Shown: in pieces, positions 1 to 38,871 of the stretch
How positions within the stretch are numbered: the first letter of the stretch is position 1
Layout of the letters: each line of letters starts with the position of its first letter
Assembly (NCBI GenBank): GCA_903789415.1
Contig: CAIFEG010000019.1
Coordinates: forward strand, 1-38,871
DNA length: 38,871 nt
Source of the DNA: an uncultured Eggerthellaceae bacterium
GTDB lineage: Bacteria > Actinomycetota > Coriobacteriia > Coriobacteriales > Eggerthellaceae
Direction: 5' to 3'
Position numbers and translations under genes: made by a program
Notes under the pieces: model-generated
Databases searched by the model: none
What the model saw: the letters and a program-made list of their open reading frames with translations, nothing else
What the model was told of the DNA's origin: nothing

Positions 1-1
1 G

Positions 2-54
2 GTGCAAGAATGCGAAAATCCTCTTAGCTGTCTATTTGGCTTTGGGAATCAACC
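2..54. repeat. left arm of 53-bp terminal inverted repeat
   Basis: Bases 2-54 are the exact reverse complement of 38819-38871; the match stops at base 55. It lies just upstream of lepA and, at the other end, just upstream of the TMEM175-like gene. It holds no gene. It may be a short genomic repeat at which an assembly contig ended, or a duplicated upstream segment; the sequence alone cannot tell. Confidence 0.9.
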
Positions 55-74
55 TATTTTATTCCTGCATACGG

Positions 75-80
75 TATAGT
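75..80 (+). promoter_or_regulatory. -10 box of lepA, apparently leaderless
   Basis: TATAGT is followed by six bases (CAAAGC) and then the lepA ATG at 87. A -10 box at this distance puts the transcription start on or next to the A of the start codon, and no Shine-Dalgarno sequence is visible before the ATG. Leaderless mRNAs of this layout are common in actinobacteria. No good -35 hexamer is seen. Confidence 0.5.
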
Positions 81-86
81 CAAAGC

Positions 87-1904
87 ATGACATACGATCC
101 AAATCACATTAGAAATTTCAGCATTATTGCCCACATAGACCATGGGAAATCCACCATTTCTGATCGAATCTTAGAAATGACGCATACCGTGGCCGAACGT
201 GACATGAAGGCACAGATTTTAGACTCGATGCCCATCGAGCGCGAGCGCGGCATTACCATTAAAAGTCAAGCGGTACGTTGTGACTACACATCGCTTGACG
301 GTGAAACGTTTCAGCTCAACCTCATTGACACCCCTGGTCATGTTGACTTTACCTATGAAGTATCCCGCAGCTTAGCAGCGTGCGAAGGTGCTGTTTTGGT
401 TGTTGACGCAACGCAGGGCGTGGAAGCGCAGACGGTAGCCAACGCCATGCTTGCAATGAATGCGGGGCTTGAAATTGTTCCTTGCATCAACAAAATCGAT
501 CTTCCTTCCGCAGATCCCGAACGGGTTAAGGGCGAAATTGAAGACATGTTGGCCATCCCTGCCGATGATGCGGTGCTCTGTAGCGGAAAAACCGGTGAGG
601 GCATTCGCGATTTGCTCGAGCATGTCGTCTACGATATTCCTGCGCCCAAAGGTGACGTCAATGCACCGCTTCGTGCGCTCATTTTTGATTCGTACTTTGA
701 CCCATATCGCGGCGTGGTGGCATTGGTGCGCGTCAAAGATGGGGTGCTCCATAAAGGCGAACGCATCAAAATGATGGCGAAAGGCGATACGGCGCTGGTA
801 GAAGAGGTGGGTGTTCGTCGTCCCAAAGAACAGCCATGCGATCAGCTTTCTGCCGGCGAAGTTGGGTATTTTGTCACTGGGCTGAAGGATCCGCTCGATG
901 TGAAAGTCGGCGATACGGTGACGACGGTGGAACGCGGTGCCACCGAAGAGCTCCCCGGATATCGCGAACCGCAACCGATGGTGTTTACGGGGCTGTTTCC
1001 CATTCAAACTGATCAGTATCCTGAACTTCGCGATGCGCTCGAAAAGCTTGCATTAAATGATCCCGCGCTTACCTATGAACCGGAAACCTCGCGTGCACTG
1101 GGATTTGGTTTCCGCGTCGGTTTTCTGGGGCTTCTGCATATGGAAGTGGTGAAGGAACGCCTTGAGCGCGAATTCAATCTTGACCTGCTGGCAACCGCGC
1201 CAAGCGTGGAATATCACGTCTATAAGACCGATGGCACCATGGTAAGTCTTCATTCGCCGCAAGATATGCCTGATCCAGGTTCGATTGATCACATCGAAGA
1301 GCCATTTTTGAAGGCGAAAGTGCTCATTCCGCCCGATTATGTGGGTGCTGTAATGGATTTGACGCATGCCCATCGTGGCACCTTCATAACTATGGTGTAT
1401 CTTTCTCCAACGATGGTCGAGATGGACTGGAGCTTACCGCTTTCAGAACTCATCATGGATTACTTCGACAAGCTGAAAAGCTGCACCAAAGGCTATGCCA
1501 GCTTGGACTATGAATTCGATGAGTACAAGACCAGCAAATTGGTGAAACTTGATATTTTGCTTGCCGGAAAACCGGTTGACGCACTTTCGTTTATCGTGCC
1601 GCAAGAAAAAGCGTACGAACAGGGAAAAAAGCTGTGCTTGAAGCTGAAGAAGATCATCCCTCGTCAGCTTTTTGAGGTTCCGATTCAAGCGGCGGTGGGA
1701 AGTCGCATTCTGGCGCGCCAGACGGTACGTGCAAAACGCAAGGACGTTCTTGCAAAGTGCTACGGCGGAGATATCAGCCGCAAGCGCAAGCTGCTGGAAA
1801 AGCAAAAAGAAGGTAAGAAGCGCATGAAGGCAATCGGCAATGTTGAAGTGCCTCAGGAAGCGTTCATGGCGATTTTGAAAGTAGACGAGGACGACGAGCA
1901 ATGA
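87..1904 (+). CDS. lepA: elongation factor 4 (LepA), ribosomal back-translocase GTPase
   Basis: The 605-residue product is a translational GTPase that acts on the 70S ribosome, where LepA is reported to aid translocation correction and ribosome biogenesis. The G1 loop AHIDHGKST lies at about residues 15-23, with a DTPGHVDF G3 motif and [10 protein letters not shown] (G4) following. The C-terminal part carries the LepA-specific domain (GRILAR-type region and [16 protein letters not shown]). Length is normal for the family. I chose the ATG at 87, because the protein then begins at the usual point before the GTPase domain; a TTG at 36 would add 17 unrelated residues and lies inside the terminal repeat. 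The next gene overlaps the stop codon (ATGA), so the two are probably co-transcribed. Confidence 0.97.
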
Positions 1905-2095
1905 GTCGTAAGAAGCAAGAATACGACTGGATAAACGACCCGTTTGATGATAAAAAACAAGATCCTATTTCAAAAGGAATGTCTACGGGATCAAAGGTGG
2001 CGGTAACCATTGGGCTGATCGTGGCCGTCATCATTATTCTTGTCCTTATTGGCTTTTCCTTTTTCGGCATCATGAATGTTATGACTTCGATATAG
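1901..2095 (+). CDS. small single-span membrane protein of unknown function
   Basis: A 64-residue protein whose ATG overlaps the lepA stop codon by four bases, which implies translational coupling. The first ~30 residues are charged ([17 protein letters not shown]). Residues ~32-58 form one hydrophobic segment ([20 protein letters not shown] and beyond), so it should be a one-span membrane protein with a charged cytoplasmic N-terminus. I recognise no family. Tight coupling to lepA supports a real gene; the function is unknown. Confidence 0.7.
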
Positions 2096-2182
2096 ATGAC
2101 CCACCATGTACTGATCGCAACGACCGCGTTTTCAGTGCTGCTGTTGCCATTGCGCGGTGCATAAAACTGCGCTTTCAGTACT

Positions 2183-2208
2183 ATGGCGCAAAAATGTTCC
2201 TGCGCCAT
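2183..2208 (+). other. hairpin between lepA operon and dusB
   Basis: ATGGCGCA (2183-2190) and TGCGCCAT (2201-2208) form a perfect 8-bp stem with a 10-base loop. No T-run follows, so it is not a standard intrinsic terminator. It sits about 45 nt before the dusB start and may be a transcript-processing or leader structure. Confidence 0.45.
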
Positions 2209-2253
2209 CCATTCTCTTACCGTGCATTTTCCTACGTTGACACGAGGTATGAA

Positions 2254-3243
2254 ATGAAACCCTCTGCATATAGGCAGTTTCTCCAAACACATAACGTCAT
2301 CCTTGCACCTATGGCCGGTGTGGGCGATGTCGTGTTTCGTCGCATATGCGAGGCGCATGGGGCGACGTATGCATTTGGCGAGATGATAAGCGCAAAAGGG
2401 CTTGCCTATAACAGCCAAAAAACCCAGGAACTTCTGCGCGTCGCTCCCGGTGAGGCGCTTGTTGGTGCTCAACTTTTTGGCCATGAGCCAGAAGAAATGG
2501 CTCGTGAAGCGTATTGGGTGCAAGAGCATATGGGAGCGCACCTGGGCGAAATCAATATCAACATGGGATGCCCGGTGCACAAGGTCGTAAAAAAAGGTGA
2601 CGGTGCCGCCATGATGAAGACACCCGACGTCGCGGCGGATGTGGTTTCTGCGATTGTGGATGCGGTGGATGTTCCCGTGACGGTGAAGATGCGGCGCGGG
2701 TATTTCACTGATCAAGAGACGGCGCCCGATCTTGCGAAGCGCCTTGAGGCTGCCGGGGCTTGCGCAATTACGATTCACGGCAGATATGCAACACAGCTGT
2801 ATCGGGGAAGTGCTGACTGGGGATGCATCGCGCGCGTGAAAGCGGCGGTCGATATCCCTGTGATCGGCAATGGCGATATTGTCGATGCGGCGTCAGCGAA
2901 AGAAATGGTTGCGCAGACCGGATGTGACGCCGTGATGATTGCACGTGGCGCTGAAGGAAATCCGTGGATCTTCGAGCAGGTCGCTGCCGCGCTTTCCGGC
3001 AGGCCCATTCCTGCAAAGCCGACGGCAAAAGAGCGCATCGCTTGTGCGCGCGAACATGCGCGCATGTTGGACGCCGACCCCGTGTTGCCGCTCTCTCGTA
3101 TGCGAAAGCAGGCGTCTTGGTACGTGCGCGGGCTCCCGGGTGCGGCTGCAGCGCGCGGAAAGTTCAATCAGTGTTCAAGCGTTGCCGATTACAATAAAGT
3201 TTTTGATGAGCTCATGCATTATGTTGATGAGGAGAGTGTATGA
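2254..3243 (+). CDS. dusB: tRNA-dihydrouridine synthase (DusB/NifR3 family)
   Basis: A 329-residue FMN- and NADPH-dependent enzyme that reduces uridines in the tRNA D-loop. The TIM-barrel opens with LAPMAGVGDVVFRR, the catalytic cysteine lies in NINMGCPVHKVVKKGDGAA, and the phosphate-binding region reads ARGAEGNPWIF. The ATG at 2254 is preferred over an upstream ATG at 2194 because GAGG (2244-2247) stands 6 bases before it and the family begins there. The final codons overlap hemW by four bases (ATGA). The exact Dus subfamily is inferred from the motifs; DusB is most likely. Confidence 0.92.
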   Translation: MKPSAYRQFLQTHNVILAPMAGVGDVVFRRICEAHGATYAFGEMISAKGLAYNSQKTQELLRVAPGEALVGAQLFGHEPEEMAREAYWVQEHMGAHLGEININMGCPVHKVVKKGDGAAMMKTPDVAADVVSAIVDAVDVPVTVKMRRGYFTDQETAPDLAKRLEAAGACAITIHGRYATQLYRGSADWGCIARVKAAVDIPVIGNGDIVDAASAKEMVAQTGCDAVMIARGAEGNPWIFEQVAAALSGRPIPAKPTAKERIACAREHARMLDADPVLPLSRMRKQASWYVRGLPGAAAARGKFNQCSSVADYNKVFDELMHYVDEESV

Positions 3244-4349
3244 CCTGGGATCCTTATCAGGCGCTGTATATCCATATTCCGTTTTGTAAGAAGCGTTGTC
3301 TGTACTGCGACTTCGATACCGAAGCAATTGCGCAAGACAGCCCTAAGATTGATGACTATTTCGAGAACCTGATCCTGCAGATTCGTCGTGCATCAAAAGC
3401 AGGCGACTTAGCGCATATCAAGACCGTGTTTTTGGGCGGGGGAACGCCAAGTTATGTCGGTGCGCGCCGCTTGAATTCTCTTCTGCAAATCCTGGCTGTT
3501 TCGATGGATTTGGACTCTTGCGAAGTCACCATGGAGGCAAATCCTGATAGCCTCACCGAACCGTTGGTAAAAGATCTGTGGGCCCTTGGCGTGAATCGTC
3601 TTTCCATCGGGGTGCAGAGCTTCGACGACAATATCCTGCATACCCTTGGACGCATTCACGATGCTGATACCGCCAAGCGTGCCATCGACATCGCGCATAC
3701 CCGCTTTGAAAATGTGAGTGTGGACATGATGTGCGGTATTCCCGGCCAGACCGGAGAAGCGTTCTGCGATGGGCTCGCCGAAGCAGTGCGTCAGGGCGTC
3801 ACTCACGTAAGCGTCTATCCACTTACGATCGAAGAGGGGACGCCTTTGGCAAAGATGTGCGATGAAGGCAAATTTCCGCAGATCAATCAGGATACGCAAG
3901 CGATGTTTATGCAGATGGCGGCCTCTGCGCTTGAACCGCTGGGGCTGAAGCGCTACGAGGTGGCAAGTTATGCGAAGCCTGGCTTTCAGTGCGAACACAA
4001 CAAGGCATACTGGACGGGCAAGCCATATCTCGGTATTGGAAGATCTGCGGTCACAATGAAACAGGATGAATCGCATCGTGTGCGCATTCGTGATGGGGAA
4101 GTAGAGGACGAATTAAATCGGCGCCAGATGGCTGCAGAAGATGCGATGCTTGCTATGCGTATGACACAGGGGCTTTCCGACGATCAAGTTCGCGAGCTGT
4201 CGCTTCTCCTTCCGAAACTTTTGTTGACTCTCGATGATTTGATGCACAAACATCTGCTGAAGCACGAAAATGGGCGTTGGATGCCTACCCTTGGTGGCTG
4301 GCTCTGTGGAAATGATTTGTACGAGCCACTCTATGAATTGGCTCCATAG
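3240..4349 (+). CDS. hemW: radical-SAM heme chaperone HemW (coproporphyrinogen oxidase-like)
   Basis: A 369-residue radical-SAM protein. HIPFCKKRCLYCDF contains the CxxxCxxC cluster ligands, followed by FLGGGTPSYV and the SIGVQSFDD motif. The HN..YW signature (EHNKAYW) typical of HemW rather than true coproporphyrinogen dehydrogenase HemN is present near residue 255. HemW proteins bind heme and pass it to membrane acceptors; cytochrome bd in this window is a conceivable client. The ATG overlaps the dusB stop codon, so the two genes are coupled. Length matches the family. The functional call depends on the HemW/HemN distinction, which I consider well supported. Confidence 0.9.
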   Translation: MTWDPYQALYIHIPFCKKRCLYCDFDTEAIAQDSPKIDDYFENLILQIRRASKAGDLAHIKTVFLGGGTPSYVGARRLNSLLQILAVSMDLDSCEVTMEANPDSLTEPLVKDLWALGVNRLSIGVQSFDDNILHTLGRIHDADTAKRAIDIAHTRFENVSVDMMCGIPGQTGEAFCDGLAEAVRQGVTHVSVYPLTIEEGTPLAKMCDEGKFPQINQDTQAMFMQMAASALEPLGLKRYEVASYAKPGFQCEHNKAYWTGKPYLGIGRSAVTMKQDESHRVRIRDGEVEDELNRRQMAAEDAMLAMRMTQGLSDDQVRELSLLLPKLLLTLDDLMHKHLLKHENGRWMPTLGGWLCGNDLYEPLYELAP

Positions 4350-4418
4350 ATTGCATTTCCATGGGACATATGATATTCAATAGATAGCAATTAATTTTAT
4401 AACGAATAGAGGATACTT

Positions 4419-4589
4419 ATGAGTGATCAGAATGAAACCCCGTCAATTCCTAATTGCAATGATGGTGCAAATCGCGGTCACAGCGTGAAAGATAATCCAG
4501 AAGAGTTTATGAAATGGTTAAGCTCTTTTGCTGATGCTGCTGCCGATTTTGATCCAGACGAGGATGAAAAGAAAGGCAAATTGGACTAA
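4419..4589 (+). CDS. 56-residue acidic hypothetical protein
   Basis: Too short for a usual ORF cutoff. The ATG at 4419 has GAGG (4409-4412) six bases upstream. The protein begins MSDQNETPSIPNC, has a central DNPEEFMKWLSSFADAAADF segment and ends in an acidic, lysine-containing tail (DPDEDEKKGKLD). The central part could be a short helix; there is no membrane span or signal peptide. It stands alone between hemW and a terminator at 4658. The function is unknown, and the call rests on the ribosome-binding site, the codon pattern and the terminator. Confidence 0.6.
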   Translation: MSDQNETPSIPNCNDGANRGHSVKDNPEEFMKWLSSFADAAADFDPDEDEKKGKLD

Positions 4590-4657
4590 CGATTCATCGT
4601 GTCATCCAAGTTTTTTGGGTATATCAAAATAGAAAAAATTTTATAAAACTATAGATT

Positions 4658-4696
4658 CAGGACACAGCGTTTTTCGTTCGTGTCCTGTTTTTTATT
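4658..4696 (+). terminator. intrinsic terminator after the 56-aa gene
   Basis: CAGGACAC (4658-4665) pairs with GTGTCCTG (4680-4687), giving an 8-bp stem, followed by TTTTTTATT. It ends the dusB-hemW-small-gene unit before the heat-shock operon. Confidence 0.85.
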
Positions 4697-4716
4697 GCTC
4701 CGCAAATGCATAGCAT

Positions 4717-4806
4717 GCACAACGCATGACGACATATGCAACCAGAAATGCGAAGCGGAACGCAAGGCACGAGAGAAATAACGCACAACGCATGACGACA
4801 TACGCA
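4717..4806. repeat. pair of 24-nt direct repeats, period 66
   Basis: The segment 4717-4740 recurs at 4783-4806 with 23 of 24 bases identical (unit begins GCACAACGCATGACGACATA). The spacer is 42 bases. The pair lies just upstream of the CIRCE/promoter region of hrcA and could bind a regulator or be a remnant of a duplicated segment. Confidence 0.8.
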
Positions 4807-4857
4807 TGCAGGAATGATATGGAGAAATGTGATGCTGGTTGACGCATCGGTGTCTTT

Positions 4858-4884
4858 TTAGCACTCGAGCCTTGTGTCCGCTAA
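4858..4884 (+). promoter_or_regulatory. degenerate CIRCE operator (HrcA-binding site)
   Basis: TTAGCACTC (4858-4866), nine bases, then GTCCGCTAA (4876-4884). The CIRCE consensus is TTAGCACTC-N9-GAGTGCTAA: the left arm is perfect and the right arm matches at 6 of 9. A -10-like TAAAAT (4882-4887) overlaps the right arm. It is the only such element seen and lies upstream of hrcA itself, which fits autorepression by HrcA. Confidence 0.75.
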
Positions 4885-5066
4885 AATAGCCTCAGATTTT
4901 CTATATGCACCTGCGAAGGTAATGTCGTTGCTGATTGTTATATTTCATGACGCGCGTTGCAGATGTCATGACGGTCCATGCGATCGCCGCTGCTCAATGC
5001 AGGTATAGAAGATCCCCATATGATGAATCTACAATGTGAACTCATATTTTGGATGGGGGGATAGAA

Positions 5067-6083
5067 ATGCTTTCTGATAGACGTCAACGCGTTTTAGCAG
5101 CGCTTATTCATGAATACGTTTTGCATGCAATCCCCGTCGGATCGCGTACGCTGGTTGATAACTACAATTTGGGTGTCAGTCCTGCAACCGTGCGCAATGA
5201 GCTTTCGGTTCTCGAATCATCAGGATATTTGTCGCAACCGCATACCTCTGCGGGACGTGTCCCAACCGATCATGGCTATCGAGCATTTGTTGACGATATT
5301 TTGCAATCTGAACTTGCTGATGATAGCGAGCCCGATGAAAATATGAAAAAAGCGGTCAAGGAACTTCGCCAAAGTGCAAACGAACTTGATTCCCTGATGG
5401 AAGAAACAACCTCGGCACTTGCGCGACTAACCGATTGTCTTTCGATCGTGCTTCCGCCTTCTGCAGTTTCCCTTCACTTACGCCAAGTTTCTCTTATTTC
5501 TATGTCGGATACTTCTGCGCTTGTGGTGGTTGTCACCGAAGACGGACATGTATTCAACCGCAGTGTTGAATTCCACAAACGTATTTCTCCTGATAAACTT
5601 GCTGAAGCGCAGAACTTGCTCAACCGCACCCTTTCAGGAAAATGCTTTAGCGAAATTCGCGATCAGCTTGATTCTTCTGATACGGTAGCCGCTCTTTCAT
5701 CTCCACTTATGCAGATGCTCATAAATGTGGTGTTTGATTGTTTACAAACGGGAGAAAAGTCACGTGCACATCATTTGGGGCTTTCCACGTTGGTTAAGCA
5801 GCCAGAATTTCAACAATCTCGTGCACTTATGCCGGTGTTGAAGGTTTTGGAAGATGATACGGTCATGCTTGAACTGATGCGGGAAACCGATGATAATTCC
5901 ACTACCGTTCGCATTGGACATGAAAATGACAACGAATCACTTGAGGGTGTTTCGGTTGTGGCAAGTCGCTATAAAAATGGTGGATCTGACGGAATTGTTG
6001 CAGTGATTGGTCCCACTCGTATGGATTATGAGCAAGTTATTAAAGCGGTGCGGACAGCAAAGCAAGCTTTGCAAGATGACTGA
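5067..6083 (+). CDS. hrcA: heat-inducible transcription repressor HrcA
   Basis: A 338-residue repressor of heat-shock genes that binds CIRCE operators and is stabilised by GroEL. The N-terminal winged helix is clear (MLSDRRQRVLAAL, VGSRTLVDNY, VSPATVRNELSVLE, HTSAGRVPTDHGYRAFV), followed by the HrcA C-terminal ligand/dimer domain. I place the start at the ATG at 5067, which has a G-rich ribosome-binding site (GGGGGGATAGAA) just upstream; a TTG at 5049 is less likely. A degenerate CIRCE lies about 180 nt upstream. dnaJ follows after 48 nt, but grpE and dnaK are not here, unlike the usual hrcA-grpE-dnaK-dnaJ order. Confidence 0.96.
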   Translation: MLSDRRQRVLAALIHEYVLHAIPVGSRTLVDNYNLGVSPATVRNELSVLESSGYLSQPHTSAGRVPTDHGYRAFVDDILQSELADDSEPDENMKKAVKELRQSANELDSLMEETTSALARLTDCLSIVLPPSAVSLHLRQVSLISMSDTSALVVVVTEDGHVFNRSVEFHKRISPDKLAEAQNLLNRTLSGKCFSEIRDQLDSSDTVAALSSPLMQMLINVVFDCLQTGEKSRAHHLGLSTLVKQPEFQQSRALMPVLKVLEDDTVMLELMRETDDNSTTVRIGHENDNESLEGVSVVASRYKNGGSDGIVAVIGPTRMDYEQVIKAVRTAKQALQDD

Positions 6084-6131
6084 TACCACGAATAACGTTG
6101 TTTGTATGTTTTAGAAAGGTATAACAAACCA

Positions 6132-7253
6132 ATGGCGTCAAAAGACCTCTATGAAATCCTGGGCGTTGATCGCTCTGCAGATGAAGAGGAAATAAAGCGT
6201 GCATTTCGTAAGAAAGCACGTGTGCTCCATCCTGATGTGAATAAAGCACCCGATGCTGAGGATCGCTTTAAAGAGCTCAATGAAGCATACGATGTGCTCA
6301 GCGATCCGAAAAAACGCACTCAGTATGATCGCTTTGGACAGGTTGGCGACGATTTCGGTAGTCAACCATATGTCGATTTTTCCGATATCTTCGGTGGCGG
6401 TTTTTCAGATATTTTCTCGAGCTTCTTCAATCAAGGTGCTGGTGTTGGTCGAACGGTGCAGCGCGATGGGCGTGACATGGGCGTGGGTCTGCGACTCACG
6501 CTTGAAGAAGTGGCTCAAGGTGCGAAGAAGGAAATTGCCTACGATCGTTTAGCGCCGTGTCCCGACTGTAAAGGGACGGGCTTAGGTCCAAATGGTAAAG
6601 AAATCAATTGCCCTGATTGCCATGGTACGGGTCGGAAAGTTACTGTCCAACATACGTTTTTGGGTGATATGCAGACGTCAACGACGTGCCCTCGCTGTGG
6701 TGGTTCTGGACATATTATCGAAAATGCATGCACCGAATGCCAAGGTCAAGGTCGTGTTCCCGATCGTCAGCGCATTACTGTTGAGGTTCCTGCAGGAATT
6801 CAGGATGGACAGCAGCTTCGTCTTTCTGGCTATGGTGAAGCAGGCATTCGCGGAGCACGTTCGGGCGATCTTATCGTCACCTGCCGCGTGAAACCACATG
6901 AATATTTTCATCGTGATGGTGATGATTTGCATGTTGTGGTCAGCGTTTCTGTTGTCCAGGCATGTCTTGGCACCGAAGTGTCGGTCAAGGGAATTCTGCC
7001 TGACGAAAATGTGAAGGTGCGCATTCCTGAAGGTTGCCAAAATGACCAGGTCATTCGCACCAAGGGATACGGTATGCCCCGACTGCGGGATAAGAAGCAG
7101 CGTGGCTCCCTGTTTACCCATATTCACGTGGTTGTTCCGAAGAAGCTTACGAAACGCGAGCGTGATTTGCTGAAGAAATTAGCAGACGAGATGGGTGAAG
7201 ATGTGAGTCCGGAACGCACCCCGCTCGAGAAAATTCGCGATGCATTTAACTAA
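6132..7253 (+). CDS. dnaJ: molecular chaperone DnaJ (Hsp40)
   Basis: A 373-residue type I Hsp40 that stimulates DnaK ATPase activity and delivers unfolded clients. The J-domain has the HPD motif in LHPDVNK; a short G/F region holds repeated DIF motifs. Four CxxCxGxG zinc motifs follow ([32 protein letters not shown]) and then the C-terminal substrate domains. The start at 6132 ([12 protein letters not shown]) is set by homology. An AAAGG lies ~12 bases upstream, a long spacing. An alternative TTG at 6102 would add ten atypical residues. The 3' end is duplicated as a 15-nt tandem repeat. Confidence 0.96.
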
Positions 7254-7300
7254 TGTGCATTTAACTAGTGTGCATTTAACTAGTGTGCATTTAACTAGTG
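7241..7300. repeat. four tandem 15-nt repeats spanning the dnaJ stop
   Basis: The unit TGCATTTAACTAGTG occurs at 7241, 7256, 7271 and 7286. The first copy has TAATG instead of TAGTG and contains the last dnaJ codons plus its TAA stop. As 15 is divisible by three, the following three copies each place a TAG in the same frame, giving four in-frame stops in a row. Confidence 0.9.
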
Positions 7301-7391
7301 TGCGTGTCACGAGTAAATAATTAAGAGGCGTTCTTCGTTAGAATTATCGCAATAGTAGGGTAGATAGAACAACAAACCCAAGGGGTAAAGC

Positions 7392-8168
7392 ATGAATCTT
7401 CCTGTAGTGTATGCCGATAAAAAGGTGTTATCCCATGTGTCTTCTGCAGAATTTGATTTAGATACCTCCGATAAAAATTTGCGTGCGATTGGGAAATTGA
7501 AGCTTTCTGTCGGCGATCATATTGCCGTGGTAGATTCATCACACAATTATTTTGAGTGTGAAGTCATACAGCCCGGTAAAAAGCTTCGTTTGCGCATTGC
7601 TCAGCATAAAGACGCTCCCGAAAGAACCTTCAATCTTACGGTTGTGCAGGGAATTTGCGAGCAAGCGGCCATGGATAACATTTTTTATGCGTCAACCGAA
7701 TTTGGCGCGCAGCGTCTTATCCCGCTCACGTGCGAGCGTGGGGTGCAGCTTGATATGCGCAGGGCTGATGAATACACGGCGCACCTCAACGATATTGCCC
7801 GCGACGCGGCAATGCTTTCTGGTCAACCATCAGCGCCTCTTGTTGAAAAGCCCACCAACATGCACGACCTTGCGCTAGGGCTTTCTTCGCGCGATGGCGT
7901 ATTGATCTGCTATGAGCAGGAAACAAAAACGTCTATTTCTGAGGCACTTGATTTGTGTGTGCAGAGTCGTCAGAAGCCAAAACGTGATTTGAATATCGCA
8001 GTTGTTGTTGGCCCTGCAGGAGGATTTGCCCAGCACGAAATCGATCGTTTGCTTTCCAGCAATACGTGCGCGTACACCGTCTCGCTGGGGTCATCAATTT
8101 TACGTGTGGAAACAGCAGGAATTATCGCACCGGCAATTACCGCGTACGAGCTTGGTGGGCTCCATTAA
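7392..8168 (+). CDS. rsmE: 16S rRNA m3U1498 methyltransferase RsmE
   Basis: A 258-residue SPOUT-class methyltransferase that N3-methylates U1498 of 16S rRNA in the assembled 30S subunit. The PUA-like N-terminal region is followed by the SPOUT knot, where the SAM-binding signatures VVVGPAGGF (usually GPEGGF) and LGSSILRVETA are clear. The AAGGGG ribosome-binding site is 6-7 bases before the ATG at 7392. Position after dnaJ and before mtaB matches the Firmicutes/Coriobacteriia order, with prmA missing. Confidence 0.94.
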   Translation: MNLPVVYADKKVLSHVSSAEFDLDTSDKNLRAIGKLKLSVGDHIAVVDSSHNYFECEVIQPGKKLRLRIAQHKDAPERTFNLTVVQGICEQAAMDNIFYASTEFGAQRLIPLTCERGVQLDMRRADEYTAHLNDIARDAAMLSGQPSAPLVEKPTNMHDLALGLSSRDGVLICYEQETKTSISEALDLCVQSRQKPKRDLNIAVVVGPAGGFAQHEIDRLLSSNTCAYTVSLGSSILRVETAGIIAPAITAYELGGLH

Positions 8169-8192
8169 AATGGGTTGGAAATGGATTGAGCC

Positions 8193-8269
8193 ATATAAGC
8201 CTGTATGTCTATGCGCCAACTTCATTCACGCTGCCGTCATATAAGCGTATAAGCTGGCATTATATAAGC
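8193..8269. repeat. cluster of ATATAAGC octamers between rsmE and mtaB
   Basis: ATATAAGC occurs at 8193, 8239 and 8262, and the variant GTATAAGC at 8247, all in the 131-nt spacer. The copies face the same way. No hairpin or promoter explains them. Confidence 0.65.
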
Positions 8270-8299
8270 TGACTTCTTTTTTATGTTTTAAGGTTGCCT

Positions 8300-9589
8300 G
8301 TGAAATTTTTAGTTGTGAATTTGGGTTGTAAAGTGAATCGCATTGAATCTGACACCATTTCAGCTGAGCTGTCAGAACATGGATGCGTAGAAGGCGACGA
8401 TGCTGATGTCGTCGTTATTAACACCTGCACGGTAACCGGAGAAGCGGAGAAAAAAGCACGCAAGGCAACGCGGCGGGCGCTTCGTGAAAATCCATCCGCT
8501 CGGGTACTCGTGACGGGATGTGCTGCTTCAATAAACCCAGACGAATTTACCTCGATCGATCCACGTGTGCGTGTGGTTGGAAAAAGTAGCGTGGTTGCCT
8601 CTGCGTTACGTAATGGCTCTCAGGGAACTGACGTGCAGGAACTTGCGACGACACCACGTTCTGCCCGAAACTCATCGACCCTTTCTGAAGAAGAACTTGC
8701 CACGGCCAAGGATCGAAGTGCGCAGGGATATCGAACACGGGTGGGAATCAAAATCCAGGACGGCTGTAATAATGCGTGCACCTTTTGCATTGTTCATGTT
8801 GCGCGTGGAAAAGCGCGCTCGCGCGATGTTGATAGTTGTGTAGATGAGGCGGTGCGCCTGGAGCAAGCGGGCGTGCGCGAGGCAGTGCTTTCGGGAATTG
8901 ACATCGGCAACTATCATTCACAAAAAGACGCTCGCGATATCGATCTTTGTGATCTGCTCCAGCTTATCAGAGAAGCTGCTCCACGGATGCGTCTGCGCAT
9001 TTCAAGTTGCGAGCCAGCAGGAGTAACCGACAAACTGCTGCACTTCATCGCCAGCGAGGACGGAATGGTCTGCCGGCATCTTCACATTCCACTTCAATCA
9101 GGGTCCAGCCGCGTACTTGCCCAGATGAATCGGCCTTACACAGCGCAAGACTATGTTGCTCTTGTTCGTAAGGTGCGCGAAATTGTGCCGAAGATGAGCA
9201 TATCAACCGATATCATCGTGGGATTTCCCGGTGAGACAGATGAAGATTTTGCCCAAACCATGGAAGTCGCCCGAGCGTGCCAATTCTCTAAAATCCATGT
9301 GTTTCGCTACAGTAAGCGAAAAGGAACGCCGGCAGCGGTGCGTACCGACCAAATTCCTGATAAGGTGAAAGCTCAGCGTGCGCACGATTTAAGCAAGCTC
9401 GGATGGATTTTGCGCCTAGAAGATGCGCAGGCGCGTATCGGTGATTCCGAGCGTGTTGTTGCACTTGAAAATGGCATTGGCATGAGCGAGTCGTATCATG
9501 ATGTACATGTAGGAAACGATATTTTGCCTGGTAAAATGAAAACCTATACGTTTACGGGTGTAGCGAAGGATGGTATTTTTACGGTATGA
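8300..9589 (+). CDS. mtaB: tRNA (N6-threonylcarbamoyladenosine37-C2) methylthiotransferase MtaB
   Basis: A 429-residue radical-SAM methylthiotransferase that turns t6A37 of tRNA into ms2t6A37. The N-terminal UPF0004 domain carries its three cluster cysteines (LGCKVN, NTCTVT, TGCAA). The radical-SAM cluster is GCNNACTFC, followed by LSGIDIGNY and later a C-terminal TRAM-like segment. I choose GTG at 8300 because AAGG (8290-8293) stands six bases before it; the TTG at 8294 would touch the ribosome-binding site. The stop overlaps phoH by ATGA. Confidence 0.94.
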   Translation: MKFLVVNLGCKVNRIESDTISAELSEHGCVEGDDADVVVINTCTVTGEAEKKARKATRRALRENPSARVLVTGCAASINPDEFTSIDPRVRVVGKSSVVASALRNGSQGTDVQELATTPRSARNSSTLSEEELATAKDRSAQGYRTRVGIKIQDGCNNACTFCIVHVARGKARSRDVDSCVDEAVRLEQAGVREAVLSGIDIGNYHSQKDARDIDLCDLLQLIREAAPRMRLRISSCEPAGVTDKLLHFIASEDGMVCRHLHIPLQSGSSRVLAQMNRPYTAQDYVALVRKVREIVPKMSISTDIIVGFPGETDEDFAQTMEVARACQFSKIHVFRYSKRKGTPAAVRTDQIPDKVKAQRAHDLSKLGWILRLEDAQARIGDSERVVALENGIGMSESYHDVHVGNDILPGKMKTYTFTGVAKDGIFTV

Positions 9590-10719
9590 GCGATAACCAA
9601 GAAGTTATTCTTACCTTGCCTGAAGCAATCGACATGGCGAGTGTTGTGGGAGAGCAAGATGAAAATTTGCGTCTCATCGAAGGTGCATTCAATGCGCGTA
9701 TTACGGTGCGCGGAAATCAAGTTCGTCTCTATGGCAATCCCACCGATGTAACCACGCTTTGTACGCTTTTCAGCGATATTTTTGAACGACTTCGCCATGA
9801 GCCATCGCTCGATCTTCGTGAAATTCGTCGCATGATTGATGTTGTGCATACGGGTGCGTTTGCCCCTTCGGAACTCCATGATGATATCGTGCTTTCCTAT
9901 CATGGAAAAACCATTCGTCCCAAGACCACGGGGCAAAAGCGATATGTGGATTCCATCCGAAATAACACCATAACGTTTGGAATAGGACCTGCTGGAACAG
10001 GTAAAACATATCTTGCAATGGCCATGGCGGTCTCGGCGCTGAAGCATAAAGATGTCAGCCGAATTGTCCTTACACGTCCCGTTGTCGAGGCGGGGGAGAA
10101 TTTAGGCTATCTGCCGGGCACGCTTTCAGAAAAGGTAGATCCGTATATCCGGCCCCTCTACGATGCGTTGTTTGATATGACAGATCCCGAAGAGGCCAAC
10201 GGCATGTTGCAGACGGGCGTTATCGAAATCGCACCGCTCGCCTTTATGCGCGGCCGCACCCTAAACGACAGCTTTATCGTGCTCGACGAAGCGCAAAATA
10301 CCACATCAGAACAAATGAAAATGTTTTTGACACGTCTGGGTTTTGGCTCGAAGATGGTGGTGAACGGAGATACAACCCAAATCGATCTCACGCGCGGCTC
10401 TTCGGGATTAGTGCAGGTGCAGCATATTCTGCAACATGTTGAAGGAATCAACTTTGTGAAATTTAACGGAAGCGATGTCGTTCGCCATTCGCTTGTTGCG
10501 GCTATCGTGAATGCATATGACGTCTACGATAAAAGGCATACTGCCTCATCAAAGGGTGTTCATATGGCGGTACAACCAAATACCAATGAAGCGGATGCGG
10601 ACGAGGACGAAAGCGTTCAACAGTCTACTCGTTCGCGTTCTGAAAACACCTCTTCGCTGAAAAAGGCACCTTCTCAGTCAACCATACATGAGGAAGCGGG
10701 GCACCGGTCGTGGAAGTAA
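9586..10719 (+). CDS. phoH: PhoH-like ATPase
   Basis: A 377-residue PhoH-family ATPase of the P-loop class, linked by its constant neighbourhood with ybeY and era to RNA metabolism and ribosome quality. Walker A is GPAGTGKTYLA and Walker B is FIVLDEAQNTT. The KH-like N-terminal region precedes them. The last ~60 residues form a low-complexity, Ser/Asp/Glu-rich tail (NEADADEDESVQQS and onward), which is probably disordered and not part of the fold. The start overlaps the mtaB stop, and its end overlaps ybeY by ten bases, so translation is coupled throughout. Confidence 0.93.
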   Translation: MSDNQEVILTLPEAIDMASVVGEQDENLRLIEGAFNARITVRGNQVRLYGNPTDVTTLCTLFSDIFERLRHEPSLDLREIRRMIDVVHTGAFAPSELHDDIVLSYHGKTIRPKTTGQKRYVDSIRNNTITFGIGPAGTGKTYLAMAMAVSALKHKDVSRIVLTRPVVEAGENLGYLPGTLSEKVDPYIRPLYDALFDMTDPEEANGMLQTGVIEIAPLAFMRGRTLNDSFIVLDEAQNTTSEQMKMFLTRLGFGSKMVVNGDTTQIDLTRGSSGLVQVQHILQHVEGINFVKFNGSDVVRHSLVAAIVNAYDVYDKRHTASSKGVHMAVQPNTNEADADEDESVQQSTRSRSENTSSLKKAPSQSTIHEEAGHRSWK

Positions 10720-11168
10720 CTATCAATTATGATTACGACAAAGAAGATCTGGCTGATCTTCCGCTTGTTGATCTGGCAAAATTTGTGATGGCAAAAGAGA
10801 AGTGCCCAGAAAATACGCAGGTGTCTATTTCGTTTGTGGACAACAAAGAGATTCAGCGGTTAAACGAAACATACCGTAAGCATCAGGGTCCTACCGACGT
10901 GCTGAGTTTCGAGTGTGACAACGTTGATGATGGTTTTGATGGTGAAAAACCCGAAGGCATGCCCTACGAACTGGGTGATATTGTGATTGCGCCCGATGTT
11001 GCCCGAGGCCAGATGGCAGATTACGGCACCACATTTGAAGAAGAGATTGAAACACTTATCACACATGGACTTTTACATCTGTGTGGTTATGATCATATTG
11101 ATCCTGAAGATGCAAAAGTTATGCTTCCTCATCAAGAACAACTTCTTAAAGAGTGGTGGGAAAAATGA
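10710..11168 (+). CDS. ybeY: endoribonuclease / rRNA maturation factor YbeY
   Basis: A 152-residue zinc metallo-endoribonuclease involved in 16S rRNA 3'-end maturation and ribosome quality control. The metal-binding motif HGLLHLCGYDH is intact near residue 115, and the usual PTDVLSFE motif precedes it. It starts with GTG at 10710, inside the phoH reading frame, with an AGCGGGG ribosome-binding site just upstream. The stop overlaps the dgkA start. Confidence 0.95.
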   Translation: MEVTINYDYDKEDLADLPLVDLAKFVMAKEKCPENTQVSISFVDNKEIQRLNETYRKHQGPTDVLSFECDNVDDGFDGEKPEGMPYELGDIVIAPDVARGQMADYGTTFEEEIETLITHGLLHLCGYDHIDPEDAKVMLPHQEQLLKEWWEK

Positions 11169-11551
11169 AACCTGGGTCTGGCGGACCAACGCCATTTCAT
11201 AAGTCATTTGTATATGCATGGCGTGGGATCAGGCATACCTTTGCGCTTGGACGGAACATTCGCGTTCAAACGGTCTTTGGCATTATCGCGATTCTTTTAG
11301 GGTTTATATTCCATATTTCTGAAGGTGAATGGCTGGCTATTCTCGTTTGCATCGGTATGGTGTGCGGCGGCGAATGCCTGAATACCGCAATCGAAGAAAC
11401 GGTCGATCTCGACTGCGACCACATGGATCCAAAAGCAGGAGCGGCAAAGGATATGGCGGCAGGTGGAGTGCTCGTTGCATCTACCGCTTCGCTGATTATC
11501 GGTCTCATTATCTTTGTGCCGAAAATACTTGTTCTGTTTGGGCTTTCCTAA
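11165..11551 (+). CDS. dgkA: undecaprenol/diacylglycerol kinase family protein (DgkA)
   Basis: A 128-residue integral membrane lipid kinase. Three hydrophobic spans are visible (~35-52, 57-75 and 97-125), with the DgkA signature ECLNTAIEETVD between them. In Gram-positive bacteria this family phosphorylates undecaprenol, recycling the cell-wall lipid carrier. The ATG at 11165 overlaps the ybeY stop (ATGA) and has GGTGGG upstream; a GTG at 11153 is less likely. era follows after 42 nt. Confidence 0.92.
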   Translation: MKPGSGGPTPFHKSFVYAWRGIRHTFALGRNIRVQTVFGIIAILLGFIFHISEGEWLAILVCIGMVCGGECLNTAIEETVDLDCDHMDPKAGAAKDMAAGGVLVASTASLIIGLIIFVPKILVLFGLS

Positions 11552-11593
11552 AGGTATGTTTTCAATCGTATTAAATCGAAACCGTAGGTGGTT

Positions 11594-12514
11594 ATGGCTG
11601 ATAAGACGGAAAATGCAGAGAAGTTTCACTCGGGGTTTGTCACGCTGCTCGGTCGCCCCAATGCCGGTAAGTCAACGCTTGCAAATGCGGTGGTAGGCGA
11701 AAAAGTCGCCATCACTTCACCGACTGCACAAACAACGCGACATCGTCTCAACGCCATTCTCACCCGTGATAATTTCCAAATGGTGCTCGTTGATACGCCT
11801 GGTGTGCATAAACCGCATGATGTTTTAGGCGAAGAACTCAATGAATCGGCGATTCAGGCGCTCGAAGGCATCGATGTAGTGGCGTTTTTACTTGACGCAA
11901 GTGCTCCGGTGGGCAAGGGTGATCAGTGGGTTGCGCGCCAGGTTGCCGAGGTGCCTGCGAAAAAGATTCTCGTACTTACTAAGATTGACCTTGTCGACGA
12001 TAAAACAATCGCGCGTCAAATCGAAGCGGCAAAACAGTTGGGAACATGGGATAGCATTGTGTGCGTTTCTTCGAAAACGGGTGCCCACGTTGAAGACTTC
12101 ATTAAAACTGTGGCGTCAATGCTTCCCGAAGGACCGAAATGGTTCCCTGACGATATCACCACCGACCAGCCTCTATCGGTCGTGATTGCCGAGTTCATCC
12201 GTGAAAAAATGCTGTATGAATACCACGATGAAGTCCCGCATTCAATTGGAGTCATCGTTGACGATATGGACTACGATGAACGCAAAGATCTAGAGCGCAT
12301 CTATGCCACGATCTATGTGGAGCACGATTCACAAAAAGGTATTGTCATCGGGCGAGGTGGTGCAGCGCTCAAACAGGTTGGCATCGCTGCACGCAAGGAT
12401 CTCGAAAAACTTTTAGGATGCAAGGTCTTCTTGGATTTACATGTAAAAGTTCGCAAAAATTGGCGGCGCGATCTCAACCAAATCCGTCGTTTTGGATATG
12501 GCCAAGGCGAATAA
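11594..12514 (+). CDS. era: GTPase Era, 16S rRNA maturation factor
   Basis: A 306-residue GTPase that binds the 3' end of 16S rRNA and helps 30S assembly. The G1 loop is GRPNAGKST, G3 is DTPGVHKP and G4 is TKIDLVDD. The C-terminal KH domain includes IVIGRGGAALKQVG. The start is ATG at 11594; a GTG at 11588 would add two residues. The ribosome-binding AGGTGG is very close (2 bases), so the true start is slightly uncertain. The TAA stop overlaps the recO start (TAATG). Confidence 0.96.
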   Translation: MADKTENAEKFHSGFVTLLGRPNAGKSTLANAVVGEKVAITSPTAQTTRHRLNAILTRDNFQMVLVDTPGVHKPHDVLGEELNESAIQALEGIDVVAFLLDASAPVGKGDQWVARQVAEVPAKKILVLTKIDLVDDKTIARQIEAAKQLGTWDSIVCVSSKTGAHVEDFIKTVASMLPEGPKWFPDDITTDQPLSVVIAEFIREKMLYEYHDEVPHSIGVIVDDMDYDERKDLERIYATIYVEHDSQKGIVIGRGGAALKQVGIAARKDLEKLLGCKVFLDLHVKVRKNWRRDLNQIRRFGYGQGE

Positions 12515-13332
12515 TGGCACGCGGAACGTATAGATGCCGCGCTCTTGTCGTACGTAAAACCAAATTAGGCGAAAGCGATGTCATCGTGACGATGCTCAAG
12601 GAGGATGGCTCCCTGATTCGTGCGGTCGCTCACGGTGCGCGGAAGCCGAAAAACCCATTCTCCACCAGGCTTCATCTCTATTCTGTTTGAGATTTGCTTG
12701 TGCCACGGGTGCGCAATCTGGATATTGTGAGCGAGGCGCGCCTGATATATGCCTTCGACGGTATCAAAAAAGACGTTATGCGGGTAGCGGCACTTGAGCC
12801 AATCCTTGAGGCAGTCAGCAAGACTGCGCAAGAAGACCTTTCGGTACCGCGTCTTTTCGATATGACGGTATCGGCTTTACGCCATGCAGATAGTGCCGAT
12901 GCCGAAAAATCTCCCTTGCTCTGTGCTGCGTATCTATTGAAGCTTTTTGCCGTCATGGGGGTGCGGCCCAGCTTTCACACGTGTGTGACGTGCGGTAGAG
13001 AAATTCCCCTTGGTTCTGTACATCATGTCCCTGCACATGGGGAAGTATCAGCTGGCGCAGGAACGGCAGAGGAAACCCGGAGGTTTTCATTTAGCGGGGG
13101 CGGTGTCGTATGTGATCAGTGCATGCTGAGCGAGCCTACCACGGCGATATCTGCGCAAACGCTCGTATGGTCGGATGCACTTCTGCATATGACATTTGAT
13201 CAGGTGGTCGAATGTAACTGCGACTTGAATCGTACGTTTGACATTCTGAAGTTCTGTCAAACATGGCTTCAGACGAATCTTGCGATTCGATCGAAATCAC
13301 TCGATTTCTTGTTTAAATCGGGCTTGTTCTAA
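12514..13332 (+). pseudogene. recO: recO, DNA repair protein, interrupted by an in-frame TGA
   Basis: RecO anneals single strands and loads RecA with RecR in gap repair. The reading frame starts at ATG 12514, overlapping the era stop, and runs for 58 codons (MARGTYRCRALVV, VTMLKEDGSLIRAVAHGARK) to TGA at 12688-12690. The same frame then continues with DLLVPRVRNLDIVSEA and a RecO-like zinc region (CVTC then CDQC) to the stop at 13332, so only one codon breaks it. By family alignment the TGA falls in the N-terminal OB-fold. Other genes here end in TGA, so recoding is unlikely. It is either a real nonsense mutation or a base-call error; a short product restarting at TTG 12694 would lack the OB-fold. 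Confidence 0.8.
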
Positions 13333-13421
13333 GCTGGCTTGCTCTCGATCAGTCTGGCCCAAGCTAGCTTTCTTTTTTGATTAGCTTGCTTGAAACTAGC
13401 CCGTTCTCAGCTAGCTTTTTT
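13331..13421. repeat. AGCTNGCTT-rich spacer with possible terminators
   Basis: Between convergent recO and the TSCPD gene the motif AGCT(A/G/T)GCTT recurs at about 13332, 13362, 13383 and 13409. CTAGC (13396-13400) can pair with GCTAG (13410-13414) before CTTTTTT, and AAGCTA (13361-13366) with TAGCTT (13382-13387). These could act as weak terminators on either strand. Confidence 0.5.
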
Positions 13422-13677
13422 CCTTTTGGCTTTCGAGCGCCTGACGAAGGGCGATAGAAAGCTGATCCGCACAGCTTGTGGGGCGCGGCCCGCAGGTGTT
13501 TCCGGCTAATATATCGGCAATTTCATTTGCATTTTTTCCTTTTACCAATTTACCGATTGCTTTGAGGTTTCCGTTGCATCCGCCTTCAAATTGCACGCCG
13601 GTGATCGTGTCCCCATCTAAGCTAAAATTAATATATCGGCTGCATGTTCCATGAGTCTTATACCGATAATCAGTCAT
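13411..13677 (-). CDS. TSCPD-domain protein (TIGR03905-like), function unknown
   Basis: An 88-residue protein made of a single TSCPD-type domain. It begins MTDYRYKTHGTCSRYINF and carries the signature CGPRPTSCADQL near its C-terminus, plus GGCNGN in the middle. Related domains occur at the C-terminus of vitamin B12-dependent ribonucleotide reductases and as stand-alone proteins of unknown role. Three or four conserved cysteines suggest metal binding, which is an inference. GGGAG lies six to seven bases before the start. It is convergent with recO and stands apart from other genes on its strand. Confidence 0.85.
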   Translation of the reverse strand: MTDYRYKTHGTCSRYINFSLDGDTITGVQFEGGCNGNLKAIGKLVKGKNANEIADILAGNTCGPRPTSCADQLSIALRQALESQKEKS

Positions 13678-13847
13678 TTGTATCTCCCGTTTACTGTGTG
13701 ATTTTCCAAAAGCATAAACGTTTTATCGCCAGCTATTCAGAAGTGTTTTCCCTGCGTGATAAAACTCCAAAAATCGTGCGCATTTCGCTGTGTACATCTT
13801 TTTATTTCGCGTAAACTTTGTTATCTCGCAGGAACTTTGCGGGGGAT

Positions 13848-13907
13848 TTCGCTCGAAGCTTACTTAAGGTTCACTCGGAGCCTACGGGGATTTCACTTGA
13901 CGCGAGC
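13848..13907 (+). repeat. three 22-nt-period imperfect repeats upstream of the cyd promoter
   Basis: TTCGCTCGAAGCTTAC (13848-13863) recurs as TTCACTCGGAGCCTAC (13870-13885, 13 of 16 identical) and, more weakly, at 13892-13907. Each start is 22 bases from the next, about two helical turns. The set ends 41 bases before the -35 box, a plausible place for activator or repressor sites. Confidence 0.6.
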
Positions 13908-13948
13908 CGAATTTTTACCATCATCGATGAAATAGGTTCAATTCTTTA

Positions 13949-13977
13949 TTGACCTTTAAGGATATAAAAGCTACAGT
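13949..13977 (+). promoter_or_regulatory. cydAB promoter
   Basis: TTGACC (13949-13954), 17 bases, then TACAGT (13972-13977). It is about 56 bases before the cydA start, correctly oriented, and the only good match in the region. Confidence 0.6.
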
Positions 13978-14033
13978 CTTAGTATCATTTGCAGAGGGAC
14001 AAATGAAGTCGATATATGGAAGGGGAGGTTACA

Positions 14034-15482
14034 GTGGACGCAGTTCTCTTATCGCGATTACAGTTTGCATTGACTGTTTCATATCACTTTTTATTTGTGC
14101 CGCTTTCTGTTGGACTCGGTCTTATCGTCGCACTTACGCAGACGCATGCATATAAAACAGGCAATGCAAAAGACGAAGCAACGGCCCATTTCTGGGTTAA
14201 AGTGTTCACTACCACGTTTGTTGTTGGTGTAGCAACAGGCATTACCATGGAATTCAGCTTCGGAACAAACTGGGCTGATTACTCAAGATTTGTGGGAGAC
14301 ATTTTTGGTGCGCCACTTGCTGCAGAAGCATTACTTGCATTCTTCTTGGAATCTTCGTTCTTAGGTGTTTTGCTTTTCGGCAGAAAGAAAGTTTCCAAAA
14401 AGTTTTACACCGTTTCGGCATGGCTTGTGTGGGCAGGCTCAATGCTTTCAGCTCTGTGGATTCTCATCGCAAACAGCTGGATGCAAACACCTGCAGGATT
14501 TGAAGTTGAGCAGACGGCAACAGGTGCAAAGGCAGTACTGACAAACTTTGCCCAGGCGGCGCTCAACCCTTCAACCATTCCACATTACCTGCACACCGTT
14601 GATGCGCTTTTGATCTTAGGTGCGTTTGTTACTATTGCGGTTGGTGCATACCACTTGCTGCACGGAGACAAGCAATTCGGCAGATCAACGCTTCGCACGG
14701 GTACGGTTGTCGCCATCGTTACCATTATTTTGATGGTTCCTTTTGCGCACATTCAGGCAGTTGAGGTTGGTAGTGAAAACCCCGAAAAGCTTGCTGCTAT
14801 GGAGGCACAATACGAAGATGGCCCGGTGGGCATGTCTATCGTCGGAAGTGTCGATGAACAAAATCAGCAGCTCAATGCCCTTGAGGTCCCGATTCCGGGT
14901 ATTACGAGTTGGCTTGCAACCGGTGATTCCAGCACATCATTCCAGGGCTTAAATAGCTTTGGTGAAGACGATACGCCACCGGTCACGATGACCTATCAGA
15001 GTTACCACTTAATGGTCCTTGCGTTTGGCGGCATTGTCCTCTGGCTGATTTTTGCCTTGGTACAGCTGTCTCGCCTGAAGAAAGGACGCGAGCCTCAGCG
15101 AGGAATTCTCAAGGCATTAATGTGGGCGCCACTTCTTCCTTATGTGGCAATCTTCTCAGGTTGGGTTGTTGCTGAAGTTGGAAGACAACCATGGATCGTG
15201 TATCATCAGCTCCGCACCGCAGATGCAATTTCGCAATCGGTAGGGGTGCCAGAGCTTCTGATTACCATTGTGCTGTTTATTGTCATTTATGCGCTCATCG
15301 CAGTGATCTTCTTGAAGATCCTGATCCCGATGCTCAAAAAGGGTCCCGTCGTAGAAGAAGCTACGGCAGGCGATGTAAAAGCTGTAACGGGCAAAGCAGC
15401 CAAAGCTCATACTGATGCAAAGACTACGGGCGTAAAGGCCTCAGTTGCTCGGAAAGCTACTTCAAGTGGGGAGGAGGAGTAA
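14034..15482 (+). CDS. cydA: cytochrome bd ubiquinol oxidase subunit I
   Basis: A 482-residue membrane subunit of the bd-type quinol oxidase that reduces O2 to water with high affinity and without proton pumping. The N-terminus LLSRLQFALTVSYHFLF carries the heme-ligand histidine at residue 18, and GRQPWIVYHQLRT is the conserved quinol/heme region. About nine hydrophobic spans are visible. The C-terminal ~40 residues are Lys/Ala/Thr-rich and cytoplasmic. GTG at 14034 is chosen because AGGGGAGG (14021-14028) lies five bases before it; an ATG at 14016 precedes that site. cydB follows two bases after the stop. cydDC transporters are not in the window. Confidence 0.96.
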   Translation: MDAVLLSRLQFALTVSYHFLFVPLSVGLGLIVALTQTHAYKTGNAKDEATAHFWVKVFTTTFVVGVATGITMEFSFGTNWADYSRFVGDIFGAPLAAEALLAFFLESSFLGVLLFGRKKVSKKFYTVSAWLVWAGSMLSALWILIANSWMQTPAGFEVEQTATGAKAVLTNFAQAALNPSTIPHYLHTVDALLILGAFVTIAVGAYHLLHGDKQFGRSTLRTGTVVAIVTIILMVPFAHIQAVEVGSENPEKLAAMEAQYEDGPVGMSIVGSVDEQNQQLNALEVPIPGITSWLATGDSSTSFQGLNSFGEDDTPPVTMTYQSYHLMVLAFGGIVLWLIFALVQLSRLKKGREPQRGILKALMWAPLLPYVAIFSGWVVAEVGRQPWIVYHQLRTADAISQSVGVPELLITIVLFIVIYALIAVIFLKILIPMLKKGPVVEEATAGDVKAVTGKAAKAHTDAKTTGVKASVARKATSSGEEE

Positions 15483-15484
15483 TC

Positions 15485-16504
15485 ATGACATTTCTTCAGC
15501 TTTTATGGTTTATCTTGATTTGCGTCGTGATAACCGTCTACTTCGTACTTGATGGCTTCGACTTAGGTGTTGGCGTGATGTATCCGTTCCTCGGCAAGAC
15601 CGAAGAAGACAAAGCGGTGCTGCGTCGTTCAATCGGTCCTGTTTGGGACGCAAACGAAGTTTGGCTGTTGACCGCAGGTGGTGCGTTGTTCGCTGCATTC
15701 CCCCCTGCCTATGCAACAACATTCTCAGGTTTCTATCTGGCAATTATGCTGGTCTTGTTCGGCTTAATTGTGCGTGCGGTCGCGGTCGAATTTAGAGGAA
15801 AAGCACCTCAATATGCAAAGCTCCTCGATGCGCTATTTGTTGTGGGATCTTTCTTGCCGGCGCTTCTCTTCGGCGTTGCCGTAGGAAATGTGCTTGTTGG
15901 TATTCCTATGAATGCCAATGGGGATTACACCGGAACATTCTTCCAGCTGCTTGGACTTTTCCCTTTGGTTTGTGGTTTGCTCGGTCTTGCGCAGTTTATT
16001 CTGCAAGGATGCTCATGGGCTGCGGTAAAGACCACGGGTGCGCTTCATGAGCGCGCGGAAAAAATGCGTAAGAATGCGCAGATTGCCGTTCTTGTTCTGT
16101 TTGTTGTAGCTTCCATCTTGTTCCTGGGATTTGAAAACGTACCGATGTCCTCTGACACGAGCGCGCTTCGCATCCTGTTCGCTGCGGTTGTTGTGCTTGG
16201 AGTTCTGCTTGGTTTTGTATTTGATGGACGCAAAGAGCGGGGAGACCTCTCAACGTTTATCTCTTCGAGTGTGATCTGCTTGGGACTTACCGGACTTACC
16301 TTTGCAAGCTTGTTCCCGAATATCGTCAACGGCAAACCGTTTTCAAGCTCACTCACGATCGTTGGTTCTGCAGCAAGCGAAAATGCGCTGTTTGCTATGA
16401 CGGTTATTACGCTTATTGGCCTTACCTTGACCATCATCTATCAGGTCATTATCTACCGTACTTTTGCGGGAAAGATTACGCCTAAAGAAGCCCAGGAATA
16501 CTAG
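15485..16504 (+). CDS. cydB: cytochrome bd ubiquinol oxidase subunit II
   Basis: A 339-residue partner of CydA with about eight hydrophobic spans. The family motifs FVLDGFDLGVG and GPVWDANEVWLLTAGG are intact. A GGAGGAG ribosome-binding site lies at the end of cydA, and the genes are two bases apart, so they form one operon closed by the terminator at 16588. The oxidase probably scavenges O2, protecting oxygen-sensitive enzymes such as the PFOR encoded downstream; that role is inferred. Confidence 0.96.
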   Translation: MTFLQLLWFILICVVITVYFVLDGFDLGVGVMYPFLGKTEEDKAVLRRSIGPVWDANEVWLLTAGGALFAAFPPAYATTFSGFYLAIMLVLFGLIVRAVAVEFRGKAPQYAKLLDALFVVGSFLPALLFGVAVGNVLVGIPMNANGDYTGTFFQLLGLFPLVCGLLGLAQFILQGCSWAAVKTTGALHERAEKMRKNAQIAVLVLFVVASILFLGFENVPMSSDTSALRILFAAVVVLGVLLGFVFDGRKERGDLSTFISSSVICLGLTGLTFASLFPNIVNGKPFSSSLTIVGSAASENALFAMTVITLIGLTLTIIYQVIIYRTFAGKITPKEAQEY

Positions 16505-16587
16505 GGCATTGCATGACGTTCATGTAGGTAACGCGTGAATAGGCAAGCCGTTCACACAGATATGTGCAATGAAAAATGTGCTATGAG

Positions 16588-16636
16588 AAGAAAGAGACGC
16601 TTTGAATGTGTTTGAAGTGTCTCTTTCTTTGATTGG
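16588..16636 (+). terminator. intrinsic terminator of cydAB
   Basis: A 15-bp stem (16588-16602 with 16615-16629, one G-U pair) closes a 12-base loop; the 3' arm runs into TTTCTTTGATT. It is one of the strongest hairpins in the window. Confidence 0.85.
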
Positions 16637-16638
16637 GA

Positions 16639-16667
16639 TTGCGTAATTGTGCGTGACTGCATAAAAT
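16639..16667 (+). promoter_or_regulatory. rpsO promoter
   Basis: TTGCGT (16639-16644), 17 bases, then TAAAAT (16662-16667). It starts right after the cydAB terminator and about 115 bases before rpsO, leaving a long structured leader. Confidence 0.65.
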
Positions 16668-16673
16668 AAACAA

Positions 16674-16781
16674 GCTGTTTTATTCAGCATACTTCCGACT
16701 TGGTGTTAACGCACCACTTGCATTACACCCAGCGGAAAGCGAATGACGTGGTCGAATGACCAAAATGAAAGGTGGCTTTTT
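16674..16781 (+). promoter_or_regulatory. structured rpsO leader, candidate S15 autoregulatory RNA
   Basis: TGGTG (16701-16705) pairs with CACCA (16712-16716), and TGGTC (16749-16753) pairs with GACCA (16758-16762) around a GAAT loop, just before the ribosome-binding site AAAGGTGG. S15 represses its own mRNA in several bacterial groups by binding leader structures that differ between phyla. Binding here is an inference. Confidence 0.4.
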
Positions 16782-17069
16782 ATGGCTGACAAATTAAGTA
16801 TTACGAAAGAGCGCACACAAGAACTCATCAAGGAGTTCGGCAAAAATGAGCATGACTCAGGCAGCGCTGAAGTTCAGGTTGCAATTCTTTCCGAGCGTAT
16901 TCGCAACCTCACCGAGCATCTGAAATCTCATAAAGGTGACAATCACAGCCGTCGTGGTTTGATGATGCTTATTGGTAAGCGTCGTGGCCTTTTGAAGTAC
17001 ATCAAGAATCGCGATATTGACGGTTATCGTGAGCTTATCAAAAAGCTTGGTATTCGCGATAACATCTAG
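16782..17069 (+). CDS. rpsO: 30S ribosomal protein S15
   Basis: A 95-residue primary-binding protein of the 30S platform that contacts 16S helices 20-22. The family motifs are present: [31 protein letters not shown] and KRRGLLKYI. The ATG at 16782 follows GAAAGGTGG; an upstream ATG at 16743 lies inside the leader hairpins and is rejected. It precedes pnp, a common arrangement, with a terminator between them. Confidence 0.97.
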
Positions 17070-17093
17070 TAACTAATTATCTCGTAGCCAATT

Positions 17094-17119
17094 GCCCGCA
17101 TTCGTGCGGGCTTTGTCTT
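17094..17119 (+). terminator. terminator between rpsO and pnp
   Basis: GCCCGCA (17094-17100), a TTCG tetraloop and TGCGGGC (17105-17111), followed by TTTGTCTT. The U-tract is interrupted, so it may be partial and let some transcripts continue into pnp. Confidence 0.8.
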
Positions 17120-17182
17120 GTCGGAGGCATTTGGATAATGTCACGGCTTTAACGGTCGGTTATGCAGGGCATAATCGCTCGT

Positions 17183-17238
17183 GATGCATGCAAAGGTATT
17201 GCATCTGAAGAAGCTCTATGCACAAAAGGGCATAGAGG
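17183..17238 (+). promoter_or_regulatory. two-hairpin pnp leader overlapping the ribosome-binding site
   Basis: GATGCA (17183-17188) pairs with TGCATC (17200-17205). CTCTATGC (17214-17221) pairs with GCATAGAG (17230-17237), and this 3' arm runs into the GAGGAAGAG ribosome-binding region. In E. coli, PNPase controls its own mRNA through a leader stem processed by RNase III; a similar role here is an inference. Confidence 0.4.
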
Positions 17239-17254
17239 AAGAGAAAGTATTTGA

Positions 17255-19477
17255 ATGAACAAAGTAGTTGAAGAATTCGAACTGTATGGTAAGACCTATC
17301 GGTTTGAAACTGGTGAGCTGGCAAAACAAGCAACTGGAGCGGTGCTTGTGACACAAGGCGAAACCACAATTTTGTTAACGGCTACCATCAGCAAGGATCA
17401 AAAAGATTTTGGATTCTTCCCATTGACGGTCGATTATCTTGAAAAGATGTATGCAGTTGGACGTATTCCTGGTGGTTACCTCAAGCGCGAAGGACGTCCT
17501 TCCGATCTGGCAACCTTAACGGCTCGTCTGATTGACCGCCCGATTCGTCCAGAATTCCCTGCTGGTTTTAAAAACGAAGTACAAATCGTCGCAACAACAT
17601 TTGTGTGCGATGGTGAAAATCCGCCAGACACTGTTTGTGTTCAGGGCGCGAGTGCTGCATTGATGGTTGCAGGGGCACCGTTTAACGGTCCCGTTGCCTG
17701 TGTGCGCATTGGTCGCGACATCGACACGGGTGACTTCATGGTCAACCCAACCTATAAAGAGCGTGAAAACAGCGACTTAAACTTGACCATTGCCGGCACC
17801 GCTCATGACATTTCGATGGTTGAATGTGGTGCTAAAGAAGTCAGCGAAGAAGATATGCTTGCGGCTATGAACTTTGGTCAGGCTGCAATTGCAAAGTTCT
17901 GCGAGGCAGAGCAGCGCTTCATCGATAAGGTGCAGCCAAAACCGTTCGAGTATGAACTTCATGTGCCTGATCCTTCCATCGCAGAACGCGTTAATAGCCA
18001 CGCTGATGAAATGCGTGAAGCCCTTCATGATGCGGATAAACTTTCCCGTATTCAAAAATGTGATGATTTGAAGGCGCAGATCACCGCAAACGACTTCAAC
18101 GAAGATGAGCAAGAAGAGTGGGCAAACGATATTGCTGATGCGCTGAAGGCGCTCGAACGCAGCGTCATGCGTAAGATGATCGTCGAAGAGGGCGAGCGTG
18201 TTGATGGACGCAAGGTAGATGAAGTTCGTCCGCTCTACATCAAGCCAGGATATCTGCCGCGTGTCCATGGCAGTGCACTGTTCCAGCGTGGGCAAACTCA
18301 GGCGCTTTCGATCTGCACGTTGGGAACTCTTCGCGAAGGTCAACGTCTTGACACCATCGATCCGACAACCGAAAAACGCTATATGCACCAGTACAACTTC
18401 CCACCATTCTGTACCGGTGAGACGGGACGTATTGGCTCTCCGAAGCGTCGTGAAATTGGCCATGGTGCGCTTGCTGAGCGTGCGCTCGTTCCTGTTTTGC
18501 CAAGCGAAGATGAATTCCCGTATGCAATCCGCGTGGTATCTGAAATTTTGGAGTCAAACGGCTCCAGCTCTATGGCGTCAACCTGTGGCTCTTGCTTAGC
18601 GCTTATGGATGCAGGCGTGCCTATCAAGGCTCCGGTATCTGGTGTGGCCATGGGACTTATTCAAGAAGAAGGAAAGACCGTTATCCTTACCGATATTCAG
18701 GCACTCGAAGACTTCTTGGGTGATATGGACTTTAAGGTAGCAGGCACCGAAAAGGGCATTACCGCACTTCAGATGGACAATAAGTGCAAAGGCCTCTCCA
18801 CCGAGATCTTGGGCGCGGCACTTGCGCAGGCAAACGCGGGTCGTACCTTTATTCGCAATGCCATGCTTGAAGCGATTCCTGAGCCGCGCAAAGAGCTTTC
18901 CCAATATGCTCCGCGTATTGAGACCATCAAGATTCCTGTGGATAAGATTCGCGATGTTATTGGTTCGGGCGGAAAGACCATTCGCGGCCTGCAAGATGAA
19001 ACGGGTGCAACCATCGAGATCGAAGAAGATGGCACCGTGCATATTGCAGCCACCGACGGTGAAGCGGGTGCCGCAGCGAAAAAGGCGGTTCTCGCAATCA
19101 CGAAGGATCCTGAGGTCGGAGAAGTCTATGACGGCACTGTTGTGGGTATCAAAGACTTTGGTGCATTTGTTCGTCTGACTCCTACCAAGGATGGATTGTT
19201 ACATATCAGTCGTGTGGCTAACGGACGTGTCGGCTCTGTAGAAGATGTCTTAAAAGTTGGCGATACGGTCAAGGTAAAGGTCTTAGAAGTTTCAAACGAC
19301 GGAAAGATCAGCTTAGATCGTCTTGATAAACCTGATGCTCCCGAAGGCTCAGAAGAAAAGAGCCATGGCCATCACGATCATCATGATCACAACGATCATC
19401 ATGGACATCGTCATCCGGGCGATCATGGTGGACAAGCGCATCGCCGTCCCCGCGGGCGCAGCCACACCGAACACTAA
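17255..19477 (+). CDS. pnp: polyribonucleotide nucleotidyltransferase (PNPase) with His-rich tail
   Basis: A 740-residue 3'-5' phosphorolytic exoribonuclease of RNA turnover. Two RNase PH-like domains are separated by an alpha-helical region. Active-site motifs include RRREIGHGALAERAL and the second-core SNGSSSMASTCG; a KH domain (DVIGSGGKTIR) and an S1 domain (GEVYDGTVVGIKDFGAFV, LLHISRV) follow. Beyond S1 the last ~35 residues are His/Asp-rich (SHGHHDHHDHNDHHGHRH and onward), then basic. This tail is not part of the core enzyme; metal or RNA binding is an inference. The start ATG has a GAGGAAGAG ribosome-binding site. Confidence 0.97.
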   Translation: MNKVVEEFELYGKTYRFETGELAKQATGAVLVTQGETTILLTATISKDQKDFGFFPLTVDYLEKMYAVGRIPGGYLKREGRPSDLATLTARLIDRPIRPEFPAGFKNEVQIVATTFVCDGENPPDTVCVQGASAALMVAGAPFNGPVACVRIGRDIDTGDFMVNPTYKERENSDLNLTIAGTAHDISMVECGAKEVSEEDMLAAMNFGQAAIAKFCEAEQRFIDKVQPKPFEYELHVPDPSIAERVNSHADEMREALHDADKLSRIQKCDDLKAQITANDFNEDEQEEWANDIADALKALERSVMRKMIVEEGERVDGRKVDEVRPLYIKPGYLPRVHGSALFQRGQTQALSICTLGTLREGQRLDTIDPTTEKRYMHQYNFPPFCTGETGRIGSPKRREIGHGALAERALVPVLPSEDEFPYAIRVVSEILESNGSSSMASTCGSCLALMDAGVPIKAPVSGVAMGLIQEEGKTVILTDIQALEDFLGDMDFKVAGTEKGITALQMDNKCKGLSTEILGAALAQANAGRTFIRNAMLEAIPEPRKELSQYAPRIETIKIPVDKIRDVIGSGGKTIRGLQDETGATIEIEEDGTVHIAATDGEAGAAAKKAVLAITKDPEVGEVYDGTVVGIKDFGAFVRLTPTKDGLLHISRVANGRVGSVEDVLKVGDTVKVKVLEVSNDGKISLDRLDKPDAPEGSEEKSHGHHDHHDHNDHHGHRHPGDHGGQAHRRPRGRSHTEH

Positions 19478-19507
19478 GTTTTATCTTAGAGGCGAATAGA
19501 TTTTGAG

Positions 19508-19537
19508 GGGGTGCCGCGTGGCGGTACCCCTTGTTTC
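19508..19537 (+). terminator. intrinsic terminator of pnp
   Basis: GGGGTGCCGC (19508-19517), a GTG loop and GCGGTACCCC (19521-19530), one G-U pair, followed by TTGTTTC. It ends 20 bases before the TetR gene. Confidence 0.8.
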
Positions 19538-19556
19538 GATGCAGAAGGGAAGCGAA

Positions 19557-20252
19557 ATGGCACATCTTTCATATGACAAGACCAACTCTTCTGAAAACGA
19601 TGAAACAAATACCACACATAGCTCTTTGGATAATTCGGTTGATTCAACGAAGGTTTCTATCGCAAAAGCCTATTTTGATCTGGTAAAAAAGGGAAATTCC
19701 AAAAGTATTAGTGTCAAGGATGTCGTAGAGCATGCAGGCGTTTCTCGCATGACGTTCTACTATCATTTCCAGGATATCTACGATTTAGTGGATTGGTCGC
19801 TACGCAGCATCGTTGAAAAAACCCTTAAAGGTGCAACGTCGGTCCATGAAATCTGGCATATCTTGGCCGACGATATTGTGGATGTTCTCGAAAATAACCG
19901 CTATGGCTTTCTCGATTGTTTTCAATATCTGGATGACGACATTCTGCGCCGAAATTTTTCTCAACTCTTCTTTGAAATTGCGTATGCCAGCTTAAAGCAA
20001 GACCATCGTTTGGACATTTATAGTACCGACGATAAGCGCTTCTTAGCTCGTCTTATGAGCTATTGTTTGCTCGGCATCTTAGGTGACTTGCTCGATCACT
20101 CCACCAACGTTGATGTGGAAGACTACATCGAGCGTTTTAATCGCCTGGTTGTGGGAAAAATGATCCCGAATCATCAGAGCTCTGATTCTACGCACACGCA
20201 AAAAAGTCACACGTATCCAAAACTCACCGATCATCGCAGATACAACTGGTAA
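19557..20252 (+). CDS. TetR-family transcriptional regulator
   Basis: A 231-residue one-component regulator. Residues ~28-75 form the TetR helix-turn-helix (SIAKAYFDLVKK, then ISVKDVVEHAGVSRMTFYYHFQ and DIYDLVDW). The C-terminal domain is all-helical with DILRRNFSQLFFEIAY and ends in a His/Ser-rich tail. I see no ligand motif. The ATG at 19557 has AAGGGA six bases upstream; an in-frame upstream start at 19503 lies inside the pnp terminator. It converges on the glycosyltransferase gene, so its targets cannot be told from context. Confidence 0.88.
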   Translation: MAHLSYDKTNSSENDETNTTHSSLDNSVDSTKVSIAKAYFDLVKKGNSKSISVKDVVEHAGVSRMTFYYHFQDIYDLVDWSLRSIVEKTLKGATSVHEIWHILADDIVDVLENNRYGFLDCFQYLDDDILRRNFSQLFFEIAYASLKQDHRLDIYSTDDKRFLARLMSYCLLGILGDLLDHSTNVDVEDYIERFNRLVVGKMIPNHQSSDSTHTQKSHTYPKLTDHRRYNW

Positions 20253-20349
20253 GCAATTTGCGGTCTGTTCGCGCGTGGATAGGTCTCTTGCAGGTAGGGG
20301 GCGCGCACGCAGCTAGCGGGCTCATTAAGACCTGATCTACATCCTTCCT

Positions 20350-22011
20350 TTACCGCACATGAGCAGGTTTGTGCCCAATATAGAAGTCAAAAATGTTGTT
20401 TTTCTTCGGACGCCACATACGACGCTGGTTTGCCGTCGCACACGATAGGCGTAGCGCTATTTTCGATACATCGCGCGCAGCGTTCGGACGGCGAATAATA
20501 TTCGTATTGGTGAGCATTGCCTGGATGCGCTCGGGATGCGCTTCCAGCTCGGCAACCGCATCTACTAATTCACGCGGTGTGGTCACATGCATTGCCGCAC
20601 CTTCACCGGTAAGCATATTCACGTTTACCTTTTCTTGGCCGTACGCACGTCCTACCAACAACATCGGGGACTTGGAACAGAGGCATTCGGTGACGGTCAG
20701 CCCGCCCGATTTACATACAATCAGATCGCTTGCACTCATCAACTGGGCCATTTTCTTCACGTAGCCCATAACCATAACGTTCGTAAGGTTGTTTTCTTTG
20801 CAGAGCGCCTCGAGACGCGCCTTGTACTCCTCATCGCGTCCGCACACAACACAAAAAACGGTGTTCTTTAAATCCTTACAGGAGGGCAGTGCCGCATCTA
20901 TGGTGGCACGCAGGTTGACATAGGGTTGTGCAAGATACGCGCCGGCAAGCATTAAAATCACGTGCTTGTCTTCGGGCAGGTCAAACTCTTTGCGAACTTC
21001 TTCTCTGTCATACGAAATACTAAAACCTTCGCGCACGGGAATGCCGGTAATGCGGATGCGCTCTTCTTCAATTTTGCGCGCACGCAAAGTTTCGGTCATC
21101 GCTTCGGTGGCCACACAAAATGTGTCGCATGCCTTATGAGGCCAGAGCCCTTCTGTTTCATAGTCGGTTGGAACGCATACAAGGGGATAGGTCTGGCGAC
21201 ATATCATGCGTGCACCGGCGGCCATATTTGCCCCCATAATATGAGTGGTTATCACCGCTTGTGGCTTAATGTGGCCAATGAAGCGTGTGAATTTTCGCCA
21301 CACCATATAGTTTAAAAATGTGCCCCCGGACCACAGGATGCGGCCGGTAAAGGTATATCTCCATGTCAAGTCATAAATAGGGCGTGATGCGCCCGTAAAC
21401 ATTGATGCCGCTTTATCCCCGTTGTACTGTCTGTCGCCCCACGCCAAAATATCTAGGATGGCGATATGTGTGTTCTTATCGAGCGGTGAGCCATCGGGAT
21501 AAGCGGGGAGCTGTTGGTCACGCATGTGTTCAAGAGACTGCGCAACGGCAATCGCCGCAGAACGATGTCCGGATCCCACCGATGCGTGGATAACCAGAAT
21601 CACCGGGAACGGCGTGTAAAAGCTATCTTGAAACGAGAGGTTTTTTTCCTGCTTAAACAGCGATTGATCATCGACCCCTGCACGCTTCTTGCGCCGTTTC
21701 TCTAGGGTATTGAATTCATCAAGCCATAGATCTCCGAGCTCTACGGGAGAGACCGTTTGATGCAGATCTCGCCTCGGAAGACTTTGCGCATCGGCGAGCT
21801 GCTTGGGCGAAATATTCGTTTTTCCCCGATAGATATCATCGTTGGGTATTTTCAGCATTTCAATATCTTGCTGATCGTCAAGCTTCTTGATCAGTGTGGC
21901 ACCGGAGGTTGCGTTTGGTACCACCGTGGTCTGAGAGTCACTCTTATATTGCGTAAGAATCGATTCATAAGGCGCAAGCTTTAGATTTGTATGTTGAATG
22001 TCTTTCGGCAT
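20350..22011 (-). CDS. MGDG synthase/MurG-type (GT28) glycosyltransferase
   Basis: A 553-residue protein. Its first ~150 residues are polar and probably disordered. The N-terminal MGDG-synthase domain follows with HASVGSGHRSAAIAVAQSL. The C-terminal nucleotide-sugar domain has ILMLAGAYLAQ, VMVMGYVKKMAQLMSASDLIVCKSGGLTVTE split over several conserved blocks, and the acceptor/donor glycines. This family moves a sugar onto diacylglycerol (glycolipids, lipoteichoic acid anchors) at the inner membrane face. The start at 22011 (MPKDIQHTNLK) is chosen because TATCAT lies 7 bases upstream, consistent with a leaderless mRNA; the frame is open to 22281 but crosses the rplB promoter. The sugar and acceptor are unknown. 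Confidence 0.85.
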   Translation of the reverse strand: MPKDIQHTNLKLAPYESILTQYKSDSQTTVVPNATSGATLIKKLDDQQDIEMLKIPNDDIYRGKTNISPKQLADAQSLPRRDLHQTVSPVELGDLWLDEFNTLEKRRKKRAGVDDQSLFKQEKNLSFQDSFYTPFPVILVIHASVGSGHRSAAIAVAQSLEHMRDQQLPAYPDGSPLDKNTHIAILDILAWGDRQYNGDKAASMFTGASRPIYDLTWRYTFTGRILWSGGTFLNYMVWRKFTRFIGHIKPQAVITTHIMGANMAAGARMICRQTYPLVCVPTDYETEGLWPHKACDTFCVATEAMTETLRARKIEEERIRITGIPVREGFSISYDREEVRKEFDLPEDKHVILMLAGAYLAQPYVNLRATIDAALPSCKDLKNTVFCVVCGRDEEYKARLEALCKENNLTNVMVMGYVKKMAQLMSASDLIVCKSGGLTVTECLCSKSPMLLVGRAYGQEKVNVNMLTGEGAAMHVTTPRELVDAVAELEAHPERIQAMLTNTNIIRRPNAARDVSKIALRLSCATANQRRMWRPKKNNIFDFYIGHKPAHVR

Positions 22012-22018
22012 AGCTGGT

Positions 22019-22024
22019 ATGATA
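22019..22024 (-). promoter_or_regulatory. -10 box of the glycosyltransferase gene, apparently leaderless
   Basis: On the minus strand TATCAT is followed by seven bases and the ATG at 22011. No Shine-Dalgarno sequence precedes the start. The layout copies that of lepA and of the membrane-protein gene at 32114. Confidence 0.45.
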
Positions 22025-22157
22025 GCCGATGTTTCCCGAAGAACTCGTTTGCATCCAAGAAATGCGCGGAGTTTGCACGTCGGAGCACATGTTCCTGCCG
22101 AAACATGGACACGTTGTGTGTATCGTGGATACAACGTGAAATCCCACTCGAAATCTC

Positions 22158-22187
22158 TTGTATGCATCCCTTTATGCACGCTATAAT
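22158..22187 (+). promoter_or_regulatory. promoter of the ribosomal-protein operon (before rplB)
   Basis: A consensus TATAAT (22182-22187) stands 18 bases after a weak -35, TTGTAT (22158-22163). It lies about 127 bases before rplB and is divergent from the glycosyltransferase gene. Confidence 0.65.
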
Positions 22188-22201
22188 ACTTCCTTGTGTC
22201 A

Positions 22202-22284
22202 CGGGTGGAATGGATACACCCGGACGCGTGGTTAGTTACGGAGTCGTAAATCAGGCTGATCCCGGCCCGATTAAGCGGCAATCG
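22202..22284 (+). promoter_or_regulatory. structured rplB leader
   Basis: CGGGTG (22202-22207) pairs with CACCCG (22217-22222), and CGATT (22268-22272) pairs with AATCG (22280-22284) shortly before the AGAAAGGA ribosome-binding site. It may bind an operon protein for autoregulation; this is an inference. Confidence 0.35.
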
Positions 22285-22313
22285 TAGCCCACGGAATGAA
22301 GAAAGGATTTTTA

Positions 22314-23144
22314 ATGGGAGTCAAGCAGTTCAAGCCGACTTCTCCGGGACGTCGTTTTCAGCTGATCTCTGATTATGCTGAGATTACAACGAACCAGCCG
22401 GAAAAGTCGCTGTTGCGTCCGCTGAAAGATCATGCAGGACGTAACAACAATGGACGCGTTACAACCAGACACCAGGGCGGCACAAACAAACGCCGTTATC
22501 GTGTCATTGATTTCAAGCGTTCAAAAGATGGTGTACCTGCAAAGGTCGCTACCGTTGAGTACGATCCAAATCGCAGTGCACGCATCGCTTTGTTGCATTA
22601 TGCCGACGGCGAAAAACGTTACATCTTATATCCACGCGGCCTGAAAGTTGGAGACACTGTTATCAGTGGCGAAGCGTGCGATATTCGTCCGGGAAATGCA
22701 ATGCCTCTTTCCGCAATTCCTGTTGGTACACTTGTTCATGCTGTTGAATTACAGCCTGGCAAAGGTGCAGCACTTGCACGTTCTGCAGGAACAAGCATCC
22801 AGCTGATGGGTAAAGAAGGCAAATATGCAATTCTGCGTATGCCTTCAACTGAAATGCGCCGTGTTCTTTTAACATGCCGCGCTACCGTCGGCGAGGTTGG
22901 AAACGCTGAGCACTCTAACGTGGTTATTGGCAAGGCAGGCCGTTCTCGTTGGATGGGCATCCGCCCAACGGTTCGTGGTACGGTTATGAACCCTGTCGAC
23001 CATCCACATGGTGGTGGCGAAGGCAAGAACAAGACTTCTGGTCGTCACCCAGTTTCTCCTTGGGGCCAGCCAGCTAAAGGTCATCGCACACGCAACCCGA
23101 AGAATCCTTCGAGTCGCTTGATTATTCGTCGCCGCAGCAAGTAG
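22314..23144 (+). CDS. rplB: 50S ribosomal protein L2
   Basis: A 276-residue core protein of the peptidyl-transferase region. It starts [14 protein letters not shown] and includes [15 protein letters not shown] and the conserved [12 protein letters not shown] loop near the active site. The ATG at 22314 follows AGAAAGGA; an in-frame ATG at 22296 is before that site. It is the first gene of the cluster here: rpsJ, rplC, rplD and rplW, which usually precede it, are absent and a minus-strand glycosyltransferase stands in their place. Confidence 0.98.
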
Positions 23145-23167
23145 CGCTCATCGTTAAGGAGATTCTA

Positions 23168-23434
23168 GTGAGCAGAAGTTTGAAAAAGGGCCCGTACGTA
23201 GAGCCACGCCTGCTGGGCCGCATCCAAGCGATGAACGAAGCAGGCAAAAAGGATGTTGTCAAGACTTGGTCTCGTTCCAGCACCATCTTCCCCGAAATGG
23301 TAGGACATACCATTGCGGTTCATAATGGTCGCAAACATGTACCGGTGTACATCACCGAAAACATGGTTGGCCACAAACTTGGGGAATTTGCTGATACGCG
23401 TACATTCCACGGTCATAACGTTAAGGAGGCATAA
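23168..23434 (+). CDS. rpsS: 30S ribosomal protein S19
   Basis: An 88-residue protein of the 30S head that contacts tRNA and S13. [28 protein letters not shown] and [13 protein letters not shown] are typical. It starts with GTG at 23168, behind AAGGAG. It lies 23 bases after rplB. Confidence 0.97.
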
Positions 23435-23439
23435 AGACG

Positions 23440-23781
23440 ATGGAAGCAAAAGCAATTACTCGCTACGTCCGCGTCTCTCCTCGTAAGGCTCGTGCAGTCA
23501 TTGATCAGGTTCGTGGCAAAACCGTTCAGCAAGCTCGTGAGATTTTGCTGTTCAACGATCGTGCTGTGGCAGAAATTATCGAAAAGACCGTTAATTCTGC
23601 GTTCGCAAATGCAGCACAAAAAGGTCATGCTGATCCAAATCGTACATGGATTAAGGCATGCTTTGTTGATGAGGGACCAACGCTCAAGCGTATTCGTCCT
23701 CGTGCAAAAGGCAGTGCAGCACCTATTCGTAAACGCACCAGCCATATTACCGTTATCGTTTCCACCGAAAAGGAGGCATAA
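23440..23781 (+). CDS. rplV: 50S ribosomal protein L22
   Basis: A 113-residue protein lining the nascent-peptide exit tunnel. It contains the family pattern RYVRVSPRKARAVIDQVRGK and the tunnel-hairpin PRAKGSAAPIRKRTSH. The AAGGAGG ribosome-binding site overlaps the last codons of rpsS. Confidence 0.97.
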   Translation: MEAKAITRYVRVSPRKARAVIDQVRGKTVQQAREILLFNDRAVAEIIEKTVNSAFANAAQKGHADPNRTWIKACFVDEGPTLKRIRPRAKGSAAPIRKRTSHITVIVSTEKEA

Positions 23782-23784
23782 AGA

Positions 23785-24513
23785 ATGGGACAGAAGGTAA
23801 ATCCTACCGGCTTCCGTATCGGTGTAATCGAAAATTGGCGCAGCCGTTGGTACGCTGAAAAGGACTATGCGAAGACGCTCGATAATGATCTCGCAATTCG
23901 TGCATTCTTAAAGAAACGTCTTGCACGTGCAGCTGTTTCCCGCGTCGTCATTGAGCGTGCGGGCGACAAAATCAAGGTCACTATCTATACAGCACGTCCT
24001 GGTGTTGTTATCGGCAAAAAGGGTGCAGAAATCGAATCCCTTCGCAAAGAGCTTGCTAAGGTTGCCAATGGCACCGTAAGCATCGAGGTTGTTGAGGTTC
24101 GTCGCCCTGAGCTTGACGCGTCTTTAATCGCTCAATCAATCGCGGAGCAGTTGGAAGGCCGTGTGGCATTCCGTCGTGCAATGCGTAAGGCTGTTCAATC
24201 AGCCCGTAAAAGTGGTGCGCAGGGCATTCGTATTCAATGCTCTGGTCGTTTAGGCGGGGCAGAGATGACGCGCCGTGAGTGGTATCACGAAGGCCGTGTA
24301 CCTCTGCACACCCTTCGTGCAAAGATCGACTATGGCACAAGCACCGCTGCAACAACGATGGGTTCCATCGGAGTTCAGGTATGGGTATATGATGGCGAAG
24401 TTCTGCCAGGTCAGAAAGTACCTGAGCCGGCACTCGAAGGCCGCAGCAATCGTGGCCGTGGACGTGCACGTGGTCGCCGTCGTGATGATCATAATGGTAG
24501 GGGGAATAAATAA
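23785..24513 (+). CDS. rpsC: 30S ribosomal protein S3
   Basis: A 242-residue protein of the mRNA entry site. [13 protein letters not shown], the KH motif [11 protein letters not shown] and the [15 protein letters not shown] block are all present. The C-terminal ~25 residues are Arg/Gly-rich ([14 protein letters not shown]), a usual disordered extension. It follows rplV after three bases, behind AAGGAGG, and overlaps rplP by one base. Confidence 0.98.
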
Positions 24514-24953
24514 TGCCTTTGCTGGTACCAAAACGCGTGAAGCATCGTAAGGTGCAGCGCGGCCACATTCGTGGCAAGGCTACGGGTGGTACAAAGCTGA
24601 ATTATGGCGATTTCGGCATTGTTGCTCTCGAGCCACATTGGATTACAAACCGTCAAATCGAAGCTGCTCGTGTTGCAATTACGCGTGAGCTTCGTCGTGG
24701 TGGCCGTCTGTGGATCGATATCTTCCCTGATAAGCCTATTACGCAAAAACCTGCTGAAACCCGCATGGGCAAAGGTAAGGGCAATCCAGAAGGTTGGGTT
24801 GCGGTTGTGAAGCCTGGTCGTGTGATGTTCGAAATCGGAGAGTGCTCGCCAGAGGTTGCAAAGGAAGCATGCCGCCTGGCTATCAACAAGCTCCCCATCA
24901 AGTGCAAGATCATTACACGTGAAACGGAGGGCGCAAACAATGAAAGCAAGTGA
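24513..24953 (+). CDS. rplP: 50S ribosomal protein L16
   Basis: A 146-residue protein near the A-site t[18 protein letters not shown] and [21 protein letters not shown] are the family motifs, the latter in the flexible loop that reaches the peptidyl-transferase centre. It starts inside the rpsC stop (TAATG). Confidence 0.98.
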
Positions 24954-25134
24954 AATTCGCGAACTTTCCGCTGACGATTTAAAGGTCAAATTAAAGGAAG
25001 CACGTACGGAATTGTTCAATCTGCGTTTTCAGATGGCAACAGGTCAGCTGGATAACACGGCTCGTGTGAAGCAAGTTAAAAAGAACATTGCACGCATTCA
25101 AACTGAAATGCGTGCCCGTGAACTTTCCGCCTAG
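24940..25134 (+). CDS. rpmC: 50S ribosomal protein L29
   Basis: A 64-residue two-helix protein at the tunnel exit. [28 protein letters not shown] and [14 protein letters not shown] match the family. It overlaps rplP by 14 bases; the CGGAGGG ribosome-binding site lies inside rplP. An upstream in-frame ATG at 24856 would give an atypical extension. Confidence 0.97.
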
Positions 25135-25167
25135 TGCTAAAGCGAACTGAAAGGAATTGAGAGAATA

Positions 25168-25428
25168 ATGAGTGAAGAACGTAACTCTCGCAAGGTTCGC
25201 CAGGGCATCGTGGTGAGTACATCCGGTGACAAGACGTGCGTTGTGAAAATTGAGGAGCGCAAACAGCATCCCGTCTATGGGAAGATGGTAACTTCTTCTA
25301 AGAAGCTTCATGCTCATGACGAGAACAACGAAGCTGGTGTAGGGGATCGAGTTCAAATCATGGAAACTCGTCCAATCTCCAAGATGAAGCGTTGGCGCTT
25401 AGTCAAAATCGTTGAAAAGGCTCAATAG
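25168..25428 (+). CDS. rpsQ: 30S ribosomal protein S17
   Basis: An 86-residue OB-fold protein that binds 16S rRNA early in assembly. [32 protein letters not shown] and [14 protein letters not shown] are diagnostic. An AAAGGA lies upstream with a slightly long spacing. Confidence 0.97.
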
Positions 25429-25464
25429 TCTTTATACGGCTATTCATTAAGGAAGGTTGTACCC

Positions 25465-25833
25465 ATGATTCAGATGCAAACCATGCTCACCGTCGCCGAT
25501 AACTCCGGCGCACGCAAGGTGCGGTGCATCAAAGTCCTCGGCGGATCCAAGCGCCGTTATGCTGGCTTGGGTGATGTCGTCATTGGTGCCGTTCAGGAAG
25601 CAATTCCTAACGGAACCGTGAAAAAGGGCGAAGTAGTGCGCTGCGTCATCGTACGTGTGGACAAAGAAGTTCGCCGCGACGACGGAAGCTATATTCGTTT
25701 TGATAAAAACGCATGTGTCATCATTGATGACTCTGGTGCTCCACGCGGAACTCGTATTTTTGGGCCAGTGGCTCGCGAGCTTCGTGAGAAGAACTATATG
25801 AAAATCGTGTCCCTGGCACCTGAGACGCTCTAG
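25465..25833 (+). CDS. rplN: 50S ribosomal protein L14
   Basis: A 122-residue protein at the subunit interface. [28 protein letters not shown] and [18 protein letters not shown] are the conserved segments. AAGGAAGG lies eight bases before the ATG. Confidence 0.98.
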
Positions 25834-25848
25834 GGAGATAGGCACACA

Positions 25849-26166
25849 ATGGCAAGTATGAATATCAAAAAGGGCGACAAGGTAAAGGTGCTTTCGGGCA
25901 AGGATCGTGGCATTGAGTCCACGGTAACCCGCACGATTCCTTCTACCCGTCGTGTAGTTGTAGAGAAGGTTAATGTCGTCACTAAGGCACAGAAGCCGAC
26001 TCAAGCTAATCCACAGGGTGGACTTACTCACTTTGAGGCACCAATCGATGTTTCAAACGTGCAGTTAATTTGCCCTAAATGCAATAAACCAACCCGCGTA
26101 TCAGTAAAACGTGTGGATGGTAAGAAGGTTCGCGTTTGCAAAAAATGCGGAGCTGATATCGACTAA
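25849..26166 (+). CDS. rplX: 50S ribosomal protein L24 (zinc-type C-terminus)
   Basis: A 105-residue assembly-initiator protein near the exit tunnel. KKGDKVKVLSGKDRG is the KOW motif. The C-terminal part keeps two CxxC pairs (CPKC and CKKC), so it probably binds zinc. Two starts are possible (25849 or 25858); the first has the better upstream site. A 130-nt structured spacer separates it from rplE. Confidence 0.97.
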   Translation: MASMNIKKGDKVKVLSGKDRGIESTVTRTIPSTRRVVVEKVNVVTKAQKPTQANPQGGLTHFEAPIDVSNVQLICPKCNKPTRVSVKRVDGKKVRVCKKCGADID

Positions 26167-26296
26167 TATGCGTATGTGCATTATTGCATGTACGAAATGC
26201 CGCCTGCAGGAAGCAGGCGGCTATGACCCTTGTCAAAGTGGCAAGGGACGCAGGGTCGGAAATCCTGTGTTCAAATCATCGGAAGGGTTTTAAAAA
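26167..26296 (+). promoter_or_regulatory. structured rplX-rplE spacer, candidate regulatory RNA
   Basis: Four consecutive hairpins fill the spacer. P1 is 26171-26180 with 26185-26194 (TTAT loop). P2 is GCCGCCTGC (26199-26207) with GCAGGCGGC (26213-26221). P3 is 26227-26235 with 26239-26247. P4 is 26248-26254 with 26264-26270. ACCCTT (26226-26231), part of P3, can instead pair with AAGGGT (26283-26288), which includes the rplE ribosome-binding site. The two pairings exclude each other, as in a translational switch. In E. coli, S8 represses the spc operon by binding near rplE; whether this element does so is unknown. Confidence 0.55.
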
Positions 26297-26845
26297 ATGG
26301 CAACAACGCCTCGTTTAAAGGAACGGTACGACAAGCAAATCGTCTCTAAGCTTGAAAAAGATCTCAAGCTTGAGAATGTCAATCAGGTTCCTCGTCTTTC
26401 AAAAATTGTTGTAAATATGGGTGTCGGTCGTGCTGCAAGCGATTCTAAACTTTTAGATGGTGCAGTAGCTGATATGCGTCAGATCACCGGTCAACAGCCA
26501 ATGATCTGCCGCGCAAAGAAATCAATTGCAAGCTTTCATGTGCGTGAGGGTCAGCCAATTGGTTGCAAAGTCACCCTTCGTGGCAACAGGATGTGGGAAT
26601 TCCTAGATCGTTTGCTGTCATTAGCTTTGCCTCGTGTTCGTGACTTCCGTGGTATTTCACCAAAAAGCTTTGATGGCCGCGGAAACTACACGCTGGGATT
26701 AACCGAGCAATTGGTATTCCCTGAAATCGAATTCGACAAAGTAGACCATACACGTGGTATGGATATCACCTTTGTAACTACTGCAAATGATGATAAATCT
26801 GCGAAAGCTCTTTTTGACGAGCTTGGCTTCCCATTCCACGACTAA
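26297..26845 (+). CDS. rplE: 50S ribosomal protein L5
   Basis: A 182-residue protein that binds 5S rRNA and contacts the P-site tRNA. The family blocks are [29 protein letters not shown] and [23 protein letters not shown]-like segments. GGAAGGG (26281-26287) lies about nine bases before the ATG and lies in the region that can be masked by upstream pairing. Confidence 0.98.
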
Positions 26846-26889
26846 TCTAGGTAACAACGCTTTTGCGTCGTTTATAGAAAGAAGGATTC

Positions 26890-27075
26890 ATGGCAAAGAA
26901 ATCGATGATCGCCAAGGCTAAGCGCCAGCCGAAATACTCGACACGCCAGCACAATCGTTGCAGCCGTTGTGGCCGTCCACGTGCGTACTATCGTAAGTTT
27001 GGTTTGTGCCGCGTATGCTTGCGCGAATTAGCTAATAAAGGCGAACTTCCTGGCGTGACAAAGTCTTCTTGGTAA
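26890..27075 (+). CDS. rpsZ: 30S ribosomal protein S14, zinc-binding type
   Basis: A 61-residue type-Z S14. CSRCGRPR and CRVCLREL give the four zinc cysteines found in the C+ form of Gram-positive bacteria. It follows rplE by 44 bases, behind AAGAAGG. Confidence 0.96.
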
Positions 27076-27180
27076 ACCAAGGCTTTTCGCTTCCAGGTGT
27101 GCTGCGCTTATAGGCGCTTTGGTCACGGGCTGAAGCGAACCGAAACGCACCTCATCACGAACCAAAAGGAGAAAATTTTT
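27076..27180 (+). promoter_or_regulatory. structured rpsZ-rpsH spacer
   Basis: TTCGCTTC (27086-27093) can pair with GAAGCGAA (27132-27139) around an inner hairpin, GCGCT (27104-27108) with GGCGC (27113-27117) closed by a TATA loop. The 3' side leads into the AAAGGAG site of rpsH. It may be a translational control element. Confidence 0.45.
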
Positions 27181-27579
27181 ATGACTATGACAGATCCCAT
27201 TGCAGACATGCTTACGCGTGTACGCAATGCGAATTCAGCGGGAAAGGAATCAGTGAGTATGCCTTCGAGCAAAAAGCTGGTTGAAATTGCTCGCATTATG
27301 AAGCAGGAAGGATACATTGCAGGTTACGACGTCGAAGACGCCAAGCCGCGCAACATCCTTGTAATCACGCTGAAATACAACGAGAAGAAGGGTCGCGTTT
27401 TGCGCGGCTTAAAGCGCATCAGCAAGCCAGGTCTGCGTATTTACGCTGGCAAAGATGAGCTTCCTCGTGTTCTGGGCGGACTTGGTACCGCTGTTATTTC
27501 TACAAGCAAAGGCGTAATGACCGATCGTGACGCTCGCAAGGCTGGCGTCGGCGGCGAAGTCATTGCCTATCTTTGGTAA
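27181..27579 (+). CDS. rpsH: 30S ribosomal protein S8
   Basis: A 132-residue primary-binding protein of the central domain and a known translational repressor in other bacteria. [15 protein letters not shown] and [26 protein letters not shown] are conserved. The ATG at 27181 has AAAGGAG nine bases upstream; an ATG at 27187 is a second option, and the in-frame extension to 27097 covers the spacer hairpins. Confidence 0.97.
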
Positions 27580-27595
27580 AGGAGGGCGCTGAACT

Positions 27596-28141
27596 ATGTC
27601 AAGAATTGGCAAAAAGCCAGTCGTCATCCCTTCCGGAGTCGAAGTCAAACTTGATGGCAACACCATTACGGTCAAGGGTCCAAAAGGTACCCTCACTCGC
27701 GAGCTTGCACCTTCTATGAAAATCACTTCAGATGGCAAGCAGATCACCGTTGAAGAGCCAGATCAGTCACGTGAATCAGAGAGCCTTCATGGTTTAACTC
27801 GTTCTTTGATCCAGAACATGGTCGAAGGTGTGAACAAGGGCTATTCCAAGGAACTTAACCTTGTAGGTGTCGGCTATCGTGCCAAACTTACCGGTAAAGA
27901 TCTTGAGATGACATTGGGCTTTTCTCATCCTGTTGTTGTTAAGGCACCAGAAGGCATTACGTTTCAATGCCCGAAAAACGATGTCATCATCGTTTCTGGT
28001 CCAGACAAACAAGTGGTTGGTCAAACTGCCGCTGAGATTCGCGGTTGGCGTAAACCTGAACCTTACAAGGGCAAGGGCATCCGTTATAAGGATGAACATG
28101 TACGCAGGAAGCTTGGCAAAGCTGCCAAGTCTGGCGAATAG
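27596..28141 (+). CDS. rplF: 50S ribosomal protein L6
   Basis: A 181-residue two-domain protein near the factor-binding site. [33 protein letters not shown] and [18 protein letters not shown] are the family blocks. The AAAGGAGG site overlaps the rpsH stop region. Confidence 0.98.
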
Positions 28142-28161
28142 CGCAGGTGAAGGGATTCATT

Positions 28162-28530
28162 ATGAAAAAACTTCAGGCAAAACAAGCTGGTCTGCGTCGT
28201 CGCCATACACGCGTTCGTGGAAAGATTTCTGGAACTTCCGATCGTCCGCGTTTATGTGTTACGCGCAGTAACTCAAACATTTATGTTCAGGTTATTGATG
28301 ATGTAGCGGGAAAGACACTCTGCGCCGTATCTACCTTGGGTCCTGATTTTAAGGCCACCAAAAAGAGCGGAGCAAATGTTGATGGTGCTGCTGCCTTAGG
28401 AAAGATCATCGGAGAAAAGGCTACAAAGGCCGGGATTTCTCAGGTTGTTTTTGATCGTGGTGGCAATTTGTACCATGGACGCGTCAAGGCGTTAGCAGAT
28501 GCCGCCCGCGAAGCAGGACTCAAGTTCTAG
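28162..28530 (+). CDS. rplR: 50S ribosomal protein L18
   Basis: A 122-residue 5S rRNA-binding protein. [34 protein letters not shown] and [22 protein letters not shown] are typical. The ATG at 28162 follows GAAGGGA; an upstream GTG/ATG in frame at 28147 lies before that site. Confidence 0.97.
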
Positions 28531-28542
28531 AGAGGGTAGAGT

Positions 28543-29094
28543 ATGCCACGTAAACAAGAACATCGTTCTGAGGTCCCTGAACTTCAGGAACGTGTTGTAT
28601 ACATCAATCGTGTTTCAAAGGTTGTAAAAGGCGGCCGTCGTTTTGGTCTTACTGCTCTGGTAGTAGTAGGAGATGGCAACGGAAACGTCGGGATTGGAAT
28701 GGGCAAGTCTCAGGAAGTTCCTACCGCAATCAATAAAGGTGCTGAAGAAGCAAAGAAGAACATGTTTAAGGTGCCTATCACTAAAGATGGCTCTCTTCCT
28801 CATGATGTCATCGGCGAATATGGCTCAGGTCGTGTTCTTATCAAACCTGCTTCAGATGGTACTGGTGTTATTGCAGGGGGCGCAGTTCGTGCTGTTATGG
28901 AACTTGCTGGTGTCCGCAATGTCTTAACAAAGGTCTTAGGTTCCAACAATCCTATGAATGTCGTTAAGGCTACTGCGGTGGGTCTGCAACATATGGAAAG
29001 TCCCGATCAGGTTGCTCAGCGTCGCGATGTTTCCAAGGCAGAGATCTTTGGCTGGACCAACGACAAGAAGGTGACCGCTGATGCCGCAGAGTAA
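28543..29094 (+). CDS. rpsE: 30S ribosomal protein S5
   Basis: A 183-residue decoding-site protein. [36 protein letters not shown] and [15 protein letters not shown] are diagnostic. It overlaps rpmD by 14 bases. Confidence 0.98.
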
Positions 29095-29275
29095 AAAGAC
29101 CCTGCATATCGAGCAGATTCATAGTGCTATTCAAGAACCGGAGACACAGCACAAAACGTTGAAGTCACTGGGGCTTGGTCGTGTCGGATCTTCTGTTGAT
29201 CAGGTTGATAATCCTGCAGTTCGCGGAATGATCTTCAAGGTTAAGCATCTGGTGAAAGTTACCGAAATAAAGTAG
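29081..29275 (+). CDS. rpmD: 50S ribosomal protein L30
   Basis: A 64-residue protein; [13 protein letters not shown] and [17 protein letters not shown] match L30. Its ATG lies inside rpsE, so the genes are translationally coupled. An intrinsic terminator follows within eight bases of its stop. Confidence 0.95.
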
Positions 29276-29282
29276 CACCTAT

Positions 29283-29330
29283 GCAAGAGTACAGAGGGAC
29301 AAAATTCTCTGTGCTCTTGCCTTTTCTTTG
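29283..29330 (+). terminator. intrinsic terminator between rpmD and rplO
   Basis: GCAAGAGTACAGAG (29283-29296) pairs over 14 positions, one G-U, with 29307-29320; CTTTTCTTTG follows. It would end or attenuate the ribosomal-protein transcript before rplO, secY and adk. Confidence 0.8.
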
Positions 29331-29493
29331 TTAGACAATGCAAAATTTGGGATATCCCCAGTGCATTTCTACATATATTCAATCGAGAGTTTGCTGGCGG
29401 CGAGCGGCCAGCCTGCATCCCGTTACGAACATGCGCAGAAGGCGTACCTATCGTGGCGATGTGGAGATGCAGTTATCGCGTGAAAGGATACTC
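29331..29493 (+). promoter_or_regulatory. rplO upstream region with hairpin
   Basis: After the terminator, GCTGGC (29393-29398) pairs with GCCAGC (29407-29412). AT-rich sequence at 29340-29382 could hold a promoter (TTGGGA then TACATA at 17 bases), but the match is weak. If the terminator works, a promoter for rplO-secY-adk should be here. Confidence 0.35.
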
Positions 29494-29943
29494 ATGGAAA
29501 TCAAGGACCTCAAACCAAGCGAGAACTCACGTTTCAGCAGAAAACGCGTTGGACGTGGCAATGGCTCAGGAATTGGTAAAACTGCGGGACGCGGTTTTAA
29601 TGGTCAAAAGTCCCGTTCTGGTGGCGGAAAAGGCGCCGGATTTGAAGGCGGCCAAACTCCATTGGCGCGTCGTCTTCCAAAACTTCCTGGGTTTAAGAAC
29701 TTCAATCGCACCGAATATGTTCCCGTTAACGTTTCTCGTCTTGAAAAGAAATACGACGACGGTGAAACTGTAGATATCGATACTTTAGTTGAAAAAGGCA
29801 TAATCAAAAACAATAAAGTAGCGGTAAAAGTTCTTGGGGATGGTGAACTCTCCAAAAAGCTTACGGTTAAAGTTGATAAAGTTTCAGCTTCTGCACAGAA
29901 GAAGATTGAGGCAGCCGGAGGAAAGGTAGACACGGTTTGCTAA
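29494..29943 (+). CDS. rplO: 50S ribosomal protein L15
   Basis: A 149-residue late-assembly protein. [33 protein letters not shown] and [10 protein letters not shown] are the family motifs. The ATG at 29494 follows GAAAGGA; the frame is open upstream to 29338, but that part is non-conserved and crosses the hairpin region. It overlaps secY by seven bases. Confidence 0.97.
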
Positions 29944-31217
29944 AGTCGCTTGCAAATGCATTTAAGGTAAAAGAGCTGCGTAATAAGATTCTCTTCACTC
30001 TGGGTATTCTGGCTCTTTACCGTATTGGTTGTTACATTCCTGTTCCCGGCATTCCCTATGGTCAATTTGCTGAGGCATATGCGCAGGCATCTGGCGCCGC
30101 AATGACCATGGTGGATATTTTCTCTGGAGGCGCTCTTTCTAATTTCAGTGTGTTTGCATTGGGAATCATGCCCTACATCACCGCATCCATTATTATGCAG
30201 CTGATGCAAGGTGTTATTCCTTCTGTAGGCCGCTGGGCCAAAGAAGGAGAAGCTGGCCAACGTAAAATTACTCAGATTACTCGTTGGATTACCTTAGGGC
30301 TTGGCCTTATCAATGCAATTGGCTATCTATTGCTGTTCCAGTCAAGCCGCTATGGTGTGCACTTTACCACAGAGGTTCCGTACCCACTGACATGCTTCTT
30401 GGTTGTCTTCTCATTGGAAGTTGGCACCGCGCTCATCATGTGGATGGGCGAACTCATTACCCAACGTGGTATTGGTAACGGCATGTCTCTTATCATCTTC
30501 TTGAGCATTGTCTCTCGTGTACCATCGGCAATTTTCAGCTCTGGCACGCAAAACGGTTCGGACATGTCCATCGCGGCAACCATCTTGATTCTGGTTGTTA
30601 TCGTTGCATGCATTCCTCCTGTGGTTGCTATGGAACGTGCGCAACGTCGTATTCCTGTCAGTTATGCAAAACGCGTGCAGGGTCGCAGAATGATGGGTGG
30701 ACAAAGCACCTATATTCCTCTAAAGATCAATGCTGCAGGCGTTATCGCAATCATCTTTGCGAGCTGCTTGATTTACTTCCCAGCGCAGATTGCTGCGTTG
30801 TTTAACATTGGTTGGTTGGACACCTTTGCGAATGCCATTTCGCAAGGATGGATTAACTGGTTGCTGAACTTCGGCCTGATCATTTTCTTCTGCTATTTCT
30901 ATACTTCGATGGTATTTAACCCCGAAGATATTGCAGATAATCTGCGTAAACAAGGTGGATTTATCCCCGGTGTTCGTCCGGGCAATGCAACAAAGGAATA
31001 CATCAAAAGTGTACTCACTCATGTGACGCTTCCGGGAGCAATTTTTACCGCAATCATCGCAGTTGTCCCATCAATACTGTTTATGTTTACCAATAACCAG
31101 CTCATTGAGACACTGGGTGGTACTTCTATTCTGATTATGGTTGGCGTTGCTCTTGATACCATGAGCAAAGTCGAGTCTCAGCTGAAGATGTATAACTACG
31201 ACGGATTCTTTGAGTAG
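29937..31217 (+). CDS. secY: preprotein translocase subunit SecY
   Basis: A 426-residue channel of the Sec translocon with about ten membrane spans. [32 protein letters not shown] and [11 protein letters not shown] are conserved, as is the cytosolic [19 protein letters not shown]-type loop. It starts with TTG at 29937 inside the rplO frame, with GGAGGAAAGG upstream. The signal-peptide gate and lateral-gate segments look complete. Confidence 0.97.
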
Positions 31218-31228
31218 GAGGAAGCAGT

Positions 31229-31855
31229 ATGAACATTGTTTTACTTGGTGCACCTGGTGCAGGCAAGGGAACACAGGCAGATCGTTTAGTAGAAAAATAT
31301 GGTATGTGCCATATTTCAACTGGTGATATTCTTCGTGCTGCAGTATCTGAAGGAACAAAGCTCGGCAAAAAGGCGAAAAAGTTCATGGATGCCGGTGATC
31401 TCGTTCCTGATGATCTCATCATTGACATTATGCGTGAGCGTCTTCAACAACCTGATACCGAAAAGGGTGTCATCTTGGATGGTTTTCCACGCACAACTAC
31501 TCAGGCAGTGGCGCTTGATGGCATGCTAACCAGCTTGAAACGCCCATTAGATGCGGCATTACTTATCGATGTCGATCCTGAGATTATCGTCAAACGCTTG
31601 GCTTCACGTCGTCAATGCAAAGATTGCGGCTACATTGGCACCGATGCTGATAAGGTTTGTCCAAACTGTGGTGGGGAAATGTATCAACGCGAAGACGACA
31701 ACGAGAAGACGGTGCGCAATCGTTTGGATGTGTACCAGAAATCCACGGCGCCCCTCATCGATTATTATCGCGGTTGCGACAAACTCATCACCATCAACGG
31801 AGAAAAAACTCCTGATGAAGTGTTTGCTGATGTAGAAAAGGCACTTAACCTTTAA
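31229..31855 (+). CDS. adk: adenylate kinase, zinc-lid type
   Basis: A 208-residue enzyme that interconverts ATP + AMP and 2 ADP. The P-loop is GAPGAGKGTQ, the AMP-binding segment STGDILRAAV and the signature GFPRTTTQ. The LID holds CKDC and CPNC, a zinc-binding version found in many Gram-positive bacteria. GGAGGAAGCAGT precedes the ATG. The usual next genes map, infA and rpmJ are absent. Confidence 0.98.
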   Translation: MNIVLLGAPGAGKGTQADRLVEKYGMCHISTGDILRAAVSEGTKLGKKAKKFMDAGDLVPDDLIIDIMRERLQQPDTEKGVILDGFPRTTTQAVALDGMLTSLKRPLDAALLIDVDPEIIVKRLASRRQCKDCGYIGTDADKVCPNCGGEMYQREDDNEKTVRNRLDVYQKSTAPLIDYYRGCDKLITINGEKTPDEVFADVEKALNL

Positions 31856-31910
31856 GATGCAAATCTATAAAGGGGTACCTGTTCTAGGGACTACGTGTTT
31901 CGATTTCAGC

Positions 31911-31975
31911 GTTGCGCTGCTGTTCAGCGCGACAATGAAATGAAATCTTGACATATCGCAGGGATATCTCTGCGA
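31911..31975 (+). other. two further hairpins after adk
   Basis: GTTGCGCTG (31911-31919) pairs with CAGCGCGAC (31925-31933), and TCGCAG (31956-31961) pairs with CTGCGA (31970-31975). A perfect TTGACA (31948-31953) lies between them but has no good -10 at 16-18 bases. Together with the terminator downstream they make a run of three hairpins. Confidence 0.5.
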
Positions 31976-31994
31976 AAATATATTTCGTGTTATC

Positions 31995-32037
31995 AATCAG
32001 GCGGGTCTGTTTTGGATCTGCCTGATTCTTTATTTTG
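31995..32037 (+). terminator. intrinsic terminator after adk
   Basis: A 13-bp stem (31995-32007 with 32015-32027, two G-U pairs) with loop TGTTTTG, followed by CTTTATTTTG. It closes the ribosomal-protein/secY/adk unit. Confidence 0.8.
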
Positions 32038-32077
32038 TACGTTTCGTTGTGTGAACTGGGTTATATCAGAATTTTAT

Positions 32078-32107
32078 TTGCCTGAACAGTTCATTCATCC
32101 TTATAAT
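32078..32107 (+). promoter_or_regulatory. promoter of the membrane-protein gene, apparently leaderless
   Basis: TTGCCT (32078-32083), 18 bases, then TATAAT (32102-32107), six bases and the ATG at 32114. No Shine-Dalgarno sequence fits between, so transcription should begin at or next to the start codon. Confidence 0.6.
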
Positions 32108-32113
32108 GAGCGC

Positions 32114-34291
32114 ATGCAGACTTCTATTCAAAGACTTATCAATGTTATTTTAGGATTTATCCAGCGCTATCATGATCTGATTATTCATGTGGTCAAAAGC
32201 GTTGGTGTCATCCTCCTTATCGCATTTTTCCTTGAAGTCTTCTTGTTTAATATGAATCACTGGCTGACGTTGGGCTATAACCCAATCAATTTGTCAGACA
32301 GTATGCATATCACAAAGAATACCGATAAGACGTATACCTTGTCTGAAGCAAATCATGTTATTGAATTCCAGAATTTAAATAAAGAAGTGCACAATGTGCG
32401 CATCGAATTCGATTCAAGTCAAGATGCACAAGACGTTGGCGTTCAGGTCCAGTTTACCGATTCGGCTCATGAGACCTACTTTGGTGATACCGAATATTCA
32501 AAAGGAATTCCTGTTCGCCAGGTAGCCACGAACAGTGGGGATACGCAATACATTAAGCTCCAAACCACCGGCATCACGAACAATCTGCGCCTGGAAATTA
32601 CCGGTCAAGATGTGAAGTATCCTATCAAGATACGTTCTGTCTACATTAACAATGTCTATCCTTTCCGCTTTCTGTCTATTCGTTTTTGGATTGCTGCGGG
32701 GGTGATGGGACTCATCTATCTGTTCAGACCGAAGAGCCTTATTTATGGGTATCGCGTCGTAGAGCATCCTCGTGCTTCAAAGCTGTGTATTGGGTTTGCC
32801 GCATTTGTTGAAATTTGTTTGGTGTCGGCATTTTTGTTTATGGGATCAAATCAGGTAGGTGTTGCCACACCAAGCTACAATTCTGGTTCATGGGATCAAA
32901 AAAGTGTGGTGAACTCGTTCCCGGTAGGTGGCAGAAATTCTCAGCAATATCAAGATCTTGCGCGAGCGATGGCTCAAGGCCATCTCTATTTAGATGAAAC
33001 ACCACCTGACTGGCTCGTTCAAATGAGCAACCCCTATGATCGTGGGGCGCGTGACGAACTTCAAAAAGAAACCGGTCAAGAATACATGTGGGATACGGCC
33101 TATTATGACGGCCACTATTATGTCTATTTTGGGGTGGTGCCGGTTCTTGTTTTTTACCTTCCGTGCTGGCTTATTACCCATACGAATTTTCCCACCGCGA
33201 TAGGTGTTCTGATCTCGTGTATCGCATATATTTTAGGAGTGACCGCGCTTCTCGATAGATTTGCGCGACACCATTTCAAACGTGTGTCACTCGGTCTCTA
33301 TCTACTTTTGCAGCTTCCTTTGATCTTCTGCAGTGGCATTTTGTATTTGGTTAAATTCCCGACGTTTTACTCGCTCCCTATTATGATGGCGCTCGCTTTT
33401 TCTGTATGGGGCTTATACATGTGGATGCGCGGCCGCAGGCAAGAACACCCCGGGGGATGGTTCTTCGGCGGATCGCTTTGTATGGCATTGGTGATTGGAT
33501 GCCGCCCGCAAATAGTTTTGCTCTCCGCCGTTGCGTTTCCTCTGTTTTGGCGTCGCTATATTTCTGAAGGTCGCATCAAAACACGCCAAGGTGCGAAGGA
33601 ATTTATGTGCTTGATTGCGCCCTATATTATCGTGATTGCCTTTATCATGTGGTACAACATGGCGCGATTTGGAAGTCCGCTCAACTTTGGAAGCAACTAC
33701 AACCTCACCACAAACGATATGACACAGCGCGGACTCAACGCGGGTCGAATTTTGCCGGCGCTTTTTGCGTATTTCCTTCAAACACCTTCGACTACAGGGG
33801 TATTCCCTTATCTCCAGCCAACGACGTTTGATACCACTTTCATGGGACAGACAATCGCAGAGGTTACCTTTGGCGGAATCTTTGCGTGCTTGCCTATGTT
33901 GTGGCTGGTAGCATTCACGCCCGCGGCTATTCGCATGCGGATAGCCCAACGAAAAACGCATACGGTTGCAGGTGTCGTCGGCGTCCTTACCGCAGTCGGC
34001 TTATTAGTTGCTATCGCCGACGCCGAACTTGCGGGTATTCTTCAGCGCTACTATGCCGATTTCTCGTTTATGTTCTTACTGGTGGCAATCTTGGTTGTCT
34101 TCATTCTTAACGAAAATCTGGAAAAAGAGCCTGTAGGAAATGATGTGCTCATCAAGGCGCTTCCAGTTCTTGTCGCGGTAAGCCTGGTGTATAGTGCACT
34201 TCTGTGTCTCGTCCCCGAAACGGGATGGTTCTCCGATGCATACCCGTGGGCATATCGAGGCATTATCCATATGTTTGAATTCTGGACATAA
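32114..34291 (+). CDS. large polytopic membrane protein, possible GT-C-type glycosyltransferase
   Basis: A 725-residue protein. One span near residues 25-45 is followed by a ~130-residue soluble, beta-rich domain, then a second span, then about ten further hydrophobic segments from ~220 to 700. A conserved-looking block WDTAYYDGHYYVYFGVVPVL and a following YLP motif resemble membrane glycosyltransferases and their relatives of the GT-C fold, but I see no certain catalytic Asp/Glu motif. The start at ATG 32114 is set by the -10 box six bases upstream. It is monocistronic between two terminators or hairpins. The function is unproven; a cell-envelope role is an inference. Confidence 0.7.
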   Translation: MQTSIQRLINVILGFIQRYHDLIIHVVKSVGVILLIAFFLEVFLFNMNHWLTLGYNPINLSDSMHITKNTDKTYTLSEANHVIEFQNLNKEVHNVRIEFDSSQDAQDVGVQVQFTDSAHETYFGDTEYSKGIPVRQVATNSGDTQYIKLQTTGITNNLRLEITGQDVKYPIKIRSVYINNVYPFRFLSIRFWIAAGVMGLIYLFRPKSLIYGYRVVEHPRASKLCIGFAAFVEICLVSAFLFMGSNQVGVATPSYNSGSWDQKSVVNSFPVGGRNSQQYQDLARAMAQGHLYLDETPPDWLVQMSNPYDRGARDELQKETGQEYMWDTAYYDGHYYVYFGVVPVLVFYLPCWLITHTNFPTAIGVLISCIAYILGVTALLDRFARHHFKRVSLGLYLLLQLPLIFCSGILYLVKFPTFYSLPIMMALAFSVWGLYMWMRGRRQEHPGGWFFGGSLCMALVIGCRPQIVLLSAVAFPLFWRRYISEGRIKTRQGAKEFMCLIAPYIIVIAFIMWYNMARFGSPLNFGSNYNLTTNDMTQRGLNAGRILPALFAYFLQTPSTTGVFPYLQPTTFDTTFMGQTIAEVTFGGIFACLPMLWLVAFTPAAIRMRIAQRKTHTVAGVVGVLTAVGLLVAIADAELAGILQRYYADFSFMFLLVAILVVFILNENLEKEPVGNDVLIKALPVLVAVSLVYSALLCLVPETGWFSDAYPWAYRGIIHMFEFWT

Positions 34292-34520
34292 CGTTTGTGT
34301 GATGCATATTTTGGGGCGTATGCCATTGACTTCATGTGCGCATATTTGCGATTCGTGGGCGAATCAGGCTCTCTCACCAAAATGTGTTCCGATTTTTCTA
34401 CTTTTGCGTAATCATCGTAATGGTGATTGAAACAAACGATACTATTTTGATATCGATTCATATCTTTCATATCTTGTTTAACGCTGTATATATTTGTGCT
34501 TAGAAGGGAGATTAAGCCAA
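34292..34520 (+). promoter_or_regulatory. nifJ upstream region with promoter
   Basis: TTGATA (34447-34452), 17 bases, then TATCTT (34470-34475) is a plausible promoter about 45 bases before nifJ. A 6-bp hairpin, GATTCG (34350-34355) with CGAATC (34360-34365), lies after the preceding gene but has no T-run. No gene is seen. Confidence 0.5.
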
Positions 34521-37500
34521 ATGGAGCGAAAACTTAAGTCGATGGATGGCAATACCGCCGCAGCACATGTTGCATATGCATTTACCGAAGTTGCCGGCAT
34601 CTATCCAATTACGCCATCAAGCCCCATGGCTGATTTGGTAGATCAATGGTCGGTTCAGGGTCGTAAGAATATTTTCGGTTCACCGGTAAAAGTTGTCGAG
34701 ATGGAATCTGAAGGAGGAGCTGCGGGTACCGTTCATGGTTCTCTTTCTGCTGGTGCGCTTACGACAACCTTTACTGCGTCGCAGGGCCTTCTTTTAATGA
34801 TCCCGAACATGTATAAGATTGCTGCAGAGCGTCTTCCTGGTGTCTTTCATGTGTCAGCACGTACGGTCGCAACTCATGCGCTGAATATTTTTGGTGATCA
34901 TTCTGATGTTATGGCATGTCGCCAAACCGGGTTTGCAATGCTTGCCGAAAATAATGTCCAGGAAGTTATGGATTTAGCCCCTGTTGCGCATCTTGCGGCA
35001 ATTGAGGGTAGGGTCCCATTCTTAAATTTCTTTGATGGTTTTCGTACAAGCCATGAAATCCAGAAGGTTGCCGAATGGAACTACGATGATTTAGCGGCAA
35101 TGGTAAATAAAGATGCACTGCGTCTATTCCGCAAACGTGCCTTGAACCCAGAGCATCCGAGCATGCGTGGCTCTCACGAAAACGGGGATTTGTTCTTCCA
35201 AAACCGTGAAGCATGCAACAAAGCCTATATGGAATTACCGGGTGTTGTCCAAAAATACATGGATATGATCAACCAGGCCATCGGCACAAACTACCACTTG
35301 TTTGATTACTATGGAGATCCTGATGCAGACCGTGTGGTGGTGTGCATGGGCTCGTTCTGTAATGTGTTAGAAGAAGTCATCGACTATTTAAATGCTCATG
35401 GCCAGCATGTTGGCATGATTAAGGTTCGCCTGTATCGCCCCTTTGTGACTAATGCTTTTTTGGCTGCGCTTCCTGCACACGTGAAGCATCTTGCGGTGCT
35501 TGATCGGACAAAAGAGCCGGGTGCTGTAGGGGAACCGTTATATGAAGACGTGGCGAGCACTTTATTTGAGTCTGGCCGCAGTGATATTGATGTTATTCGC
35601 GGTCGCTATGGCTTAGGATCAAAAGATACGCCAGCAAGTTCTGCATTTGCGGTATTTGACGAGCTTGCCAAAGACGATCCAAAGCGTGAATTTACTCTCG
35701 GTATTGTTGACGATGTGACCCATTTGTCCCTGCCTGAAGATGCAAACTGTCCGAATACTACGGCGCCCGGTACGATCGAATGTAAGTTCTGGGGTATTGG
35801 TGGCGATGGCACCGTCGGTGCAAATAAGAACTCCATTAAGATTATCGGCGATCATACCGATAAATATGTTCAGGCATATTTCCAGTACGATTCGAAGAAG
35901 ACAGGCGGCGTTACCATCAGCCACTTACGCTTTGGTGATCAGCCTATTCGCAGTTCATACTATGTTTCCAAGGCTGACTTTGTCGCGTGCCATGCACCTT
36001 CGTATATTGACAAGCATTTTAAAATTGCCCAGGGCATCAAGCCTCACGGAACATTCCTTATCAATTGCCAATGGTCAAACGATGAACTTGCGCAGCATCT
36101 CAGTGCCGATGAGAAGCGCTATATTGCACAAAATGACATTCAGGTATATACGATTGACGCCACGGATTTAGCCGAAAAAATTGGTATGGGTAAGCACACC
36201 AATACGGTACTCCAGTCTGCGTTTTTTGCGCTTTCGCATGTGATTCCCATCGAAGATGCCGTGAAATATATGAAGGATGCGGCAAAACATTCGTACGCAT
36301 CAAAAGGGCAAAACATTGTAGAGATGAACTACAAGGCAATCGATACCGGAGTAAGTGCCTGCAAGAAGTTTGATATTCCGGCCGCGTGGGCAAATCCAGA
36401 TCCTGATGAACAGCCTGCGCCACTTACGGGAACACCGCAGCTTGTCAAGCAAGTCAAAGAGATACAGCAGCCGACCAACCGTATGGAAGGCGATTCGCTA
36501 CCGGTTTCCGCATTTGCTGACCATGCTGATGGTCGTTTTGAGCTTGGTGCATCTGCCTATGAGAAACGGGGTATCGCGGTCAACGTTCCTACGTGGGATC
36601 CGAAAACGTGTATTCAGTGCAACCAATGTTCATACACCTGCCCGCATGCAGCGATTCGTTCGTTCTTGCTCGATGATAGTGAACTAGGAAATGCGCCAAA
36701 GGAAATTGTCTTTGCAGATGCGCGGTCTCGCAAATTAGCCGGCTTTAAGTTTGAAATTGCCATTTCGCCGCTCGATTGCATGGGTTGCAATCTGTGTGTG
36801 ACAACCTGCCCAACACATTCGCTTACGATGATTCCTCAAGCTCAGGCGATTGAAGCAGGGGAGCAGAAGGCGTTCGATTACAGCGTTGCACAGGTCTCCG
36901 AAAAGCCCGAAGCAATTGATAAGACTGTGCGCGGCACCCAGTTTAAAAAACCGCTTCTTGAGTTTTCTGGTGCATGTGCCGGTTGCGCGCAGCCAATCTA
37001 TGCTCGTCTGGTGACGCAAATGTTCGGCGATCGCATGTTTGTTGCCAATGCCACCGGATGTTCTTCAATTTGGGGTGGTCCTGCAGGCAGTTCACCATTT
37101 ACTACTGATGCAAAAGGCAATGGGCCTGCGTGGTCAAACTCGCTGTTTGAAGACAATGCAGAATTCGGATTTGGTATGGCGTTGGGGCACGATCACGAGC
37201 GTAAACGGTTAATCGAAGATGCAAAACAGATCCTCAGCACCGAAGACGCGAGCGCTGATCTTAAAGGCGCAATCAATGGGTGGCTTGACACTATCGATGA
37301 TGGTGATGCGAATGCTAAAGCAACCGATACGCTTAAGGCGGCCCTTGCAAATGCGTGTGAAAATGAATCGGGTACGTGGCGTGAATATGCTGATGAAATG
37401 CTCGAGAAGGATGAATATCTTGCGAAGAAGGCCTTCTGGATCTTCGGCGGCGACGGTTGGGCATACGACATTGGCTACGGCGGGCTCGATCATGTTCTTG

Positions 37501-38081
37501 CTTCAGATGCAGATGTAAATATCTTCGTGTTTGATACTGAAGTGTATTCAAACACGGGTGGTCAGGCCTCAAAGGCTTCGAACATAGGGCAGGTTGCTCA
37601 ATTTGCAGCAGGCGGTAAGGCAACGGCAAAGAAGAGCCTTGCTCAGCTTGCCATGAATTATGGATACGTCTATGTGGCGCAGGTTGCCGTAGGCGCAAAT
37701 CAGGGCCAGACGGCTCGCGCGATCGCCGAAGCCGAAGCATATCACGGTCCGTCGCTGATCGTTGGCTATGCACCGTGTGAGATGCACTCAATTAAAGGTG
37801 GTATGCAGCATTGCTTAGATGAAATGAAACGTGCCGTTGATTGTGGCTATTGGAATTTGTACCGCTTTAACCCAGCGGCTCCAAAAGGCATGAAATTTAT
37901 GCTTGATTCTCGTGCACCAAAGGGTGGATACCGTGACTTCTTGATGAATGAAGCACGCTATAGCCGCCTGACACGTGAGAATCCTGCGCGCGCAGATAAA
38001 CTGTTTAGCGAGTCTGAGCAAAGCGCAATAGATCGCTATGATAGATTGGTTCAGCTGCAAAAAGATTTTGACCAAGCGTAA
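34521..38081 (+). CDS. nifJ: pyruvate:ferredoxin (flavodoxin) oxidoreductase
   Basis: A 1186-residue single-chain PFOR that turns pyruvate and CoA into acetyl-CoA and CO2 while reducing ferredoxin, a hallmark of anaerobic metabolism. Domain I begins MDGNTAAAHVAYAFTEVAGIYPITPSSPMAD. Two 4Fe-4S clusters are CIQCNQCSYTC and CMGCNLCVTTC. A third cluster region has GACAGCAQPIY with further cysteines, and the TPP site is GGDGWAYDIGYGG with VYSNTGGQASK. The ATG at 34521 follows AAGGGAG about ten bases upstream; an in-frame start at 34494 lies before it. Length is normal. A terminator follows, and the enzyme is O2-sensitive in most organisms. Confidence 0.97.
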   Translation: MERKLKSMDGNTAAAHVAYAFTEVAGIYPITPSSPMADLVDQWSVQGRKNIFGSPVKVVEMESEGGAAGTVHGSLSAGALTTTFTASQGLLLMIPNMYKIAAERLPGVFHVSARTVATHALNIFGDHSDVMACRQTGFAMLAENNVQEVMDLAPVAHLAAIEGRVPFLNFFDGFRTSHEIQKVAEWNYDDLAAMVNKDALRLFRKRALNPEHPSMRGSHENGDLFFQNREACNKAYMELPGVVQKYMDMINQAIGTNYHLFDYYGDPDADRVVVCMGSFCNVLEEVIDYLNAHGQHVGMIKVRLYRPFVTNAFLAALPAHVKHLAVLDRTKEPGAVGEPLYEDVASTLFESGRSDIDVIRGRYGLGSKDTPASSAFAVFDELAKDDPKREFTLGIVDDVTHLSLPEDANCPNTTAPGTIECKFWGIGGDGTVGANKNSIKIIGDHTDKYVQAYFQYDSKKTGGVTISHLRFGDQPIRSSYYVSKADFVACHAPSYIDKHFKIAQGIKPHGTFLINCQWSNDELAQHLSADEKRYIAQNDIQVYTIDATDLAEKIGMGKHTNTVLQSAFFALSHVIPIEDAVKYMKDAAKHSYASKGQNIVEMNYKAIDTGVSACKKFDIPAAWANPDPDEQPAPLTGTPQLVKQVKEIQQPTNRMEGDSLPVSAFADHADGRFELGASAYEKRGIAVNVPTWDPKTCIQCNQCSYTCPHAAIRSFLLDDSELGNAPKEIVFADARSRKLAGFKFEIAISPLDCMGCNLCVTTCPTHSLTMIPQAQAIEAGEQKAFDYSVAQVSEKPEAIDKTVRGTQFKKPLLEFSGACAGCAQPIYARLVTQMFGDRMFVANATGCSSIWGGPAGSSPFTTDAKGNGPAWSNSLFEDNAEFGFGMALGHDHERKRLIEDAKQILSTEDASADLKGAINGWLDTIDDGDANAKATDTLKAALANACENESGTWREYADEMLEKDEYLAKKAFWIFGGDGWAYDIGYGGLDHVLASDADVNIFVFDTEVYSNTGGQASKASNIGQVAQFAAGGKATAKKSLAQLAMNYGYVYVAQVAVGANQGQTARAIAEAEAYHGPSLIVGYAPCEMHSIKGGMQHCLDEMKRAVDCGYWNLYRFNPAAPKGMKFMLDSRAPKGGYRDFLMNEARYSRLTRENPARADKLFSESEQSAIDRYDRLVQLQKDFDQA

Positions 38082-38110
38082 CTGGTTGTTACTTAATCTT
38101 CCATAATGAA

Positions 38111-38148
38111 AAGGGTCTGATGTTTTGATGTCAGACCCTTCTTGGTTT
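38111..38148 (+). terminator. terminator after nifJ
   Basis: AAGGGTCTGA (38111-38120) and TCAGACCCTT (38131-38140) form a perfect 10-bp stem, followed by CTTGGTTT. It lies between nifJ and the convergent TMEM175-like gene. Confidence 0.8.
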
Positions 38149-38184
38149 ATTACCTACGTGCTCATTCACACCTATATGAAATAA

Positions 38185-38775
38185 TTAGTTTTTCTTTTCT
38201 ACTCTGAGGGATTGTAGATTGATCGAGATGGTGGTGTAGAGAGCTGCCACAAGCACCGCAATCATCATTGCAGGGGGCCAAATAAAAGCAGCAATTAAAA
38301 ACCCTGCGGCTTTTATTCCAACATCTCCGATGAGAATATGTTGTCTTCTCTCCATCCGATTTCGGTTTAATTGTTTAACGTTACGATTTGCCTTTCCCAA
38401 GCCCTTGCTTAGCCAAATATTTGCGAGTGTAATCGCAATTACTACAATGCCATAGAAACATTGCGCAACCGAGTCATCAAAATAATCACTTACGATTGAT
38501 GTCGCATACGGCATCAGTGACGCGAAGAAAAGAAGGACCACGAGTCTCCACAATACTATGGTATTTACGTATTTTGCCTCGTCCCATTCACGATGCATGT
38601 TGACCCACATAGACCCAAGCCAGAAAAAAGAAAGGGCATAGGCAAAATAAACTCTCCAAAGTGAGAGAAACGCACTTATTGTCGGTTCAGCTGGATGCTC
38701 TAGTTCTAAGACCAAAATGGTCATTACAATTGCAAGTAGCGCATCGGTAAATGCGGCAGCGCGATCTTTAGACAT
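38185..38775 (-). CDS. TMEM175/DUF1211-family putative potassium channel
   Basis: A 196-residue membrane protein with five to six hydrophobic segments. The N-terminus RAAAFTDALLAIVMTILVLEL is a version of the bacterial TMEM175 signature RxxxFSD, in which the first helix lines the pore. Bacterial members are reported to carry K+. AAAGGAG lies six bases before the ATG at 38775. The frame stays open to the window edge, but that extension lies in the terminal repeat and is not credible. The gene is convergent with nifJ and no partner is seen. Confidence 0.85.
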   Translation of the reverse strand: MSKDRAAAFTDALLAIVMTILVLELEHPAEPTISAFLSLWRVYFAYALSFFWLGSMWVNMHREWDEAKYVNTIVLWRLVVLLFFASLMPYATSIVSDYFDDSVAQCFYGIVVIAITLANIWLSKGLGKANRNVKQLNRNRMERRQHILIGDVGIKAAGFLIAAFIWPPAMMIAVLVAALYTTISINLQSLRVEKKN

Positions 38776-38818
38776 GAATTCTCCTTTGTATAAACGTGAG
38801 AAGCAAACGTATAGTAAT

Positions 38819-38871
38819 GGTTGATTCCCAAAGCCAAATAGACAGCTAAGAGGATTTTCGCATTCTTGCAC
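38819..38871. repeat. right arm of 53-bp terminal inverted repeat
   Basis: The reverse complement of bases 2-54. On the minus strand it lies about 45 bases upstream of the TMEM175-like start and could supply a TTGGCT -35 box (18 bases before TATACG). Confidence 0.9.

Follow-up and report, generated by a model that had tools for sequence, protein, structure and literature searches.

Several leaders through which ribosomal proteins control their own synthesis, those of L1, L20, S15 and S4 among others, mimic rRNA, and resemblance to the rRNA site of the protein is a common, if not obligatory, property of autogenous ribosomal protein leaders. The catalogue of such RNAs was extended by Eckert and Weinberg, who described new leaders for L2, L4, L13, eL15, L17, L20, L31, S4, S6:S18, S15 and S16 (PMC7247131). 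L5 is not a ligand in Table 1 of that study, and text searches, which covered main texts and, for the most part, openly accessible papers, found no L5 leader. For the spc operon, a review describes control in bacteria that are not E. coli-like as unknown and sees no progress from phylogenetic studies (PMC10931766). The window analysed here, a stretch of 38,871 nucleotides, covers the S10-spc ribosomal protein region of an Eggerthellaceae genome (Coriobacteriia). We estimate at roughly 0.7 the probability that the spacer between its rplX and rplE genes is an autogenous leader for L5 (uL5), which would mimic helix 84 (H84) of 23S rRNA and, through binding of L5, repress rplE and the downstream spc genes. 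Since L5 is absent from the list of leaders, and spc control outside E. coli-like bacteria is described as unknown, this would be a leader not described before, probably with a ligand that is new as well, at the same junction as in E. coli, and its place is probably within the known class of autogenous ribosomal protein leaders.

The spacer extends from the rplX stop (26166) to the rplE ATG (26297), both flanking open reading frames are real, and rpsH and rplR (L18) are found in the same operon as rplE. The features discussed below are collected in Table 1. Four tandem hairpins had been proposed for the spacer and were borne out by folding, which places them in 26171-26270, the minimum free energy (MFE) of 26150-26320 being -67.5 kcal/mol (z = -6.0), a value that none of 200 shuffles equalled. 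Promoters and terminators were also sought in the spacer, and nothing above shuffled controls was found.

Table 1. Positions in the window of the rplX-rplE spacer, its predicted RNA features and the flanking genes
Feature	Coordinates	Strand	Evidence
rplX (L24), upstream gene	25849..26166	+	ORF; zinc-finger C-terminus ending in DID and stop, as in relatives
P1 hairpin	26171..26194	+	MFE; sequence not conserved, missing from relatives' alignments
P2 hairpin	26199..26221	+	MFE; sequence not conserved; another hairpin often here in relatives
P0 5' strand (AUGA), junction-closing helix	26223..26226	+	Covariation in 3 of 4 pairs
P3 hairpin, junction arm (CCCUUG/CAAGGG)	26227..26247	+	Covariation; length varies among relatives
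P4 hairpin, loop UCGGAAA	26248..26270	+	99.4% of cells paired; two-sided changes in 4 pairs
P4 apex GGUCGGAAAUC	26254..26264	+	Match to helix 84 of 23S rRNA
Junction strand J4/0 (UCAAA; relatives UUAAU or similar)	26271..26275	+	Nearly invariant UUYAAW
P0 3' strand (UCAU)	26276..26279	+	Covariation
Shine-Dalgarno sequence of rplE (GGAAGGG), directly after P0	26281..26287	+	Sequence
rplE (L5), downstream gene, presumed source of the ligand	26297..26845	+	ORF; tblastn relatives

The 5' half of the spacer is variable in a particular way. In most relatives the stretch from the rplX stop to the conserved element contains a strong hairpin, whose sequence is unrelated; z is < -2 in 38 of 48 Eggerthellaceae, and the median z is -3.9 against mononucleotide shuffles. 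A variable yet recurrent hairpin in this region (26171-26221 in the window) could be a feature of mRNA stability or processing. Some further observations concern the surroundings of the element. Directly 5' of the AUGRCC of P0 there is often a word resembling TATAAT or TACAAT, as seen in four relatives (e.g. TATAATGACCCC), which might be an internal promoter; the rpsN-rpsH spacer (27076-27181 of the window) is also about 100 nt long and has GC-rich stretches, in an operon that is otherwise compact; and the rplE match of one relative contains an in-frame TAA inside the aligned range.

Conservation is confined to the 3' half of the spacer, which reads AUGRCCCY, a variable hairpin, RGGGAC, GCAGGGUCGGAAAUCCUGC, GUUYAAW, YCAU, CG and then the Shine-Dalgarno sequence. 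The conserved element is a three-way junction of the helices P0, P3 and P4, all uninterrupted in the conserved part, and it ends just 5' of the rplE Shine-Dalgarno sequence. P0 is a 4-bp helix (26223-26226 with 26276-26279) that the original prediction had missed; it was proposed by eye from co-varying partners and then counted (AUGA/UCAU, AUGG/CCAU, ACGA/UCGU, AAGA/UCUU and UUGG/CCAA), and because it closes P3 and P4 these two hairpins become the arms of a three-way junction. Among 64 distinct Eggerthellaceae sequences 98.4% of the pair cells are standard, and two-sided changes are observed at 10 of the 17 pairs, in all three helices. On none of the five measures did any of 500 shuffles do as well, and with the partners slid by 1-3 columns pairing was 30-48%. 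Covariation across relatives, suggested with the prediction as a check on it, is thus present in the RNA of these 64 sequences. P0 is absent from the single-sequence MFE structure, and unguided RNAalifold on the alignment predicted P3 and P4 and not P0. A crude class-wide pairing test with swapped tails, in which several tails were misplaced by the expressions used, gave 12 native against 10.8 swapped, which is not significant. P0 is to be regarded as supported in Eggerthellaceae and as not established beyond that family.

A translational switch had been proposed for this spacer, in which ACCCTT (26226-26231) pairs either with CAAGGG (26242-26247) inside P3 or with AAGGGT (26283-26288) over the ribosome-binding site of rplE. 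The hexamers are indeed at these places, and the window has six contiguous complementary bases for the alternative pairing, but this pairing is not conserved and is almost private to the window's genome, while P3 is kept in relatives. Among 88 distinct Eggerthellaceae elements, complementarity of at least five contiguous bases is seen only in the window (6 nt) and in one relative (5 nt), the other 86 having at most four. Moreover, the P3 5' strand pairs with its native Shine-Dalgarno region no better (-3.36 kcal/mol) than with genome-swapped ones (-3.45 +/- 0.07 kcal/mol). As the switch pairing is unconserved, and native partners do no better than swapped ones, it is not the conserved mechanism, and P3 belongs to the junction as one of its arms. 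The switch is disfavoured as a general mechanism, and we consider it extremely improbable as the explanation of the spacer. What stands of the original prediction without the mutually exclusive pairing is its broader part, a regulator of translation that acts between rplX and rplE independently of the S8 site known from E. coli. Conservation, covariation, position and the match to H84 give good support to such a putative cis-regulatory translational RNA.

Of the 110 Eggerthellaceae genomes in which the spacer was read, 106 have the element (model R1, the window's own genome included), with scores that are not independent because many of the sequences are in the training alignment. Three genomes have a spacer shrunk to a few bases, and the element has been lost together with the spacer, and two have a reduced form that retains the P4 loop. 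On whole genomes R1 gave one match per genome. In a sample of the class it matched 52 of 53 Eggerthellaceae and gave weaker matches in other families of Coriobacteriia; all 20 of the weaker matches that were read by eye sit just upstream of rplE. A broader model, R2, built from the weaker class matches together with the family sequences, reaches 128 of 246 class genomes, with one match in each except for a marginal second match in a single genome. By tblastn, rplE was directly downstream in 36 of the 38 R2 matches tested, and both exceptions were marginal (E 0.06 or more). In the phylum samples (296 and 246 genomes) only marginal matches were seen outside Coriobacteriia, and these are attributed to chance, the two examined not being near rplE. 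Collinsella and some Atopobiaceae (ten relatives) have a degenerate P4 loop or one with an insert, as in GAGGACAACCC...CCCC; the flanking stem and the tail CUUAAAACCCC are kept in the same relatives.

The resemblance to rRNA was analysed by running R1 without filters on the rRNA operons of three Coriobacteriia and of E. coli. The best match on the rRNA strand was one and the same 23S hairpin in the three Coriobacteriia, placed at helix 84 by its flanks, and in E. coli the best match of the whole operon was 23S nt 2299-2317, UCCUGGUCGGACAUCAGGA; from the E. coli numbering and the 23S helix scheme we take this hairpin to be H84. H84 is accordingly the top rRNA-strand match of the leader model in all four rRNA operons searched, and it was likewise ranked first in four of four when the P4 apex was searched as a profile of sequence alone. 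The R1 matches are individually weak (7.5-8.4 bits, E above 1), and it is the agreement among the operons that is the point; the four operons being homologous, the match should be considered as one observation seen four times. In shuffled operons an equally good word was found by sequence alone in 10-17 of 300, and in none of 300 on a stem of at least four pairs. The H84 apex is GGUYGGCAAYC almost throughout the 84 class genomes matched, and GGUCGGACAUC in E. coli, and the leader apex, GGUCGGAAAUC, varies at comparable positions, in a match of only 11 nt. Below the apex the leader and H84 have different stems, which speaks against a recent copy of an rRNA fragment. Coriobacteriaceae (Collinsella) and some Atopobiaceae have an unchanged H84 beside a degenerate P4 apex, so the contact with the ligand may be lost or different in these relatives. 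Within H84 of Coriobacteriia itself, apex bases 4 and 10 change together (GGUCGGCAACC or GGUUGGCAAUC), and this joint change points to a tertiary contact inside the loop.

In the ribosome L5 contacts H84 (PMC10531944), as does its yeast homologue (PMC3098278), and L5 is the product of rplE, the gene immediately downstream of the leader. S8 is a less attractive ligand. A divergent S8 operator controlling the spc operon would be at the same junction as the S8 operator of E. coli (PMC10931766), with rpsH in the same operon; however, S8 recognises an asymmetric internal loop within a helix, a core that has two base triples and an A642 that never varies (PMC4176348), the conserved part of P3 and P4 has no interruption, and no 16S segment was matched better than 23S H84, which together make S8 quite unlikely. 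Mimicry of the S8 site in h21 was likewise rejected, the recognition core being absent.

A leader often responds to the product of a gene other than the adjacent one (PMC7247131), which counts against L5 and in favour of some other ligand, either another ribosomal protein of the operon (L24, S14 or L18) or the 5S-L5-L18 particle as sensed by the junction. The presence of rplR (L18) in the operon and, within the ribosome, the nearness of 5S loop C to the loop of H84 (PMC7283268) are in line with this, but the rRNA match is the H84 apex, which the literature consulted ties to L5, and the element is always directly before rplE, and we find such a ligand unlikely. In the draft assembly from which the window comes, 5S rRNA was not found. 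Mimicry of 5S rRNA by the P4 loop was considered and rejected. The word UCRGNAG in 5S rRNA makes up one side of helix III together with a bulge, according to the 5S secondary structure that we assume here.

It could also be asked if any ligand is needed. A ligand-free intercistronic structure (insulator, ribonuclease block or processing site) might set the translation or stability of the distal part of the operon, with the likeness to H84 a coincidence, and the shortness of the H84 match and the strong variable hairpin just upstream in many relatives (median z -3.9) fit such an explanation. On the other hand, an insulator needs no invariant loop and junction bases, and the element adjoins the Shine-Dalgarno sequence and matches H84; this makes a ligand-free structure very unlikely in our opinion.

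Comparison with databases gave no known identity. No Rfam 15 family reached its gathering score in the window, and no match at E 0.01 was obtained in 20 relatives. The best sub-threshold match, M23 (30 of 41.2 bits), and the other sub-threshold matches were rejected, being below gathering and absent in relatives. ARAGORN called no tRNA in the window, and a tRNA-Ser-like remnant, with the T-loop-like TTCAAATC and ACCCTT/AAGGGT as possible acceptor stem, was discarded, since in most relatives TTTAATTC takes the place of TTCAAATC and the stem is missing.

The reading that we prefer is thus that of an autogenous L5 leader. P0, P3 and P4 of the rplE mRNA form the three-way junction, in which the P4 apex copies the apex of H84. 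L5 in excess of its rRNA targets would bind P4 and lock the junction, and the weak P0, whose 3' strand is beside the Shine-Dalgarno sequence, would be stabilised, which would keep the 30S subunit away from rplE. If E. coli is a guide, translational coupling may then spread the repression to the downstream spc genes. In support of an L5 leader we count the covariation, the fixed place before rplE, the H84 match and the loss of the element when the spacer collapses, and against it the 11-nt length of the match, the degenerate apex in Collinsella and some Atopobiaceae and a P0 that is established only in Eggerthellaceae. The element has the general marks of a ribosomal protein leader, namely a covarying structure, a consistent place upstream of a ribosomal protein gene and resemblance to an rRNA site.

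The control point is that of E. coli, but the RNA is another one and so, most probably, is the ligand. The element is a concrete candidate for the regulator of the spc operon in much of a bacterial class, and an L5 leader would, as far as we have found, have no precedent either in its ligand, L5, or in its mimicry of 23S H84. It would also show that one operon junction can be governed by different ribosomal proteins in different lineages. One may go further and propose that the spc operon of much of the class is under L5 and not S8, and that the H84 mimic senses, beyond free L5, the condition of the central protuberance with its 5S-L5-L18 particle; we consider this rather unlikely, and if true such a readout would tie ribosomal protein synthesis to 50S assembly.

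The candidate leader can be compared to known systems in several respects. With the S8 operator of the E. coli spc operon it shares the junction before rplE and the proposed translational autogenous control by mimicry of an rRNA site (PMC10931766), but the E. coli operator overlaps the rplE start and mimics 16S h21, whereas the junction described here ends before the start codon is reached and has an apex that matches 23S H84, and the S8 core with its asymmetric internal loop, A642 and base triples (PMC4176348) is not seen in it. Like the leaders of the L1, L20, S15 and S4 type it is a conserved RNA before ribosomal protein genes, a part of which resembles the rRNA contact of an encoded protein, although its structure matches none in Rfam 15. 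The three-way junction is shared with S15 leaders, where the protein stabilises the junction and blocks initiation (PMC10931766); the gene is, however, a different one, and the best rRNA match is to 23S H84 and not to the 16S h20-21-22 junction. Finally, the Coriobacteria L31 r-leader is a candidate leader from the same class (PMC7247131), but it is located before rpmE, while the present element is found before rplE only.
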